Assembly (NCBI RefSeq): GCF_900105165.1
Contig: NZ_LT629740.1
Location: 868,001 to 932,000, forward strand
Origin: Mucilaginibacter mallensis
Lineage (GTDB): Bacteria; Bacteroidota; Bacteroidia; Sphingobacteriales; Sphingobacteriaceae
DNA length: 64,000 nt
Direction of reading: 5' to 3'
The translations under genes were made by a program, and so were the position numbers. Every line of letters starts with the position of its first letter. The stretch's first letter is position 1. Under the pieces are notes generated by a model. That model made no database searches and was not told the DNA's origin. It saw only the letters and a program-made list of their open reading frames with translations. Positions 1 through 64,000 of this stretch are shown here, in pieces.

Positions 1-66
1 TTGGGCGAGGGCAGGGGAAGCCAGTAACATAGTTAAGCCTATAATTGCAGAAAAGTGTTTCAACAT
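1..66 (-). CDS. Partial secreted protein (N-terminus only)
   Basis: Only the first 22 codons are in the window; the rest lies beyond the left edge. They encode a clear signal peptide: a basic start (MLKHF), a hydrophobic core and an ASPALAQ cleavage region, the usual Bacteroidetes form with Gln after the cut. It follows the Sus-type operon on the same strand but a terminator-like hairpin lies between, so it may have its own promoter. A PUL-encoded glycoside hydrolase would fit the position, but nothing of the mature protein is visible, so no function is assigned. Confidence 0.7.
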   Translation of the reverse strand, partial: MLKHFSAIIGLTMLLASPALAQ

Positions 67-146
67 GGTTTTGCCTGATGATGTTTTTAATAAATGAGAT
101 ATAGATATCATTAAAGAGTATTTATTAATTATAAAATGTAAAAACT

Positions 147-180
147 AAATGGCAGAGAGAGAGATGCTCTCCGCCATTTT
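147..180 (-). terminator. Terminator hairpin ending the SusCD operon
   Basis: An imperfect inverted repeat pairs GCCATTT with AAATGGC and CTCTC with GAGAG around a short loop. Read on the minus strand it is followed by a T-rich run. It lies 3' of the last lipoprotein gene of the SusC/SusD operon. Confidence 0.6.
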
Positions 181-211
181 GATAGATTAAATTAATAAGT
201 TTCAGAAAAAA

Positions 212-1348
212 TTATTTTACATCAACTTCCACATCATCAATACCATAGGTTTGAGCTGTTGTTGCCTTTGTGATATTAAAGAATATCCTCATATAATTAA
301 AAGCTTTTAAATTGATTTGATCTGCATCGGTGTACCCGTATGCATCGGTCATTTTTAGCTTTAAGTGGTTCCAGCCAGGTTTTAATGTTGGCATAATGGC
401 ATCCAATCCCCAACCCAGGTGGAAATCATCCGGATTGTTGGCACTGCTAATTTGTATCTGGCCACCAGTTGCATACTGGGTAGGATCCTGAACATAAAAC
501 CAGAATTCTAAATAGCCGACATCTTTAGTTGTTTTTGTATCAATAGGGGCAGCTGGTGTTAGCTGAAACTGCATAAAGTTTCCCCCCACTGCAACGGTTC
601 CCTGAAGATAGCCGGTACCTTGCTTTTGGCCTTTTGTTACTAATAACCCTCCATTTACTATGTTCCAGGTAGCATCTAATTGATCACAATTACTAAGCAT
701 AACAGGGGCTGCTACATCAACCCTCATATCATCAATACCGTAGGTTTGAGCTGTTGTTACGTTAGCTTTGGTGTTGTAGAATATCCTCATAAAATTTATA
801 GCCTTTAAATTGACCAGATCTGCATCTGTTAACCCGTATGCATCGGCAAATCTCAGCTGTAAGTGATTCCAGCCAGCGTGCAATGTGTCGAGAATTGAAG
901 ACAGCCCCCAACCAAGACGGAAATCATCCGGATTGTTGGCACTGCTCATTTGTATCTGGCCACCCGGGTCTATCTGGGAAACATCCTGAATATACCACCA
1001 GAATTTTAATTCGCCGGTAGCTAAGGTTTGTTTTGTATTAACAGGGGTAGCGAGCGCCAGCTGAAACTGCATAAAGTTTCCCCCCGGTGCAATGGTTCCC
1101 TGAACATAGCCTTTCCCCTCCTTTGGGGCGACTGTTATTAATGTTCCTCCGTTTACTATATTCCAACCATCTAGTTGATCACAATTACTAAGCACAGCCG
1201 AGGTATCAATTACCGGTTTAGTTGTATCCGGAGGTGGTGGTTTCAGGTACGAGGTGTCTCTGGATTTATATTGCACTTTTTGGCAGCTAATAACTGCAAG
1301 TGCTATTACGAAGATGGAACATGCCATCATTATTTTAATGAATTTCAT
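212..1348 (-). CDS. Duplicated-domain surface lipoprotein of the PUL
   Basis: A 378-residue lipoprotein with lipobox Cys at residue 22 and a Pro/Thr-rich linker at about 35-50. The rest is two tandem copies of one roughly 160-residue module (about 53-210 and 218-377). Each opens with LSNCDQLD, contains a GGNFMQFQL segment and SSANNPDDF followed by LGWGL, and closes with AQTYGIDD. The all-beta look and position after SusC, SusD and the DUF3823 protein suggest a surface glycan-binding protein in the place of SusE/SusF. That role is inferred from context; I do not recognise the family by name. The strong similarity of the copies implies a fairly recent internal duplication. Confidence 0.8.
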   Translation of the reverse strand: MKFIKIMMACSIFVIALAVISCQKVQYKSRDTSYLKPPPPDTTKPVIDTSAVLSNCDQLDGWNIVNGGTLITVAPKEGKGYVQGTIAPGGNFMQFQLALATPVNTKQTLATGELKFWWYIQDVSQIDPGGQIQMSSANNPDDFRLGWGLSSILDTLHAGWNHLQLRFADAYGLTDADLVNLKAINFMRIFYNTKANVTTAQTYGIDDMRVDVAAPVMLSNCDQLDATWNIVNGGLLVTKGQKQGTGYLQGTVAVGGNFMQFQLTPAAPIDTKTTKDVGYLEFWFYVQDPTQYATGGQIQISSANNPDDFHLGWGLDAIMPTLKPGWNHLKLKMTDAYGYTDADQINLKAFNYMRIFFNITKATTAQTYGIDDVEVDVK

Positions 1349-1364
1349 TTCCTTTTACTTAAGA

Positions 1365-2072
1365 TTATTGTTTAGGAACATCTATCTGTATTATGTTAGA
1401 AAAATTGGAGCTGTTGTAACTATCGCTTAAACGCACCCCAACGCGTACAAAAAATGTACGGCCCGGTATAAGGTTAGGCACTGTTAAGGTCCTCGATTTA
1501 TCGGCTGCGGTCATATCAATAAAGTCTTGATTAATGGTTACGGCGTTTGCGTCAGAGAAAACCTGTATTGAAGCTCCTGTACCTACAAGGGCGGTTGTAT
1601 TAACATAAGGCTGCGTATCCTTAATAGTAGGCAAACCCGCTACTACCGGCGCATCAATATCATACGTTAGGGTTAGCGTTGTACCGTTTAAAGTCGCGGT
1701 GAAATTTTTGATCACCAGGTAAGGCGTAACGGTAAAGTTATGCGTTGTACCCTTAGTAAGATTGACGGTTACCGTGTCATAAACAGGCCAAAAGGCACCT
1801 CCGGTAGGTACAACCTTATAGCCCCCGCTAAACAGTTGAGTGTCCTCAAAAGTCCCATCGAATTTACTAGGGATAGTTTGCGGAGCGGTCCAGCCAATTT
1901 GCTGCATCCAAATTTGGGTACTGCCGCCTGATGTAGGGAAATTACCGCCTGTTGATGATATTATATTACCCTGAAATGAAGCGTTTGGACCGGGGTAATT
2001 ATCTATTTTTGTGCACGCAGAACTCGCAAGTATTGCTACGCCCATTAAAATTCTGCTAATCAGTTTTTTCAT
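1365..2072 (-). CDS. DUF3823-type SusD-associated lipoprotein
   Basis: A 235-residue lipoprotein with Cys20 in SSAC. The N-terminal half (PNASFQGNI, then a segment with IWMQQIGW and GTFEDTQLFSGGYKVVPTGGAFWPV) matches the DUF3823 family, which is usually encoded just after susD in Bacteroidetes PULs. The C-terminal half is a second beta-rich domain. It starts 28 bases after the SusD stop and ends 16 bases before the next gene, so it is co-transcribed with them. It probably helps bind glycan at the outer membrane; the exact ligand is unknown. Confidence 0.8.
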   Translation of the reverse strand: MKKLISRILMGVAILASSACTKIDNYPGPNASFQGNIISSTGGNFPTSGGSTQIWMQQIGWTAPQTIPSKFDGTFEDTQLFSGGYKVVPTGGAFWPVYDTVTVNLTKGTTHNFTVTPYLVIKNFTATLNGTTLTLTYDIDAPVVAGLPTIKDTQPYVNTTALVGTGASIQVFSDANAVTINQDFIDMTAADKSRTLTVPNLIPGRTFFVRVGVRLSDSYNSSNFSNIIQIDVPKQ

Positions 2073-2099
2073 ATCTTTAATTTTTTGATTTTTAATTTT

Positions 2100-3944
2100 T
2101 TAATAACCAGGATTATTAGGCAGCAGATTCGGGTTATTTGCAATTTCTCCACCCGGAATTGGTTCGTAATAATTTTGTTTCGGGAAAGTATATTCACGGT
2201 TAAACAACTCGGGTTCGGCAAGGAAAATGTATTTGTTTTCGTCATATACATAATATGGCATCAGGCCTTTAAAATGCGCTTTGTCCAACACCACATCAGC
2301 GGTGCGCCATCTTTTCAGATCCCAGTAATACTGGTTTTCAAAGGCAAGTTCCATGCACCTTTCATTACGTACCTTAGTCAGGTCGATAGACGAATAAAGT
2401 GCCGCACCGGCCCTGTCCCTTATCAGGTTGATATCGGCTAGTGCATCGCTGGTATTGCCTAATTCAACAGCAGCTTCGGCACGGTTCAACAATATTTCCG
2501 CATAACGAAAGTCTATCCATGGCTGTACGCTCGTGTTCAGATTAACCGTTGACTGGAGCTTAGTGTAATCAATATATTTACGTACATAAAAACCTGTGCG
2601 CGTTAATTCATCACCGCCTGTCCATGGCCCTGTAAAGCCAATAACCTGCAAGCCCTGGTACAGTGTTGCTGTAGAACCTGAAAGTATGTATGAGCGTGAG
2701 TTAGCCGGTTTTGCAACTTCAGCGGCAGCTGTTCCGCTAAAAGATGGGTAAATACCTCTTTGCATATCAAAGGTAAGCCCTCTTAATGTTGCTCCCGGGA
2801 AATAAATAGTAGCCAGCAACCTTGGTTCAAGACCCTGCATTATATCCGCACGGTTATTAAAACGCGTAGGTGTGCCATCGGGGTTGGTTACCGGTAAATT
2901 TCCCCAAAGGCTTACCAAATCCAGCGTAGGGTATGAGCGTGAAAGTGCATTAGCTGTAAAGTAGCGCGGCGACATGGTATCATCCCAGCTATGGGCTGTG
3001 TGGTTAGCTATAGAATACTGTTTTATAAATATATTCTCAGGGCTGTTGGGTTTCAGGAACAGATCAACATAATTCTGTACCTTATCACCCGGGGTTCCAT
3101 TATAAAGCGAGTACACGCCATCAAGTAATTTTGCGGCATCATAAGCTGCCTGGAAATACCCGGTAGCTGCTGAGGCGGGGATGCCTACTGCACCTGATGC
3201 ACGTGCTTCTCCGTCAACATAATTTACGGAACCATATTTGGCAACACAGGCAGCATATAACATTGCCCGTGATTTTAACGCCGCTGCAACATACTTGTTA
3301 GCTCTTCCAGCATCGCTGGTTGCGGGCATCATTTTGTAACCCAGATCAAGCTCGGCAGCGATAAAATCCCAAACAGCTTGTTCCTTATCGCGATGTACCT
3401 GCAATGTTGCCAATGGTGCGCCCGGATCTTGCGCAACTGTTATAATGGGTACACCGCCATAACGTTTAGCCAAACCAAAATAATAGTAAGCTCTTAAAAA
3501 GTGAGCTTCGCCCAAAAGCTGATCTACACCTGTCTGGGTTAGTTCAGAAGCATGCTTAGGCAGCTCGGCTATCATTATGTTAACATTCCTGATATCGCCG
3601 TATGGCCAGAAGCCAAAGCCTGTGCCAATATCCATACCGCTCCAGGGGCCAACCTCTTCGCCTGTACATGCGGCTTCGTTATAAAATTCCTGCCAATCAT
3701 TACCTCCGTGTTCGAAGCCTGCAGGACTTTCAGCACCATCATTTGTGCTGGGCACGTATTTAAAATCCTCGATGGGTAAATCCTGGTATATCGTTGCTAA
3801 AAACGACTGAATGCCCGCCTGACTGTTAAATATAACATCAGACGTGAAGATATTTGTTGGTGCAATATTTAACTTTTGGCAGGAGGTTACCAAAGCTCCT
3901 GTAACGATGCATATCGCAATAAGTAATTTTTTTATACTTTTCAT
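2100..3944 (-). CDS. SusD/RagB-family glycan-binding lipoprotein
   Basis: A 614-residue outer-membrane lipoprotein with lipobox Cys at residue 22. The family caps its SusC partner and delivers oligosaccharides. The N-terminal SusD-like helical region carries LLGEAHFLRAYYYFGLAKRYGG, typical of the TPR-like part, and the C-terminal RagB/SusD domain has WIDFRYAEILLNRAEA and ENQYYWDLKRW. It starts 11 bases after the SusC stop, as expected for a pair that forms one complex. Substrate cannot be read from sequence; the neighbouring GH99/GH71-like enzyme hints at an alpha-linked glycan. Confidence 0.95.
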   Translation of the reverse strand: MKSIKKLLIAICIVTGALVTSCQKLNIAPTNIFTSDVIFNSQAGIQSFLATIYQDLPIEDFKYVPSTNDGAESPAGFEHGGNDWQEFYNEAACTGEEVGPWSGMDIGTGFGFWPYGDIRNVNIMIAELPKHASELTQTGVDQLLGEAHFLRAYYYFGLAKRYGGVPIITVAQDPGAPLATLQVHRDKEQAVWDFIAAELDLGYKMMPATSDAGRANKYVAAALKSRAMLYAACVAKYGSVNYVDGEARASGAVGIPASAATGYFQAAYDAAKLLDGVYSLYNGTPGDKVQNYVDLFLKPNSPENIFIKQYSIANHTAHSWDDTMSPRYFTANALSRSYPTLDLVSLWGNLPVTNPDGTPTRFNNRADIMQGLEPRLLATIYFPGATLRGLTFDMQRGIYPSFSGTAAAEVAKPANSRSYILSGSTATLYQGLQVIGFTGPWTGGDELTRTGFYVRKYIDYTKLQSTVNLNTSVQPWIDFRYAEILLNRAEAAVELGNTSDALADINLIRDRAGAALYSSIDLTKVRNERCMELAFENQYYWDLKRWRTADVVLDKAHFKGLMPYYVYDENKYIFLAEPELFNREYTFPKQNYYEPIPGGEIANNPNLLPNNPGY

Positions 3945-3955
3945 ATGTCAATAAT

Positions 3956-6900
3956 TTAAAAGGAAACGGAAGCTCCCAAGTTAAAAGTCCTGTTCTCTGG
4001 ATATGTATATCCTCCTAATGCTACACTAAAATTGCCATTGTCTGTTGGATTAGGGCCCTGGTGTTCAGGGTCGTAGTTCTTCAGCCCGGTGAATGTTAGC
4101 AGGTTGTAGCTGTTTACATAAAACCTTAATTTTTTAACGCCTATATGTTTCAAAACTAAAGGGGATATAGAATAACCAAATTCAAGTGTTTTTACACGCA
4201 GGTAACTGGCATTCTGTATTGCTTTTGTGCCTTGCGCATCTGGCGAGCCCATTGCAGGGTAATACCCTGGTACCCATTGCGTGTTAGGGTCAAAAACATT
4301 TGCACTAGGGTCTACTGTATGCCAGCTGTCAAGGAAGCGGGTTAACGCGCTTCTGCCATACATCAGCGGCGACGCAAATTGCTCGCCGTATTGCACGTAA
4401 ACACCGGCGGCACCTTGTAAAAGCAGGGTCATATCAAACCCTTTATAATTTAAGCCAATGGTGAGGCCATAGTTATATAATGGAATATCAGAAGTTGCAA
4501 TAGGCGTGTTATCCTTTGAATCTATTACCCCGTCATGATTCGTGTCCTGATAATAATAATCACCGGGAATCACACTATTATTACCTCCGCCCATGTTCAC
4601 ACCATAATTCTGTATTTGCTTGTAACTGGTAAACTGCCCGGCGTAAGTAGGGCCCCACCATATGTTCTGGTATCTGTTGGATTGGCTTGACTGCCATTGT
4701 TGAAATTCGTTGCCAAAAGTGCCTTGTAAAACAGTCATGTCCTCTAAGCGGGTTGTGCCTATATTACCGGTAAGGTTTACACCCAGTTGGCCAAATGTAT
4801 TCCTGTAGGATACGCTAAAGTCCAAACCTTGCACCCTGTCGCTATTGTAGTTGATCTGTGGCGTAGGGGCACCCACAGTGCCGGGTAGAACTGTGGAAGG
4901 TGTGGCTACCAATCCTGTCCTGTCGTTTCTGAAAACTTCAATAGTTCCGTTAATTTTTCCATTAAGCAGGCCGAAATCAAGTCCTATATTCTTTATGGTA
5001 CTTACCGGCCATGTTAAACCCGGGTTGCCAAGTTTTGGCGCTGAGCCGTTCACGGGAGTAGCTCCAAAAATATAAGAGTTTACGGGGTAGGTATAGCCGG
5101 TTACATAATTGTATGCATTACCAGCCTCATCACCAACTTTACCATAAGAAGCCCTAAGCTTTAGGTTGGAGAGGATCTTATCAGAAACTAAATTACGAAC
5201 GAAGCTTTCTTTAGTTAAAACCCAGCCTACTGATGCGCCCGGGAAGAAGCCCCATTGATCGGGACCCGGCTGATACAAACTGGTTCCATCACGGCGAAAG
5301 CTGAATTCAGCAAGATACTTTCCTTTATAATCGTAGTTAAGCCTTCCTATAAAACTCTTGTGCGCGAAATCCTGTAAAGCACCAGCATCCTGACCGCCAC
5401 TCATATTTGAATTTGCCAGGCCCCCAAATAAATAGTCTATAGGTATGTTAGTGTCCCGGTAAGCATTAAAGTTATCAGCAGTGTTATGGCTTTGCTCATA
5501 GGTAAACATGGCAGTTACGTTATGATCCTGGAAGAAGGTATGCGCATAATTTAATGTAATCTGGCTTAACGTATTAAAATGCGTGTAATATTGGCGGGTT
5601 ATGCCAGAAGGGGAATTTACTGATTGTGGTAAATAAACATCATTAGCGGCGTCGTAAGTATATAAATTAAATGTGTTTTGTATTTGATTATAGTCATAAA
5701 CCCCGTAATCAACATTAAACAAAGCCTTGGCAGTTAGTCCGGATATGCCGGGTATGCTATACGTTAAGTTTAACTGGCTTGTAAAGCTTTTATTCTTGGC
5801 CACAATTGAACCTACCTCGCTGTCATTAGTCATGATAGCAGGATTCTGGTTATCAGGCATTACATTAGGGTATAAAGGATTGTTATTAGCATAGATCTGG
5901 TTTATAGGGATCTGATTCCAGGTATACTTATAAACCTCCCACTCGGGGGTTAAAGGCTGGTTTTTCTGATCCATCCAGCCCGATGTTAATATCTGTGCTT
6001 TTAACCCTTTGGCTATGCTAACGGTAACGTTTGAGCGGAAATTATACTTGTTGTAGTTTAAATCCCCGGTTTTATAAACGCCGTCCTGTTGCTGGTAACC
6101 AAAGTTGAAGAAATAGCTTATCTTGTCATTTCCGCCATCAATATTTAAATTATGGCTGATTTGGTTGGCTGTTTTGTTGAAAACAAGATCCGACCAATCG
6201 GCAGATTTGTTAGTGCCGTTGAGCCATGGCAGTATGTCTGCATAAGAATATACCGGAGTTACATTGCTAACAAAGTTATTTTGGAAATCGCGTTTGGCTT
6301 TCTCATTAGTCAGCAGCATATAATCTACAGCGCCTACGCCCTGGGGCATTCCCAAAAATGTTTGTACTGCATCATTAACTGAATAATTGATGTTAACTTG
6401 TCCGTTTGTTGATCCTTTTTTAGTTGTTATCAAAATGGCACCGCCAGCAGCCCTTACACCATATATAGACGCCGCGGCATCTTTCAGCACAGAGATACTT
6501 TCAATTTCATTTGGATCCATCCTGCCTAATGTTGACTGGTCTCCGCCAATTACACCATCAATTACAATTAATGGAGCTGTTTGAAAACCTCTGATATTCA
6601 AATCATTGTCATAAGATCCTGGTTCGGCAGTTTTTTGAACAATACGGATACCTGGTATTTTACCGGTTAGCATGTTTACAACGCTTTCATTTTTTGTTGT
6701 TATGATGTCTTTATTCTGAATCGTTGCTATTGAGCCGGTTACAGTGGCCCTTTTTTGCACACCGTAGCCTACAACTACCACTTCATCAAGGCTTTTATTG
6801 GTGGGATTTAAAGCTATTACGCCACCTTTTATGTTTTTAACGGTGACTTCCTTTATTTCATAACCTATGAAGGATACCTGTAAAATAGCATTGGTGCCGG

Positions 6901-7093
6901 GTACGGTAAGCGTGAACCTTCCGCCTGCATCAGTAACAGCGCCGGTGGTTGTGCCTTTAATTTTTACACTTACCCCCGGAAGTGTTGACCCATCGGTTAA
7001 GTCTATCACTTTTCCGCTGATCGAGGTTTGCTGGGCTAACAAACTAAGCGGGAAAAGAAAGAAAAGAATAAGTAAGTACTTTAATTTTTTCAT
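3956..7093 (-). CDS. SusC/RagA-family TonB-dependent outer-membrane transporter
   Basis: A 1045-residue TonB-dependent receptor importing oligosaccharides across the outer membrane with its SusD lid. In order: signal peptide ending LLAQQ, a carboxypeptidase-regulatory-like domain (about 22-100, ISGKVID, VSFIGYE), the plug domain (about 110-230) with the SusC signature region VYGVRAAGGAILITTKKG, then the beta-barrel ending in an aromatic strand (LGASVSF). Length is normal for SusC. No sigma/anti-sigma pair is nearby, so control may come from a regulator elsewhere. Confidence 0.95.
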   Translation of the reverse strand: MKKLKYLLILFFLFPLSLLAQQTSISGKVIDLTDGSTLPGVSVKIKGTTTGAVTDAGGRFTLTVPGTNAILQVSFIGYEIKEVTVKNIKGGVIALNPTNKSLDEVVVVGYGVQKRATVTGSIATIQNKDIITTKNESVVNMLTGKIPGIRIVQKTAEPGSYDNDLNIRGFQTAPLIVIDGVIGGDQSTLGRMDPNEIESISVLKDAAASIYGVRAAGGAILITTKKGSTNGQVNINYSVNDAVQTFLGMPQGVGAVDYMLLTNEKAKRDFQNNFVSNVTPVYSYADILPWLNGTNKSADWSDLVFNKTANQISHNLNIDGGNDKISYFFNFGYQQQDGVYKTGDLNYNKYNFRSNVTVSIAKGLKAQILTSGWMDQKNQPLTPEWEVYKYTWNQIPINQIYANNNPLYPNVMPDNQNPAIMTNDSEVGSIVAKNKSFTSQLNLTYSIPGISGLTAKALFNVDYGVYDYNQIQNTFNLYTYDAANDVYLPQSVNSPSGITRQYYTHFNTLSQITLNYAHTFFQDHNVTAMFTYEQSHNTADNFNAYRDTNIPIDYLFGGLANSNMSGGQDAGALQDFAHKSFIGRLNYDYKGKYLAEFSFRRDGTSLYQPGPDQWGFFPGASVGWVLTKESFVRNLVSDKILSNLKLRASYGKVGDEAGNAYNYVTGYTYPVNSYIFGATPVNGSAPKLGNPGLTWPVSTIKNIGLDFGLLNGKINGTIEVFRNDRTGLVATPSTVLPGTVGAPTPQINYNSDRVQGLDFSVSYRNTFGQLGVNLTGNIGTTRLEDMTVLQGTFGNEFQQWQSSQSNRYQNIWWGPTYAGQFTSYKQIQNYGVNMGGGNNSVIPGDYYYQDTNHDGVIDSKDNTPIATSDIPLYNYGLTIGLNYKGFDMTLLLQGAAGVYVQYGEQFASPLMYGRSALTRFLDSWHTVDPSANVFDPNTQWVPGYYPAMGSPDAQGTKAIQNASYLRVKTLEFGYSISPLVLKHIGVKKLRFYVNSYNLLTFTGLKNYDPEHQGPNPTDNGNFSVALGGYTYPENRTFNLGASVSF

Positions 7094-7630
7094 ATTGTCT
7101 CTCTGTTAATAATTAAGTTTATGGATTGGTATGCCCTTGAATAGGGCTTGAAATTTGAAAAAGTGCAAATCTTTTTCACGGAGGGTTAGGGTCATAATTG
7201 TTCATGATTTGGTTGATTAAGTTATTACCAGGTGCCGATTAAAGGTTAATCAACATGGTAATTGGTTTATAATTATGATAACAAAAGAAGAGTGGAGAAT
7301 TAATAAAAGATAAATAATAGATTAATGATTGACTATAAATGCCATAAAAAATGACTTATTAAGAATATTCGGCAATCGATTGTATTTATTTTTTAGTTTT
7401 AAATAATATTTATAAATATTTCGTTGGTATCCGGGAATAAAAAATGTATGGTCACAAAGGGTGATATTATTCTGCTATTTTATTTAACAATGTATATGCT
7501 TCCGTTTTGCCTGATATCGTCCGAAGCATTTTCAGGGATCTTCTTCCGATCTTACCATTCGTAACTTATTACTTGTCCACTACTTAAGGCAAATCCTGGA
7601 TGCTAGGCAACATTGTCATTAAACATAAAA
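7094..7630. other. Non-coding region upstream of the SusC operon
   Basis: About 540 bases of AT-rich DNA with no credible ORF. It must contain the promoter of the SusC operon. I see no clear operator palindrome or riboswitch. Confidence 0.5.
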
Positions 7631-7656
7631 AGGAGCTGTTTAAACAGCTCCTTTTT
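7627..7656 (-). terminator. Terminator of the GH99-like gene
   Basis: A perfect 22-base palindrome (AGGAGCTG, TTTAAA, CAGCTCCT) flanked by A-run and T-run, 3' of the GH99-like gene on the minus strand. The symmetry makes it potentially bidirectional. Confidence 0.8.
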
Positions 7657-7679
7657 AGATCATTAGTTGCCTCAGCTTT

Positions 7680-9344
7680 CTATTGATTTATTTTAAATGA
7701 TTCCCACGGCCCGGCAGTGGTTCTGTTACACGTCATGGCCTGTGTGCCATTTTCACTGGAAACAAATTTCCCATTATTCCCTAATAAAGAAACTGTTCCA
7801 TCAGCATTGCTTACCCAGCTGAATTCCTCCCAGGGGCCATATGTTGTTCGGTTGCAGGTGATTGCCTGGGTGCCATTTTCTGATGACACGTACTTTCCCT
7901 GGGTTTGTAATGCTATTTTTCCGCCTCCGGCATCAACAACTAAAAATGTTTCCCAGCCTTGTGCCGTAGTACGGTTACAAGTCATGGGCTGTGTTCCATT
8001 TTCACTGCTTACATATAAGTTGTTTGAACCTTTAAAAGTTACCGTTTGCCCAATAGGTGCAACACTGCTTACAGTTACTACTGGGGATGTTGGGCGGGTA
8101 GCTGTGAGCGCAATTTGACCTTTTAACATCTTTCCTCCATCTCCGGTTAACCTCATATAATAGTCTGCAGAGCAGGCAGTACCATCTTCGTCTAATGAAA
8201 CAAAGCCAGACCCTGCGGGCACAGAGGCCTGTGTTTCGGCGGTTTTAGCGATCTGGTTACCTTCATTATACTCATCAAACATCGAAATATAAATTCCCTG
8301 ACAGCCCAATTTCACCATGTTATAAAATTGATGCCACATAAAATCTCCATGTACCCTTTGATGCTCCTGTAAATCGCCTGGCAGTACACATGGTTGATAA
8401 TCAATGCCGTTTGAGTTACAGTAAGCCTGATCAGGAATGTTTACATTGTTATAATAGTTATCAGCATCGCTTACATTTCCGATCCTGCCGATCATCCATG
8501 GAGACAGCATATTGAAAGCGGTATAAGTAGCTAAAAAGCCCGGCCTTGAATCCTGACCACTTGGAGCTGTACGCCATTGGGTTGGTACCCCGCCAATAAC
8601 ATAGCAACCCTGTGCTTTAAACCAGTTAATTACATCAAGGCATACATCGGCGGTCCATGGGTGATTGGTATCATTAAAACCAAAGCCCCAGATACATACT
8701 ACCGGCTTGCCGTTTTGTTTGGCATAAGCAGAAGATGAGGTATAGGCCGACATTTTATTTGTCCAATCGGTTTTAATTTCCGGTTGCATATTTGTCCAGC
8801 CGCTTACATCATACATAATGTAAAACTTACGGCCTGTAGCCTCAGCTGCTGTTTTAACCTTAGCCGTTATTGCGTCCCGGATTGGCCCTTCAGATCCATT
8901 GGGGTCGAATCGCTGCAAAGCGGCACAATCAATTCCATTTTGCTGCATCCACTGGAATTGTGTATTCACCGTCTGATCGGTAAAGGATGAAAACAGAGAT
9001 GCAGGCTGCCCGTTGTTAAGGTTAGCAAATCCTGTTTGATAAATGGATGTGTAATCACGCACATCGGGCCATGATTTTATACCTACATTGCTTGTTGATG
9101 GTGCCTGTGACTGATCATTGGACCAATGCCACCATGCATTTATAGGCGAGCCATCGCCTATTGCAGCAAACCATCCCTGGTAACCTACCACAATCTTTCC
9201 GACAACATCACCAGTTGCCGATGCTAATGCCCTCGACTTTAGTTTACTATTTAGTGTTGTGTTTGCTTGATCACTGCTATTTTTTTTACAGCCAACTGCT
9301 ATAATTGCAATTGCCGCTAATACGATTAACTTAATTTTTTTCAT
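7680..9344 (-). CDS. GH99/GH71-like hydrolase lipoprotein with C-terminal fascin-like trefoil
   Basis: A 554-residue lipoprotein (lipobox Cys19). Residues about 45-395 resemble the GH99/GH71-like TIM-barrel group often labelled xylosidase/arabinosidase: VVGYQGWF near the start, QNGIDCAALQRFDP, KFYIMYDVSGW, CQGIYISMFDEYNEGNQ. The FDEYNEG segment carries acidic residues that could be catalytic (inference). The last 140 or so residues hold three repeats of a YVSSENGTQ.MTCNRT unit, typical of a fascin-like beta-trefoil used for carbohydrate binding. It is transcribed toward the SusC operon but separated by a terminator, so it forms its own unit in the same PUL. Exact substrate unknown. Confidence 0.8.
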   Translation of the reverse strand: MKKIKLIVLAAIAIIAVGCKKNSSDQANTTLNSKLKSRALASATGDVVGKIVVGYQGWFAAIGDGSPINAWWHWSNDQSQAPSTSNVGIKSWPDVRDYTSIYQTGFANLNNGQPASLFSSFTDQTVNTQFQWMQQNGIDCAALQRFDPNGSEGPIRDAITAKVKTAAEATGRKFYIMYDVSGWTNMQPEIKTDWTNKMSAYTSSSAYAKQNGKPVVCIWGFGFNDTNHPWTADVCLDVINWFKAQGCYVIGGVPTQWRTAPSGQDSRPGFLATYTAFNMLSPWMIGRIGNVSDADNYYNNVNIPDQAYCNSNGIDYQPCVLPGDLQEHQRVHGDFMWHQFYNMVKLGCQGIYISMFDEYNEGNQIAKTAETQASVPAGSGFVSLDEDGTACSADYYMRLTGDGGKMLKGQIALTATRPTSPVVTVSSVAPIGQTVTFKGSNNLYVSSENGTQPMTCNRTTAQGWETFLVVDAGGGKIALQTQGKYVSSENGTQAITCNRTTYGPWEEFSWVSNADGTVSLLGNNGKFVSSENGTQAMTCNRTTAGPWESFKINQ

Positions 9345-9985
9345 GATTTGGTTTATTTGGTTAAATAAGAGAGAAAAGAATTCCTTAACGTATTTATACC
9401 GTTAAGGAGGTCTTAAAGCAAGAATCTGCATAGTGATGAGGTTCAACTAATGATCTGAGATATAATTGATTTACTTGCAAATTATAGGCAGGTATTAAAA
9501 ATAAATTAATAATTAGTTAATCGTTACCCAAATACAGTACTATTCTAAAAAGAAAACGTAAAGGATATAATGCGCTGTTTATTAATGCGGTAACTAATGG
9601 TTTACATGGACAAAGTAGCGTGGATCCATAAAATTACTATTGCATCAGTTTAGACAATAATTGTTTTTTAACTTCATTGGCCGGATACTTTTTCTGATTA
9701 ATTAATTCAGCCCGGCATGGGGTAATTGGAACTAATTTATAAAGGATTTAAGAACAATTGCATGGTTTACAATGATTTGGCAATCCCGATCCTAATTGGA
9801 CATTCCTGCATCATTGACCATATTCATTTTATTATAAATAATATCAAGATCGGCCATCCGACATCCTATATATCATTTCATATTCACTTATAGCGTTCGA
9901 GATTTGTACAGTAGGTTTTACTGTAGTCTGGAGGTTACAGGCGTATTAGTCAATCTTAACTGCATTACAGTATAAACTTGATTTA
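9345..9985. other. Non-coding region between GH99-like and S51 genes
   Basis: About 640 bases of AT-rich DNA between divergently oriented genes. No ORF, gene remnant or strong repeat was seen. Confidence 0.5.
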
Positions 9986-9991
9986 AGTTTA

Positions 9992-10020
9992 TTGTTTTCA
10001 CAATGAAAATAATACTTTTA
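9992..10020 (+). promoter_or_regulatory. Probable promoter of the S51 peptidase gene
   Basis: TTG at 9992-9994 and TACTTTTA at 10013-10020 approximate the Bacteroidetes -33 and -7 boxes with 18 bases between them. A transcript starting near 10025 excludes the upstream ATG at 10003 and supports the start at 10039. Confidence 0.4.
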
Positions 10021-10038
10021 CCTATTAACGCCAACATC

Positions 10039-10773
10039 ATGAAGCTTCTTCTCACATCAAGCGGCATTAGCAACACGAGCATTAAGAATGCGCTGGTCGA
10101 CCTTTTGGGCAAACCCATCGCCGAATCTAATGCACTCTTTATTCCGACGGCGATATACCCGTTCCCTTATGGCGCTCGTTATGCATGGAATCCAATCAGT
10201 GGGCAAAGCCAATCCCCCTTCTGTCAGTTGGGTTGGAAGTCTATGGGACTGCTGGAACTCACTGCGCTCCCCAGTATCGAAAAAGATGTTTGGCTCCCTG
10301 CGGTACAGGATGCTGACGCATTGCTGGTTTGGGGAGGCGATCCCTTGTACCTGAGCTACTGGCTGCAACAGTCGGGATTGGCAGACCTTTTGCCATCGCT
10401 GCTACACAAGATGGTGTATGTGGGCGTGAGCGCCGGAAGCATGGCGGTGAGTTCCACCTTCGGAGAGACTTATAGCAATCCTCGCGGTGGAAGTGGCACG
10501 CCGCTGATGTCGCAAAGTATTTTATTCTCTACTCCTCAGGGAGAAATAAGCAGAACATTCGTTATGGCCCGGGGAGCAGGATTGGTTGATTTTGCGTTGA
10601 TTCCGCACCTGAATAATGAGAACCATCCGGACGCTTCCATGGCTAACGCGGAAAAATGGGCTGCAATGCTGCCGGTACCGGTGTATGCTATTGATGATCA
10701 GACTGCTATTAAAGTGGTCGGCGGCATTGTTGAAATTGTCTCCGAAGGGCATTGGAGATTGTTTACACCTTAA
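10039..10773 (+). CDS. Peptidase S51 (dipeptidase E-like)
   Basis: A 244-residue cytoplasmic serine peptidase of family S51, which splits Asp-dipeptides or cyanophycin-type peptides. The nucleophile elbow is GVSAGS (Ser around residue 135), preceded by LLVWGGDPLYLSYWL. A conserved His lies in ALIPHLNNENH, and YAIDDQTAI near the end matches the family. I chose ATG 10039 rather than 10003 because the protein then opens with MKLLLTSSGI, the normal family start. The gene looks more GC-rich than its flanks and borders a gene-fragment scar, so it may have been acquired; that is an inference. Confidence 0.85.
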   Translation: MKLLLTSSGISNTSIKNALVDLLGKPIAESNALFIPTAIYPFPYGARYAWNPISGQSQSPFCQLGWKSMGLLELTALPSIEKDVWLPAVQDADALLVWGGDPLYLSYWLQQSGLADLLPSLLHKMVYVGVSAGSMAVSSTFGETYSNPRGGSGTPLMSQSILFSTPQGEISRTFVMARGAGLVDFALIPHLNNENHPDASMANAEKWAAMLPVPVYAIDDQTAIKVVGGIVEIVSEGHWRLFTP

Positions 10774-10818
10774 TGCCGAAAGATTCGTTAGGCAAACATC
10801 AGCTATAGGCTGAATAAT

Positions 10819-10925
10819 TTATTCAAAATCCCACCAGTCTACGTTCTTGGGCGGATCACCCAAAGTATAAGGCTCCCCTATACGTGGAACGTTTAGCTGG
10901 ATACCTAGCTTTTCAGCAGCGGGCA
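10819..10925 (-). pseudogene. C-terminal remnant of a metallo-hydrolase-like gene
   Basis: On the minus strand one frame reads AAEKLGIQLNVPRIGEPYTL, continues with GDPPKNVDWWDFE and stops at 10819-10821. This resembles the C-terminus of UlaG-like MBL-fold hydrolases of Bacteroidetes. The upstream part of the gene is missing and abuts the fragment at 10922. The family call comes from a short tail, so it is tentative; that it is a gene remnant is more secure. Confidence 0.5.
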
Positions 10926-11007
10926 AGCTACCCGGCGGGCGTAATTTACCTGTTGAAAGAAATTCATGAATAGTTAAGTCATTGGGTTTGACCCCAGGCT
11001 AATACCA
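10922..11007 (+). pseudogene. 3'-end fragment of a sensor gene, copy of 22401-22485
   Basis: These 86 bases are about 90% identical to the last 17 codons, stop codon and downstream sequence of the truncated sensor gene ending at 22452. The reading frame ASYPAGVIYLLKEIHE plus stop (10971-10973) is intact. Nothing of the upstream sensor is present. It is a recombination scar or a copy left by a lost paralogue. Confidence 0.75.
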
Positions 11008-11009
11008 CG

Positions 11010-11050
11010 AACATTCGCAAGTTGCTAAGCACTTGCGAATGTTTTGATTT
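11010..11050 (+). terminator. Strong hairpin with T-rich tail
   Basis: A perfect 13-base stem (AACATTCGCAAGT with ACTTGCGAATGTT) around an 8-base loop, followed on the plus strand by TTTGATTTT. It lies between the scar and the 3' end of the HEPN gene, so it may stop transcription from either side. Confidence 0.6.
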
Positions 11051-11065
11051 TATAAAAATATAAAA

Positions 11066-11653
11066 TCAAAATCCAACCTGCTTGTTCCAGTCATTAATAT
11101 ATTGTTCAATACGCCGAAATTCAGACGGTAGCAATAATCTATTATGAGCTACATAGTTTCTTGCTTTTTCTAATTCATCCATTCTTTGTTTAAGCCAATG
11201 TTGAGTTGGTATTAGATCAGAAAAATCCAACCAATTTTGAATTATAATATCAGATAGATGTCCGAATTCTATAAACTCAATCAATTCTGTATTGTCACCT
11301 TCTAACCAAGAATTGTCTTTGGTAGCTTGTTGTCTTTTTTGAGCAAATTCTTTGACATTTTTTGGTGCACCTTTTTCCCACCAGTCTGTGTCGAACTTCT
11401 CTTTCAATCTTTCTTTGATTAAATCACGAACGGAATTTTCAAAGCAATTAATCAACGCGTAAATTCTGGACATTCGAAGCCCTTCATTACGTATAGGAAT
11501 AGAAAATGGGGATAAAGTTTCTTCCATTAAAACTTTTTCTACATGCTCGTTATCAGCACCAATTCTTATACCGGCACTCTTGAATTGCTCCGCCTCAGCT
11601 TCAAACATTAATGCTCGGAACATCCATTCTCTTATGTTCGGTTTATCATTCAT
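11066..11653 (-). CDS. Swt1-type HEPN-domain protein, probable RNase toxin/effector
   Basis: A 195-residue soluble helical protein. Near the C-terminus ARNYVAHNRLLL contains the R-x4-H motif that forms the active site of HEPN ribonucleases; the arrangement (IYALINCFENSVRDLI early, long helix before the motif) resembles the Swt1-family HEPN domain. HEPN proteins commonly act as toxins or anti-phage effectors. Its start overlaps the end of the DUF5343 gene by 8 bases, so the two are translationally coupled and probably work together. The toxin role is inferred from the family and the pairing. Confidence 0.7.
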   Translation of the reverse strand: MNDKPNIREWMFRALMFEAEAEQFKSAGIRIGADNEHVEKVLMEETLSPFSIPIRNEGLRMSRIYALINCFENSVRDLIKERLKEKFDTDWWEKGAPKNVKEFAQKRQQATKDNSWLEGDNTELIEFIEFGHLSDIIIQNWLDFSDLIPTQHWLKQRMDELEKARNYVAHNRLLLPSEFRRIEQYINDWNKQVGF

Positions 11654-12293
11654 TTAATAAATGTTCTCTTAATGATTTAAATATCGCATTATAAACTTCA
11701 ATATCTTTTGTAGATGGAAGATGAATTTCTATATTATATCTTAGATTAGGAACAATGGGAAATGTGCCATTAAACCCATTGTTATTTGTTTGCTGAGGAT
11801 TTTCTGCACCTGCTTCAGGGTGCTCGCCTTCTGTTTTCGTCTTGTCAACGTCTTTTTTTGTAGAAGGCTTATTTGTTCCTGCAATGTCTGCAATGCTTAA
11901 AAGGCTAAGAAACGTATTAGCCATATAACCAGCAACTTGGTCGCTGACATTGTGAGTGGATTTAAATAAGCCGGTTATAGCAGGCCTATCTGATTGTGAC
12001 GGTTTTTCGTTTATATGAAATATTTCAGAATAAGCATCTTTTAACGCTTCTCCTAAAACTTTACTGGATTTTGATGTATTCCTATAATCATGATATCGTT
12101 GTGTTGGGCCTCCATTTTCAGAAATAAATCCAAGATCTTTGAGAAGCCCCAATACAGCTCTATCATTGCTGCTTGCAAAACCTATCTTTTTTAAATGCTC
12201 CGTAGTAAACTTATCCGGTGCTGTACCTTCAATAATCTTTTTCATTATCGCAGGTAAATTTTTTACACTGTTTAGATATTTTTTTGATAACAT
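11646..12293 (-). CDS. DUF5343-family protein paired with HEPN
   Basis: A 215-residue protein. The N-terminal 150 residues match DUF5343, a winged-helix-like domain: YLNSVKNLPAIMKKIIEGTAPDKFT, then LKDLGFISENGGPTQRYHDYRN and a helical part with VAGYMANTFLSLLSIADI. A low-complexity charged linker (about 155-180) follows, then a short beta/alpha tail NLRYNIEIHLPS...IFKSLREHLL, a segment that recurs at the ends of such proteins. It is the first gene of the pair and could be a sensor, inhibitor or antitoxin for the HEPN protein. No experimental role is known to me. Confidence 0.75.
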   Translation of the reverse strand: MLSKKYLNSVKNLPAIMKKIIEGTAPDKFTTEHLKKIGFASSNDRAVLGLLKDLGFISENGGPTQRYHDYRNTSKSSKVLGEALKDAYSEIFHINEKPSQSDRPAITGLFKSTHNVSDQVAGYMANTFLSLLSIADIAGTNKPSTKKDVDKTKTEGEHPEAGAENPQQTNNNGFNGTFPIVPNLRYNIEIHLPSTKDIEVYNAIFKSLREHLLNE

Positions 12294-12482
12294 AATGTGA
12301 TGGTTTTAGGTTATTAAGAATTCTGAATCAATTGGTTATAGTAAATGAAAAGGGCGTTTGATAAAAATACAGTTTTTCATTATTGTAGGTGGAATTATTT
12401 TCAATGAAATATCCTTCTGCCGAATAAGCCCATTAATATAAATCCAAATCAGCCAAGAAATAGTTCGAGGTTTGCACAATAA

Positions 12483-12528
12483 CCAACACAAAAGCCCTCA
12501 GATTAATTTCTGAAGGCTTTTGTGTTGG
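12483..12528. terminator. Long bidirectional terminator hairpin
   Basis: Arms of 19 bases (CCAACACAAAAGCC... with ...GGCTTTTGTGTTGG) pair with one mismatch around an 8-base AT loop. It follows the efflux operon on the minus strand. Confidence 0.7.
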
Positions 12529-12531
12529 TGT

Positions 12532-12578
12532 AGTCGGAGACTATGGGCATTAGTCCGATTTAGAAATCGGACAGCGGG
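12532..12578. repeat. Palindromic dispersed repeat, copy A
   Basis: Conserved frame AGTCGGAGACTA ... AGCGGG enclosing the stem GTCCGATTT / AAATCGGAC. It sits 7 bases from the end of the efflux outer-membrane gene. Related copies lie at 22486, 25942 and 28144. Confidence 0.75.
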
Positions 12579-12584
12579 ATTACG

Positions 12585-13982
12585 TTATCTCCAACCTCCG
12601 CCTAAGTCGGTATATAAATTAACAATAGCCTGCAATTGTTGTAATTTATCACTTACGCTGGCCAATTGTGCTGCTAACAAACTCTGTTCAGAGGTTAAAA
12701 CATCGGTATAGTTTGTGGCTGAACTATAGGTTAACAGTTGTTTAGTGTAATCCACCGATTTTTCCAATGCATCGAGTTCTTTCTTCCTTAAATCTACTTT
12801 CTTTAATGCTTGTTTATAAGAAAATAAATCATTTGCCACTTCCTGTCCGGCCGTTAAAATACTTTGTTGATAAGTGTTAAAGGCTTCCAGTTGCTGAGCT
12901 TTTGCTATACGGTAACGTGCCTTGTTTTGTCCCTGGTTGAATATGGGCTGCGTTAACCCGCCAACCAAATTGTAGAAGATGGAGTTGTTGAACAGATCTT
13001 TCAATTGCAATGTTGATAAGCCACCTTCAGCCGTTATGGTAAGCGTTGGATAAAAATAGGAATGAGCAACATTGGTGTTCTCAAAAGCCGCCATAAAAGC
13101 AAATTCAGATTGCTGTATATCAGGCCTGTTCTTTAATAATTGTGTTGAAAGCCCTGTATTGAGTGTTTCAACAGGTGTTTGCTCTTCCATGGTCAGCCGT
13201 TTGATTGGCCCCGGCCCGCGACCGAGCAAAATACATAATGCATTCTCTGTTTGTCTTATACTCGTTTCCAGATCAGGAATAGTGATCTCGGCAGCATATC
13301 TGTTTGCTTCGCTTTGCACTACAGCTGCGCCGGTAACCACATTTGCCTTTAGTAACGACTTATTAGTCTCTACATCCTGAATATTGTTTTTTACGGTTTG
13401 CCGGGTGATAGCTAACTGCTGATCATAAGATAAAAGTGTATAATAATCGTTGGCAATATTGGCTACGAGTGCCGTTTGCACAGCGCGTTTTGATGCATCA
13501 CTTTCCAAAAAATTAGCGATAGCCTGCCGCTTTAAACTACTGAGCTGGCCCCATACATTAACCGTCCAGCTGGCGCTCAGGTTAGCCTGGTAGGTAGTTG
13601 TATTCAAATCGATACCCAATCCGGCTGGGAACGACTGTGCCGCCTGAGATGATTTAGCTTTAGTAACCGTTGCGCCTGCACTTAGCGTTGGAAAATAAGC
13701 GGCCTTGCTCTCTTTCAACGAGGCATTGGCTTCTGCTATTTTTAGTATAGCGGTTTGCAGGTTAAGGTTATGATCAATCCCTTCCTGTATCAGGTTTTGC
13801 AATACCGTATCTGCAAATAACGACCGCCATGGCAGATTTGCTATAGAGTTGGTATCTGCCTGCGTGCTGTCGCGATATAAATTTTCCGCAGTTACATTTG
13901 GCCGTTTATAATGCTGCGACACATTACAGGATGCCATAATGATCAATCCTGTCAGGGTTAATAAAAAATATCTTGTTTTCAT
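12585..13982 (-). CDS. RND efflux outer-membrane factor (OprM/NodT type lipoprotein)
   Basis: A 465-residue TolC-like outer-membrane channel protein with lipobox Cys19 (IMASC). Two OEP repeats are visible: about 60-245, with NLQTAILKIAEANASLKESKAAYFP, and about 265-460, with LLKNRPDIQQSEFAFMAAFENTNVAHSYFYPTL, the family's hallmark. GLTQPIFNQGQNKARYRIAKAQ fits the coiled hairpin. It is the last gene of the operon, starting 23 bases after the pump, and completes the tripartite exporter. Confidence 0.93.
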   Translation of the reverse strand: MKTRYFLLTLTGLIIMASCNVSQHYKRPNVTAENLYRDSTQADTNSIANLPWRSLFADTVLQNLIQEGIDHNLNLQTAILKIAEANASLKESKAAYFPTLSAGATVTKAKSSQAAQSFPAGLGIDLNTTTYQANLSASWTVNVWGQLSSLKRQAIANFLESDASKRAVQTALVANIANDYYTLLSYDQQLAITRQTVKNNIQDVETNKSLLKANVVTGAAVVQSEANRYAAEITIPDLETSIRQTENALCILLGRGPGPIKRLTMEEQTPVETLNTGLSTQLLKNRPDIQQSEFAFMAAFENTNVAHSYFYPTLTITAEGGLSTLQLKDLFNNSIFYNLVGGLTQPIFNQGQNKARYRIAKAQQLEAFNTYQQSILTAGQEVANDLFSYKQALKKVDLRKKELDALEKSVDYTKQLLTYSSATNYTDVLTSEQSLLAAQLASVSDKLQQLQAIVNLYTDLGGGWR

Positions 13983-14005
13983 TTGATTGAACTTAAGCTT
14001 AAAAT

Positions 14006-17000
14006 TTAGTTGACTATCGGCTCCGCAGGCTGAACATCGGGTTTGCCGCTGATCCTTTCCTGTAATCCCTGGAAAACGATGAATAATATAGGGATCACGA
14101 AAACGCCGAACAGCGTACCAATGAGCATGCCACCCACCGCGCCTGTACCGATTGATTTGTTACCCACCGCACCTGCGCCTGTTGACAGCATTAACGGAAG
14201 CAGGCCCAGGATAAACGCAAATGAGGTCATCAGGATGGGGCGCAGCCTTGCGGTTGCACCTTCAATAGCAGCATCTATCAGCGTCAGGCCATGTCGCCTG
14301 CGGGTTACTGCAAATTCAACAATCAGGATGGCATTTTTGGCTAACAAGCCGATGAGCATGATAAGTGTGATCTGTAAATAGATGTTATTTTCGACGCCAA
14401 ATATTTTCGCGAATATGAAGGCCCCGGCCAAGCCCACGGGCAGCGATAATAGAACCGCAAATGGCAGTATGTAGCTTTCATATTGTGCGCTAAGCAGGAA
14501 ATAAACGAAAATAAGACAAAGTATAAATATGTAAATACTTTGACTGCCGCCTGCAATCTCTTCCCGGGTAATACCGGCGTATTCAAAGCCGTAGCCTACA
14601 GGTAGCGTTTGCGCGGCCACCTCATTAATAGCCTTAATGGCATCGCCTGAGCTATAACCAGCATTTGGTGCGCCCTGTATATCAATAGAAGTGTACAGGT
14701 TGAACCTGTTGATGGATTGCGGGCCATATACCTTGGTAAGTGTTACAAACTCCGAAATGGGAGCCATAGCGCTGGTACTGTCGCTTCGCACATAAATATC
14801 ATTTAAGCTTGCTGTATTGCTACGATAGTTGGCATCAGCCTGCATCATTACACGGTATTGTTTTCCAAATTCGTTGAAATTTGAAGCATATACACCACCA
14901 TAATAACCTTGCAGTGTACTCAATACTGAGTTAACAGTTACACCCGCCTGGTGGCATTTGGCCACATTAACATTGATCATGTATTGCGGAAATTTGGTGT
15001 TGAACGAGGTAGTAGCATATTGAATTTCCTTGCGTTTGGCAAGTTCAGCCAGGAATTTAGTGCTCACATCATTGAATTTATTGATATCGCCACCGGTTTT
15101 GTCCTGTAGCTGGAACTCAAATCCGCTATTGATACCGAAGCCTTGTAAAGTAGGTGGCGCAAAAAATATGACCTCGGCATTTTTAATGCCTGCCGTCATA
15201 CCGAAAAGCTGCCCGGTAACGCTGTTTATATCCTCACCCTTGCCGGTACGCTTGTCCCATGGTTTTAACTTAATTACCACCATAGCATATGAGCCGCCGG
15301 ATCCGGCAATAAAGCTTTGCCCGGTAATGGTTAGGGTTGATTCTACTTCAGGCAACTTTTTGATGATATCTTCAACCTGTTTGGCAACTACCGTGCTTCG
15401 TTCAAGCGATGAACCTACAGGTAAGCTGATGTTGGCGAACAATACTCCCTGGTCCTCATTCGGCACAAAACCGGTTGCAGTGGTTTTTATAAGGAAGTAG
15501 AAAATGCCGGCAAAAATTAAAATGATCAATCCGGCGAGCCATTTTTTCCCGGTAAGAAAATGCACCGAACGTTTGTATTTTCCGGTTACCGATTCAAATC
15601 CAACATTAAAAGCAGCATAAAATCTTTGAATTAAGCTGGAATTCTTATGCTCACCTTCGGGATGCGGTTTTAAGAACAGGGCGCAAAGCGCCGGGCTCAA
15701 AGTTAACGCGTTAACCGCCGAAATGATAATGGCAATGGCCAGTGTTAAACCAAATTGCTTATAAAATACACCTGACGAACCGGAGATGAACGATACCGGG
15801 ATGAACACCGCGGCCATTACCAGGGTAATAGAAACAATGGCCCCGCTAATATCGCGCATAGCGCTTATGGATGCTTCTTTGCCCGATTTGGCGCCCTGGT
15901 CGAGCTTGGCGTGTACCGCCTCGACGACGACGATCGCGTCATCAACCACAATACCAATGGCCAATACCATTGCAAACAGCGTTAGTAAGTTAATGGTAAA
16001 ACCAAATAAGTTAAGGAAGAAGAACGTACCAATGATTGCCACAGGAACAGCGATTGCTGGAATTAACGTTGAACGGAAATCCTGTAGGAATACAAATACC
16101 ACGATAAATACCAGGATGAACGCCTCTACCAGTGTATGAATAACTTTGGCTATGGATTCATCCAAAAAGTCGTTGGCATTTAGCAACGAAGTATACTTTA
16201 CGCCCGGCGGAAAAGATTTTGAAGCGCCGGCGATGGTTGCCTCGCATTGTTGGATCAATGAGTGTGCATTGGAACCGGCCACCTGAGATATAGCTATACC
16301 AACTGATGGATTACCATCGGTAGTCGTAAAACCACTGTAATCGAGTGAACCCAATTCAATGCGGGCCACATCCTTTAACAGCAAAGTTTGCCCGCTACTG
16401 GTTGATTTGATAACAATGTTTTCAAAGTTGGCCACAGATTTTAAACGCCCTTTGTACTTTAGTGTATATTGGTAGGATTGATTACTGTTTTCACCAACCT
16501 TTCCGGGCGCTGCGTCAACGTTTTGTTCTGCAAGAGCGGCGTTTATATCATCGGGTATCAAATGATAGGCTGCCATAACGCTTGGCTTCAACCAAATACG
16601 CATAGAGTAATCCTTGCTACCAAAAGCGGAAGCATCGCCTACACCGTTTATACGTTTAATTTGCGGCAGCAAATTGATATTAGCATAGTTCTGCAAAAAA
16701 GTTTGATCGTATGACTTATTAGTGCTTGACAATGAAAAGATCATGATGTCACTGCTCTGTTGTTTCTGTGTGGTTACACCTGACTGGGTAACTTCAGCAG
16801 GCAACAGGGGTGCAGCCTTCGAAACGCGGTTCTGCACGTTTACAGCAGCAATATCCGGATTAGTGCCCAAAGCAAAATAAATGGTAATGGTTGCGCTACC
16901 GTCATCAGCTGCGGTCGAGGTCATGTAGGTCATGCCTTCCACACCGTTAATCTGCTCTTCCAAAGGAACGATTACGCTGGTCAATACCACATCGGCGTTA

Positions 17001-17155
17001 GCACCGGAGTAGGCCGCAGACACCACTACAGTAGGTGGTGCGATGTCTGGATATTGGGTTATCGGCAGCTCTATCAGCCCAATAAGGCCCAAAATAACCA
17101 GTATAACCGATATTACGGTAGATAATACCGGCCTTTCAATGAATGTCTTTATCAT
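14006..17155 (-). CDS. RND (HAE1/AcrB-type) efflux pump
   Basis: A 1049-residue proton-driven inner-membrane exporter of hydrophobic/amphiphilic compounds. It begins MIKTFIERPVLSTVISVILVILGL, usual for HAE1 pumps. Proton-relay residues are present: the Asp pair in TM4 (GIVVDDAIVVVEA, near 405) and Lys in TM10 (LLAKNAILIVEF). Two periplasmic porter blocks and twelve membrane helices fit the length. It starts 4 bases after the adaptor stop. Control is probably by the TetR repressor at 18413. Confidence 0.95.
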   Translation of the reverse strand: MIKTFIERPVLSTVISVILVILGLIGLIELPITQYPDIAPPTVVVSAAYSGANADVVLTSVIVPLEEQINGVEGMTYMTSTAADDGSATITIYFALGTNPDIAAVNVQNRVSKAAPLLPAEVTQSGVTTQKQQSSDIMIFSLSSTNKSYDQTFLQNYANINLLPQIKRINGVGDASAFGSKDYSMRIWLKPSVMAAYHLIPDDINAALAEQNVDAAPGKVGENSNQSYQYTLKYKGRLKSVANFENIVIKSTSSGQTLLLKDVARIELGSLDYSGFTTTDGNPSVGIAISQVAGSNAHSLIQQCEATIAGASKSFPPGVKYTSLLNANDFLDESIAKVIHTLVEAFILVFIVVFVFLQDFRSTLIPAIAVPVAIIGTFFFLNLFGFTINLLTLFAMVLAIGIVVDDAIVVVEAVHAKLDQGAKSGKEASISAMRDISGAIVSITLVMAAVFIPVSFISGSSGVFYKQFGLTLAIAIIISAVNALTLSPALCALFLKPHPEGEHKNSSLIQRFYAAFNVGFESVTGKYKRSVHFLTGKKWLAGLIILIFAGIFYFLIKTTATGFVPNEDQGVLFANISLPVGSSLERSTVVAKQVEDIIKKLPEVESTLTITGQSFIAGSGGSYAMVVIKLKPWDKRTGKGEDINSVTGQLFGMTAGIKNAEVIFFAPPTLQGFGINSGFEFQLQDKTGGDINKFNDVSTKFLAELAKRKEIQYATTSFNTKFPQYMINVNVAKCHQAGVTVNSVLSTLQGYYGGVYASNFNEFGKQYRVMMQADANYRSNTASLNDIYVRSDSTSAMAPISEFVTLTKVYGPQSINRFNLYTSIDIQGAPNAGYSSGDAIKAINEVAAQTLPVGYGFEYAGITREEIAGGSQSIYIFILCLIFVYFLLSAQYESYILPFAVLLSLPVGLAGAFIFAKIFGVENNIYLQITLIMLIGLLAKNAILIVEFAVTRRRHGLTLIDAAIEGATARLRPILMTSFAFILGLLPLMLSTGAGAVGNKSIGTGAVGGMLIGTLFGVFVIPILFIVFQGLQERISGKPDVQPAEPIVN

Positions 17156-17159
17156 CTTT

Positions 17160-18344
17160 TTAGTTTTTTAGATCCTGGTAAACCTTGTCAGCACTCATGG
17201 ATTGTGGCGTAATTTTGGTGGAATCCTTTAGTGAGATGGTACCATCATAAACTATCTTATCACCCGCTTTTATGCCACCGGTAACTACATAATACTGTCC
17301 TGCGGTTAGTTCCATGATATCTACTTCCTGGTTCTTCACCAGGTTATTTTGATCGAGCACATACACAAAGTATTTACCCTGTAATTCGTATGCGGATTTT
17401 TGAGGAATCAAAATAGCCGCGGTTAATGCCTGTGGGATATCTACAGTTCCGGAGCTGCCGCTTCTTAACAAGTGCAGTGGATTGGGAAAGCCTGCCCGAA
17501 AGCTTGCCGAACCGGTACTGGTATTCAATACACCGCTAATTGTCTCTAAACGCCCTTTTTCGGGATATGCTGAACCATCGGCCAGTGCTAAATTTACATC
17601 CGGCGTATTTTTCAGCTTTTCATCCAAAGTGCTGCCTTTTACCGAGCGGGAAAAATCCAGCAGTTGTTTTTCATTTAGTGAAAAATAGGCATATACTTTG
17701 CCAATATTGGCTACAGTAGTTAAAGGGCTTGCAGTTGCACTGGTGATCAGGCTGCCTAAACGATAAGGTATTGAGCCCACAACACCATTTACCGGGCTGG
17801 TAACATATGTATAACCCAGGTTTACCTTGGCAGTGGCCAAAGCAGTTTGGGCCTGTGCCAATGCGGCTTTTTTTGTATCGAGGGTGTTTTGATCTGTTTG
17901 CAGTTCGTATTCGGAGATGATGCCTTTTTCAACCAGCGGCTTGGTTTTATTTACCGCTATTTCTGCTGAGTTGATATCTGCCTTTGCGCTGTTAATTGCT
18001 GCTATGGAATTAATAACAGTTTGCTCATACTCAGGTGCGCTGAGTTTGAACAATAGTTGTCCTTTTTTAACTACCGAGCCTTCATCAACATATATTTTTT
18101 CAATATAGCCATCCACTTTGGGGCGGATATCTATTGTTTGCTCACCCTGCATTACTGCAGGATAGCTGGTGTGCAGCGTAGCAGGTTGCGCTGTAACGGT
18201 AAATACCTCGTAGGTTGCTGGTGGTTGCTGTGCGCCCCCATTTGGATTAGCGCTGCCGCCGCAGGAGCTTAAAGCAATGATCATCGCGCTAATCATAGCT
18301 AGTCCGGCACTGGTTTTCTTCATTTTATAAGGCATCATTTTCAT
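17160..18344 (-). CDS. RND efflux periplasmic adaptor (membrane fusion protein)
   Basis: A 394-residue lipoprotein adaptor with Cys28 in LSSC. It contains the lipoyl/barrel-sandwich halves (DGYIEKIYVDEGSVVKKGQLLFKL and the matching half GYTYVTSPVNGVVG), a coiled-coil hairpin between them (about 110-175), and the C-terminal beta-barrel/MP domains. First gene of the operon. An internal ATG at 18323 (MKKTSAGLAM) gives a more usual signal peptide and is an equally possible start. Confidence 0.93.
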   Translation of the reverse strand: MKMMPYKMKKTSAGLAMISAMIIALSSCGGSANPNGGAQQPPATYEVFTVTAQPATLHTSYPAVMQGEQTIDIRPKVDGYIEKIYVDEGSVVKKGQLLFKLSAPEYEQTVINSIAAINSAKADINSAEIAVNKTKPLVEKGIISEYELQTDQNTLDTKKAALAQAQTALATAKVNLGYTYVTSPVNGVVGSIPYRLGSLITSATASPLTTVANIGKVYAYFSLNEKQLLDFSRSVKGSTLDEKLKNTPDVNLALADGSAYPEKGRLETISGVLNTSTGSASFRAGFPNPLHLLRSGSSGTVDIPQALTAAILIPQKSAYELQGKYFVYVLDQNNLVKNQEVDIMELTAGQYYVVTGGIKAGDKIVYDGTISLKDSTKITPQSMSADKVYQDLKN

Positions 18345-18378
18345 GTAGTTTCTAGTTTGATTTGTTATTGACGTTTAT

Positions 18379-18396
18379 GTTTGACGGCTATGTCAG
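18379..18396. promoter_or_regulatory. Candidate TetR operator upstream of efflux operon
   Basis: GTTTGACGGCTATGTCAG contains the inverted repeat TGAC-N6-GTCA. A near-identical site lies just upstream of the tetR start codon (19015-19032), 14 of 18 bases matching. It lies 35 bases before the adaptor ATG. Confidence 0.65.
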
Positions 18397-18412
18397 TATT
18401 ATCTCAAAAAAA

Positions 18413-19000
18413 TCAGTTGAATAGAATATCGATTATCATATTCTTTCTTTCCTGCATCAGTTTTTCAAAGTTTGTATCGTTAAGTTCAAGCATCTGCTCA
18501 AATAGCCGCCGGGTTAATAACGGATAGGCAACCAGGGATAATATATTGATCATGAAATTAATAGGCAACACCTTCTTGATCTCACCACTATCAGATGCCA
18601 GTTTTATCTCCTTTAAAAATTGCTGCATACCCGGTGATGGATCCCTGGCAGGGAAGCTAAATCCATTGGCGTTTATTTCGCTTATTAAAAAGGATTCTTT
18701 ATAAGGATACTTCGTTAACTCGGTAGTAAACATATCAATAAAGGTAATCACCTTTTTCTTGAAAGGCATATCTGCACCCAATACCTCGTTCATTTTAGCG
18801 CCGGTATCGGCCATAGCTTCCCGAAATACTTGTTGAAAAAGAATGTCCTTAGACCGGAAATAATAATTGATGACAGTTCTGCTAACCCCCGCGGCCTCTG
18901 CAATATCCTGGGTAGTCGCATTAAATTTTCCTTCAGCAAAGAAAATCTGTTTTGCGGTATCCTTAATTATCTGCTCAGTGCCGGTGTCTCTAACTGCCAT
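18413..19000 (-). CDS. TetR-family repressor of the efflux operon
   Basis: A 195-residue one-component regulator. The N-terminal HTH (about 8-55: IIKDTAKQIFFAEGKFNATTQDIAEAAGVSRTVINYYFRSKDILF) is typical TetR; the C-terminal helical domain would bind a ligand, probably a pump substrate. I chose the ATG at 19000 because the protein then starts MAVRDTGTEQ immediately before the HTH; the ATG at 19036 would overlap the candidate operator. It lies upstream of the pump operon in the same direction, with matching palindromes in front of both, suggesting repression of the pump and autorepression. Confidence 0.9.
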   Translation of the reverse strand: MAVRDTGTEQIIKDTAKQIFFAEGKFNATTQDIAEAAGVSRTVINYYFRSKDILFQQVFREAMADTGAKMNEVLGADMPFKKKVITFIDMFTTELTKYPYKESFLISEINANGFSFPARDPSPGMQQFLKEIKLASDSGEIKKVLPINFMINILSLVAYPLLTRRLFEQMLELNDTNFEKLMQERKNMIIDILFN

Positions 19001-19014
19001 GTTTAAACTAAAAT

Positions 19015-19032
19015 GTTTGACGCTTGTGTCAG
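19015..19032. promoter_or_regulatory. Candidate TetR operator upstream of tetR
   Basis: GTTTGACGCTTGTGTCAG, inverted repeat TGAC-N6-GTCA, 15 bases upstream of the tetR start. It matches the site at 18379-18396. Confidence 0.65.
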
Positions 19033-19370
19033 GCAAATATAACTACTCATATATGATACTTCTGTCAACGGATTAACATTTTTATTGGTACCTCCTGAAT
19101 CATTTTTTTAAAGGGGTATTTTATAAAATTAATTATTTTACAATAAGAAAGTATTGGTTTTGAGGTACATAAATAAATTAAAGCGCGGTATCTTTTTCAG
19201 GAGGATCGGCCATATTGAATTATGGCGGTGAAAGATTACGTGATTTTACCATATCAGCTAAAAGACGATGGTACGGGAATAAAGGAACAGCGATAAACTC
19301 ATCGCGTTTTGGCTGCATCGATTTAAGAAGTACATAAAAAACGAAAACAGCCGGGAAATTATAAATATAA

Positions 19371-19409
19371 TGCTACATTATTTGTAGCAATGCTACTTTT
19401 TGCGTAGCA
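19371..19409. promoter_or_regulatory. Tandem HxlR operator
   Basis: Two identical inverted repeats TGCTAC-N7-GTAGCA, at 19371-19389 and 19391-19409, with centres exactly 20 bases apart, end 19 bases before the HxlR start codon. The spacing of about two helical turns places two dimers on one DNA face, consistent with autoregulation. Confidence 0.75.
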
Positions 19410-19428
19410 TTGTGAAAGGCAAATAATT

Positions 19429-19755
19429 ATGGCATTACCCATTCCAGGCAAACCCGTTCGGGGGTCCAGATCCGGGCAGCCAATAATGGCCCTGTTTGAT
19501 CTTTTAGGTCGAAATTGGTCTATGGGCATTATTTGGCATTTATCAAATGGTTCAAGCACATTCAGGCAACTTCAGGTTTATTGTGAATCCGTTTCTCCAA
19601 CAACGCTGAATACACGGCTTAAAGAATTGACAAATGCATTCATCATTGAGAAAACGATGGATGGTTATGCGCTCACAGAACTAGGAAGAAGTATTTATGA
19701 TCTGCTTGAACCAATGGGAAAGTTGGCAAAAGAATGGTCGGTTAAATTCCAGTAA
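19429..19755 (+). CDS. HxlR-family transcriptional regulator
   Basis: A 108-residue winged-helix regulator: LLGRNWSMGIIWHLSNGSSTFRQL, recognition helix in SPTTLNTRLKEL, wing in KTMDGYALTELGRSIYDLLEPM. Family members often sense electrophiles or oxidants, but there is no Cys near the N-terminus here, so the signal is unclear. The next gene starts one base after the stop, so the pair is an operon. The tandem palindromes upstream are its likely binding site. Confidence 0.9.
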   Translation: MALPIPGKPVRGSRSGQPIMALFDLLGRNWSMGIIWHLSNGSSTFRQLQVYCESVSPTTLNTRLKELTNAFIIEKTMDGYALTELGRSIYDLLEPMGKLAKEWSVKFQ

Positions 19756-19756
19756 A

Positions 19757-20332
19757 ATGTCTGCTTACAGAAAGATACGCAAACCCAACGCAGCCGAATA
19801 TCCCCCTTATTCGAGTATCTACATGGATTTATTAAAAAATGATGATTTAATACTCGATCATTTAGAAGAGAATTTTTATAAAATAAAGGACCTGATCTAT
19901 TCCCTTTCTGAAGAAAAGCTTTTATACAGGTATGCTGAAAATAAATGGAGCATAAAAGAAATATTAGTACACTTAATTGATGACGAAAGGATTTTTTCAT
20001 ACAGGGCTTTGCGGTATGCCAGGAATGACAACACTCCGCTTCATGGATTTGATGAAAATAATTATACCAAATATGCACAAGCCGACCAACGGAGTTTAGA
20101 TGACATATTTGAAGAATATTGGGCAGTAAGACGTGCTACCCTTTTACTGTTTCAGCATTTGCCTGAGGATTCTATGTTGAGGACTGGCGGCAGTGTTGAC
20201 GAATACGGAAACGTTTTCAATATAAGGACAGTGAGGGCCTTGATTTATCATATTGCCGGACACGAATTAAGGCATATAAAAATTATTAAGGAGCGGTACC
20301 TGGATCTGAAATTGGACGGCGATGTTATTTAA
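19757..20332 (+). CDS. DinB-family protein
   Basis: A 191-residue DinB/YfiT-like four-helix protein, a superfamily of metal-binding and thiol-dependent enzymes. Ligand-type histidines are in KEILVHLIDDE (first His) and IYHIAGHELRHIKII (the C-terminal HxxxH pair). The start at 19757 lies one base after the HxlR stop; the open frame upstream only overlaps hxlR. Co-transcription suggests its level is controlled by the HxlR protein. Confidence 0.88.
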   Translation: MSAYRKIRKPNAAEYPPYSSIYMDLLKNDDLILDHLEENFYKIKDLIYSLSEEKLLYRYAENKWSIKEILVHLIDDERIFSYRALRYARNDNTPLHGFDENNYTKYAQADQRSLDDIFEEYWAVRRATLLLFQHLPEDSMLRTGGSVDEYGNVFNIRTVRALIYHIAGHELRHIKIIKERYLDLKLDGDVI

Positions 20333-20389
20333 ATGACACCCTGGAAACGGTAGAGCGATTCGTGTATTTTTGCATGCGAATTATAATCA

Positions 20390-21262
20390 ATGAAAAATAA
20401 AAAAGTATTTGAAATTCCGGCAGTGCCCGCAGTACTGCTGTCAATTATCAGTGTGCAGGGTGGTGCCGCAATTGCAAAAGGGATATTTCCGATCCTGGGT
20501 GCGACATCTACATCATGCTTAAGAATTGTTTTGTCAGCCCTGATCCTGCTCCTGTTTAACCGGCCCAACCTACGAAACCTGACCACTGCGCAATGGAAAG
20601 CAGTTGCCTTATATGGTTTGACTTTGGGTGCGATGAATATTGTTTTTTACATGGCTATAGCCCGTATACCGCTTGCGGTGGGTGTTGCTCTCGAGTTTAT
20701 CGGTCCTTTGGCGCTGGCTTTAGTAGGCTCTAAACGCATAATAGATTTTTTATGGGTTATTCTCGCAGCAGTAGGGATAGCGCTCATTGCGCCATGGCAT
20801 CACAATGGTTTAAATCTAACAGGTGTACTGCTGGCCTTGCTTGCCGGCGCATTCTGGGCGGCCTATATTCTGCTGGGCGGCCGTATCTCTAAAATGATGA
20901 ATGCAAACAAGGCTGTTACCATCGGCATGATCTTCGCCTCTGTAGTTGTATTGCCGGTGGCTATAGGTGACGGATTAATAACCCATTTGAAGCCATGGAT
21001 GTTGTTATCAGGCCTTGCACTGGCCTTACTTTCCAGTGCCATACCTTTTACTTTGGAGATGAGTGCCTTAAGGAAAATTCCGGCAAAAACTTTTAGCATT
21101 TTAATGAGCCTGGAACCGGCTGTGGCTGCGATATCCGGCCTGATTTTCCTGCATGAATACCTTTCATTATACGAATGGATAGCCGTAGCGTTAATTATCA
21201 TCGCGAGCGCCGGCGCAGCACTAACCGCCAGGAAAGCTACTCCTGTAGCACCGGAGTCCTGA
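20390..21262 (+). CDS. EamA-family (RhtA-like) exporter
   Basis: A 290-residue inner-membrane protein with about ten helices in two EamA repeats (about 10-140 and 150-280). Segments such as GALFWAAYILLGGRISKM-like (here AGAFWAAYILLGGR) and ALRKIPAKTFSILMSLEPAVAAISG match the RhtA group, which exports threonine/homoserine and related metabolites. No regulatory site was seen and it starts 57 bases after the DinB gene. Confidence 0.88.
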   Translation: MKNKKVFEIPAVPAVLLSIISVQGGAAIAKGIFPILGATSTSCLRIVLSALILLLFNRPNLRNLTTAQWKAVALYGLTLGAMNIVFYMAIARIPLAVGVALEFIGPLALALVGSKRIIDFLWVILAAVGIALIAPWHHNGLNLTGVLLALLAGAFWAAYILLGGRISKMMNANKAVTIGMIFASVVVLPVAIGDGLITHLKPWMLLSGLALALLSSAIPFTLEMSALRKIPAKTFSILMSLEPAVAAISGLIFLHEYLSLYEWIAVALIIIASAGAALTARKATPVAPES

Positions 21263-21396
21263 TAATTTGTAGGCATATTCATTCGGATGGAAACTTGGGA
21301 TAACCAAATCAACCGGAAATAAAAATTAGCTGATGTATTGTAAATGTGGCCTTTTGTTATTATTTTTAATCTTTCCCCGGCCTTTATTATTGCATC

Positions 21397-22452
21397 ATGA
21401 GAATCAAAAAAAAGCTTTTTTTGGGTTTCGGGCTATTATTTATAGTAGTCCTGGTCTTTGGAGCCGTTTCCCTGTATTATATCGAAGTCATCTCCAAAAC
21501 CGCCAGCATCACCTTAAAAAATAATTACCAGACATTAACTTTTACGCGGGCGATGCGCTCGGTATTGGATGAGCAGGATCTGCCGCTGAATTCCCTTGCA
21601 GCTGGAACATTTGATCTGGCTCTTAAAAAACAGGAAAATAATATTACCGAACATGGGGAGCGGGAGGCTACAAGTGGTGTGCGTTACTGTTTTGGCGTGC
21701 TGACGAACCCATCATCAGGTTTAAATGAACAACGCCAGGCAGAAAAAAAGATCCGGTCCCTGCTCACCACGATCGATGGATTAAACATGCAGGCGATTGT
21801 TTCTAAAAATGATAGCACGCATGCAACCGTCAACAAGGCAACCCTTTACCTGGGTAGCATGGTATTAATTACTTTTTTTATTCTTTTCATTTTGATTGCC
21901 GGTTTCCCCGGCTTTATACTTAATCCGCTGGAGGCATTGATAGAGGCTTTGCAGGAGATAAGCCGGAAAAATTATGATGCCCGTCTGGATTTCAAGGGGA
22001 GTGAAGAGTTTGCCCGGCTTGCCAATGCTTTTAATACTATGGCGGTTGAGCTTGGTACGCTGGAAAACGCAAGCCTCAGTAAAGTTTTAGCGGCCGAGAA
22101 CCGGGTAACAAAGCTTATAGAGGAAACGCCGGATGCCATTATCGGTACCAATGAAAAGGCGGAAGTTCTATTTATGAATTCGGCAGCTAAACAAATCTTC
22201 AACCTGGGCGATCATGCCCCTGGCGGTCAGCCCCTGCATATATTACCCGGGCAAACCGGTTTACTGAAAGAGATCACATCGAACAAAGACCCTGAGCATA
22301 TCCTTGAAATTAAACGCGGGGGGAAAATTGTCCGCTTTCAGCAAAAAAACCTGGAAATTAACGTACCTAATTTAAAAATCGACTTTGATTCATTACAGAT
22401 GGCAAGCTACCCGGCGGGCATAATTTACCTGTTGAAGGAAATTCATGAATAG
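21397..22452 (+). CDS. Truncated KinB-like sensor protein lacking the kinase domains
   Basis: A 351-residue inner-membrane sensor: TM1 (about 7-28), a periplasmic four-helix region (30-145), TM2 (about 150-175), HAMP (EALIEALQEISRKNYDARLDF), and a PAS domain (about 230-345, TPDAIIGTNEKAEVLFMNSAA). The family normally continues into HisKA and ATPase domains; here a stop comes right after the PAS (LLKEIHE). The last 85 bases recur at 10922-11007. It may be a decayed kinase or a signalling adaptor. No response regulator is adjacent. Confidence 0.8.
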   Translation: MRIKKKLFLGFGLLFIVVLVFGAVSLYYIEVISKTASITLKNNYQTLTFTRAMRSVLDEQDLPLNSLAAGTFDLALKKQENNITEHGEREATSGVRYCFGVLTNPSSGLNEQRQAEKKIRSLLTTIDGLNMQAIVSKNDSTHATVNKATLYLGSMVLITFFILFILIAGFPGFILNPLEALIEALQEISRKNYDARLDFKGSEEFARLANAFNTMAVELGTLENASLSKVLAAENRVTKLIEETPDAIIGTNEKAEVLFMNSAAKQIFNLGDHAPGGQPLHILPGQTGLLKEITSNKDPEHILEIKRGGKIVRFQQKNLEINVPNLKIDFDSLQMASYPAGIIYLLKEIHE

Positions 22453-22485
22453 TTAAGATATTGGGTTTGCTCCCGGCTGATACCA

Positions 22486-22535
22486 TCCGGAGACGACGGA
22501 CATATTCATCCGATCTGGAAACTTCGAACAGTGGG
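22486..22535. repeat. Palindromic dispersed repeat, copy B
   Basis: TCCGGAGACGACGG... with TCCGATCTGGAAACTTCGAA and CAGTGGG, a diverged copy of the family at 12532, 25942 and 28144. It directly follows the stretch shared with 10922-11007. Confidence 0.65.
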
Positions 22536-22586
22536 AAAAGTATTTGCAAATTTCATATAAAATGTGTTACTTTTCCGAAAATTATC

Positions 22587-23672
22587 ATGTCTGTTCAAAC
22601 GTATTCCATCATCGTAGCCAGTGGTAGCTATATCCCAACAGTTACCGTAAAAAATGCCGATTTTTTAGATCATACCTTTTTTGACAGGAATGGCGTGGCC
22701 TTATCCAAAGCAAACGAAGTGGTCATTTCACAGCTGGAACAAATAACGGGTATTCGTGAAAGAAGATATGTTATTGATGACCTGGTTACATCTGATATCG
22801 CTTTTTTTGCAGCTCAGAGTGCATTAGAGTCTGGGGGGATTGATGCAGAGTCGCTCGATTATATCATTGTGGCACATAATTTTGGCGATGTTACTTCCAA
22901 AAACCTGGTGAGCGATATGGTGCCGGCTTTGGCTTCAAGGGTAAAGCACCGCCTGGGTATTGTTAACCCTCAAACCGTTGCCTATGATCTTCCATTTGGT
23001 TGTGCAGGCTGGTTACAGGGTATGATACAGGCCGATGGTTACCTGCGTTCAGGAAACGCAAAAAAAGTATTGGTTATTGGGGCTGAAACGCTCTCGAGGA
23101 TAAGCGATCCGCATGACAGGGACTGTATGATATTTGCGGATGGTGCCGGAGCAGTTGTGCTAGCTGCTAAGGAAAGTGCAGTGCCAATAGGTATACTGGC
23201 CCATCACGCGGAAACAATTGCCGACGAATTGGTTTACGCTTTAAAAATGGGTGCCTCCAATAAACCGGGGTTCGGCGATAACCGGCTTTTTTTAAAAATG
23301 AGCGGGCATAAATTATATGAGCAGGTACTAAAAGTAGTGCCCGGCGTCATAAAAAAATGTATTGAAAAAGCTAATTTATCTTTAACAGATATCAGCAAAG
23401 TGCTCATCCATCAGGCCAATAATAAAATGGATGAGGCAATTTTGAAACTCTTGTTTGAGCTCTGCGAAACTAAGAGTATCCCTTTTGAGATTATGCCGAT
23501 GACGATATCATGGTTGGGCAATAGTTCCGTAGCCACCTTACCAACTTTATACGACCTGATTAATAAAGCGCAAATGCCGGGCCATAGCTTTAATAAAAAC
23601 GAAACCATTTTATTTGCCGCCGTAGGTGCCGGAGTTAATGTTAACGCCGTTGTTTATAGAAACTTCGAATAG
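22587..23672 (+). CDS. FabH-like 3-oxoacyl-ACP synthase III
   Basis: A 361-residue thiolase-fold ketosynthase. The catalytic triad is visible: Cys in DLPFGCAGW, His in LIHQANNKM, Asn in WLGNSSVATLPTL. Family members condense acyl-CoA with malonyl-ACP or join acyl groups in specialised lipid pathways. The ATG at 22587 gives MSVQTYSIIVASGSYIPT, a normal family start; the open frame upstream runs through the repeat and is rejected. It stands alone, away from fatty-acid genes, so it may not be the housekeeping FabH. Confidence 0.88.
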   Translation: MSVQTYSIIVASGSYIPTVTVKNADFLDHTFFDRNGVALSKANEVVISQLEQITGIRERRYVIDDLVTSDIAFFAAQSALESGGIDAESLDYIIVAHNFGDVTSKNLVSDMVPALASRVKHRLGIVNPQTVAYDLPFGCAGWLQGMIQADGYLRSGNAKKVLVIGAETLSRISDPHDRDCMIFADGAGAVVLAAKESAVPIGILAHHAETIADELVYALKMGASNKPGFGDNRLFLKMSGHKLYEQVLKVVPGVIKKCIEKANLSLTDISKVLIHQANNKMDEAILKLLFELCETKSIPFEIMPMTISWLGNSSVATLPTLYDLINKAQMPGHSFNKNETILFAAVGAGVNVNAVVYRNFE

Positions 23673-23728
23673 CGGAAGTTCAAATAATGTGAATTGGTTG
23701 CAAATAATCAGTGTTTAAAACGGCAATC

Positions 23729-25675
23729 TTATGATGATGGTATGGTGAAATAGAAGGAGCTTCCTATATCTGTCTTACTTTCAAACCATAAAGTACCGTT
23801 ATTTTTTTCTACAAGTTCCTTACATAATAAAAGACCGAGCCCGCTTCCTTTTTCGCTGGCTGTGCCAAAGGTTGTGTAGGATGAAAGCTTGTCAAATATT
23901 TTTGCCTGTGCTTCCTCCGGGATGCCTTTTCCGTTATCTTTTACTGTTATCAGTGTTAATGATTCTTTTTTTTCAGCGCCTAGCGTAACAATATCACCAG
24001 CTTTTGAAAATTTTACGGCGTTCTCCACCAAATTCCTGATCACGATATCAATCATTATTTCATCCCCATAAACAATTTCAGGTGTGGTTATATTCATAGC
24101 GGTTACCGTCACTTTTTTTTCGGCAGCCCTTGCTTTTATCAGCGTTATATTTTGTTCAATTACCTTTTGCACATCAAAGCGGGTTGGATTTGTGTGGATG
24201 CCATCCATCTGGCTTTTCGCCCAATACAGCAGGTTTTCAAGTAAATGTGAGGTTATTGTCAGATATTCGCCTGCTTTCTCAATCCAAAATTCACTTTCTT
24301 CTTCAGATAAATCTTCTTCCTTTAATACATTTATCATTTGATAGAGCGCGTGGATGGGGCCTCTCAAATCATGCCCTATAATGGAAAAAAGCCGGTCCTT
24401 AACCAGTACCAGTTCTTCCAGGCGTTCGTTTTGTTCCGATATATTTTTATTTTGCAAGGCCAATTGCTCGCTAAGTCTTCTTTTTTGTGTGTAGTTTCTG
24501 AAAAGAACGAACGCAAGTAATATCAAAAGCACGGCCCCAGCCGTTAAAATATCCCGTTTTAATTTTATTTTTTCCAGTTCTTTCTGACTTATAATTTTAT
24601 CCTTATTCAGCAAGTCAATTTGCCTTTGCTTTTTATCCAGTTCATAGGTCGACTGTATATTCCTGATGGCTTTTTGTTTTCCTACCGTATTTAAACTATC
24701 GTTTAATTCAACTTCAAGGTTCCGGTAATAGAGTGCCTGCTTATAATTGCCCATTTTTTGATGGGTTAAGTATAATACATGATAAGCTGTTTGAATGAGT
24801 TCAACAATGCCAGATTTTTTGCTCTCTTCAAGACCTTTTTGTGCATACAGCATACTGGAATCATATTTACCGGTATAATATGAGGTAAGCGCCAGGCCGG
24901 TATGGGAGTAGGCAACATCTTCATCATCGCCTGCTTTTTGCGCAATATTAAGGGCCTCATAAAAGGAAGTTTGCGCCTGTGTGTAGTTTTTTTTGGTAAT
25001 GTAATTTTCGCCTATATTATATAATGCGGTGGCAATGCTGCTGGGGTCTTTTACTCTTTTTGCTATAATTAGCGCCCGGGAATTATAGGCAATGGCAGAA
25101 TCAGGCTGGCCTTTGTACTTAAATATTTCCCCCATGTTTACCAGTAGGGGATAGGTAGCAAAGCCTGTAGGATCATGCTGTTTCAGGGCTATCTTATAAG
25201 CTTGCCGGTTATAATAAAGTGCTTTTGCATAATCCTCCAAAGAGGTGTACATGCCGGCTATATTATTATATTCGTTTCCGGTTAATCCCTCCATGCCCAG
25301 TTTTTCACTGATGCGCAGGCATTGTAAGTGGCAGTCGAGGGATTCTGGCCAATTCCCTTTGTATCCCAGGGCTACTCCCTTTGCAAGATACCCCAGTGCA
25401 ATACCTTTTTCAAAATGGATCTTTTTTGCAAGTTCAAGGGATTTATCTGCCATTAACAGCGCGCTGTCGGCATTTTTATTCCAATAGAGCCTGGAAATAG
25501 AGTAATAGATATTTACCCTGTCCGTATCATGCTTAGCTGTACTAAGTTTCTCAAAAAATACCTTGATATGGTCAGTTTGGGCGAAGCAGGAGGAAGTACA
25601 TATAAAAGTTATTGTACCATATAGAATACTCCAAAATATATAAAGATGCAGTTTTATGGGTAAAGGTTTTGTCAT
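23729..25675 (-). CDS. TPR-containing sensor histidine kinase
   Basis: A 648-residue membrane kinase. Signal peptide to about 33; six or so tetratricopeptide repeats (about 60-320, such as ALYNIGENYITKKNYTQAQTSFYEAL); a transmembrane helix (about 378-395, ILTAGAVLLILLAFVLF); coiled coil; HisKA with phospho-acceptor His in IIGHDLRGPIHAL; ATPase boxes NLVENAVKFS, DNGKGIPEEA and GSGLGLLLCKELV. The TPRs are probably periplasmic and bind a protein or peptide signal. No response regulator is next to it. Confidence 0.9.
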   Translation of the reverse strand: MTKPLPIKLHLYIFWSILYGTITFICTSSCFAQTDHIKVFFEKLSTAKHDTDRVNIYYSISRLYWNKNADSALLMADKSLELAKKIHFEKGIALGYLAKGVALGYKGNWPESLDCHLQCLRISEKLGMEGLTGNEYNNIAGMYTSLEDYAKALYYNRQAYKIALKQHDPTGFATYPLLVNMGEIFKYKGQPDSAIAYNSRALIIAKRVKDPSSIATALYNIGENYITKKNYTQAQTSFYEALNIAQKAGDDEDVAYSHTGLALTSYYTGKYDSSMLYAQKGLEESKKSGIVELIQTAYHVLYLTHQKMGNYKQALYYRNLEVELNDSLNTVGKQKAIRNIQSTYELDKKQRQIDLLNKDKIISQKELEKIKLKRDILTAGAVLLILLAFVLFRNYTQKRRLSEQLALQNKNISEQNERLEELVLVKDRLFSIIGHDLRGPIHALYQMINVLKEEDLSEEESEFWIEKAGEYLTITSHLLENLLYWAKSQMDGIHTNPTRFDVQKVIEQNITLIKARAAEKKVTVTAMNITTPEIVYGDEIMIDIVIRNLVENAVKFSKAGDIVTLGAEKKESLTLITVKDNGKGIPEEAQAKIFDKLSSYTTFGTASEKGSGLGLLLCKELVEKNNGTLWFESKTDIGSSFYFTIPSS

Positions 25676-25941
25676 GCAACTATTTCATTAATCGGTTAGG
25701 TTAAATTAAGATTATAACAGCAATTATAATAAGATATTTTTCTTAATAATTATCTTATAATTAGATATCATCGGGTTATACTTCATCTAATCCAAAATTG
25801 AATATAAGTCTTAATTTGGATAAATATATGATTGAATTGTATATAAGTGTATAATTATCAGGTTACTGTTTAAGTAACAGATAGCTATTAAAAGTGGTTT
25901 AACAGCTATAATGAGGTATTTATTATTATGTCTGGATGGGT
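25676..25941. other. Upstream region of the TPR kinase gene
   Basis: AT-rich non-coding DNA that should carry the kinase promoter. No recognisable operator was seen. Confidence 0.4.
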
Positions 25942-25992
25942 AGTGAGAGACTACGTGCATATTGGTCCGATTTGGAAACTTCGAACAGCGGA
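25942..25992. repeat. Palindromic dispersed repeat, copy C
   Basis: AGTGAGAGACTACG, GTCCGATTTGG, AAACTTCGAAC and AGCGGA. It is a chimera: the left stem arm matches copy A and the right arm matches copy D. It abuts the stop codon of the gene at 25993. Confidence 0.75.
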
Positions 25993-26463
25993 CTAACGAA
26001 GCTTAGTAAACTTCTTCCCAGCTTCATTCCATACCCAATATTCTTCTTTATACGTTGTAGTGGTAGGTTCAGGATCAGGGTTTACAATAATTAGCCTGCT
26101 GTTGGGCTGGAACTTATATCCCCGCTCAGCGTCTGTACCAGGATACACGATTCCTGTTTTTAAATCAACAACAACAGCGTACTGGCAATCTGATCCACAG
26201 CCCCAGTATACAAAGCAATAATGGCCTCCAAAGTTCAGACCGGTTGATCCATGGTACGCTACTTGGTCTTTTGTAGAATAATACGTGGTTCGTATTGCGG
26301 TTCGATATTGCTCTGCCAGTGCGTTACCTTTCAGCTTTAGCTTTGCGGGATGCCCTTTATACAATGGGACATTATAACTATTAAATGAATGTTGTTGAGC
26401 AACAACGGTTCTACTCATACTGATGAGACAGATGGCTAAGAGTAGGTTGCGATAGCGTTTCAT
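25993..26463 (-). CDS. Secreted protein of unknown function with WGCG motif
   Basis: A 156-residue exported protein with signal peptide ending VVAQ. The core NFGGHYCFVYWGCGSDCQYAVVVDLKTGIVYPG matches a widespread uncharacterised bacterial family with a GHY...WGCG..C pattern; the two Cys could form a disulfide. I chose ATG 26463 because a typical signal peptide (MKRYRNLLLAICLI) begins there; an ATG at 26493 would add ten residues. Function unknown. Confidence 0.75.
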   Translation of the reverse strand: MKRYRNLLLAICLISMSRTVVAQQHSFNSYNVPLYKGHPAKLKLKGNALAEQYRTAIRTTYYSTKDQVAYHGSTGLNFGGHYCFVYWGCGSDCQYAVVVDLKTGIVYPGTDAERGYKFQPNSRLIIVNPDPEPTTTTYKEEYWVWNEAGKKFTKLR

Positions 26464-26539
26464 TGATAACACTAAGATAGGATGTTTATTCATATGATAT
26501 GTATAAGACGCATAGGTGCTCGGAAGATGAAAAAAGGAA

Positions 26540-26662
26540 GCATTGGCCTTGTGCGATTCCCGCCTTGGGGCGGGGAAGGGTGGGGTTTAACAGCTTATTT
26601 GATGTATAAACCCCTCCCTGCCACTTCACATCAACCACACCCCTCCCGTGGGAGGGAATTAA
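26540..26662. repeat. G/C-run repeat region
   Basis: Non-coding DNA with paired G-rich and C-rich runs (GGGTGGGGTTTA with TAAACCCCTCCC; CCCTCCCGTGGGAGGG). Its CTTGTGCGATTCC opening recurs at 35970-35982, also followed by G-runs and GGGTTT. Confidence 0.5.
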
Positions 26663-26747
26663 AATAGAAATGCAATCTTCCGGACATCTATGGTATAAAA
26701 CCACAGAGAGAACAACCACGTATGCTTAAACCGAAACCCACAAAAAA

Positions 26748-26773
26748 AGCGGCTCTCATTGCATAGAGCCGCT
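26748..26773 (-). terminator. Terminator of efp
   Basis: A 9-base perfect stem (AGCGGCTCT / AGAGCCGCT) with an 8-base loop. On the minus strand it is followed by seven T. It lies 24 bases after the efp stop. Confidence 0.9.
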
Positions 26774-26796
26774 AAAAATATTTTTATATCAGTTAT

Positions 26797-27357
26797 TTAT
26801 TTTACACGCTCAACATATTCTCCCGTGCGGGTATCTACCTTTATTTTATCGCCCTGGTTTACAAATAAGGGTACTTTTATTTCGATGCCATTTTCTGTTG
26901 TCGCGGTTTTTAACGCGCCTGAGGATGTATCGCCTTTAACAGCATGCTCGGCATAGGTTATTTCCAGCTCCACGAAGTTAGGCGCTTGCGCCATGATGGG
27001 TTCTTCGCTTTCAAAAGATACGATCACGTTCATACCTTCTTTCAGGAATTTTGCTGATGGGCCGAACAATGCTTTTGGGATATTAAACTGATCATATGTG
27101 GTATTATCCATTATCACCAGATGGTCGCCTTCTTCATACAGGTATTGGTAATCATTGGTTTCTACACGGCAAATTTCAACCTGTTCGTCGGTTGCTAAAC
27201 GCGCCTCCACAATTCTTCCGGTTTTAATGTTACGGAATTTATCTAAATAAAATGCGCCGCCTTTACCCGGTGTGCGGTGCAGCACTTCTATAACAGTTAC
27301 CAATTCGCCGTTGAAGCGTAAAATATTTCCTACTTTAATTTCAGATGCCTTTGCCAT
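26797..27357 (-). CDS. efp: Translation elongation factor P
   Basis: A 186-residue cytoplasmic factor that helps ribosomes through polyproline stretches. The three beta domains are visible: KOW-like N-terminal domain with the exposed loop TPGKGGA, whose Lys32 is the residue modified in many species; OB domain (about 67-128); and C-terminal domain ending TGEYVERVK. Normal length and single-gene unit with its own terminator. Confidence 0.97.
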   Translation of the reverse strand: MAKASEIKVGNILRFNGELVTVIEVLHRTPGKGGAFYLDKFRNIKTGRIVEARLATDEQVEICRVETNDYQYLYEEGDHLVIMDNTTYDQFNIPKALFGPSAKFLKEGMNVIVSFESEEPIMAQAPNFVELEITYAEHAVKGDTSSGALKTATTENGIEIKVPLFVNQGDKIKVDTRTGEYVERVK

Positions 27358-27427
27358 GAATTATATGATTCGTAAATTTTGGTGGCAAAGATAAATGCTT
27401 TTTTAAGTATTATGGCTTTTAATATTT

Positions 27428-27497
27428 AGTGAATTAGTGAATTAGTGAATTAGTGATTGAGTGATTTGAAAATTTGGTGATTTGAAAATTTGAAAAT
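27428..27497. repeat. Short imperfect tandem repeat
   Basis: Three copies of GAATTAGTG (27431-27457) followed by two copies of ATTTGAAAATTTG. Simple slippage-type repeat upstream of efp; no coding frame. Confidence 0.7.
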
Positions 27498-27578
27498 CAA
27501 CTTGTGTATTTAAATCATCTTCAAATCAGCACATTCTCAAATCTTCAAATTAGTTAATTTATCGTTCACTGATTACAA

Positions 27579-28025
27579 CTACATTCCATCTCTTCCACGT
27601 TCAATGGCCAAATAACCGTTGCCTTCCACAAAAAAGCAGATAACAGCCAGTAGCACGAACAGCGATAGCCAGAATTCAGAATAAGGTTTGAATATGTTTT
27701 CCCGGAAATTAACCAGGAACACCGCGCCAAACAGTATCGGTAAATTAAGCAGGCAAAATAAACGGGTACGTATACCCAGGGCAATACAAATGCCGCCTGC
27801 AAGGTGCAAAGCGATGATGAGGTATGTTAATAAAGTTAAAAATACTGACGTGCCTATTTCATCCGTCAACCCGGTTTCGTTCAGGAAATCTGCGAGTACA
27901 TTGAGATTAAATATAAACTCAATCCCTTTCCATATGAGGACTAATCCGAGGGCGATCCTTACAAAATCTAACCATTTTGGGTAATGACTGTCACCCCATT
28001 CATGAATTTTATCGAGCGTTTTCAT
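27579..28025 (-). CDS. DoxX-family membrane protein
   Basis: A 148-residue inner-membrane protein with four predicted helices (about 20-40, 55-80, 85-105, 115-135). FVRIALGLVLIWKGIEFI and ALHLAGGICIALGIRTRL match the DoxX family, whose members relate to quinone-linked or thiol redox functions. I chose the ATG at 28025 because family members begin with a short cytoplasmic stretch; the frame is open to 28100. Physiological role unknown. Confidence 0.8.
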   Translation of the reverse strand: MKTLDKIHEWGDSHYPKWLDFVRIALGLVLIWKGIEFIFNLNVLADFLNETGLTDEIGTSVFLTLLTYLIIALHLAGGICIALGIRTRLFCLLNLPILFGAVFLVNFRENIFKPYSEFWLSLFVLLAVICFFVEGNGYLAIERGRDGM

Positions 28026-28143
28026 AAGATCTATAATTGGTATAATAAATAACGACTTTACGAACGATTGTAATATCAATATTACATAAAAAACAATCAA
28101 AAGTCAACAAAATGTGGAGGAAATGAGAGAATTATTTTGCTGT

Positions 28144-28196
28144 AGTCGGAGACTACGCACATCTGGGTTCGAAGTTTGGAAACTTCGAACAGCGGG
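28144..28196. repeat. Palindromic dispersed repeat, copy D
   Basis: AGTCGGAGACTACG, then a perfect 11-base stem GTTCGAAGTTT / AAACTTCGAAC (28167-28177 and 28180-28190) with GG loop, then AGCGGG. The best-formed copy of the family. Confidence 0.8.
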
Positions 28197-28258
28197 AGCA
28201 ATGGAAACCTTTTAAGAAATACCGTTAAAAATATTAAATTTGGAGTTTCAACCTTATC

Positions 28259-29203
28259 ATGAACATAAAGCTTACACTCATCACTCTTTTATGGGCTTTT
28301 CTTGTCCTGAATGCCAATGCCCAGATTACTATCGTGGATGCCCGGAAACTTGATAATATAAGAAACGGCACCACCTATGTGATGGTTAAAAACGTTAATT
28401 TCCCAGATGCCAACCGTTATCTGAGTGCGCTTCAAGAAAATTGGACACTGACAAAAAATATACGCTTACTTTCGGGTAATGATCCTGATGTAAATATTAG
28501 CCCGGGAGACAGTTTTTTAAGTTTGGAAGCTACGTATGTAACAGAAAATAATACTACCAACATCTATTATTATCTCTGTTTTTGGACCTGTAAAGATAAA
28601 TTCTTCAAAAAAGACCGTGCGCTTAAACAAAGCGATGAAGACCCAATAGCCCGCATAGCCCTTTCCGTGTCCCCGGAAGCTTTCATTTCAAGAAGCTTTT
28701 CTAAGATCAGAGATTTTTTTAACGACATGGACTTCGATGGCGGGGGAGTACTGTATAATTGGAGCCCAGGTATGCTAAAAAACTATATGCAACAATTAAC
28801 CATATTGCTTCGTGCTGGCAAAAAGATTAAGGCTTACGATGATATTACCAATAAAGAACAGCTACCCGAATTAGCGAATAGTACGCTATACCTGCCTGAT
28901 TTTAACTTTATTAAATACAATACTTTTGTTGGAAATGACACTGGAACATACGACGCCAGTAATGTGTTGGCAGATTATCATGCACCATACAAAGTTGTTA
29001 CGAAAAAGGGGCTGGATTCGCTGATCCTGAATGAAAATAAGCCTATATATTACCTGTTGTTTATCAAGGACAGCTCAAGCAAAATCGTATGTGTTATCAA
29101 TTCGGGTACAGGGGAAACAATTTATTCAAGGCATACTTCCTTGTCTTTTAATTTAAAATCAGGCGATCTGAAGGATTTATATAAAACAATGAGTAAGTTA
29201 TAA
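28259..29203 (+). CDS. Secreted protein of unknown function
   Basis: A 314-residue exported protein with signal peptide ending NANAQ. I do not recognise a family. Visible features: an N-terminal alpha/beta region (30-140) with ARKLDNIRNGTTYVMVKN, a middle helical part (about 150-205), and a C-terminal part with YYLLFIKDSSSKIVCVINSG. No lipobox, repeats or membrane helix beyond the signal. It stands alone between copy D of the palindromic repeat and a convergent membrane-protein gene. Confidence 0.7.
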   Translation: MNIKLTLITLLWAFLVLNANAQITIVDARKLDNIRNGTTYVMVKNVNFPDANRYLSALQENWTLTKNIRLLSGNDPDVNISPGDSFLSLEATYVTENNTTNIYYYLCFWTCKDKFFKKDRALKQSDEDPIARIALSVSPEAFISRSFSKIRDFFNDMDFDGGGVLYNWSPGMLKNYMQQLTILLRAGKKIKAYDDITNKEQLPELANSTLYLPDFNFIKYNTFVGNDTGTYDASNVLADYHAPYKVVTKKGLDSLILNENKPIYYLLFIKDSSSKIVCVINSGTGETIYSRHTSLSFNLKSGDLKDLYKTMSKL

Positions 29204-29212
29204 TGAGAAGGA

Positions 29213-29716
29213 TTAAGCTTTAACCAAATCTTCCTGAACCCCAATGTCAATTAATACGGCCTTCAAGTAATTCGTTAATCTATATCTTCTAATAGCAAAA
29301 CTTATGTACACGGGGGTTAAAAACATAATCCAGGCAAGTGCAACAAAAAGGAATTTACCTATTCCGGGCGTGAACCAAATACAAACTGCGCTGAATAATA
29401 CCAGGAAACCAATTAGAAACCAAATACCATTAACAAACGGCTTAACAACCGCTTTTATTTCCGTGAAGCTACTACTTGTTTCAAAATGTAATATGGCTAC
29501 GCCGATACCTCCGATTTGACCAAAGAAAAATGGATCTTGTTTGATTACCGCGCGGTAATCATCAACCTGTATTTTCTTGTAATTGATGTCTTTGATCGTA
29601 AGCCAACTATCTTTTGAGGACTCTTCTATACGTTCTTTAAAAGTGTTTACAATAACAGCTTTGGGCAGTGATGTATTTACTATAAACGTTCTATCAAATT
29701 TGTCTCTCAATGCCAT
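29213..29716 (-). CDS. Small two-helix membrane protein, unknown function
   Basis: A 167-residue protein with a soluble N-terminal half (about 1-85, mixed alpha/beta, KAVIVNTFKERIEESSKDSWLTIKDI) and two adjacent transmembrane helices (about 95-115 and 118-138). The C-terminus is again charged. No family recognised. It converges with the gene ending at 29203, with only 9 bases between stops. Confidence 0.65.
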   Translation of the reverse strand: MALRDKFDRTFIVNTSLPKAVIVNTFKERIEESSKDSWLTIKDINYKKIQVDDYRAVIKQDPFFFGQIGGIGVAILHFETSSSFTEIKAVVKPFVNGIWFLIGFLVLFSAVCIWFTPGIGKFLFVALAWIMFLTPVYISFAIRRYRLTNYLKAVLIDIGVQEDLVKA

Positions 29717-29800
29717 AGCTAAATGTAAGATTTTCCTCCAACATCTGCATACATATATTAGCAGCAGTAAAAAGCAGGCTAATTAATTTTTCAAACAAAA

Positions 29801-29830
29801 AAGCACCCGCCATAAACGGGTGCTTTTCTT
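29801..29830 (-). terminator. Terminator of the aminopeptidase gene
   Basis: Perfect 9-base stem AAGCACCCG / CGGGTGCTT, 7-base loop, A-run on one side and T-run on the other. Confidence 0.9.
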
Positions 29831-29832
29831 AT

Positions 29833-31608
29833 TTAAATCGCTTTCGCTTTCTCCTTAAGCCATGCCTGTTCATCTGCCGATAAATGCGGGCTCAGTTTTT
29901 CATATACCAGCTGGTGGTAATGATTAAGCCAGTTGATATGGCTTTTTTCCAGCAAGTCTTTTTGGATCAGTGAGGTATCTATCAATGCCAGTGTGAGTGT
30001 TTCAAAGGCATAGAATTCGTTAAATTCATTGGTGCTGTGTTTAATGGTGAGCACCAGGTTCTCGATACGCACGCCATGTTTGCCGGGGCGGTATATACCC
30101 GGCTCTATTGAGGTGACCATGCCCAGCTCAACCGGTATTGCAACATTGGTTGGGTTAAATACCTGCGGACCTTCATGCACATTTAAATAAAAACCTATGC
30201 CATGACCAGTACCATGACCATAATTGATGGCATGGTCCCATAACGGGCGGCGACAAATTGCATCGATCTGGTAGCCACATGTCCCCTTTGGATATAAGGT
30301 TTTTGAACCCTCTATCATCGCTTTTAATACCAGCGTGTAATCGGTCTTTTCTTCTTCAGTATTATTACCCATAGGTATCATGCGGGTAATATCGGTAGTG
30401 CCGTAGTGGTACTGTCCGCCCGAATCAACCAAAAATAAACCTTCAGATAAAACTTCGCTGTCGCTTTCAGGCGTTGCAGAATAATGGGGCAATGCACCAT
30501 GGCCTTTAAAGCCTGCAATGGTATTAAAACTGATCCCGGCAAAGCCATCCTGTTCTGTCCTGAAGCCTTGTAGTTTTTCGGCAGCAGAAAGTTCAGTGAT
30601 CTTTGTTTTACCGATGTTTTCTTCAACCCATTTAAAAAAGCGGGTCATGGCTATGCCGTCTTTTACCATGGCAGTGCGCATGTTCTCAACTTCGGTTTCG
30701 TTTTTAAGGGCTTTGAAAAGCGTGGTAGGGTTAAGCTCCTGTATAATGGTTGCAGATGCAGGTATTTGTTTATACAAGCCAAAGCAGTTACGTTTTGGGT
30801 CAATCAATACGCTGCTGTCTGCAGGCAACGCGGCTAATGATGTTGCAATATCATCATAAGGCAAAACCTGTACACCTGCTTTATGTAAGGTGCTTGTATC
30901 TTCTGCTGATAATTTAGCCGGATCAATAAACAGCGCGGCATTTTCGGCACTGATAAGCGCGAAACTTAAAACTACCGGGTTATAGCTCACATCCTTACCA
31001 CGGATGTTAAATAACCAGGCAATATCATCCAATGAAGAGATAAAATGGTGACTTGCTTTTGAAGTGTTTAATGATTGCCTTAAGGCCGATAGCTTACTGG
31101 CAGTAGACTGGCCCGTATATTTTTCATCTATCAAAAAAGCAGGAGCGGTTGGCAATGCCGGTCTGCCTGCCCAGATTGGATCTAAGAAGTCATAACTTTT
31201 AAACACGATCTGTTTATCGGCGAGTTGTTTTTCCAGTAGTTCACCTAATAGCACGGATAACAGTTTATCGTTAAAAGCTACCACGGCATGGTCATCCAGG
31301 ATATCATGCAGCCATTGTATATATTCGGGAGCGTGTTGTACCTTAAGTTTCACCAATTCGTATCCGCTGTTTTTCAGTTGTTCACCGGCTTGCACAAAGT
31401 AGCGGAAATCGGTCCATAAGCCTGCGAAATCCTGGGTGATCACCAGCGTTCCGGCTGAGCCTGTAAAACCTGATGCAAAGTACAGGCATTTATAAAAATC
31501 GGGCAGGTATTCGCTGATATGCGGATCAGACGAGGGGATGATATATGCTGCTACACCATTGGCTTTCATCTGCTGGCGTATAGCACTCAACTTTTCTTTG
31601 TGTGTCAT
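29833..31608 (-). CDS. Aminopeptidase P family (M24) Xaa-Pro aminopeptidase
   Basis: A 591-residue cytoplasmic metallopeptidase removing N-terminal residues before proline. It has the three-domain plan of the eukaryotic-like long form: two creatinase-N domains (about 1-130 and 155-295) and an M24 catalytic domain (about 310-525). Metal ligands: Asp in LVDSGGQY, Asp in TTDITRM, His in GHGTGHGIGF, Glu in TSIEPGIY, Glu in VRIENLVL. A short C-terminal tail follows. Single-gene unit with terminator. Confidence 0.95.
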   Translation of the reverse strand: MTHKEKLSAIRQQMKANGVAAYIIPSSDPHISEYLPDFYKCLYFASGFTGSAGTLVITQDFAGLWTDFRYFVQAGEQLKNSGYELVKLKVQHAPEYIQWLHDILDDHAVVAFNDKLLSVLLGELLEKQLADKQIVFKSYDFLDPIWAGRPALPTAPAFLIDEKYTGQSTASKLSALRQSLNTSKASHHFISSLDDIAWLFNIRGKDVSYNPVVLSFALISAENAALFIDPAKLSAEDTSTLHKAGVQVLPYDDIATSLAALPADSSVLIDPKRNCFGLYKQIPASATIIQELNPTTLFKALKNETEVENMRTAMVKDGIAMTRFFKWVEENIGKTKITELSAAEKLQGFRTEQDGFAGISFNTIAGFKGHGALPHYSATPESDSEVLSEGLFLVDSGGQYHYGTTDITRMIPMGNNTEEEKTDYTLVLKAMIEGSKTLYPKGTCGYQIDAICRRPLWDHAINYGHGTGHGIGFYLNVHEGPQVFNPTNVAIPVELGMVTSIEPGIYRPGKHGVRIENLVLTIKHSTNEFNEFYAFETLTLALIDTSLIQKDLLEKSHINWLNHYHQLVYEKLSPHLSADEQAWLKEKAKAI

Positions 31609-31689
31609 AATTACGGTGTTAAAATGCCCACAAAGTTAAGCTTTGGTCCGGATGATTCTTAACAAATACTAACCGTTTATTATCTGATA

Positions 31690-32262
31690 TTACTTTATCG
31701 GGATATCATACAGCCGCGCTATAAAGAGGAGCTCGTATAAAATAAACAGTATGACCAGTGCTAAATGGAACTTAGGACTTTTAACCTTTATGCCCACCAG
31801 GCAAAGTATTAAAAGCACCGCGTTCCTGACAGGTACCTCCCATCCAAAATGGTAAAAATAATCTGTACCTTTTATCAGCGTATCAAAAATATCGGCAACA
31901 AAGGCAACTGACAGCAAGCCAAAAAACCAGCCCCGTCTGGAAAAGAAATAGTCCTTATAATCTTTGTAATCGTTAATATCGTCGGGGTAGAGGATGGTAC
32001 ATATCACATAATAATTGGTGATGTAGAGAACGATAAAGAAGTACGAGAAGAAATACCATTGCTTAATTTCGGTTAACCTGAGCTCGAACCACCAAAAGTG
32101 GATGAGGGTTAAATACATATATATTACCCACAACAAATGGGTGATATAAGGCTTTACGCGGTTAGGGTGCTGTATGAATTTTACCGTACCCCTCAATAAA
32201 TGTGCTATGCTAAAGCTAAGGGTTATGGCAATAACATATTTTATGTGACTGAATACTTCCAT
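31690..32262 (-). CDS. Multi-pass membrane protein, unknown function
   Basis: A 190-residue integral membrane protein with about five or six hydrophobic helices (near 5-22, 42-60, 70-92, 112-128, 148-182). A conserved-looking charged stretch DDINDYKDYKDYFFSRRGW sits between helices 3 and 4. No family recognised and no partner gene is obvious; it lies between aminopeptidase P and bestrophin genes. Confidence 0.7.
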   Translation of the reverse strand: MEVFSHIKYVIAITLSFSIAHLLRGTVKFIQHPNRVKPYITHLLWVIYMYLTLIHFWWFELRLTEIKQWYFFSYFFIVLYITNYYVICTILYPDDINDYKDYKDYFFSRRGWFFGLLSVAFVADIFDTLIKGTDYFYHFGWEVPVRNAVLLILCLVGIKVKSPKFHLALVILFILYELLFIARLYDIPIK

Positions 32263-32325
32263 TTATAAACGGTTAGGCTATTTAAGTTTATAAACTAATA
32301 TACAACAAATTGTATAAAGGAATAC

Positions 32326-32445
32326 ATAGTGTAGTGTCAATTATAGAATGTCGCTAGTCATAAGCCTAAAGTCTTGAGTCAAAACTCAAAAAGAGCGAAA
32401 TATGGGCTTTAGACTTACGACTAAAGACTGTTGACTTGACAATAG
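32326..32445. mobile_element. MITE-like element, copy 1
   Basis: A 112-base core (32330-32441) flanked by ATAG on both sides, read as a 4-base target duplication. Imperfect terminal repeats TGTAGTGTCAA / TTGACTTGACA. The core is about 93% identical to 38016-38126 in the same orientation. An internal inverted repeat pairs AGTCATAAGCCTAAAG with CTTTAGACTTACGACT. No coding capacity. Confidence 0.8.
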
Positions 32446-32448
32446 CTC

Positions 32449-33354
32449 TTAATCCAGCGTATAATCTTTAATTTTAGTTTGTTTGGGTAATGGTTTTCCG
32501 GCCATTTCGAGCAAGGTGGTTTCAATCATCAGGCTCATTGTGTTTAGCGCCAGATCGTTTGATTCCATGCCGAAGGGGTCTTCAATTTCTTCAGCAATAG
32601 CTTCAAGGGCTACAAAGGTGTAAGCGATGAAGGTAACAATGAGCGGTGTTAACCAGCCCAAACTATCAACAAAACCAAAGGGCAGTAAAAAGCAATAGAT
32701 ATAAACGGTACGGTGCAGCAATACCCGGTAAGTATAAGGTATGGGTGTTGATGCGATACGTTCGCAGCCGCCAACAATATCTGAAAGCTTATCCAGATTT
32801 TGGTCGAATGATGCCCGGAGTATAGCATGTGTACCTGCCCGCTGTACCCATGCGCTCATTTCACGCATTAATATAATGGGTTTATAGATGGTGGTTTTAA
32901 GTTGATCGGCCAATTCCGGGGATAGCCGTTGTTGCAGATCTTTATTGGCATCAGTGTGTCGTAACTGGTGCTTTAGAGCATAGGTAAAAGCGATCAGGTA
33001 ATTTATAAAAGTGGCAACCTCTTCGCTTTCGGGCGAGTAACCACTGATGGTTAATGCCTGCCGGGCCAGTGAGCGTGTATCATTAAGCAGCGCGCCCCAA
33101 AGCTTGCGTGCTTCCCAAAAGCGCTCATAACTGGCATTGTTCCTGAAACCCAGGAAAAGCGCCAGCGCTATACCAAATAAGGTAAATGGGGCCGGATTTA
33201 GCGGTATTTTATAATGAAACAGCTTGCCTTTAAAATACACCACACCAATAGAAAGTACAAGCAATAGCAGTAAGCGCGGTAATACTTTTGGTAATACGGA
33301 GCCTTGCCATACAAAAAGCATCCGGAACCAGTTCTCATTATTTCTGATGATCAT
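32449..33354 (-). CDS. Bestrophin-family (UPF0187/YneE) channel protein
   Basis: A 301-residue membrane protein resembling bacterial bestrophins, which form pentameric ion channels. FRNNASYERFWEARKLWGALLNDTRSLARQAL is the characteristic segment; EIEDPFGMESNDLALNTM matches the conserved EDPFG region near the C-terminus. Hydrophobic helices lie around 25-75 and 210-245. Divergent from the phosphoesterase at 33500. The MITE copy sits 4 bases from its stop. Confidence 0.9.
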   Translation of the reverse strand: MIIRNNENWFRMLFVWQGSVLPKVLPRLLLLLVLSIGVVYFKGKLFHYKIPLNPAPFTLFGIALALFLGFRNNASYERFWEARKLWGALLNDTRSLARQALTISGYSPESEEVATFINYLIAFTYALKHQLRHTDANKDLQQRLSPELADQLKTTIYKPIILMREMSAWVQRAGTHAILRASFDQNLDKLSDIVGGCERIASTPIPYTYRVLLHRTVYIYCFLLPFGFVDSLGWLTPLIVTFIAYTFVALEAIAEEIEDPFGMESNDLALNTMSLMIETTLLEMAGKPLPKQTKIKDYTLD

Positions 33355-33499
33355 TTGTCAAATTTATAATAATGGGCGTAATCTATAAATGAAATTACGC
33401 ACCTTTCGCCCTAATTTATTGTTCGATACTCATGCGGATGTAAAAATCCCTCAGCATCAAAACAATAGATATTTAAAATCGTCATTATTGTAATTATAC

Positions 33500-34693
33500 A
33501 TGAAACAAAGAATCCCCTTTATACTGCTACTTTGGATAGTAGCCGATATTTACTTTTTCCAGGCAATTGAAACTTTAACGCAGGCCACCATCATTTATTG
33601 GATCTACTGGCTGTTTGATATCGTACTTAGCTGCATTGTTGTATATGGTACATTACTCAGTAAACCGGGTACAACGCCGCCGAGGTTAACCTCATGGCTG
33701 ATGGCTTTTATGCTGATATCGCTGGTACCTAAAATTTTGGTATTCCCTATCTTATTGCTCGAAGATCTGAGCCGGATGCTGCTTTATATCACCACCTCCG
33801 TTTATCCTGCCCGCAGGGAATGGGTAAGCGAAATAGCGCTCATCATTGCTGCCATACCATTTTTCGGGCTCATATACGGCATGATAGGCGGCCGTCACCG
33901 CTACAAAGTGCATAAGGTAACGCTAAAGTTTGATGACCTGCCCAAAGCATTTGACGGATTTACACTTACCCAGTTATCCGACATCCATTCCGGTAGTTTT
34001 ACCAGTGAAAAAGGTGTTGAAAAAGGCATCAACATGGTTAACGCTCAAAAGAGTGATATGATACTATTTACAGGCGACCTGGTGAACAGCCGCGCAGCTG
34101 AAATGGATCAGTGGATCCCATTCTTTTCAAGGCTAAAAGCGCCTATGGGTAAATACTCGGTATTGGGTAACCATGATTATGGTGATTATACCAAGTGGGA
34201 TAGCGAGGAAGAAAAAGCCGCTAATCTTGTACGCTTGAAAGAAGTTCATGGCGATATCGGCTTTAAGTTATTGCTAAATGAGGCCGTGCAGATTGAAAAG
34301 AACGGTGAATCTATCGCGTTGATAGGCGTTGAAAACTGGGGCAAGGGTGGCTTTCATAAATATGGCAGTTTAACCAAGGCAACTGAAGATGTGCGGAATG
34401 ATGAATTTAAAATCCTGATGTCGCATGATCCATCACACTGGGAAGCTAAGACATTGGAGAATAAAAAGCATATCAACCTGACATTAGCAGGGCACACCCA
34501 TGGTATGCAGTTTGGTATTGAGCTGTTCGGCTTTAAATGGAGCCCGGTAAAATATATGTACCCGCAATGGGCCGGTCTTTATGAAAACGCGGGCAAGTAC
34601 CTGTATGTAAACCGAGGTTTTGGTTTCCTGGGCTACCAGGGCCGGATAGGCATATGGCCCGAGATAACCGTCATCACCCTAAAAAGCAGCTGA
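33500..34693 (+). CDS. Membrane-anchored metallophosphoesterase (YaeI-like)
   Basis: A 397-residue protein with about four N-terminal helices (1-130) and a calcineurin-like domain (about 150-390). Metal motifs: SDIHSG, TGDLVNS, LGNHDYG and AGHTHG. Such enzymes hydrolyse phosphodiesters, including lipid precursors, at the membrane; the substrate here is unknown. It is followed after 55 bases by the DUF1003 gene. Confidence 0.9.
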   Translation: MKQRIPFILLLWIVADIYFFQAIETLTQATIIYWIYWLFDIVLSCIVVYGTLLSKPGTTPPRLTSWLMAFMLISLVPKILVFPILLLEDLSRMLLYITTSVYPARREWVSEIALIIAAIPFFGLIYGMIGGRHRYKVHKVTLKFDDLPKAFDGFTLTQLSDIHSGSFTSEKGVEKGINMVNAQKSDMILFTGDLVNSRAAEMDQWIPFFSRLKAPMGKYSVLGNHDYGDYTKWDSEEEKAANLVRLKEVHGDIGFKLLLNEAVQIEKNGESIALIGVENWGKGGFHKYGSLTKATEDVRNDEFKILMSHDPSHWEAKTLENKKHINLTLAGHTHGMQFGIELFGFKWSPVKYMYPQWAGLYENAGKYLYVNRGFGFLGYQGRIGIWPEITVITLKSS

Positions 34694-34748
34694 AACATTA
34701 TTGTCGTTTGAGCATTTATTGTGATAATGAATTATTTATCATCAATTA

Positions 34749-35240
34749 ATGGCAAAGCAGCAAATAATTACTAAGCAGGTTGAAACACCAAATTTGAAGT
34801 CGTCGCTGGATTTTACACGAACAAGGGCCGACCATTTCGCGGTTTTTGTGGCCAGTATATTGGGCAGCATCACTTTTTTGATCATCTGCATCATAATTTT
34901 CGTGGTATGGATAACCTATAATCTTAGTGCGTCAAAGCCATTCGATCCGTTTCCTTTTCCTGTATTGGAGATGACGGTATCTATATTCGCTATTATCCTA
35001 TCGGTATCGGTGCTCATCAACCAAAACAGGCAGGGGAAGATAGATAAGGTTAGTCAGCAGGTTGAATTTGAAGTAAATGTGCGTGCCGAAGAGGAAATTA
35101 CCAAAATGCTGACCATGTTGCACGAGATACAGCAAAAACTAGGCATAGCAACCCATGCGGGAGATAAGGAACTGGAAGAAATGAAATCCAGCACCGATGT
35201 AAAAGAGATCCATAAAAACATAGATGAAACAGGTAGTTAA
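34749..35240 (+). CDS. DUF1003-family membrane protein
   Basis: A 163-residue protein with two membrane helices (about 30-55 and 70-88). The spacer SKPFDPFPFPVLEMTVSIFAI, followed by NQNRQGKIDKVSQQVEFEVNVRAEEEI, is the DUF1003 signature. The C-terminal third is charged coiled coil. The family is uncharacterised. Probably co-transcribed with the phosphoesterase before it. Confidence 0.88.
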   Translation: MAKQQIITKQVETPNLKSSLDFTRTRADHFAVFVASILGSITFLIICIIIFVVWITYNLSASKPFDPFPFPVLEMTVSIFAIILSVSVLINQNRQGKIDKVSQQVEFEVNVRAEEEITKMLTMLHEIQQKLGIATHAGDKELEEMKSSTDVKEIHKNIDETGS

Positions 35241-35289
35241 AACTTATTGGCAGATAGGCTGTTGATAAGAAAAACTAAATTGTACTACC

Positions 35290-35877
35290 ATGAAAAAACT
35301 AAGTTATGTATTAATGATTGCTGCTGGAGCACTAACTTTCCAGTCGTGTAATCATGGCGCTAAAGACGCCAAAGAAAGCGCCGATAGCCTTAATAAAACT
35401 AAGGATACCACAGCCAATGCTGCGGCAACAGGTGGTATTGCCGTAAACAGCGATGATGCCAAATTTGCTACCGCAGCTGCCAACGGCGGCATGGCCGAAG
35501 TTGAATTTGCCAAGCTGGCCCTCACAAAAACCAGCAACGCCCAGATCAAAGATTTTGCTAACATGATGGTCACTGATCATGGCAAGGCAAATGATACGCT
35601 TGCGGCGATAGCTAAAACCAAGAATATTACCCTGCCAACCATGTGCGATAGTGCCACCATGAAAAAAATGGATGATGTAGGCAAAAAAACCGGTGCCGAC
35701 TTTGATAAAGCTTATGTTGATGCCATGATAGGTGGGCATAAAAAAGCATTAACGCTGATGCAGGATGAAGCCAAAAACGGAACCGATCCGCAACTGAAAG
35801 CTTTTGCTGCTAAAGTAGCACCAACCGTACAAATGCACCTGGATGCGATCAACAAGATCCATGATAGCATGAAATAA
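35290..35877 (+). CDS. DUF4142-family lipoprotein
   Basis: A 195-residue protein with lipobox Cys20 (FQSC) followed by an Ala/Lys/Asp-rich linker. The domain (about 60-195) is a ferritin-like helical bundle: FATAAANGGMAEVEFAKLALTKTSNAQIKDFANMMVTDHGKAND. DUF4142 proteins are common in Bacteroidetes envelopes and may be stress-related; the biochemical role is not known. A terminator follows 26 bases after the stop. Confidence 0.9.
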   Translation: MKKLSYVLMIAAGALTFQSCNHGAKDAKESADSLNKTKDTTANAAATGGIAVNSDDAKFATAAANGGMAEVEFAKLALTKTSNAQIKDFANMMVTDHGKANDTLAAIAKTKNITLPTMCDSATMKKMDDVGKKTGADFDKAYVDAMIGGHKKALTLMQDEAKNGTDPQLKAFAAKVAPTVQMHLDAINKIHDSMK

Positions 35878-35903
35878 TTTGGGGTGTTTAATTCAATGTA
35901 AAG

Positions 35904-35930
35904 GCCCGGAGCGATCCGGGCTTTTTTTGT
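35904..35930 (+). terminator. Terminator of the DUF4142 gene
   Basis: Stem GCCCGGA / TCCGGGC with a four-base loop, then seven T on the plus strand. Confidence 0.93.
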
Positions 35931-36095
35931 TTTTGTATTAGTTGTTTTGAAAGATTTCTAAGGCAGAGGCTTGTGCGATTCCTTCCTCGGGGAAGGGAGG
36001 TAAGGGTTTCAAAACCAAGCTACTACTCACCATTCTCGCCACCGCAGGCATTCCGCTTATGGCTATTCCGTCCGCTCAAATGTTAACCTTCGCTC

Positions 36096-36183
36096 CCGCA
36101 AGCGTCCCGCTTGTGGCTATTCTGTCTGTCCGCTACCAGTGCGAACACTTGCGGACGTAGAACCACAAGCGGGACGCTTGCGG
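36096..36183. repeat. Cruciform inverted-repeat element, copy 1
   Basis: Perfect 21-base arms at 36096-36116 and 36163-36183 (CCGCAAGCGTCCCGCTTGTGG and its complement). Each arm is itself a small hairpin, CAAGCG-TCC-CGCTTG. A related element at 39450-39529 has TCT in place of TCC in one arm and the matching AGA in the other. It fills most of the 415-base gap between genes. Confidence 0.85.
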
Positions 36184-36292
36184 TAACCTAAGCTTATTTG
36201 GTAATTTACTCAACCGCATCCTTCTTCCGTAATGCCATTGTTACAAAAAATGAAACTAAAGCGGCTTTTAAAACGTTACTGTAGATACCTCT

Positions 36293-37873
36293 ATGAAAAC
36301 AACAGCCAATTACTACAAAAGCGCATTAAAAGCTATTTCCAAAATTTTATTGCTGATCATATTTCTGCTATCGCCTTTTTTTGCAGGCGCTATCGGCTTT
36401 AAATTCAAGATAAAAAACACCGCCAAAACCAATGTGGCAGTGTTTTATCGCATCAATAAAAAATCGGGAGGGTTTAAGTTAAAAACATTGATGAACCTGA
36501 AACCCGGTGAGGAAAAGGTGAAAGAAGTTTCGGTGGAGAAGGGCGATACGGTTGCCTTTTACGGTCAGGATGCGGAAGATCAAACCTCGGTAACGGTAAA
36601 GCGGGATTTCGCTATGCTGGATCAGAACAAGAGCACGGTTTACTATATCCCCATCATCATCCCCGAAAAACAAACTTCCAATTTCGAGTCGCTGGAGGGC
36701 CTGAGCGTAAAGCTGGAACATAACAAGGTGCTCAACTTTTTACTGAAGATGGATTCATCATCCATGAGCAGCCTATCCATGCTGGAGAACAACTTCCAGA
36801 ACGTTTACCCGCTGGGGACCTTCATTTTTGTGGATACCAAAACCAACCGGCTATTATTGCCGCCACTGGAGCCATCATTCTGGAACAACAGCGAAAACTA
36901 CCTGACGATACAGGATAGTTTATACGCCATGGTGAACAAGGAGCAGCGCGGCATGGCTAACGCGCAGGTTGGCTATTTTGTAGCCAAGATGTTCGACTCG
37001 TTACGGGTAAACAATACCGCCGAGCTGGAATTTAAGGCCAAGCTTTCCCTCATCAGGTGGAAGCCATCGGCTGAAGCGGATATCTACCAGATATTTAATG
37101 ATAAGGCAGTAGAGGCATTCTTACAGAACTGCTACGCCCAGATCGATAACCCCGATCAGGAGTACCAGCGTTACCGGTTATACTTCCTGTCGTCGTATGA
37201 ACGGATAGACGATTTGGAGATATACGGCAAACAATTCTACAACTTCGGTAATGAGGCCGATCTTTCCCTAAGCACCCCGGCGCAGGTTTTCAGCACCAGT
37301 TTGGGGGTAATGTATACCAAAAATAAAACGCTGAGTAATTACTACTCGGTACAAGGCGCAGTGCTGCGAACCAAGGCTTACGACTTTACATCGCTACTAT
37401 TTAATGGCTTTAAAAACAATGTAAAGAATAAGATCATAGCCGAAACCTATGATAATCAGCATAAAATTATAGCTGCCATTGTGGATGAATACAAGAGCCT
37501 GGTAGCCTACAACCCCGACCCGGTACGACTAAGCCTGCAAGCTATTGATCCGAAGGATGCAACGCCATCATTGGTGCCGATTGAGACAACGGTAAATAAT
37601 TTGTCCCCATATACGGCTATGGCATCGGATACCACCAAATCGGCAAACGCGGCAGCTAATAATTATAAGGTAGATACCTATAACAACAAGGTGAAATTCT
37701 TCAACTCGCACTTAAAGGAGATCAACAGCCTGATGAGGGAACTGGATCAAACCAATAACGATCTGGCTAAAATATCGCAAACCAATCCCGATAAGAGCTT
37801 TAGCAGCACGGTTAATTCGCCGGGGTTGCTGAAGGAGATAGAGGTGAATAGTCAGATTGTTAGGAAACAATGA
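36293..37873 (+). CDS. Exported or membrane-anchored protein of unknown function
   Basis: A 526-residue protein with one N-terminal hydrophobic segment (about 14-34), either signal peptide or anchor. A short beta-sandwich-like domain follows (about 36-125: KFKIKNTAKTNVAVFYRINK, LKPGEEKVKEVSVEKGDTVAFYG), then a long mostly helical region (130-526) ending in a Gln/Asn-rich coiled coil. I do not recognise the family. It is flanked on both sides by repeat-rich non-coding DNA. Confidence 0.7.
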   Translation: MKTTANYYKSALKAISKILLLIIFLLSPFFAGAIGFKFKIKNTAKTNVAVFYRINKKSGGFKLKTLMNLKPGEEKVKEVSVEKGDTVAFYGQDAEDQTSVTVKRDFAMLDQNKSTVYYIPIIIPEKQTSNFESLEGLSVKLEHNKVLNFLLKMDSSSMSSLSMLENNFQNVYPLGTFIFVDTKTNRLLLPPLEPSFWNNSENYLTIQDSLYAMVNKEQRGMANAQVGYFVAKMFDSLRVNNTAELEFKAKLSLIRWKPSAEADIYQIFNDKAVEAFLQNCYAQIDNPDQEYQRYRLYFLSSYERIDDLEIYGKQFYNFGNEADLSLSTPAQVFSTSLGVMYTKNKTLSNYYSVQGAVLRTKAYDFTSLLFNGFKNNVKNKIIAETYDNQHKIIAAIVDEYKSLVAYNPDPVRLSLQAIDPKDATPSLVPIETTVNNLSPYTAMASDTTKSANAAANNYKVDTYNNKVKFFNSHLKEINSLMRELDQTNNDLAKISQTNPDKSFSSTVNSPGLLKEIEVNSQIVRKQ

Positions 37874-37985
37874 GACTGAGAAGTCAAAAGTCAAAAAGCC
37901 GTTCATCGCATTACCGTACGTCATTGCGAGGGACGAAGTAATCCTCTATTGTGCAGGGCGAATTAGCATATCGTTGACCTATCAT

Positions 37986-38547
37986 GTGAAGCCGCTCATG
38001 GGCGCGGAGCCCTAGTGTCGTGTCAATCATAAAATGTCGCTAGTCATGAGCCTAAAGTCTTGAGTCAAAATTCAAAAAGAACGAAATATGGCTTTAGACT
38101 TACGACTAAAGACTGTTGACATGACACTAGTTACTTTTGGCTTGATCCAAAAGTAACCAAAAGATCAAGACAAAAAGATCCTTCCGCCCACAGGCAAAAC
38201 ACCCAGGCCCGCGCTTTTTGTCGAGCCTTTGCCCACTTTTTATCACGGTTCAATTAAAGTATTTTGTTTTTGAAAATTGGATGAAGCTTTTTCTTCCCCT
38301 GTCAGTAGAACAGCTTCGGGTGAAATCAGGCAAAACGATGGCGGCCTTGTGCGTGGCAGGGCATAGGAAATTTTTGCAGCGCATAGGATGGTGCGCAATA
38401 TGGCCGCAAAAAGATTCCAGCCCAGGTTTTGCCTGATTTGCAGGGTTGGCCCCGTGCGGCAAAGAAGCATTTCTACTGACTTGTCTTTTTGGTCCTTTTG
38501 TGGCGAAGACAAAAGGACTAGGGCTCCGCGCCCATGAGCGGCTTCAC
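37986..38547. mobile_element. 0.56-kb non-coding element with 31-bp inverted ends
   Basis: Perfect 31-base inverted repeats at 37986-38016 and 38517-38547 (core GCTCATGGGCGCGGAGC). Immediately inside each end is a 10-base-stem hairpin: TTACTTTTGG/CCAAAAGTAA at 38131-38156 and GTCCTTTTGT/ACAAAAGGAC at 38492-38518. The left end is interrupted by the MITE at 38012-38130. Open frames inside (minus strand) resemble no known protein and are not called. Confidence 0.75.
38012..38130. mobile_element. MITE-like element, copy 2
   Basis: A 111-base core (38016-38126) with terminal repeats TGTCGTGTCAA / TTGACATGACA, flanked by CTAG on both sides. About 93% identical to 32330-32441. It is inserted at the left end of the larger inverted-repeat element. 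Confidence 0.85.
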
Positions 38548-38682
38548 GCGACTCAATAGATAGCAATCTGCTCTGTACAGTCGCTTTTAAGGCAAGATAT
38601 AGTCTATTGCATATAGTACCCGCGGCATGCATGAGCCAGCAGGGGGTGCAATAAGAGTGCTGAAAATATCCTTATTTATATG

Positions 38683-39315
38683 CTATTGTTTTATTTCGCA
38701 GGTAAGTTTTAACTCATGTTGAACAGCCCTATCATATTCATAACTGGCATCTACACCAGTACCCAGTACCTTAAATGTAAGACCTAAATTGGCATCATTT
38801 TCTATAGAAAATATTACATCAATAACAAAGTCTTGTTTATTTAAGCCGGGTATAGGGGTCGGGTCAAGTTTATCGTATGCTTTAGCTGCTGATATTATCA
38901 GTTTAGCCAGGGAAGAATCAGGTTTTGCGTTGGATCGTATTAAGCTTACACGGGATTTTATAGCATCTGCTTGTGGGGCCTGCAGATCAAATGTAACCGA
39001 ACTGGATTTTAACACTTTGTTAGTATATGTCGGTTTAAATATTAAAACCGATATATCCCCTGCTGCTGTATATGTATTTGTAACTTGTACGGTAACTGAT
39101 GCATTATCAGGGGTTATTTTAATACCGTTTAATTGCTCCTTAGCAATTTCATATTGTACTTTCAAGGCTGCAATAACATCATTAAGGTCAACCGGTGTTT
39201 GCGCCACTCCGTTTATATTTACTGTTTTGTTACGGGTAGCACAACCGGTAAAAAAAAAAGATGCAAAAATAACCAGGCCTATGCCGATTATTTTCAGGGT
39301 TGTTATTTTTTTCAT
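38683..39315 (-). CDS. Lipoprotein with possible Trypco2-like fold
   Basis: A 210-residue lipoprotein (Cys25 in FTGC). VDLNDVIAALKVQYEIAKEQLNG followed by beta strands, and a second half with VIDVIFSIENDANLGLTFKVLG and HELKLTCEIK, resembles trypsin-co-occurring domains (Trypco2), small proteins found with trypsin-like proteases in conflict systems. A trypsin-like protease gene lies 3 kb away at 42262 but not in the same operon. The match is by eye and tentative. Otherwise a lipoprotein of unknown function. Confidence 0.55.
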   Translation of the reverse strand: MKKITTLKIIGIGLVIFASFFFTGCATRNKTVNINGVAQTPVDLNDVIAALKVQYEIAKEQLNGIKITPDNASVTVQVTNTYTAAGDISVLIFKPTYTNKVLKSSSVTFDLQAPQADAIKSRVSLIRSNAKPDSSLAKLIISAAKAYDKLDPTPIPGLNKQDFVIDVIFSIENDANLGLTFKVLGTGVDASYEYDRAVQHELKLTCEIKQ

Positions 39316-39449
39316 TTTGATAAGTTTTTATAAAAAGGTTATAGATCTTAAATATTAGGTTGGCAGGATTTAATTTCATAAAGTTAATAGATAGATAATT
39401 TTAATAGGGGGGTATTTTAACGGTAATTGCAAAGGTGTTTTAACATTTC

Positions 39450-39529
39450 GCTACCGCAAGCGTCTCGCTTGTGGTTTACATACAAAATGATAGTAGTCTA
39501 TTAACCACAAGCGAGACGCTTGCGGTAGC
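39450..39529. repeat. Cruciform inverted-repeat element, copy 2
   Basis: Perfect 27-base arms at 39450-39476 and 39503-39529 around a 26-base spacer. Arm core CCGCAAGCGTCTCGCTTGTGG. Same family as 36096-36183, with compensating changes in the two arms. Part of a 366-base gap between divergent genes; a further imperfect GTCCGCT/AGCGGAC pair follows at about 39545-39580. Confidence 0.85.
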
Positions 39530-39681
39530 CAGGGTCCGTAGCGTGTCCGCTGTTGTCCATACCTTGAGCGGACGGACGCTTTTAATGTACTTCACCAAAT
39601 TAGGTACGGACGGGTTCAGCTATTTCCCTCAAACATTATTATCTTCCGCCCCTTTAAAACAAAGAGGATATACTATCATTT

Positions 39682-40689
39682 ATGGATTCTATTACCCATA
39701 TAGCTTTAGGTGCTTGTGTTGGCGAAATATTATTGAGTAAAAAGCTGGGTAAAAAGGCTTTGCTATGGGGCATCGTCGCGCAAAACTTGCCTGATATTGA
39801 TACCCTCCCCGGTATTTTTATGCGCGGCGATAGGGCTCTATTGTTTCACCGGGGTATTACGCATTCCCTGTTTTTTGCTTTGGTAATTGGCTTGCTGCTG
39901 GCCTGGCTGGCAAAAAATATCCACCGAAAACCTAACATTCCCTTTGCAACGCTGGCATTCTTCTTCTGTTTTCAATTAGGGCTGCATGACCTGCTCGATA
40001 CCTGCAACAGTTACGGCACCGGGTTGTTGGAGCCATTCAGTCATCACCGCTTCTCCATTAATTTGCTATATGTGGCTGACCCCTTGTTTACTATCAGCCT
40101 GGTGGTGGTAGCATTGCTGTTGATATTTAAAAGCAGTAAGGCTAAACATCGTGTTACATGGGCGTCAATGGCTATTGCGGTTTCGGTGGCTTATTTGTGC
40201 TTTTCGGCTATCAATAAAATAGCAATCGATAATAAGGTTGATGCCACTATCAAACAGCAAAATTATTTTACCACACCTGCGCCGTTCAATAATATGCTGT
40301 GGTATGTGGTAGCTAATGCCGGTAGCGGTTATTATACGGGGTATAGTTCTATTTGGGATAAGTCGGCCATTGTTTATGGGTTTCATCCTAAAAATGATTT
40401 CTTAATAAATAAATCAGGCAATGCCAGCCTGAAAAATAACTTAATAACCTTTGCCGATGATTATTATACCGTAACTGATTCGGGTAAAACCATCTATGTA
40501 AATATCCTGCGGTTTGAGCAAGTACAGGGCTGGCAAAATACGCGGGAGCCATTTGCATTACGTTACCCTTTATCGGCTATGGATAACGAAAACATGATCA
40601 TACAGAAAGGCAGGCTAACCGGTTGGAACAAAAAATCGTTTAAACTGTATTTAGAACGTATCGCCGGAAGGCAAACTCAAACTAAATAA
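39682..40689 (+). CDS. YdjM-family membrane-bound metal-dependent hydrolase
   Basis: A 335-residue inner-membrane protein. The start MDSITHIALGACVGEILL and LPDIDTLPG plus LLFHRGITHSLFFALVIG are the signature of the YdjM/LexA-regulated membrane hydrolase family, with His/Asp residues suited to a metal site. Four or five helices span about 60-180; the C-terminal 150 residues form a soluble domain. The next gene starts 7 bases after the stop, so it is likely co-transcribed with cardiolipin synthase and may act in lipid metabolism (inference). Confidence 0.88.
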   Translation: MDSITHIALGACVGEILLSKKLGKKALLWGIVAQNLPDIDTLPGIFMRGDRALLFHRGITHSLFFALVIGLLLAWLAKNIHRKPNIPFATLAFFFCFQLGLHDLLDTCNSYGTGLLEPFSHHRFSINLLYVADPLFTISLVVVALLLIFKSSKAKHRVTWASMAIAVSVAYLCFSAINKIAIDNKVDATIKQQNYFTTPAPFNNMLWYVVANAGSGYYTGYSSIWDKSAIVYGFHPKNDFLINKSGNASLKNNLITFADDYYTVTDSGKTIYVNILRFEQVQGWQNTREPFALRYPLSAMDNENMIIQKGRLTGWNKKSFKLYLERIAGRQTQTK

Positions 40690-40696
40690 AATCAGA

Positions 40697-42142
40697 ATGC
40701 ACCTGGACATACTTATAGGGACAGCTTATATCCTCCTCATTATATTTGTTTGTCTTAGGATACTGTATGATATCCAGTCGACCACCAAAACGTTTGCTTA
40801 CTTGCTGGTGGTTATTTTTCTGCCGGTGATAGGCATGGTCATTTACTTTGCCGTAGGCGCCAACTACCGAAAAAACAAGCTGTACAGCAAAAAGATAGTG
40901 AACGATCACCATCTGCTGGCAGAGATCAGGGAGAAGATAGTGCATGAATCGGAAAAATCATTGGATAGCGGCGAGCATGAGGTAAAGAGCCATAAAAAAC
41001 TGGCCCGGATGCTGATGAATGATAACAGCCCGCTCACTGGCAACAATGAGGTAAAGCTGTTGCTGAACGGCGAGAATAAGTTCCCCGAAGTATTGCAGGC
41101 ATTAAGGGATGCGAAGCACCACATCCACATGGAGTATTATATTTTTGAGGATGATAACATTGGCAACCAGGTGAAAGACATCCTGGTACAAAAGGTTGCC
41201 GAAGGGGTTAAGGTGCGGTTTATTTATGATGATTTTGGGAGCCGATCCATCCGTAATAAGTTTGTGGATGACCTGAACGCGGCAGGGGTAGAGGCTTATC
41301 CTTTTTATAAGATATTGTTCATCGCCTTATCCAACCGCACCAATTATCGCGATCACCGCAAGATCATTGTTATTGATGGTTGTACGGGTTTTGTAGGCGG
41401 TATAAACGTGAGCGACAGGTATATCAACGGTATCGACAAAAAGCAGCTTTACTGGCGTGATACGCATGTGCGTATTGATGGCCCGGGTGTATATTACCTG
41501 CAATACCTGTTTATATGCGACTGGAATTTTTGCTCGGGAAAAAAGCTGCCCATCCTGCCCGATTACTTCTGCTCAACCCCAAGCAAACATGGCAAGGCCA
41601 TTGTACAGATAGCCGCCAGTGGTCCCGATTCAGATACACCTACCATCATGTTTTCGCTGATGGAAACCATAGGCATGGCACAGGATGAGTTGCTGATTAC
41701 ATCACCTTATTTTATCCCTGGTGAAAGTATATTGGATGTTATGCGTGTAGCGGCATTAAGTGGTGTAAAGATAAAGCTGCTGGTACCCGATGTGTCGGAT
41801 TCGGCATTGGTAAATGCGGCGGCACGGTCGTACTATGGCGAGATACTGGATGCTGGTGCTGAGATCTACCTGTACAAAAAAGGTTTCGTTCATGCCAAGA
41901 CCATGGTAGCGGATGGACAACTGGCTATCATCGGCACAGCTAACATGGATCACCGTAGCTTCGAGCTTAATTTTGAGGTGAACAGTATGATCTACGACAC
42001 TAAAATAGCGCAACAACTGCGCGATGCCTTTTATGATGATATAAAAGATGCGGTACAGATCAACCGCAAAACATGGGCAAAGCGCACATTGTTTAAACAG
42101 CTCCCCGAAAAGCTGTGCCGGTTATTATCGCCGCTTTTATAG
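40697..42142 (+). CDS. cls: Cardiolipin synthase (phospholipase D type)
   Basis: A 481-residue inner-membrane enzyme condensing two phosphatidylglycerols to cardiolipin. Two N-terminal helices (about 5-22 and 34-55), then two PLD domains each with an HKD motif: NYRDHRKIIVIDG (about 220) and FVHAKTMVADGQLAIIGTANMD (about 398). Length and order are normal for bacterial ClsA/ClsB-type enzymes. Confidence 0.95.
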   Translation: MHLDILIGTAYILLIIFVCLRILYDIQSTTKTFAYLLVVIFLPVIGMVIYFAVGANYRKNKLYSKKIVNDHHLLAEIREKIVHESEKSLDSGEHEVKSHKKLARMLMNDNSPLTGNNEVKLLLNGENKFPEVLQALRDAKHHIHMEYYIFEDDNIGNQVKDILVQKVAEGVKVRFIYDDFGSRSIRNKFVDDLNAAGVEAYPFYKILFIALSNRTNYRDHRKIIVIDGCTGFVGGINVSDRYINGIDKKQLYWRDTHVRIDGPGVYYLQYLFICDWNFCSGKKLPILPDYFCSTPSKHGKAIVQIAASGPDSDTPTIMFSLMETIGMAQDELLITSPYFIPGESILDVMRVAALSGVKIKLLVPDVSDSALVNAAARSYYGEILDAGAEIYLYKKGFVHAKTMVADGQLAIIGTANMDHRSFELNFEVNSMIYDTKIAQQLRDAFYDDIKDAVQINRKTWAKRTLFKQLPEKLCRLLSPLL

Positions 42143-42261
42143 CCATTGCATGCCAGCAAATCAGGTCGTTTTTAGCAAAACACGACATAATAACCGGATT
42201 TTATATTTTTTTGGAATAGGAATGCGATTTGTGCTACCCTATCTTCAAAAAAAGGACAACC

Positions 42262-43185
42262 ATGGATGCGTATTCCGAAACCATTATTGAAGCTGTTGAG
42301 AAAGTAAAAACAGCGGTGGTTAAAATAGAACTCTATAAAAAAGAAAAGAACAAGGAAGTACTAGCCGGCACAGGTTCGGGCTTCCTGTTTTCTTCGGATG
42401 GCTATTTGTTTACCAATAGCCATGTGGTGCATAAGGCACAAATCATAAGGGTAAAACTACATGATGGCAGTACCAGTCAGGCCGAGCTTATTGGCGAAGA
42501 CCCGGATACAGATCTGGCCATCCTCAAAATTTCGGAAGCCGATTTTAAGCCGGTAAAACTGGGTGATGCTGAGGGATTGAAGATTGGTCAGCTGGTAATT
42601 GCTATCGGTAATCCGCTGGGTTTTCAGCATACGGTTACGGCTGGCGTGGTAAGTGCTTTGGGCCGAACGCTTGAAGGGCAAACCGGCAGGATGATGGATA
42701 GCATGATCCAAACCGATGCAGCGCTCAATCCGGGTAACTCCGGTGGTCCGCTCATCAATGCCGATGGCGAGGTGGTAGGTGTTAATACTGCAACCATCAG
42801 GGGGGCGCAGGGCTTGTGCTTTGCCATCAGCATTAATACCGCTAAGGATGTGGCTAATCAGCTCATCCGCTTTGGAAAGGTGAAACGGGCCTATTTGGGC
42901 GTAGTAATGCAGCAGATAGATCTGGTGCCTAAACTACGCGCCATACATGAGCTGGTGAACAAGCAGGCTTTGTTTATTTCGGAGGTTGCAGTGGGTAGCC
43001 CGGCAGAGAAAGCGGGTATTTTGAGCGGTGATATTATACTGTCATTTAATAACCAGCCTATTGAAAGCTCTTATAGTTTGTACAAGGCATTGACTGAGGA
43101 TAAAATAGGCCAGTTCCAATACATTGGCATACTGCGCAATAACTATAAAACGGAGTTCAGGATAACACCGGCACAAAAAAACTGA
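42262..43185 (+). CDS. Cytoplasmic HtrA-like trypsin-family protease with PDZ domain
   Basis: A 307-residue S1C protease. Catalytic His in TNSHVVHKA, Asp in DTDLAILK, Ser in NPGNSGGPL; one PDZ domain (about 200-300, AYLGVVMQQ, GSPAEKAGILSGDIIL). There is no signal peptide, unlike periplasmic DegP/DegQ, so it probably acts in the cytoplasm. I chose ATG 42262 (MDAYSETIIEAVEKV) rather than the frame's earlier ATG at 42229. It heads a same-strand run with a histidine kinase, a REC-flavoprotein and a thioredoxin-like protein, hinting at a stress-response unit. Confidence 0.9.
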   Translation: MDAYSETIIEAVEKVKTAVVKIELYKKEKNKEVLAGTGSGFLFSSDGYLFTNSHVVHKAQIIRVKLHDGSTSQAELIGEDPDTDLAILKISEADFKPVKLGDAEGLKIGQLVIAIGNPLGFQHTVTAGVVSALGRTLEGQTGRMMDSMIQTDAALNPGNSGGPLINADGEVVGVNTATIRGAQGLCFAISINTAKDVANQLIRFGKVKRAYLGVVMQQIDLVPKLRAIHELVNKQALFISEVAVGSPAEKAGILSGDIILSFNNQPIESSYSLYKALTEDKIGQFQYIGILRNNYKTEFRITPAQKN

Positions 43186-43258
43186 CCCTTAAAAAACAAA
43201 TGACAGCCACAAGTTTCGATCTTTTGTCCTAACTTCATGCTGTAAGTAATATACTGAA

Positions 43259-44656
43259 ATGAAAGTAACAACCGACTGGCTATTATCTATCGAAGCTTTA
43301 CAGGATGTGCCTGCACCACAGCTGCAATGGTTTATTGATAACAGCGAAAACATAATGCTTAAGCAGGGTGATTTTTTGATGGAGCCCGGCAAACCTATGG
43401 ATGCAACCTATATTGTGGTTGAGGGCAGCCTCAGGATGTATATGCTGCAAAATAAGGAAATACGGGAATTTATAAGTTTTAGTCCGAAGGATATAATGGG
43501 CTACCTGCCATTCTCACGAGGAAAGATAGGGAGCGCTTACGGCGAGGTGATGACTGACACGCAAATACTGTCATTCCCGGCTGCAAAAATACCGGAGATG
43601 ATACGCACACATTTTGAACTGACGCGTGCGCTGGTGCATATCCTCACTAACAGGGTACGCAACTTTACTGCCCTGCAACAGCAGAATGAAAAGATGATGG
43701 CGCTGGGTAAACTTTCGGCAGGCCTTGCCCATGAGCTGAACAACCCTGCATCGGCCATTGTGCGTGGGGCCTACTCATTAAAAAAACATTTGCAATCGGT
43801 ACGGAAAACCTTACAGGATATTGTTGAAATAGAGATAAGCAGGGAGGATGTTGAGATAGTAAATAACCTGATATGGCGCTTGCTGAATGAAAAGGAAAAA
43901 CCAACCCTGAGCATGATGGAGCGGAGTGATATGGAGGATGACATGGTTGTGTGGCTTGACGATCATAATATTACTAACGCGCAGGATGTAGCCGAAAACT
44001 TTGTTGACTTTGGCGTAAGTATTGAGGAAGTGGAGGAGTTTTTAAAGCATATTCCAGAGCAATACACTGATTCGGTGATCAACTGGGTGAATAATAACCT
44101 GGTGACCGAAAAAATGGTACAGGATATTGAAGGCGCATCAAGGCGTATTGCCGATCTGGTGGGCTCTGTAAAAAACTTTACCCATATGGATCAGGGGCAT
44201 GATAAGCAATATGCCGATATCCACGATGGTATAAAGAATAGTTTAGTGATGCTGTTGTACAAGATACGCAAGGGCAGTATAGAGCTAAAGAAGGATTTTG
44301 ATAAAACCCTGCCGCCTGTTAAGGCCATGATAGGCGAATTGAACCAGGTTTGGACAAACCTGGTGGATAACGCGCTGGATGCCATGGAGCCGGCAGGTAA
44401 GGGAGTACTAGAGATAAGAACAAGGCGCGATAAAGAGTTTGTAGAGGTAGCCATTATTGATAACGGACCGGGCATACCTGATAATATCCGTTCGCAGATA
44501 TTCGATCCCTTTTTTACCACCAAGCCAATTGGCAAAGGAACGGGTTTAGGGCTTGATGTGGTTAGCCGTATTGTAAAGCAGCACCGCGGTTCCATAAAAG
44601 TAAACTCTGTTCCCGGCAGAACAGAATTTATAGTTTGTTTCCCTATTGACGGGTAA
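43259..44656 (+). CDS. Cyclic-nucleotide-domain histidine kinase
   Basis: A 465-residue soluble kinase with no membrane segment. A cNMP-binding (CRP-like) domain lies at about 10-130 (DFLMEPGKPMDATYIVVEGSLRMYM). The dimerisation/phospho-acceptor helix carries LSAGLAHELNNPASAIVRGA (about 160). ATPase boxes: NLVDNALDAME, DNGPGIPD, GKGTGLGLDVV. A helical insert (about 185-320) separates them. It lies directly before a REC-domain flavoprotein, its probable phosphorylation partner. Confidence 0.92.
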   Translation: MKVTTDWLLSIEALQDVPAPQLQWFIDNSENIMLKQGDFLMEPGKPMDATYIVVEGSLRMYMLQNKEIREFISFSPKDIMGYLPFSRGKIGSAYGEVMTDTQILSFPAAKIPEMIRTHFELTRALVHILTNRVRNFTALQQQNEKMMALGKLSAGLAHELNNPASAIVRGAYSLKKHLQSVRKTLQDIVEIEISREDVEIVNNLIWRLLNEKEKPTLSMMERSDMEDDMVVWLDDHNITNAQDVAENFVDFGVSIEEVEEFLKHIPEQYTDSVINWVNNNLVTEKMVQDIEGASRRIADLVGSVKNFTHMDQGHDKQYADIHDGIKNSLVMLLYKIRKGSIELKKDFDKTLPPVKAMIGELNQVWTNLVDNALDAMEPAGKGVLEIRTRRDKEFVEVAIIDNGPGIPDNIRSQIFDPFFTTKPIGKGTGLGLDVVSRIVKQHRGSIKVNSVPGRTEFIVCFPIDG

Positions 44657-44695
44657 GCCGGATTTTTTTTAATTTAGATCACGTAAAACACACCT

Positions 44696-46360
44696 ATGAG
44701 CCTTCCTATTATATTTTGTATTGATGATGATGCCCACGTACTGCGCGCGCTTACCCGCGATTTAAAAAGCAGCTACCGCAATAGCTACCGCATACTGGGT
44801 ACAACCATAATTAAGGAGGGTATTGATAGTTTGCTGGAACTTAAAAATAAAGGCGAAACCATTGCCATGTTCCTTTCAGACCAGCGCATGCCCGAAATGG
44901 AGGGTGTAGCCTTCCTGGAAAAGGCAATGAAATTTTATCCTGAAGCAAAGCGTGTACTGATTACCGCTTATGCTGATACGGAAGCAGCTATAAAAGCTAT
45001 CAATACTGTTCAGTTGGATTATTACCTGGTAAAGCCATGGGATCCGCCTGAAGAAAAATTATACCCGGTTATTGATGGTTTATTGGACGACTGGCAAAAT
45101 AAATACCGCCCCGGCTTTACAGGCATCAGGGTGGTGGGTTATCAATACTCTCAGCTATCGCACGAGATCAAAGACTTTTTAGCGGGTAACCTGGTGCCTT
45201 ACCAATGGCTGGATATCCAGGCTAATGACGAGGGGCAAATCTTGCTGAAGCTAAATAGCTTGGATATTAAAGACCTGCCAGTGGTGTTTTTTGAGGATGG
45301 ATCATATCTCATCAGGCCAAGTATTGCAGCTATCGCCAGCAAAATAAACCTTAACCCTGAGCTGAAGAACGATATGTATGATGTGGTGATCATTGGCGCT
45401 GGTCCTGCGGGATTGGCTGCCGGGGTTTACGGTGCATCCGAAGGTTTAAAAACATTGTTGATTGAGCGCCGTGCGCCGGGAGGCCAGGCCGGCACCAGCA
45501 GCAGGATTGAGAACTATTTAGGTTTCCCATCAGGCATAAGCGGGTCAGAACTTACCCGCCGCGCCATGACACAGGCTGCACGTTTGGGTACGGAGTTTTT
45601 ATCGCCAAAATCGGTAGAGGCTATCGAGCAAAATGATGGTTATAAAAAAGTACGGTTTGAGGACGGTGGTTGCGTGGATACACGTAGTGTTGTAATTACC
45701 ACTGGGGTTGATTACCGCAAATTGGAAACCCTGGGCATCTCGGATTTCACAGGCGCAGGTATCTATTACGGTGCCGCCATGACCGAAGCTACTGCCTGCA
45801 AAGATCAGGAAGTTTATGTAGTTGGCGGTGGTAATTCGGCGGGGCAGGCAGCAATGTACCTCTCCAAATTTGCTAAAAACGTATATATACTGGTGCGCAA
45901 GGAAGATTTGACGAGCACCATGTCAGCCTACCTTATCGACCAGATAAAGGAAACCACCAATATATATGTAAAAGGCAAAACCGAAATTGCGCAGGCCATA
46001 GGGTCAGACAGGCTGGAACAATTGGTTTTATGTAATGTAGATACCCACGAAAAGCAAACCTGCCCGGCAGCGGCCCTGTATATATTTATAGGGGCAAAGC
46101 CTTTTACCGAATGGCTCAAACTGGATATTATTAAAGATGATAAAGGCTTTTTGGAGACCGGCCGTATGCTCAAAAACTACGATGGCTTTAATAAAATATG
46201 GAAACAAGCCCGTGAGCCATATTCGTTAGAAACAAGTTGCCCAGGTATTTTTGCCGCCGGTGATGTACGCTCAGGTGCGATGAACAGGGTGGCATCGGCA
46301 GTTGGCGAGGGTTCAATGGCTATTAGTTTTGTACATAAATATTTGGCGGAGGTGAAATAA
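44696..46360 (+). CDS. Response regulator fused to thioredoxin-reductase-like flavoprotein
   Basis: A 554-residue fusion. REC domain at about 1-125: acidic FCIDDDAHVL, phospho-acceptor Asp in LSDQRMPEM, TAYAD and LVKPW (conserved Lys). Then a linker domain, then a pyridine-nucleotide-disulfide-oxidoreductase fold (about 225-550) with FAD motif VVIIGAGPAGLAAGVYGASEG, NAD(P) motif VYVVGGGNSAGQAA and FAD-contact GIFAAGDVRSG. The CxxC of real thioredoxin reductases is replaced by AMTEATAC, leaving one Cys, so it probably cannot reduce thioredoxin in the usual way. The output may be an electron-transfer or sensing reaction controlled by phosphorylation. Confidence 0.92.
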   Translation: MSLPIIFCIDDDAHVLRALTRDLKSSYRNSYRILGTTIIKEGIDSLLELKNKGETIAMFLSDQRMPEMEGVAFLEKAMKFYPEAKRVLITAYADTEAAIKAINTVQLDYYLVKPWDPPEEKLYPVIDGLLDDWQNKYRPGFTGIRVVGYQYSQLSHEIKDFLAGNLVPYQWLDIQANDEGQILLKLNSLDIKDLPVVFFEDGSYLIRPSIAAIASKINLNPELKNDMYDVVIIGAGPAGLAAGVYGASEGLKTLLIERRAPGGQAGTSSRIENYLGFPSGISGSELTRRAMTQAARLGTEFLSPKSVEAIEQNDGYKKVRFEDGGCVDTRSVVITTGVDYRKLETLGISDFTGAGIYYGAAMTEATACKDQEVYVVGGGNSAGQAAMYLSKFAKNVYILVRKEDLTSTMSAYLIDQIKETTNIYVKGKTEIAQAIGSDRLEQLVLCNVDTHEKQTCPAAALYIFIGAKPFTEWLKLDIIKDDKGFLETGRMLKNYDGFNKIWKQAREPYSLETSCPGIFAAGDVRSGAMNRVASAVGEGSMAISFVHKYLAEVK

Positions 46361-46393
46361 CTGCCATCCGCTTAACATTATAAAATAAGGTCT

Positions 46394-46987
46394 ATGTCGT
46401 TTACCTATACACATCAGCTAATTGATAGCGCATATACTTATACCGCTTACAGGCAAAAGCTGGATGAAATGCTATCCTTACCACCAGCGGACGCGATAGC
46501 CGAAAAAGTGAGGCCGCACATTATCAATAATATAAAGCTGATGGAAGAATATGACCATAGCTACCAGGTTTTCGACAGCTTAAAGGCAGCGCTTGAAAAA
46601 GCGCCTGCCACTACATGGCTGGTACTTACCGAAGGTTGGTGCGGCGATGCCGCCTTTAATGTGCCCATGCTGCATGTTATTGAAAAAGCCATACCTGAGA
46701 AAGTAAAGCTGCGTGTGTTGTTTCGTGATAGCAACCTGGATGTGATGGATGACAATCTAACCGATGGCGGCCGTTCTATACCAAAAATGGTGGTGTTGAG
46801 TGAAGATCTGCAGGTGCTTGGCCATTGGGGCCCAAGGCCTGCCGAACTGCAAACCCTGCTGAAAGCGTGGAAAGGTGAAGGCTTAACCCTGCACGATATC
46901 ATCCCACGGGTGCATGCCTGGTACAATGCCAATAAAACATATACCCTGCAAACGGAATTAAAAACGCTGATTGAATTGTATAGCTAA
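46394..46987 (+). CDS. Thioredoxin-fold protein with single active-site Cys
   Basis: A 197-residue cytoplasmic protein of the thioredoxin family. The active-site region is EGWCGDAAFNVP, with one Cys rather than CxxC. RSIPKMVVL supplies the cis-Pro loop. The group is common in Bacteroidetes but uncharacterised. It follows the REC-flavoprotein by 33 bases, so the two may share a redox task. A monothiol mechanism is an inference. Confidence 0.85.
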   Translation: MSFTYTHQLIDSAYTYTAYRQKLDEMLSLPPADAIAEKVRPHIINNIKLMEEYDHSYQVFDSLKAALEKAPATTWLVLTEGWCGDAAFNVPMLHVIEKAIPEKVKLRVLFRDSNLDVMDDNLTDGGRSIPKMVVLSEDLQVLGHWGPRPAELQTLLKAWKGEGLTLHDIIPRVHAWYNANKTYTLQTELKTLIELYS

Positions 46988-47064
46988 AGCTTAATTTAAT
47001 ATAGCAGGTCTTTTATTCATGAACTGTGAAACAGAGCGGGTAAACATTCACTGTTCACCATGCA

Positions 47065-47439
47065 CTAAATGTCTTCCCAAAGCTCGATGCTGTTTCCTTC
47101 GGGATCGAGGATATGGACAAATTTGCCGTAATCGTAAGTAGCTATCTCATCAATAATGGTTACACCGTCAGTTTTTAGCTGTTCTACCAAGGCTTCAATA
47201 TTCTCGACACGGTAATTGATCATGAAATCTTTTTTCGAAGGCTCAAAATATTTGGTGTCGTTTTTAAAAGGGCTCCAAACAGTAGTTCCCTCTTTATCCG
47301 GATCATCTGCGTCTCTCCATTTGAACATGGTTCCGTATTTTTCAACTGGCAGGCCCAGATTTTGGGCATACCAGTCTTGCATTTTCTGCGGATCATCGCA
47401 TTTAAAGAAGATGCCGCCTATACCGGTTACTTTTTTCAT
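47065..47439 (-). CDS. VOC-family (glyoxalase-like) protein
   Basis: A 124-residue beta-alpha-beta-beta-beta duplicated fold. GIGGIFFKCDDPQKMQDWYAQNLGLPV opens the first half; HILDPEGNSIELWE closes the second with the conserved Glu. Members bind a metal and act on varied small molecules, so the substrate cannot be named. Single-gene unit. Confidence 0.9.
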   Translation of the reverse strand: MKKVTGIGGIFFKCDDPQKMQDWYAQNLGLPVEKYGTMFKWRDADDPDKEGTTVWSPFKNDTKYFEPSKKDFMINYRVENIEALVEQLKTDGVTIIDEIATYDYGKFVHILDPEGNSIELWEDI

Positions 47440-47524
47440 GTATCTAATTTAAACATTTTAACAATATAAAATAGTCGCGACACAAAAAAGCCTGATATTG
47501 AATAGTGCTTATTCCTAACTCATG

Positions 47525-48319
47525 TTAATTAGTTTTGCTGGCTGCTACCGCGTAATCCATAGCCTGCTGAAAGGTGGTTATCCAAATATCTTTTTTATTA
47601 TTTTTAAGATAAGTAATCAATTCCCTGTGTGCTTTGGTTGATGTGGTGATATAATCGCCGCCTACACCATGGATCATGAAAATACCCATGCCACCGCTTT
47701 TCTTTACGCGCTTTACAAAGTCAATTAGCTTCTCGCCGGGGGTATTATCTTCCAGTCCGTAGGATGGTATTTTCATCAGGTCGAGGTGTTTAAAATCTGT
47801 GATCACACCATCATCAACATCGCCTCCAATGCGCGCATATTTCACCAGGCCATATTTACGTAACGAGTCCGAATAATCTTGTCCGTGGCCTACAGTTGTT
47901 TCTGTACACGGGTAGGCAAAGGTGTGGGTCGCTTTGCCATCTATAGCAAATAAATAATTATTCATGATCTCAATTTCGCGCACTATAGCGCCGAGGGTAT
48001 AAGTTTCAGATGCAACCGGATTATCATCGCTGCTTGAGCAGGGGTGATAGATAGTATGATTACCCAACTCAAAGCCCCTTTTGCTCAGCGCCCGCCATTT
48101 GGGTATAGTTACGCTGTTAATATCCCCGGTTAAAAAAAACGTTGCCTTTAATCCCGCCGATTCCAGTTGGGGTACCGCCGTATTCAATTGCGAATCAAGC
48201 GCGTCATCATAAGTAAGCACAATAACCGCCTTTTTATGATTTGGCCATTTAATTTTTTTTTGTGCCTGTGCGTTAAAACTCAATAATAGGACAACCGGAA
48301 TAAGCCACTTTAATGTCAT
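47525..48319 (-). CDS. Secreted polysaccharide deacetylase (NodB fold)
   Basis: A 264-residue exported enzyme with signal peptide ending NAQAQ. NodB motifs: TYDDALDSQL (catalytic/metal Asp), LGNHTIYHP (metal His pair), and FMIHGVGGDYI near the end with the late His. Members remove acetyl groups from chitin-, peptidoglycan- or xylan-type polymers; substrate unassigned. Confidence 0.9.
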   Translation of the reverse strand: MTLKWLIPVVLLLSFNAQAQKKIKWPNHKKAVIVLTYDDALDSQLNTAVPQLESAGLKATFFLTGDINSVTIPKWRALSKRGFELGNHTIYHPCSSSDDNPVASETYTLGAIVREIEIMNNYLFAIDGKATHTFAYPCTETTVGHGQDYSDSLRKYGLVKYARIGGDVDDGVITDFKHLDLMKIPSYGLEDNTPGEKLIDFVKRVKKSGGMGIFMIHGVGGDYITTSTKAHRELITYLKNNKKDIWITTFQQAMDYAVAASKTN

Positions 48320-48519
48320 AGCGTTTAGGATATTACTGTAAAAGTCAAGAATAATAAAAAGGTTTGGCTGATGAAATGATATCCACAGCTAAAATAAAAA
48401 TAGCAATTTATGTTGATAATGAATTACCCGATATTTATAATCCGGTCGGATATATAAGGAACAGTAGGGTAACCATCATACGGCGCCCAATCTTTTTCCT
48501 GACCTGCCTTATAAGTTGA

Positions 48520-49371
48520 TTATTTTCCCTTTACATGTATAGTGCCATTGTCGTATATGGTCAGCACGGCCCAAAGCGGATCTTTGGTTAATGCAAAATC
48601 GTAGCCGTTATCTTTTAAATGGGAGAATTGGTACGATGCACTATTCACCTGCAGGTAATGTACATTATTATAGGTATTCAGATAATCTTCGTGGTTATGG
48701 CCGCTTAGCACGAGTTGTACTTTTTTAAAACCAGCTTTCAGATTTGCCCTTTCAAAAACAAGGCGAACCATGCTGCCTTCTTTTATGCCCTCCATGTCAT
48801 TGTCTATTCCCTGGTGGCAAAAAACTATTACCGGCAATTTGGTGCTGTCAATATCCTGCTTAAGCCAGTTGCGCTGAGTTTCTGTTATTGAACGAGGGTA
48901 ACCTTTGGATGTATCGCCCGATGGCCTTTCATTCCCGTTTAAAACAATAAAGTGGTAACCGTTTCTATCGAACGAATAATATTTGTCTTTCGCATTCCAA
49001 AAACTGAGCACCTGGTCTTGTGTAAAGCCACCGTCAACATCATGATTGCCAATAACGTGGTATTTATCGCCTTTAAACTGGTTCCATACATCCATTAATG
49101 GCTGATTTGCGGGTTTGGGTACGCAAAAGTCGCCCATTTGTATAATGAAATCCGGCTTTAATTCATTCATTTCATTAATAAATGCCTGTAAGCGCGCTTC
49201 TCCATCAGGAATAAGGTCGTGGTGCAGATCGGTACAAATACCAATTGTAATTAAAGCTTTTCCTTTGGCCAATTTTTCATTAGGTTTACTGAAAACCGGT
49301 TGTAATGTGCCTATACCGGTCATACTTACACCGCCAATTATGGATTTTGCCAGGAAACTGCGCCTTTTCAT
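48520..49371 (-). CDS. Tat-exported calcineurin-like phosphoesterase
   Basis: A 283-residue periplasmic enzyme. The N-terminus MKRRSFLAKSIIGG looks like a twin-arginine signal. Metal motifs: CTDLHHD, MGDFCVP, IGNHDVDGG, CHQGID and SGHNHEDY. Family activity is phosphomonoester or diester hydrolysis; substrate unknown. It shares strand and region with the deacetylase but a 200-base gap separates them. Confidence 0.88.
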   Translation of the reverse strand: MKRRSFLAKSIIGGVSMTGIGTLQPVFSKPNEKLAKGKALITIGICTDLHHDLIPDGEARLQAFINEMNELKPDFIIQMGDFCVPKPANQPLMDVWNQFKGDKYHVIGNHDVDGGFTQDQVLSFWNAKDKYYSFDRNGYHFIVLNGNERPSGDTSKGYPRSITETQRNWLKQDIDSTKLPVIVFCHQGIDNDMEGIKEGSMVRLVFERANLKAGFKKVQLVLSGHNHEDYLNTYNNVHYLQVNSASYQFSHLKDNGYDFALTKDPLWAVLTIYDNGTIHVKGK

Positions 49372-49719
49372 ACTGTTATATTGATTAATGGTTTAATTAA
49401 ATATTGAAGGTTGACTTATCCCAGCTTTTATGAATTTATTCGCTGATTATATGCACTGACATTAATTCATTCCTAATTTATGCATATAAGGATAACATAA
49501 CCAGTGCATGAGCGCCGGAACATAGCGCAAACGTTTGTATGATCTGTTAGCAAATGGAATAACAGGCTTTCTATGATCTGTTACCAACCGGGGACTGCTC
49601 GCTATATACCCGGAACTGTAACCATAATAATACATCGAATACAATAAAAATAACTGGATGTTTTAATTTATAGCAGCAAAATTTTCATTAATTTAATATT
49701 TAAATTACTTTAGTAAATC
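49372..49719. other. Divergent intergenic region upstream of the LacI gene
   Basis: About 350 AT-rich bases with no ORF. It contains one LacI-type palindrome (49528-49537) and probably two opposing promoters. Confidence 0.55.
49526..49538. promoter_or_regulatory. LacI-type operator upstream of lacI-family gene
   Basis: CAAACGTTTG palindrome in the context GCAAACGTTTGT, centred on CG as in LacI-family sites. The complement of this 12-mer occurs exactly at 50796-50807. Confidence 0.7.
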
Positions 49720-50751
49720 ATGGTAAAGAAACCGGCAACTATAAAGGAGATCGCTAAAGCATTAAATATCTCAATTTCTACCGTTTCCCGCGCGCTGCAT
49801 GATCATCCGAGCATTGGCTTGGTTACTAAAATGCGAATTAAACAGCTGGCAAAGGAGCTAAACTACGAACCAAATCAAACTGCGATCTTCTTTCAGAAAG
49901 GAAAATCATACAATATTGGGGTAATACTGCCCGAACTTTCCGAGGCATTTTTTTCAACAGCGGTAAGTGGTATTGAGGATACCGCGAACAAAAGGAATTA
50001 TACTGTTCTGCTGGCACAATCACATGACAACGAAGAAACCGAACGCAAGCTGGTAGCCAAAATGAAAAATCAGCGGGTTGATGGTATGCTTATCTCTGTC
50101 ACAAAAAATACATCATCTTACGACCATTTCGAGGTTTTTAGAAAATCAAATATTCCGGTAGTGTTTTTCGATAGGATACCATCCCTGCAAAACATACACA
50201 GCGTAGCCTGCAATATGGAAACCGGCACCTTTGAAGCGGTAAGCTTCCTGTTAAAGCGCGGCCATCGTGTTATTGGGATGATAAACGGTCCAACAACCTT
50301 ATATGCCACCGGCGAACGCAGGGAAGGCTATATACAGGCGCTTATCAAAAACAGACTTAAATTTGATCCATCATTACTGGTTAATTGTGATTTAACAGAA
50401 GCGGGAACCATCGGCGCTATGCAGGAACTGCTCAGCAACAAGAGAAAGCCAACCGCCATTGTTACTTTTAATGATTATGTGGCGCTTTTCGCTATCCGTT
50501 ACGCACGCTCACAAGATATTGCGATAAACGAGGAGCTTACCTTTGTAAGTTATGCCAATTTACCCCTCATTAATTACATGGACTATGTGCCTGTGGCTTC
50601 GGTTGAGCAATTCCCATACCTGCAGGGGCAAAAAGCTACCGATATCCTGATCGACCTGCTCAATAACCCTGTTAAGGATGATGCCAAACAGGCTTATTAT
50701 AATATAACTGTAGAGTCGCAGTTAGTAATCAACGAAAAAGCTACGATTTAA
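49720..50751 (+). CDS. LacI-family transcriptional regulator
   Basis: A 343-residue regulator. HTH at about 5-30 (TIKEIAKALNISISTVSRALHDHPSIG), hinge helix to about 60, then a periplasmic-binding-protein-like sugar domain (about 62-340: YNIGVILPELSEAFFSTAVSGIE, DGMLISVTKN, VVFFDRIPS). It precedes a GH31/kinase/CBM9 operon on the same strand. Two identical palindromes flank it, so it probably controls itself and the operon in response to a sugar. Confidence 0.92.
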   Translation: MVKKPATIKEIAKALNISISTVSRALHDHPSIGLVTKMRIKQLAKELNYEPNQTAIFFQKGKSYNIGVILPELSEAFFSTAVSGIEDTANKRNYTVLLAQSHDNEETERKLVAKMKNQRVDGMLISVTKNTSSYDHFEVFRKSNIPVVFFDRIPSLQNIHSVACNMETGTFEAVSFLLKRGHRVIGMINGPTTLYATGERREGYIQALIKNRLKFDPSLLVNCDLTEAGTIGAMQELLSNKRKPTAIVTFNDYVALFAIRYARSQDIAINEELTFVSYANLPLINYMDYVPVASVEQFPYLQGQKATDILIDLLNNPVKDDAKQAYYNITVESQLVINEKATI

Positions 50752-50795
50752 ATCATCGCTATTTCTCTTTTCCTGCTTTGTCAATATCATTTTAG

Positions 50796-50807
50796 ACAAA
50801 CGTTTGC
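50796..50807. promoter_or_regulatory. LacI-type operator upstream of GH31 operon
   Basis: ACAAACGTTTGC, exact reverse complement of the site at 49527-49538; 115 bases before the GH31 start. Confidence 0.75.
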
Positions 50808-50921
50808 ACACTTTTTTGGGGTTTTAATTAATTACGTTTGGTATAGAAACTTAAACCTATCAATCTGTAATTGATGGGTATATGCTCATTTTCAGGCAAT
50901 AATTAATTGTAGACTCAACAT

Positions 50922-53900
50922 ATGAAAAAACTGGTACTGCTTATAATTTCATTAATCACGGTTGCAAACTCATGGGCACAGGTGAGCACTAAAAATGCAA
51001 AAGTATTTTGGAAGGAGGATTTTAATTCAAGCGCGGGTAAATTTCCCGATGGCTGGAAGAATGTGGATATGAGCAATACCAATGGTGTGGAATGGATTGT
51101 AACAGATCAGCCTTATCCGGGTTCGTACCAATACCAACAACAGGCACCACCCATCGCTTCAAAAAGCCGTGGTTTTTACCTGCAATTTCAACCAGGTTAT
51201 ATGGTTGATGAAGATCAGCCAAGTTGGGCTAAAAAGAAACAATATCCTGATGCGTGGATACAAACCAGGAGTATAAACTGCTCATCACATTCATCCGTAA
51301 TACTGCGCTTTCAGCAAACTTTTCGTTATAATGATTTTAACGCGGCAGCAGGTGCAGGCTTATATGTTGGTGTAAGTACCGATAGCCTTCACTGGACCGA
51401 TTTTGATGTAAAGAATAACCTGCCGGCTGCTGCCGATATGTTCAACCCTATAAACCAGGAGGTGAATATCAGTAAAGTCGCGGCTAATCAGGCTAAAGTA
51501 TTCATCCGCTTTTATTGGAAGGGCTATTATAGCTGGTATTGGATGATTGATGATATATCACTGGCAGAAGGTTATAAGAAAGACATCGCCATAACAAATT
51601 TAACCTCCAACAGCGAGAACGATAATACCTTTACGCACCATGATGTGTTGGCTTTAAGCCTGAAGAATACAGGTATTGAAACCATCAGCCAGGATTTTAA
51701 AGTTACTTGTTTGATTGATAATAAGCAGACATTAACAACCACGGTTGTCGCCAGCGCGCACCCTATTAATCCCGGTGAAGAGATCAGTGTGAAATTTCCA
51801 GCTGCCGACCTGTTAACAAGGCCATTGCACAGCCTGGTTTTTGCTGTTAAGCTGGATGGTGATGAAAATCCGGATAACGATCACCTCGAGCAAAAGATTT
51901 ATGCCAAGGAATCATACGTAGGTAATGTAACCGGGTTTAAAGCAGATAAGAATGAGTTCGACCTGTCGGCAGGAATCTCAAAAACTAAGGTTATATTTTA
52001 TACGGATGATATCTTCAGGATCTGGCTGGCACCTGATGGGGAGTTCACCAACCCTGCCGGGAATGATATAGTAGAGAATTATGCTATTAAAAATCCGCAG
52101 GTAAAAGCTATTGATAAAGGAACGTATTACCAGTTAAAAAGCAAGGAATGCGTGCTGAGGGTTTACAAACAGCCTTTGCGTTTTGCTTTATACGATGTTA
52201 CCGATACCCACAAAGTATGGGCTGAAACCAAACCGATAAGCTTTGGCGCCAAAACATCGCAAACTATGGACAGGCAGCCTAACGAATACTTTTATGGCTG
52301 CGGTATGCAAAACGGTTATTTCTCGCACAGGGATAAAGATATATTAATTGAAAAAGGTAATGGCTGGGACGATGGTGGCAGGGCAAACCCGGCACCATTC
52401 TATATGTCGACAGCTGGTTATGGTGTTTTCAGGAACACGTTTGATGTAGGTGTATATTCCTTCAAACAAAATCTGAAATTCACCCACAATGAGAACCGTT
52501 TTGATGCCTTTTATTTCTACGGGCCATCGTTAAAGAAAATACTTAACGGTTATACCCAAATAACAGGCCGCCCATTTTTAATGCCACGCTGGGCACTTAG
52601 CCTGGGCGATGCCAATTGTTATAACCGAGGTACAAAAGGTTATGATACTAAAAATTACGTTGGCAGCGGCATAAATGGCACTACGCCAGATGTTATTAAG
52701 CTGGTGGCTGATAAATATGTAGATAACAACATGCCGCGCGGTTGGATATTGCCTAATGATGGCTACGGCTGCGGATATGTAAAGCTTGATTCGACAGTTG
52801 CAGAGCTGCATAAACGTGGTTTTTATACCGGCCTATGGACGGAAAACGGCATTGATAAAATAGCAAGAGAAGTTGGCCAGTCGGGCACACGTTTGTGTAA
52901 ACTGGATGTGGCATGGGTTGGTCCGGGGTATAAATTTGCTTTGGATGGCTGTAAGGCCGCCTATAATGGTATTGAGAATAACAGCAACGCACGCGGCTTT
53001 ATATGGAGCGTAATGGGCTGGGCTGGTACACAAAAATATTCAACAGTTTGGAGCGGCGATCAATCAGGCAACTGGGAGTATATCCGTTTCCATATCCCAA
53101 CAGTGATTGGCTCGGGCTTATCAGCATTTAATGCGGCTACGGGCGATGTTGACGGTATTTTCAGGGGCAGTGATTCCACCTACGTGCGCGATCTGCAATG
53201 GAAATGCTTTACACCGGTATTTATGGTGATGAGTGGTTGGGCAAAAAAGGATAAACAACCTTATATTTACGGCGAACCTTACACAACCATCAATCGCAAG
53301 TACCTCGAGCTGAAAATGCGCCTAACACCTTATATGTATACTTATTGTGCCCAGGCGCATGAAACCGGTGTACCTACTTCAAGAGCCATGGTGCTGGAGT
53401 TTCCTAATGACCCGGTTACCTGGGGCAAACAAACACAATACCAGTTCATGAATGGCGAATCGTTTTTAGTGGCTCCGGTTTATAAAAGCCAGGCCAAAAG
53501 AGATAGCATCTACCTGCCAAAAGGTACCTGGTATGATTACTGGGACGGCAAGGCCTATACCGGTAACACCTGGTTAAATAATTACCCTGCTCCGTTGGAT
53601 AAGTTGCCGCTATTTGTAAAACAAGGCGCTATCATCCCAATGTACCCCGCCATGAACTATGATGGCGAAAAGAGAGCCGACAGCTTAACACTGGAGATCT
53701 ATCCATATAAAAAATCATCCTTTAACTTATATGAAGATGATGGCCTAACCCGCGATTACCGCGAAGGGGCATTTGCTAAAACTTTAATAGAGGTTGCAGC
53801 CGCTAATGATGTGCAGGTAAGCATACACGCTGCTGTGGGTAATTATGCAGGCAAATATCTGCAAAGGGTTTACGTGCTTGATGTTCATCAGGCCGCAGCA

Positions 53901-54074
53901 CCTAAATCTGTTGCTGTTAATGGCGCGCCTGTGAAGATATATGCTTCGGCAGATGAATTTAACCGTGCAAAAACAGGATGTTATTTTGATGCCGGTGATA
54001 AAAAAGGAACTGTACACATAAAAACCAGCTGGTTAAAAACAGATAAAGATCAGCTTATAAAAATTACCAACTGA
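50922..54074 (+). CDS. Secreted GH31 alpha-glycosidase with N-terminal accessory domains
   Basis: A 1050-residue exported protein with signal peptide ending SWAQ. Domains: jelly-roll/MAM-like region (about 28-222, WKEDFNSSAGKFPDGW, WMIDDISLAEG); a CARDB-like Ig domain (about 225-325); GH31 N-terminal beta domain and TIM barrel (about 340-870) with likely nucleophile Asp in CKLDVAWVG and acid/base Asp in WSGDQSG; C-terminal beta domains. GH31 enzymes act on alpha-glucosides or transfer alpha-glucosyl units; the exact specificity is unclear. First gene of an operon with a sugar kinase-like protein and a CBM9-like protein. Confidence 0.9.
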   Translation: MKKLVLLIISLITVANSWAQVSTKNAKVFWKEDFNSSAGKFPDGWKNVDMSNTNGVEWIVTDQPYPGSYQYQQQAPPIASKSRGFYLQFQPGYMVDEDQPSWAKKKQYPDAWIQTRSINCSSHSSVILRFQQTFRYNDFNAAAGAGLYVGVSTDSLHWTDFDVKNNLPAAADMFNPINQEVNISKVAANQAKVFIRFYWKGYYSWYWMIDDISLAEGYKKDIAITNLTSNSENDNTFTHHDVLALSLKNTGIETISQDFKVTCLIDNKQTLTTTVVASAHPINPGEEISVKFPAADLLTRPLHSLVFAVKLDGDENPDNDHLEQKIYAKESYVGNVTGFKADKNEFDLSAGISKTKVIFYTDDIFRIWLAPDGEFTNPAGNDIVENYAIKNPQVKAIDKGTYYQLKSKECVLRVYKQPLRFALYDVTDTHKVWAETKPISFGAKTSQTMDRQPNEYFYGCGMQNGYFSHRDKDILIEKGNGWDDGGRANPAPFYMSTAGYGVFRNTFDVGVYSFKQNLKFTHNENRFDAFYFYGPSLKKILNGYTQITGRPFLMPRWALSLGDANCYNRGTKGYDTKNYVGSGINGTTPDVIKLVADKYVDNNMPRGWILPNDGYGCGYVKLDSTVAELHKRGFYTGLWTENGIDKIAREVGQSGTRLCKLDVAWVGPGYKFALDGCKAAYNGIENNSNARGFIWSVMGWAGTQKYSTVWSGDQSGNWEYIRFHIPTVIGSGLSAFNAATGDVDGIFRGSDSTYVRDLQWKCFTPVFMVMSGWAKKDKQPYIYGEPYTTINRKYLELKMRLTPYMYTYCAQAHETGVPTSRAMVLEFPNDPVTWGKQTQYQFMNGESFLVAPVYKSQAKRDSIYLPKGTWYDYWDGKAYTGNTWLNNYPAPLDKLPLFVKQGAIIPMYPAMNYDGEKRADSLTLEIYPYKKSSFNLYEDDGLTRDYREGAFAKTLIEVAAANDVQVSIHAAVGNYAGKYLQRVYVLDVHQAAAPKSVAVNGAPVKIYASADEFNRAKTGCYFDAGDKKGTVHIKTSWLKTDKDQLIKITN

Positions 54075-54094
54075 AACCTTGACACACAATAAGC

Positions 54095-55165
54095 ATGCTT
54101 GAAAAGATATTACAAAGTTTTGGAATGAATGCAGCTGACTACCAGATCCAGTTTTTTGGGTCGGGGCTCATCAACCATACATTCAAAGTATCGGGCAGGG
54201 GAGAAGTATATATTCTACAACAAATAAACAGTGATGTTTTTAAGTCGCCGGAATATATTGCCAACAATTTAACGCTGATACAAGATTATCTGAATAAACT
54301 ATACCCCGATTATTTATTTGTTGGGCCCATACCTTCCATCTCTGGTGATTTTTTAGTTGAATCGGATGGTGGTAAATTTTACAGGCTGTTCCCTTTTGTA
54401 AAGGGATCGCAAACCATCAATTTTATAAGTAACGAAAAACAGGCCTTTGAGGCAGCAAAGCAATTTGGCAAGTTCACTTATTTGCTTAAGGACTTTGATC
54501 CAACTGCACTTAAATATACGTTAACTGATTTTCATAACCTTGAGCTAAGGTTTGAGCAATTTGAAGCAGCCTCAAGAAATGCAACCAGCGAAAGAATCGC
54601 AGAAGCCTTCGAAGAGATAAAAGAGGTTTATAAGCACAATAACATCCTGCAAACCTACCGCACTATTTTAGCCAATAAGGAAGTGCCGGTAAGGGTTATC
54701 CATCATGATACCAAGATCAGTAATGTACTTTTTGATGAGCAGCAGAACGGCTTATGTGTTATTGACCTGGATACGGTAATGCCCGGCTATTTTTTCAGCG
54801 ATGTGGGGGATATGATGCGTACCTATCTGTCGCCGGCTAACGAGGAAGAAACTGATTTTTCAAAGATCCACATCAGGGAAGCCATTTTTAGTGCGATTTG
54901 TAAGGGCTATTTGTCAGAACTTGGCAGTATATTTACCGAAAAGGAAAAGCAGTATTTTGTATTTTCGGGCGAGCTGATGATCTATATGCAGGCCGTCCGG
55001 TTTTTAACGGATTATTTGAATAATGATATTTACTACGGATCTAAATATCCGGGGCATAATTTAAACCGGGCAAAAAACCAGTTTAAATTGTTAAATGAAT
55101 ATGTAAGGAGCGTAGGAAAGTTCAAAAAGTTGATCGCGCAAGCAGAAAATGAACTTTATAGCTAA
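54095..55165 (+). CDS. APH-fold sugar kinase (N-acetylhexosamine kinase-like)
   Basis: A 356-residue cytoplasmic kinase of the aminoglycoside phosphotransferase fold. HHDTKISNVLFD (about 210) is the catalytic loop with its Asp and Asn, and VIDLDTVMPG supplies the metal Asp. The N-terminal lobe has GSGLINHTFKV and YILQQIN. Among this fold the pattern is closest to NahK-type sugar 1-kinases, and its place after a GH31 enzyme supports a sugar substrate; the sugar is not determined. Confidence 0.82.
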   Translation: MLEKILQSFGMNAADYQIQFFGSGLINHTFKVSGRGEVYILQQINSDVFKSPEYIANNLTLIQDYLNKLYPDYLFVGPIPSISGDFLVESDGGKFYRLFPFVKGSQTINFISNEKQAFEAAKQFGKFTYLLKDFDPTALKYTLTDFHNLELRFEQFEAASRNATSERIAEAFEEIKEVYKHNNILQTYRTILANKEVPVRVIHHDTKISNVLFDEQQNGLCVIDLDTVMPGYFFSDVGDMMRTYLSPANEEETDFSKIHIREAIFSAICKGYLSELGSIFTEKEKQYFVFSGELMIYMQAVRFLTDYLNNDIYYGSKYPGHNLNRAKNQFKLLNEYVRSVGKFKKLIAQAENELYS

Positions 55166-55170
55166 TAAAT

Positions 55171-55812
55171 ATGAATGTATTGAATGTGCCTTATGTGGCA
55201 ACTGCACTATATAATAATTCGCCGGATGCTTTATCCGGTATATTCTCATCAATAGAACCTGATAAAATAGCAAATGAGCCATGGCCGGGTACAGATATTA
55301 GGCCCGAGGTAACGTTTAAGATGGCTTATGGAGATGATGCCCTGTTTTTAAAGTTTGATGTAAAGGAAAAACATTTCAGGGCTGTTCACAAGCAAATAAA
55401 TGATGCGGTGTATGAAGATAGTTGTGTTGAGTTCTTTATTGGGTTTGAAGAAGAAGGCGCGTACTACAACTTTGAATTCAATGCTCTTGGCACGCCACTA
55501 GTTGGCTATGGCAAAGGAAAAGAAAGGATTTGGGTTGATCCATCCATTGTAAGCACTATAAAAAGGACTGGGCTCATCAACGTTGCTGAGGGTGATGTTT
55601 TACCCCATCAGTGGGACTTAACGGTTGTTATCCCTTTTAAGGTGTTTCATAATCACCATATAACAACATTACAAGACCTTAAGGCCTGGGGGAACTTTTA
55701 TAAATGTGGAGATGAACTTGCCGAACAACATTTTTTATGCTGGAATAATATTATAGCAGACGAACCGAACTTTCACCTGCCTCAATATTTCGGCGAACTG
55801 AATTTTAATTAA
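55171..55812 (+). CDS. CBM9-like carbohydrate-binding protein
   Basis: A 213-residue protein with the family 9-like jelly-roll fold: EPWPGTDIRPEVTFKMAYGDDALFLKFDVKE and VYEDSCVEFFIGF are typical of the CBM9_2 group. No signal peptide is visible. The start is 5 bases after the kinase stop, so it is the third gene of the operon. It may bind or act on sugar products in the cytoplasm; role unknown. Confidence 0.82.
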   Translation: MNVLNVPYVATALYNNSPDALSGIFSSIEPDKIANEPWPGTDIRPEVTFKMAYGDDALFLKFDVKEKHFRAVHKQINDAVYEDSCVEFFIGFEEEGAYYNFEFNALGTPLVGYGKGKERIWVDPSIVSTIKRTGLINVAEGDVLPHQWDLTVVIPFKVFHNHHITTLQDLKAWGNFYKCGDELAEQHFLCWNNIIADEPNFHLPQYFGELNFN

Positions 55813-55895
55813 AAATAGAAACCCAGGCAAACAGCTAACATATGTTAAATGTCTGGCCTGGATTTACAGTATTTAATTATAATAATGAGGCTAAA

Positions 55896-56381
55896 TTAGT
55901 CTGGTAATGTTCTGCCGTCTTCAGCTGATGGTGCAGCTGTATCAACTTGTGGCTTTTTCACTGCTGTTGCTTTAGCTTTGGCTGCAACTACTTTGGCTGC
56001 TGGTTTTGGTGTTACCAAAGCTGGTGCTTTAGTTTTAGTCGCAACTACTTTGGCTGCTGGCTTTGGTGTTTCTAATGCCGGTGCTTTAGCAGTATCTTTT
56101 TTGGGTTTAGCTGCTTTTTCTGTTTTCGGTGTTTTGTCTGCTTTAGGTGCTTTTTCCGCCTTAACTTTTTCGGTTACAGCGGCAACTTCAAACTTAATTT
56201 CACTTGCAACTTTTTTAGCTAATTTTTTAGAGCCTTTTTTTATCTCTTTAGCTAATTTTTTAGAGCCTTCGCCTATTTTGCCGGTTACTTCGTTTAAATC
56301 GGTTACCAGGCGTAATTTAATATCTGATATCGCTTGTTTGCGTGCTGACTTTACTGACGATTTCTGTTTATTGTTCTTCAT
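55896..56381 (-). CDS. Lys/Ala/Pro-rich histone H1-like protein
   Basis: A 161-residue strongly basic protein. N-terminal region (about 1-65) is helical with the duplicated SKKLAKEIKKG/SKKLAKKV unit; the rest is low-complexity with repeats of APAL.TPKPAAKVVA. Composition and layout resemble bacterial histone H1-like or other nucleic-acid-binding tails. ATG 56381 is preferred (MKNNKQKSSVKSARK); an earlier ATG at 56405 is possible. DNA or RNA binding is an inference from charge. Confidence 0.7.
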   Translation of the reverse strand: MKNNKQKSSVKSARKQAISDIKLRLVTDLNEVTGKIGEGSKKLAKEIKKGSKKLAKKVASEIKFEVAAVTEKVKAEKAPKADKTPKTEKAAKPKKDTAKAPALETPKPAAKVVATKTKAPALVTPKPAAKVVAAKAKATAVKKPQVDTAAPSAEDGRTLPD

Positions 56382-56566
56382 ATAATTTGATAAGTATCTG
56401 TGCAAAAGTATGTTATTTGCAAGTTAATTCAATATTATCATTATGTTAACTGTTTTTTGAAATTTAACACAATTTTTTAAGTACAACAGTAAGGAATAGT
56501 AAAGGTTTTAGTTTGAAGCTAATGTTATAATCGCAATTTTCAATTTTGAAATGTTGGCAAGGACAA

Positions 56567-57133
56567 TTATTTCTTCATTAAAGGGATCTGCAAATTGGTT
56601 GGCCTGTTTTCGGGGGTATCAAATGCGCGGCCGTCAACATGTTTGCTGCCCATAAAAAGCAGGTCGTTGAGAATATATACCAGGTCATAATCCACATATA
56701 TCTGCCCTTCGGCAAGGCCAAATGCAGGGAATGTTTTTGCTTTTATATCCTGCATTACATTTACTTCCCATTTATTTAAGCCATTTGCAGGGGCCTGGTT
56801 TACGGCATCGGCAAAGCCCTGGTGCAATGGGGTTATTTCGTAGGCTTCATCGGCAACATAATCAACGTTATAAGCGCCTTTTACTATAGGGTGCTCGCCC
56901 TGCCACACGTTATGGCCTTTGATCACAATTTTAACTAATGGTACTTTGCCGCCGGCATCGGCGTAATTAATAACCGTGCATTCAAATTTATCGCCCGGCG
57001 AAAACTTAAAAGTTCGCCATAAATAAAAAGGTTTGATATTGCCTGTGGCCCTGTCTTTTGATGGCCTTAACTCGGTAACAATGCTTACCCATTCGCTGCT
57101 TTGTATAAACTGTTTGGTTTGTGCTATGGTCAT
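56567..57133 (-). CDS. Soluble protein of unknown function under HxlR control
   Basis: A 188-residue soluble protein. Not recognised. Visible: a beta-rich core (PFYLWRTFKFSPGDKFECTVINYAD, VPLVKIVIKGHNVWQGEHPI) and a C-terminal segment DYDLVYILNDLLFMGSKHVDGR. It is divergent from an HxlR regulator 91 bases away and a palindrome lies between, so it is probably the target of that regulator. ATG 57133 is preferred; the open frame to 57193 would run across the candidate operator. Confidence 0.65.
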   Translation of the reverse strand: MTIAQTKQFIQSSEWVSIVTELRPSKDRATGNIKPFYLWRTFKFSPGDKFECTVINYADAGGKVPLVKIVIKGHNVWQGEHPIVKGAYNVDYVADEAYEITPLHQGFADAVNQAPANGLNKWEVNVMQDIKAKTFPAFGLAEGQIYVDYDLVYILNDLLFMGSKHVDGRAFDTPENRPTNLQIPLMKK

Positions 57134-57185
57134 GATTTTGATGATTGATATAGCAAAGTTGTTACCTTTGTTCTGTAAATGCAAG

Positions 57186-57211
57186 TAGTACATATACAGC
57201 TATATAGTACA
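57186..57211. promoter_or_regulatory. Candidate HxlR operator in divergent promoter
   Basis: TAGTACATATA-CAGC-TATATAGTACA, a near-palindrome with GTAC cores, in the gap between the divergent unknown gene and hxlR, 13 bases before the hxlR start. Confidence 0.55.
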
Positions 57212-57224
57212 TTTTTTTAGACTA

Positions 57225-57566
57225 ATGGAACAGATACGTAAAAACAAAGATTTTAACCCCTACAATTGTCCGGTTACGCATTGCATGAACAAGATTGGTG
57301 GCAAATGGAAGATCCTGATCATATATGCAGTCAGCAAAAATTGTAACCGCTTTAGCAAGCTGCAAAAGGCTTTGCCCATCATCAGCAAGCAGATGCTGGT
57401 TAACCAGTTACGTGAACTGGAAGACGACAAGATACTGGAACGCACCATTTACGCTGAGATACCGCCACGTGTTGAGTATAAACTTACGGAGCTTGGGCAT
57501 TCATTAATGCCCGTTATTGGTGTGATGCAGGATTGGGGGTTGAAGGATTTGGGGTTGGGGAAGTAG
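57225..57566 (+). CDS. HxlR-family transcriptional regulator
   Basis: A 113-residue winged-helix regulator. CPVTHCMNKIGGKWKILIIYAV is the family signature; the Cys near residue 14 is the position used for thiol sensing in several members. Recognition helix in ISKQMLVNQLRELEDD, wing and tail in PPRVEYKLTELGHSLMPV. Divergent from the gene at 56567, its likely target. Confidence 0.92.
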   Translation: MEQIRKNKDFNPYNCPVTHCMNKIGGKWKILIIYAVSKNCNRFSKLQKALPIISKQMLVNQLRELEDDKILERTIYAEIPPRVEYKLTELGHSLMPVIGVMQDWGLKDLGLGK

Positions 57567-57590
57567 TATTTGGTATAACGCGCTCCGTCG

Positions 57591-57718
57591 ACTCACCCGA
57601 CATCGCTGCGCTTGTCGCCCTCTCTCCGCCTGCGGCGCAAAGAGGGCAGAAAAAGAAAATCCCGCTCTACGCTAAAGCGTAAAGAGGGATGTCGAGCGAA
57701 GCAAAAGACAGGGTGAGT
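57591..57718. repeat. Structured intergenic repeat with three stems
   Basis: Outer ACTCACCC / GGGTGAGT (57591-57598, 57711-57718) encloses two hairpins: GCCCTCT...CGCC/GGCG...AGAGGGC (57617-57647) and CCCGCTCT-ACGCT/AGCGT-AGAGGG (57661-57688). No coding frame. Confidence 0.6.
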
Positions 57719-57737
57719 TAAATATTTGCCTTACTGT

Positions 57738-58685
57738 TTACGATACAGCCACCAACGCTGGCTTACTTTCATTAACCTTCACATTATTTTGCTCGTCAGT
57801 TTCTTTATCAATATCAATACGAACCATCGGTCCCGCAGCAGCCAGCTCACTGCCTTCAACCTTTGATTTAAATATCGGCCATAATAACTGTGCATACCAT
57901 TGGTCGCCTGCATAATGCGATATGCCGTAGGCTTTTGGGTACTGGCGTGTTATAAGCGCGGTGCCAAAAATGATATCCCACAGGAAAAACATATTGCCAA
58001 AGTTGCCTTTGTAATAACCTATACCATCATCAGTACTGGCGGCATGGTGGGCGTGGTGTGTAGCCGGGGTTGATATGGTGCGCTCCAACACCCAGGCAAT
58101 AGGGTGCAATATTTTGTATTTGTATAATGGCTTATCCCAGGGAATGCTGGAGTGCGCCAAAGTAGTAATAGTTCCTTTGATTATGCCTACAATTATAGCA
58201 GGTATACCCAGACCCAGATAAACAAGGGCCGTGGTTAAATAAACCTGCGAAAAGAAAATGGTATAAATAAGATTTTGCCTGTTAGCCATAGCCATACCCA
58301 TGTACGATGCTGAATGGTGTGTACGGTGAAACCTCCATAACCATGGAATCTGGTGATGCAAGCGGTGGTACCAGTATTGGGTAAGGTCATCAGCAACGGC
58401 TATAATGGCAACGCCCCAGAATAGGGGTACCCAGCTGAATATATTTTTATAGGCAGGTAGTAGTGCCGGTAACACTTTTAAGCCAAATAAACCAAATGCA
58501 GGCCTGATTACAAGGGGCACTACAATAAAGCAGGCGATATCAACCCAGCGCTCGTTTTTTGGCCATTTACCTTTGTACAGGCCGAATGAAAATTCAAGCA
58601 CGCCAATAAAGACTAATAAAACCGGAAAACCGTAACCGTTAAGATTTTCTATTATTTTTTTGATGAATTCAATCGTTGCTTCCAT
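57738..58685 (-). CDS. Sterol desaturase/fatty acid hydroxylase family protein
   Basis: A 315-residue integral membrane di-iron oxygenase. Histidine clusters: HRLHHQIPWLWRFHRTHH (about 118-135) and THHAHHA (about 210), plus later His residues. Several membrane helices lie between about 15 and 200. Members hydroxylate or desaturate lipids. Its start overlaps the 66-residue membrane-protein gene by 17 bases, so translation is coupled. Upstream of this operon lies the leader peptide ending CYCCC, which suggests cysteine-dependent expression. Confidence 0.9.
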   Translation of the reverse strand: MEATIEFIKKIIENLNGYGFPVLLVFIGVLEFSFGLYKGKWPKNERWVDIACFIVVPLVIRPAFGLFGLKVLPALLPAYKNIFSWVPLFWGVAIIAVADDLTQYWYHRLHHQIPWLWRFHRTHHSASYMGMAMANRQNLIYTIFFSQVYLTTALVYLGLGIPAIIVGIIKGTITTLAHSSIPWDKPLYKYKILHPIAWVLERTISTPATHHAHHAASTDDGIGYYKGNFGNMFFLWDIIFGTALITRQYPKAYGISHYAGDQWYAQLLWPIFKSKVEGSELAAAGPMVRIDIDKETDEQNNVKVNESKPALVAVS

Positions 58686-58869
58686 TGGTAAAATTGCTTT
58701 TGTTGGTTATTGATTTTATGTTTTCTTTTTTAGCTGCTTTCTTTTCCCACGGCCTCTGCCCGGTTATGGTAAATGTGAGGAACATGAGCGCAATTGGCAG
58801 CACGTAAATAAACAGGCTCAGGATCAGGTTCCTGGTTATCTGTTTTTTTGTGGTTGTATCTATTTTCAT
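58669..58869 (-). CDS. Small single-pass membrane protein (66 aa)
   Basis: A basic N-terminus (TTTKKQITRN), one hydrophobic helix (about 15-37, LILSLFIYVLPIALMFLTF) and a Lys/Asn-rich tail. Its ATG overlaps the stop of the preceding 57-residue gene as ATGA, and its end overlaps the hydroxylase start by 17 bases. It may be a subunit or partner of the hydroxylase. No family recognised. Confidence 0.65.
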   Translation of the reverse strand: MKIDTTTKKQITRNLILSLFIYVLPIALMFLTFTITGQRPWEKKAAKKENIKSITNKSNFTNGSND

Positions 58870-59039
58870 GATTTGTTAGTTTTAATTTGTTTAACAGCGG
58901 GCTGTGGCTGACTGCTGTTGCCCTGTAATAATTTTTGCGTAAGGAAAAGCCCTCCTACGATAATGATAAAAGGTACCAGGGTGATGATAATACCAACCAG
59001 GATCTTTTTACCGATAAGGGATACATCTGATAATGTCAT
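58866..59039 (-). CDS. Small single-pass membrane protein (57 aa)
   Basis: A 57-residue ORF starting MTLSDVSLIGKK with one hydrophobic helix (about 13-33, ILVGIIITLVPFIIIVGG) and a short polar tail ending KTNKS. It overlaps the next gene as ATGA, the usual sign of translational coupling. First structural gene of the three-gene operon behind the CYCCC leader. Function unknown. Confidence 0.6.
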   Translation of the reverse strand: MTLSDVSLIGKKILVGIIITLVPFIIIVGGLFLTQKLLQGNSSQPQPAVKQIKTNKS

Positions 59040-59199
59040 AGTTATTTTAGATTTATTGATTTATGATTTGATTAAATATTGGGCTGAATTACCAGTCTAA
59101 ATGTTCTAAGAAGCGGTGAACAAGTCATAACATATCCTATCCGCTATGCGCGACCTATTTTCTTGAACCGGTAAAAGGATTAATGGAAATTACGCAGGA

Positions 59200-59289
59200 T
59201 CAACAACAACAATAACAGCGTTCCGGCTGTAAGGTAATCACGCCCATGTGGGCTGGTATGTGTTTACTGATATGTAAAAATGCTTTCAT
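59200..59289 (-). CDS. Cysteine-rich leader peptide (29 aa, ends CYCCC)
   Basis: A 29-codon ORF beginning MKAFLHISK, passing HMGV, and ending Glu-Arg-Cys-Tyr-Cys-Cys-Cys then TGA. Four of the last five residues are Cys, a placement that would stall ribosomes when Cys-tRNA is scarce. It lies 19 bases past a TAnnTTTG box and 160 bases upstream of the 57-residue gene. A second peptide with the same plan is at 61685. Coding status is inferred from the paired occurrence and the shared promoter. Confidence 0.7.
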   Translation of the reverse strand: MKAFLHISKHIPAHMGVITLQPERCYCCC

Positions 59290-59307
59290 TGCGGTTGTTT
59301 TACAATG

Positions 59308-59359
59308 CAAATATAAAAATATTTATTAAATACTAGTAAATATATAGATTTTATAGAAT
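59308..59359 (-). promoter_or_regulatory. Promoter and shared upstream box of the CYCCC leader
   Basis: On the minus strand TATATTTG (59308-59315) followed by CATTGTAAAACAA is the -7 region; the 16-base box at 59344-59359 (plus-strand ATAGATTTTATAGAAT) lies upstream. Both recur at the same spacing before the second leader. The box also lies just upstream of the opposite promoter of the SAM riboswitch, so one regulator could act on both. Confidence 0.7.
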
Positions 59360-59365
59360 TAATTA

Positions 59366-59373
59366 TATATTTG
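59366..59373 (+). promoter_or_regulatory. -7 box for the SAM riboswitch transcript
   Basis: TATATTTG fits TAnnTTTG; a start near 59380 would begin about 15 bases before the riboswitch P1 stem. Confidence 0.6.
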
Positions 59374-59393
59374 CATCATAATTGTTCTTTAAT

Positions 59394-59511
59394 ACTTATC
59401 CAGAAAGACAGAGGGAAAGGCCCTATGACGTCTTAGCAACCTGTACCGGCTACAAAATAGTTGGGTAAAAGGTGCTAACTCCTGCTCCATTTAAAATGGG
59501 GAAAGATAAGA
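59394..59511 (+). ncRNA. SAM-I (S-box) riboswitch
   Basis: P1 pairs CTTATC (59395-59400) with GATAAG (59505-59510). Conserved core: AGAGGGAAAGGCCCTATGACG, then TTAGCAACC and AAGGTGCTAACTCCTGC. This class binds S-adenosylmethionine and lowers downstream expression when SAM is plentiful. The next gene is a cysteine desulfurase starting about 100 bases later. A weak hairpin (CCTCTCAGCGGGATTTTCT, near 59533) may be the terminator platform. Confidence 0.93.
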
Positions 59512-59612
59512 TGACAACAGAATTTAATATCCTCTCAGCGGGATTTTCTATTGCTTCTCTGCGATAAGTATTTACGAAACAGGTAAAAACACATTATTAA
59601 AGAAAAGCAAAA

Positions 59613-60743
59613 ATGAAAATCTATCTCGACAACGCCGCCACTACCCAACTTGATACCGCAGTATTTAAAGCCATGACCCCATATTTGCTGGAGCATTATG
59701 GCAACCCATCATCGCACCATGCGCATGGGCGTGAGGCTAAACTGGCTATTGAAAATGCAAGGGCGACAATAGCCAGGCTTATCAATGCATCGCCCGAGGA
59801 AATTATTTTTACCAGCGGTGGTACTGAGGCTGATAATACGGCTATATTATCCACCATTCGCGTACAGCAAATAAAAAATGTGATCACTACGCCGTTGGAA
59901 CATCATGCTGTGTTGCACCTGCTGGAGAATTTGGAAAAGCAGGGCGAGATCAAACTCAATTATCTAACCATAAATAAACAAGGCGAAATCGATCTGGCTG
60001 AGCTGGAGCAATTGCTAAAAAACAACGGGCGCTCATTGGTATCTGTTATGCATGCCAATAACGAGATCGGCAATTTGAATGATATTGATGCGATAGGCGA
60101 GCTCTGCGAGCGCTACGATGCCGTTTTTCATACCGACACGGTGCAAACCATTGGCCATTACCGTCATGATCTGCAAAAATTAAAGGCGCATTTTATAGCT
60201 TCATCGGCACATAAGTTTCATGGGCCAAAGGGAGTGGGATTTTTGTATTGTCGTAAAGGCACCGGCTTAACCAAACTATTGCATGGCGGTTCGCAGGAAA
60301 GGCAGCTGCGTGCAGGCACAGAAAATATTCACGGCATCATTGGCCTGGCTACAGCGCTTGAAATTGCTTACCAGGATATTGATGCACATCAAACCTATAT
60401 ACAAAACTTAAAGAACAGGCTCATCGCCAAACTAACAGAACAAATTCCGGGTGTTTCATTCAACGGAAATTCTGCTATCGCGGATAAGAGCCTTTACACC
60501 GTATTAAGCGTAAACCTGCCATTTACTGATGTTAACCTGCTGTCATACCTTGATCAGCAGGGCGTATCTGTTTCGGGCGGAAGCGCTTGTTCAACTGGTT
60601 CCGCATCGCATGTATTAAAAGCATTAAATAACGGGGCATCTGGCTATACCATCCGGTTTTCATTCAGTAAATTTAATACTGCCCAGGAAATTGATTTTAC
60701 TGTTGCTGCGCTTGCCGCAGTTTACCGGTCGGTTGCCGCTTAA
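59613..60743 (+). CDS. Cysteine desulfurase (NifS/IscS-like)
   Basis: A 376-residue PLP enzyme that takes sulfur from L-cysteine as a persulfide and leaves alanine. It starts MKIYLDNAATTQLD, has HHAVLHLLE and HANNEIGN, the PLP Lys in SSAHKFHGPKG (about 203) and the persulfide Cys in SGGSACSTGS (about 326). It lies behind a SAM-I riboswitch, unusual for iron-sulfur supply and suggestive of sulfur routing toward methionine or thiolation. A tRNA-Cys gene on the other strand ends two bases after its stop. Confidence 0.93.
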   Translation: MKIYLDNAATTQLDTAVFKAMTPYLLEHYGNPSSHHAHGREAKLAIENARATIARLINASPEEIIFTSGGTEADNTAILSTIRVQQIKNVITTPLEHHAVLHLLENLEKQGEIKLNYLTINKQGEIDLAELEQLLKNNGRSLVSVMHANNEIGNLNDIDAIGELCERYDAVFHTDTVQTIGHYRHDLQKLKAHFIASSAHKFHGPKGVGFLYCRKGTGLTKLLHGGSQERQLRAGTENIHGIIGLATALEIAYQDIDAHQTYIQNLKNRLIAKLTEQIPGVSFNGNSAIADKSLYTVLSVNLPFTDVNLLSYLDQQGVSVSGGSACSTGSASHVLKALNNGASGYTIRFSFSKFNTAQEIDFTVAALAAVYRSVAA

Positions 60744-60745
60744 AG

Positions 60746-60817
60746 AGGCGTGAGAGCGGGTTCGAACCGCTGTAAAGAGTTTTGCAGACTCCCGCCTAAC
60801 CACTCGGCCACTCCGCC
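60746..60817 (-). tRNA. tRNA-Cys (GCA), with extra base in acceptor stem
   Basis: Anticodon loop CTGCAAA (anticodon GCA), D-arm GCCGAGTGGTTAGGC and T-arm AGCGG-TTCGAAC-CCGCT are normal. The 5' acceptor strand GGCGGAG pairs with CTC-A-CGCC only if one A is bulged out, making it one base longer than its neighbour. It may be less active or a decaying copy. Second of two tandem tRNA-Cys genes. Confidence 0.85.
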
Positions 60818-60905
60818 GTAAAATACTTATCTGAAAGTCAGCGACACTACCCGCTGACTTTTCAAATAAGCGAAAACTAAACTAAAAAAAAACTAAATCA
60901 AAAGG

Positions 60906-60976
60906 AGGTCAGAAGCGGATTTGAACCGCTGTTGCAGGTTTTGCAGACCTGTGCCTAACCGCTCGGCCACCTGACC
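60906..60976 (-). tRNA. tRNA-Cys (GCA)
   Basis: A complete cloverleaf: acceptor GGTCAGG / TCTGACC with U73, D-arm GCCGAGCGGTTAGGC, anticodon arm CAGGT-CTGCAAA-ACCTG, T-arm AGCGG-TTCAAAT-CCGCT. CCA is not encoded. It starts 10 bases after the carbonic anhydrase stop on the same strand, so it is probably processed from that transcript. Confidence 0.95.
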
Positions 60977-60986
60977 TTTTGGATAA

Positions 60987-61556
60987 CTAATTTACTTGGG
61001 GGACTTCTATTAATTTACCTGATTTAACATCGTAGATATAGCCATAAACCGGGATATCCTTAGCTACCAAAGGGTGACTTTTTATCCTTTGCACATCCTC
61101 GCTTACGCTGGTTTCAAGATTTTTAATGGTTAAAAAGTTAACAAACCGGGCTTCGTCTGATCCGCCTTCTTCCTGCACATTGCGCCAGCCCTTTTCATCA
61201 ACTGTAGCAGTTGCCAGGCTTTTAGCCAGCAGATTCTGGATAATGTCATTAGTGAATAGCTCCATACCACAATCGGTGTGATGGATCACAAACCATTCTT
61301 TAGTACCCAGTAGTTTATGTGAGATAATGAGCGAACGTATGGCATCATCACTGGCACGGCCGCCTGCATTGCGGATAACATGGGCATCACCTTCGGCAAG
61401 ACCTGCATATTTAGCCGGATCGAGGCGGGCATCCATGCAGGTAAGTATGGCAAATTGCCTGGCTGGTGGTAAAGCCAACTCTGATTTATTGCCGAAATGC
61501 TTAACATACTCAGCATTGGCTCCAAGTACCTGCTGGTGAATTTGCGTTTTTGACAT
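60987..61556 (-). CDS. Beta-class carbonic anhydrase-like protein
   Basis: A 189-residue cytoplasmic enzyme. Zinc ligands fit the beta class: Cys and Asp-Arg pair in TCMDARLD (about 39), His and Cys in HHTDCGM (about 97). The family interconverts CO2 and bicarbonate; a few relatives act on carbon disulfide or similar sulfur compounds. It lies between the CCC leader peptide and two tRNA-Cys genes on one strand. That context makes a sulfur-related role worth considering, but the sequence itself looks like a normal carbonic anhydrase. Confidence 0.9.
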
Positions 61557-61583
61557 AGGTAGTTAAAATTAAAATATTGTTAT

Positions 61584-61602
61584 ACCCAGCAATTAGCTGA
61601 GT
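61584..61602 (-). promoter_or_regulatory. Hairpin in the leader-to-gene gap
   Basis: ACTCAGC-TAATT-GCTGGGT on the minus strand, 28 bases before the carbonic anhydrase start and 83 bases after the leader stop. It is followed by an AT-rich stretch but no clean T-run, so it may sequester the start region or be part of an attenuator. Confidence 0.4.
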
Positions 61603-61684
61603 TTTGTTGGATGTCCCGGTGAATTTGTTTTGTAAATGATAGGTACCTGTAAAAGTAGCTATTTAATGAGGATGGAGGTATGGA

Positions 61685-61765
61685 TCAACAACAACAATAC
61701 ACGCCCATATCGCGAAGCGTGAGATGGAAATTTGTGCTTTTGGGGAGATGTGAAATCGTGTTCAT
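61685..61765 (-). CDS. Cysteine-rich leader peptide (26 aa, ends CCC)
   Basis: A 26-codon ORF beginning MNTISHLPK and ending Asp-Met-Gly-Val-Tyr-Cys-Cys-Cys then TGA. It matches the second leader at 59200 in promoter, length class, internal MGV and terminal Cys run, although most codons between differ. It lies 18 bases past its TAnnTTTG box and 128 bases upstream of the carbonic anhydrase/tRNA-Cys operon. A ribosome-stalling sensor for low Cys-tRNA is the simplest reading. Confidence 0.72.
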   Translation of the reverse strand: MNTISHLPKSTNFHLTLRDMGVYCCC

Positions 61766-61782
61766 TGCCTTGTTTTACAATG

Positions 61783-61834
61783 CAAATATATAAATTATTT
61801 TTATATTCTACTAAATAGATAGATTTTATAGAAT
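61783..61834 (-). promoter_or_regulatory. Promoter and shared upstream box of the CCC leader
   Basis: Minus-strand TATATTTG (61783-61790) followed by CATTGTAAAACAA, and box ATAGATTTTATAGAAT (plus-strand, 61819-61834), identical to 59344-59359. Distances to the leader ATG are 54 and 55 bases in the two loci. Confidence 0.7.
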
Positions 61835-61897
61835 ATAATTAAATATTGCTTGTAAGTTGCTGTTTTTCTGATAGATTAATTTAAAATATAAAACAAA

Positions 61898-61923
61898 CAC
61901 CGGCTGTCCGGTGCTTGTTTTAT
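61898..61923 (-). terminator. Terminator of the ArgE-like gene
   Basis: Stem CACCGG / CCGGTG with loop CTGT; minus strand reads into TTTGTTTTATATTTT. It lies just after the stop at 61926. Confidence 0.8.
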
Positions 61924-61925
61924 GG

Positions 61926-63101
61926 TCAATTGTCAATAAATTTCGCCTCGTTTTTATAGGCCGGCGGATTATTTATCAGCATCAGCGGCAATGTATCCAG
62001 TAGTTTAATATAAAGGTTGATGCCCTTTTTAATCTCTTCTAAAAAGATAAATTCATTGGCTGAATGGGAGCGTGCGGAATCTCCGGGCCCTATTTTTACC
62101 GATGGGATATTTAGCCATGCCTGGTCTGATGAGGTGGGTGAGCTATAAGTTTTGCAGCCGATGGCAGTGCCAGTTTTAACTATGGGATGATCCATCGGTA
62201 CAGATGAGGCACTTAGCGCGCTTGGCCGGGCGGTAAACTGTACCGTTGTATTAGCCCTAATGATATCCATTATTTGCTGGTGCGAATAAGTATCATCATT
62301 CCTGATATCAACCGTAAACTCGCATTTGGCCGGTACTATATTATGTTGTATGCCTGCCTTAATTTCGGTAACGGTCATCTTTACAGGTGCCAGGCCCTTT
62401 AACCGTTCCGGGAACCTGAAATTTCTGAACCATTCAATATCCTGCAGGCATTTGTAAATGGCATTATCACCCTCCGCGCGCGCTGCATGACCTGGCCTGC
62501 CGGTGCTAATGCAGTCTATTACCAGGTTTCCCCGTTCGGCTACCGCCATTTGTAAGAGTGTTGGTTCTCCAACTATGCCCAGCTCCAAATTACCCAATAA
62601 GGGCAGGATAGAACTGATGCCATTTTTGCCGGAGTTCTCTTCTTCGGCAGTAGCGGCAAGGCAAAGGTTAAAGCTTAGTCCCCGGTAACTGTAAAAGTGC
62701 CAAAAGGCTGCTATGAGCGAAACCAGGCATCCGCCCGCATCATTACTGCCCAGGCCATATAAGCGACCATTTGTTATCTCGGGGCAAAATGGGTTATTGG
62801 TATAATTTTCGTTCGGTTTTACTGTATCAAGGTGCGAGTTTAGCAGGATAGTAGGCTTGGCGGCATCAAAATGCTTGTTATAGCACCAGATGTTGTTCCC
62901 CAGTCTATTGGTTTTAATGCTGTAACTCTCCAAATAATGCTGTACAAGGTCGGCCGCTTTGGCTTCCTCGCCGCTATAGGATGGTATGGCTATCAGTTGC
63001 TGTAAAAGGGTAACTGATTTGCTAAACAGCATTGGGTTAACCGGCAGGCTTTGCTGTACAAAGGAAACTTCCGGCATTTCATTTACATTTTCCATCATCA
63101 T
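61926..63101 (-). CDS. M20-family deacetylase (ArgE-like)
   Basis: A 391-residue cytoplasmic zinc hydrolase. Metal ligands: His/Asp in LLNSHLDTVKP, Asp in GSNDAGG, Glu pair in ATAEEENSG, Glu in GIVGEPT; dimerisation domain about 190-300. By context (a GNAT acetyltransferase starts 6 bases upstream) it is the deacetylase of the arginine pathway, acting on N-acetylornithine or a similar N-acyl intermediate such as N-acetylcitrulline. The choice of substrate is inference. Confidence 0.88.
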   Translation of the reverse strand: MMMENVNEMPEVSFVQQSLPVNPMLFSKSVTLLQQLIAIPSYSGEEAKAADLVQHYLESYSIKTNRLGNNIWCYNKHFDAAKPTILLNSHLDTVKPNENYTNNPFCPEITNGRLYGLGSNDAGGCLVSLIAAFWHFYSYRGLSFNLCLAATAEEENSGKNGISSILPLLGNLELGIVGEPTLLQMAVAERGNLVIDCISTGRPGHAARAEGDNAIYKCLQDIEWFRNFRFPERLKGLAPVKMTVTEIKAGIQHNIVPAKCEFTVDIRNDDTYSHQQIMDIIRANTTVQFTARPSALSASSVPMDHPIVKTGTAIGCKTYSSPTSSDQAWLNIPSVKIGPGDSARSHSANEFIFLEEIKKGINLYIKLLDTLPLMLINNPPAYKNEAKFIDN

Positions 63102-63107
63102 TCTGTT

Positions 63108-63653
63108 TTAGTTTAATTTAGGATCAAATAACATGGCGGTGCAAAGGCAGTTGCACCTGTTCTTGCTTTGCAGCACATTATAGTTAACGCAACTTTTGCA
63201 GCCATCCCAAAAGGTTTGGTCGTGCGCTATTTCAGCATAGGTAACCGGCTCAAAGCCCAGGCGAGTATTCATTTTCATGATAGCGAGGCCCGAGGTGATG
63301 CTGAATATTTTTGCATCAGGATACTTGCTGCGCGATAGTTCAAAAATTTGTGTTTTGATTTGGGCGGCCACACCCTGGTTACGGTGTTTTGGCGAAACGA
63401 TGAGCCCGCTGTTGGATACCAGCTGTTCGTTATCCCATGCTTCAATGTAGGAGAAGCCTGCCCATTCGCCGGTTTCGGTTACGGCTACTATTGCCTTACC
63501 GGTGTCTATTTTTTCAATGATGGCGGCTGCGGAGCGTTTTGATATTCCTGAGCCTCGTGCTATCGCTGAACTTTCCATTTCGTGAATGATCTCGTCGGCA
63601 AAGACCACATCAGCCGCAACTGCCGACCTTACAATAATTCGTTCATCTTCCAT
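63108..63653 (-). CDS. GNAT-family N-acetyltransferase with Cys-rich tail
   Basis: A 181-residue acetyltransferase. The acetyl-CoA loop is in GLIVSPKHRNQGVAAQI (about 83-100). GNAT core about 5-140. The C-terminal tail has a Cys-rich stretch, CKSCVNYNVLQSKNRCNCLC, that could bind zinc. It lies directly upstream of the ArgE-like gene, a pairing seen at the head of Bacteroidetes arginine operons, and may acetylate glutamate or a related amino acid. Substrate is inferred. Confidence 0.82.
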   Translation of the reverse strand: MEDERIIVRSAVAADVVFADEIIHEMESSAIARGSGISKRSAAAIIEKIDTGKAIVAVTETGEWAGFSYIEAWDNEQLVSNSGLIVSPKHRNQGVAAQIKTQIFELSRSKYPDAKIFSITSGLAIMKMNTRLGFEPVTYAEIAHDQTFWDGCKSCVNYNVLQSKNRCNCLCTAMLFDPKLN

Positions 63654-63937
63654 TTCTGTAAATTATTTCAGTTAAAGAACACGTTCCGTTCTGTAACTGT
63701 ACTTGCAGGTATGCCAAAAGAATGCCCGTTATATGCAGTAAGCCTAAATGGTGCGTAATGCTGTATAAATGAATAAATTTATTTTATCGGGAATTAAAAA
63801 GTAAACAGAAAAGGCCTCTCAATTTGATATGGTTTTTTAGTAAGGTCACTCATTTTAAGAAAATACTGGAGGCATATTTTCGGTAGATAGCCATTCAATC
63901 CAGCTCCGGCTACCCATTTAATTACAAACCATTAACA
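63654..63937. other. Upstream region of the GNAT/ArgE-like operon
   Basis: Non-coding. It contains a 12-base palindrome AATAAATTTATT (63772-63783) inside TGAATAAATTTATTTTAT, loosely like an ArgR box. No ORF. Confidence 0.35.
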
Positions 63938-63972
63938 CTATCCTAAAAGATACCGGTATCCTTTAGGATAGT
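63938..63972. promoter_or_regulatory. Nested palindrome at the right edge
   Basis: Outer arms ACTATCCTAAA / TTTAGGATAGT (11 bases, perfect) enclose GATACCGGTATC, itself palindromic; GTATC/GATAC elements recur at 63973-63990. It may be an operator or terminator for a gene beyond the window. Confidence 0.5.
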
Positions 63973-64000
63973 AGTATCTTTTTGATACCAATAGTATGTA

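Follow-up and report, generated by a model that had tools for sequence, protein, structure and literature searches.

The operon considered here raises the question of why a membrane hydroxylase of the lipid-modifying type should be placed under the control of cysteine. It lies in a window of 64,000 nucleotides from Mucilaginibacter mallensis, the whole stretch of DNA that was analysed, where a short upstream open reading frame (uORF) ending in CYCCC precedes genes for two tiny membrane proteins and for the hydroxylase. An earlier note had described this arrangement, including the ATGA overlap of the two small genes, and every one of these features is present as described, on the minus strand:

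59308..59315, minus strand: TATATTTG box upstream of the leader
59289..59200, minus strand: leader uORF MKAFLHISKHIPAHMGVITLQPERCYCCC, 29 codons, with CYCCC right before the stop codon TGA
58866..59039, minus strand: 57-aa single-pass membrane protein with the conserved core KKI.VG....P
58669..58869, minus strand: 66-aa single-pass membrane protein, its gene overlapping the 57-aa gene as ATGA
57738..58685, minus strand: FA_hydroxylase-superfamily membrane enzyme (PF04116), 315 aa, its gene overlapping the 66-aa gene by 17 nt

The best explanation, to which a probability of roughly two in three is given as a whole, is that this is a cysteine-starvation (sulfur-limitation) operon for an organosulfur-scavenging membrane hydroxylase complex.

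The leader can be judged by its position and by its recurrence. The -7 element of Bacteroidota promoters has the consensus TAnnTTTG, which the TATATTTG box presumably represents, and the box is kept as TAT(A/C)TTTG in two relatives. Since it ends 18 nt ahead of the leader ATG, a short 5'UTR is likelier than a leaderless start. The leader of the hydroxylase operon is itself kept in the relatives L034 and L035, and, more widely, orthologous operons from Mucilaginibacter, Pedobacter, Dyadobacter, Desertivirga and others are preceded by uORFs with unrelated N-termini and a shared poly-Cys end (...HSCCCC, ...GYCCCC, ...RYCCCC, ...NQYCCC, ...NFYCCC and ...LFPEPCCCC). By a fixed rule, requiring an ATG start and at least three Cys among the last five residues, such a uORF occurs on the coding strand in 19 of the 36 upstream regions that could be tested, against none of the 36 on the reverse strand and a mean of 0.065 (maximum 2) in dinucleotide shuffles of these regions. 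Twenty orthologue loci were also followed to 12 kb upstream, and 15 of these extended loci have a Cys-tail leader, located 120-322 nt upstream of the first gene of the operon, which is usually SusC. The rule recognises no leader in the remaining loci (17 of the 36 testable and 5 of the 20 extended). Used as a protein query against family genomes, the leader peptide gave weak matches only outside its own genome, because its N-terminus is not conserved. Two other matches of the CYCCC DNA pattern in the M. mallensis genome were judged not to be leaders.

It could still be argued, from the loci in which no leader is recognisable, that the CYCCC uORF arose by chance and that cysteine has no bearing on the operon. 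This is very improbable given the excess over shuffled and reverse-strand sequences, the persistence of the poly-Cys end even though the N-termini differ, and the consistent sulfur regulon of the same genome, described below. The comparison thus supports what the earlier note had suggested, namely that CYCCC marks a putative cysteine-codon leader, beyond what chance would produce.

Such a leader would act through its own translation. The run of Cys codons right before the stop would stall ribosomes when Cys-tRNA is scarce, and stalling would allow the genes behind the leader to be transcribed or translated. It is very likely that the leader of this operon works by cysteine attenuation, a response to cysteine that we infer from its codons. 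RNA folding of the leader region in the window was not better than that of shuffled sequences (z -0.47). No terminator/antiterminator pair was found in the window between the leader and the 57-aa gene, and this stretch is poorly conserved, so the output step may be Rho, translation coupling or another process.

A conserved, structured RNA does occur in Sphingobacteriaceae between Cys leaders and SusC/TonB genes. It is laid out as a hairpin CCGGCAAGG-AAG-CCTTGCCGG, a second hairpin with GTAACGCCAATCAC or TGACTGCGAATCAC, and then TTTACTAAC; compensatory changes affect 4 of its 15 pairs among 11 sequences, with a net covariation term of about zero. Three loci were searched against Rfam without a match, and a covariance model of the RNA found 15 copies in 151 family genomes, 11 of them behind a Cys-tail leader (10 of 11 among the copies with E < 1e-9). 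Copies lie at L139:1735-1850 (G000:C1:4964507-4964626 in the M. mallensis genome), at L212:1490-1615 (G000:C1:117752-117870) and in L191-L198. The RNA is absent from the window and is therefore not needed for the hydroxylase operon there.

Attenuators of a related kind, polycysteine leaderless sORFs, have been reported in mycobacteria (Canestrari et al. 2020, doi 10.1111/mmi.14498, cited in PMC9031893). As far as they are outlined in PMC9031893, they share with the present leader a run of adjacent Cys codons in a short ORF that precedes an operon, and expression of the downstream genes is likewise proposed to be set by the supply of cysteine. Unlike the mycobacterial sORFs as outlined there, the leaders discussed here belong to Bacteroidota, carry the poly-Cys run as their last codons ahead of the stop, have a predicted short 5'UTR instead of a leaderless start, and precede a regulon of SusCD, sulfatases, the hydroxylase and a carbonic anhydrase.

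The extent of this regulon was surveyed by scanning the M. mallensis genome for runs of Cys codons that end at a stop (pattern TGYTGYTGYTRR) and by using the leader peptide as a query. The pattern occurs at 116 places; among the 100 listed, with a few near 5.17-5.18 Mb (a repeat-like cluster) left out, at least five are credible intergenic, ATG-started Cys-tail leaders. All five stand before sulfur-related or transport genes, whose names, where there was no Pfam call, were assigned by reading the sequences. The second of them lies in the window itself, 2.4 kb away from the first, and precedes a carbonic anhydrase gene:

61685..61765, minus strand: second Cys-tail leader uORF MNTISHLPKSTNFHLTLRDMGVYCCC, kept in L034 and L035
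60987..61556, minus strand: beta-type carbonic anhydrase (Pro_CA), behind the leader MNTISHLPKSTNFHLTLRDMGVYCCC
60747-60818 and 60904-60976, minus strand: two tandem tRNA-Cys(gca) genes, between the desulfurase-like gene and the carbonic anhydrase gene
59613..60743, plus strand: class-V aminotransferase, closest to the cysteine desulfurase NifS, behind a SAM riboswitch
59393..59512, plus strand: SAM riboswitch (RF00162; 84.9 bits, gathering score 44.4), upstream of the divergent gene

The class-V aminotransferase scores 396 bits against the NifS model, below the equivalog cut-off of 531. Elsewhere in the genome, the leader MKAFLHSGSTFYAITGVSSLQLNCCMCCC precedes an operon of the order SusC-SusD-DUF1254-sulfatase-sulfatase-TonB receptor (L143), and the leader MNQNSKINTANSMRMPFPQIGLCCCCC stands directly before a PhyH-type dioxygenase gene (L144:1677-2537), which is followed by genes for an antiporter, a tRNA-Cys, a second cysteine desulfurase-like protein, a MetNIQ/methionine-type ABC importer, cysteine synthase and serine acetyltransferase. 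The fifth leader precedes genes for a TonB receptor and a symporter. With sulfur-related or transport genes behind the other Cys leaders, cysteine control of the hydroxylase fits a sulfur regulon.

Several further observations concern these loci. Within a sulfur regulon, the product of the carbonic anhydrase-family gene might conceivably hydrolyse carbonyl sulfide or CS2 instead of acting as a carbonic anhydrase, and the PhyH-type dioxygenase of L144 is a possible organosulfur (taurine-type) oxygenase. DUF1254/DUF1214 proteins recur in Cys-leader sulfatase operons (L143:8792-10291 and L206), which suggests a sulfur-related role for them. Three tRNA-Cys genes, the two in the window and one at L144:4028-4099, adjoin desulfurase-like class-V aminotransferase genes and Cys-leader operons. 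The tRNA-Cys gene at 60747 carries one additional A, which is expected to form a bulge in the acceptor stem and is found unchanged in L034 and L035.

The hydroxylase matches PF04116 with 85.3 bits (gathering cut-off 31) and has the His boxes HRLHH, HRTHH, H178 and HHAHH (H107/110/111, H120/123/124, H178 and H210/213/214), all ten histidines being invariant across 57 orthologues. The orthologues of the enzyme form a tight group at 58-94% identity and more than 420 bits, whereas other FA_hydroxylases reach at most 41% identity over short matches and less than 63 bits. Among curated families, OlsE (ornithine lipid hydroxylase, NCBIfam NF052566) comes closest, but at 50.4 bits against an equivalog cut-off of 475 the enzyme could not be assigned to it. 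Both are membrane enzymes of the PF04116 superfamily with His boxes; unlike OlsE, the present hydroxylase has an extra, split N-terminal helix, a 57-aa partner, an uptake and sulfatase operon in relatives, and a Cys leader. An AlphaFold2 model of a fused orthologue shows a core of helices predicted with fair confidence (pLDDT 78.8), and a PDB fold search with this model gave no match at E <= 0.001.

The fused orthologues also clarify the two tiny proteins. In 33 of 80 orthologue loci, the 66-aa protein is joined to the N-terminus of the hydroxylase (for example in L071, where the enzyme begins MNLDKSLAQKITRDGLISVVLYLAPIVLMF...), and it is a separate gene in nearly all others; judged from these fusions, it is the split-off N-terminal membrane segment of the enzyme. 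The 57-aa family, often just 36-40 aa long, was found by profile search beside the hydroxylase in 78 of the 80 loci. A second copy in the M. mallensis genome was sought with no convincing result, its two other profile matches being weak. The natural reading, drawn from gene order and fusion, is that the 57-aa and 66-aa proteins are subunits of one membrane complex with the hydroxylase and would be in contact with it; the idea of the earlier note that the tiny proteins serve as subunits has gained accordingly from the fusions and from the near-obligate presence of the 57-aa neighbour.

The role of this complex is indicated by its neighbourhood in relatives. When neighbours were counted within 5 kb flanks of the 80 orthologue loci, with Pfam confirmation on representatives, the most frequent were SusC (58 loci), SusD (54), sulfatase (41 loci, 59 genes) and the sulfatase-maturing enzyme FGE (17), followed by rhodanese-thioredoxin (11), DUF1254/1214-type proteins (6) and a Cons_hypoth698 (YeiH-like) transporter (5). 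Around the four other FA_hydroxylases of the M. mallensis genome, the roughly 1.5 kb covered on each side contain nothing that matches SusC, SusD, sulfatase or FGE. A minimal operon of the order SusC-SusD-57aa-66aa-hydroxylase, mostly with a leader, occurs in L191, L194-L196 and L200. In L068, the SusC and SusD genes are gone, and a leader followed by a remnant of the start of SusC stands directly before the hydroxylase; this links the two forms of the operon and hints at a loss of SusCD as the origin of the stand-alone form seen in the window. The window has no SusCD or sulfatase gene beside its hydroxylase, whose link to them rests on the relatives. With Bacteroidota SusCD-sulfatase loci, the operons of relatives share SusC, SusD, sulfatase and FGE in one operon; they differ from them in that a Cys leader and a membrane hydroxylase are tied in, and the copy in the window differs further in standing alone, without SusCD. 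The literature searched contained no account of a sterol desaturase with sulfatase and SusC, of a fatty acid hydroxylase with sulfatase in Bacteroidota, of Cys-rich uORFs in Bacteroidetes or of sulfonate in Sphingobacteriaceae, nor of a sulfur regulon marked by Cys-codon leaders in Bacteroidota. Two transcriptome studies of Bacteroidota speak of leader peptides in general terms, with no cysteine leader among them.

In the proposed mechanism, a di-iron enzyme of the fatty acid hydroxylase superfamily, its split-off N-terminal helix of 66 aa and a 57-aa partner helix would form a complex serving an organosulfur-scavenging pathway, encoded in relatives by one operon together with SusC and SusD for uptake, sulfatases and the enzyme that matures them. 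SusCD would import a hydrophobic sulfate ester or sulfonate, and the complex would oxygenate the imported compound at the carbon that adjoins either the sulfur or the sulfate oxygen. The oxygenated product would then fall apart, freeing sulfite or sulfate. A sulfur-scavenging role of the hydroxylase complex is probable, and if the enzyme is part of organosulfur scavenging in relatives, the cysteine control of its operon is explained. Oxygenation of an imported organosulfur compound is the most likely chemistry because several relatives have just SusC, SusD, the two small proteins and the hydroxylase. That the hydroxylase itself releases the sulfur is possible and is put forward tentatively, its substrate and reaction being conjectural.

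A comparison with known enzymes makes this proposal more specific. SsuD, TauD and AtsK are soluble flavin or 2-oxoglutarate enzymes, and their products fall apart to sulfite or sulfate. As with these enzymes, the proposed oxygenation would free sulfite or sulfate under sulfur limitation; unlike them, the hydroxylase would be an integral-membrane di-iron enzyme, with the activity remaining putative. A slightly more doubtful suggestion is accordingly that the hydroxylase and its 57-aa and 66-aa helices are an integral-membrane di-iron organosulfur oxygenase, acting on hydrophobic sulfonates or sulfate esters (possibly including sulfonolipids), and that this would be a Bacteroidota counterpart of SsuD, TauD and AtsK switched on by a poly-Cys leader.

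Other roles for the enzyme have to be set against this one, and several of them turn on membrane lipids. The earlier note had proposed that the hydroxylase modifies sulfonolipids, which is one form of a broader possibility, that it remodels a membrane lipid (sulfonolipid, ornithine or glycine lipid, or sphingolipid) under sulfur shortage, thereby lowering the sulfur demand of the membrane or keeping it stable. The M. mallensis genome encodes a cysteate acyltransferase homologue (L232; G000:C1:586581-587708) with 569 bits to PDB 28eh and 540 bits to SulA (7u7h), against only 217 bits to serine palmitoyltransferase; a separate serine palmitoyltransferase is also encoded, so both sulfonolipids and sphingolipids may be produced by the organism. 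PMC9304779 describes SulA and the structure 7U7H. The co-occurrence with cysteate acyltransferase genes that the earlier note had proposed to examine is complete: among 395 Bacteroidota genomes, 137 have the acyltransferase and 14 the hydroxylase, all 14 within the 137, and the acyltransferase is present in 30 of 30 further hydroxylase genomes. It nevertheless carries no information, since the gene is present anyway in 91 of the 98 genomes sampled at class level or closer, most of them without the hydroxylase, and an overlap of 14 in 14 would be expected by chance about one time in three by estimate. The note had also held that finding the operon in species without sulfonolipids would speak against the link; as every hydroxylase genome tested has the acyltransferase, the point counts neither way. 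The neighbourhood gives the sulfonolipid link no support: the conserved clusters around the 80 orthologues comprise SusC, SusD, sulfatase, FGE and rhodanese, with no lipid-synthesis gene recognised among them. Lipid remodelling can thus point to OlsE as the nearest curated family and to the constant presence of the acyltransferase, but the OlsE cut-off is far from reached, the neighbours are uptake and sulfatase genes, and just 14 of the 137 genomes with the acyltransferase carry the hydroxylase. This reading is considered unlikely.

Two further alternatives keep the enzyme closer to sulfur. The hydroxylase might oxidise a hydrophobic alcohol or sterol left behind by a sulfatase, for disposal or as a carbon source, without releasing sulfur itself. 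The sulfatase and FGE genes near many of the orthologues would suit such a step, but the minimal operons combine SusCD and hydroxylase without a sulfatase, the unit in the window likewise has none, and it would be odd for a step of carbon use to be under Cys control; the idea appears a little less likely still than lipid remodelling. A sulfonolipid is, finally, a possible substrate for breakdown: the organism's own or its neighbours' sulfonolipid would be attacked, with the hydroxylase cleaving the C-S bond and the sulfur being recovered as sulfite, a reading that combines the idea of the earlier note with scavenging. The membrane location of the enzyme, the Cys leader and the acyltransferase in all hydroxylase genomes tested are compatible with this, but no direct link connects the two, and the presence of SusCD and sulfatase genes also speaks for sulfate esters from outside the cell; that sulfonolipid is the actual substrate is considered improbable. 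Scavenging of organosulfur compounds under cysteine starvation remains the preferred explanation of the operon.

If this explanation holds, the regulatory logic of the operon would be new as a phylum-level variant of known leader control, and the hydroxylase complex would be an uncharacterised component of organosulfur scavenging. A membrane hydroxylase family that has so far been uncharacterised would thereby gain a concrete and testable role in sulfur scavenging, together with two tiny putative subunits that are named here and are usually missed by annotation. Cysteine-codon leaders would mark a sulfur regulon across several Bacteroidota families, and they may be used to find more sulfur-acquisition genes in soil Bacteroidota.
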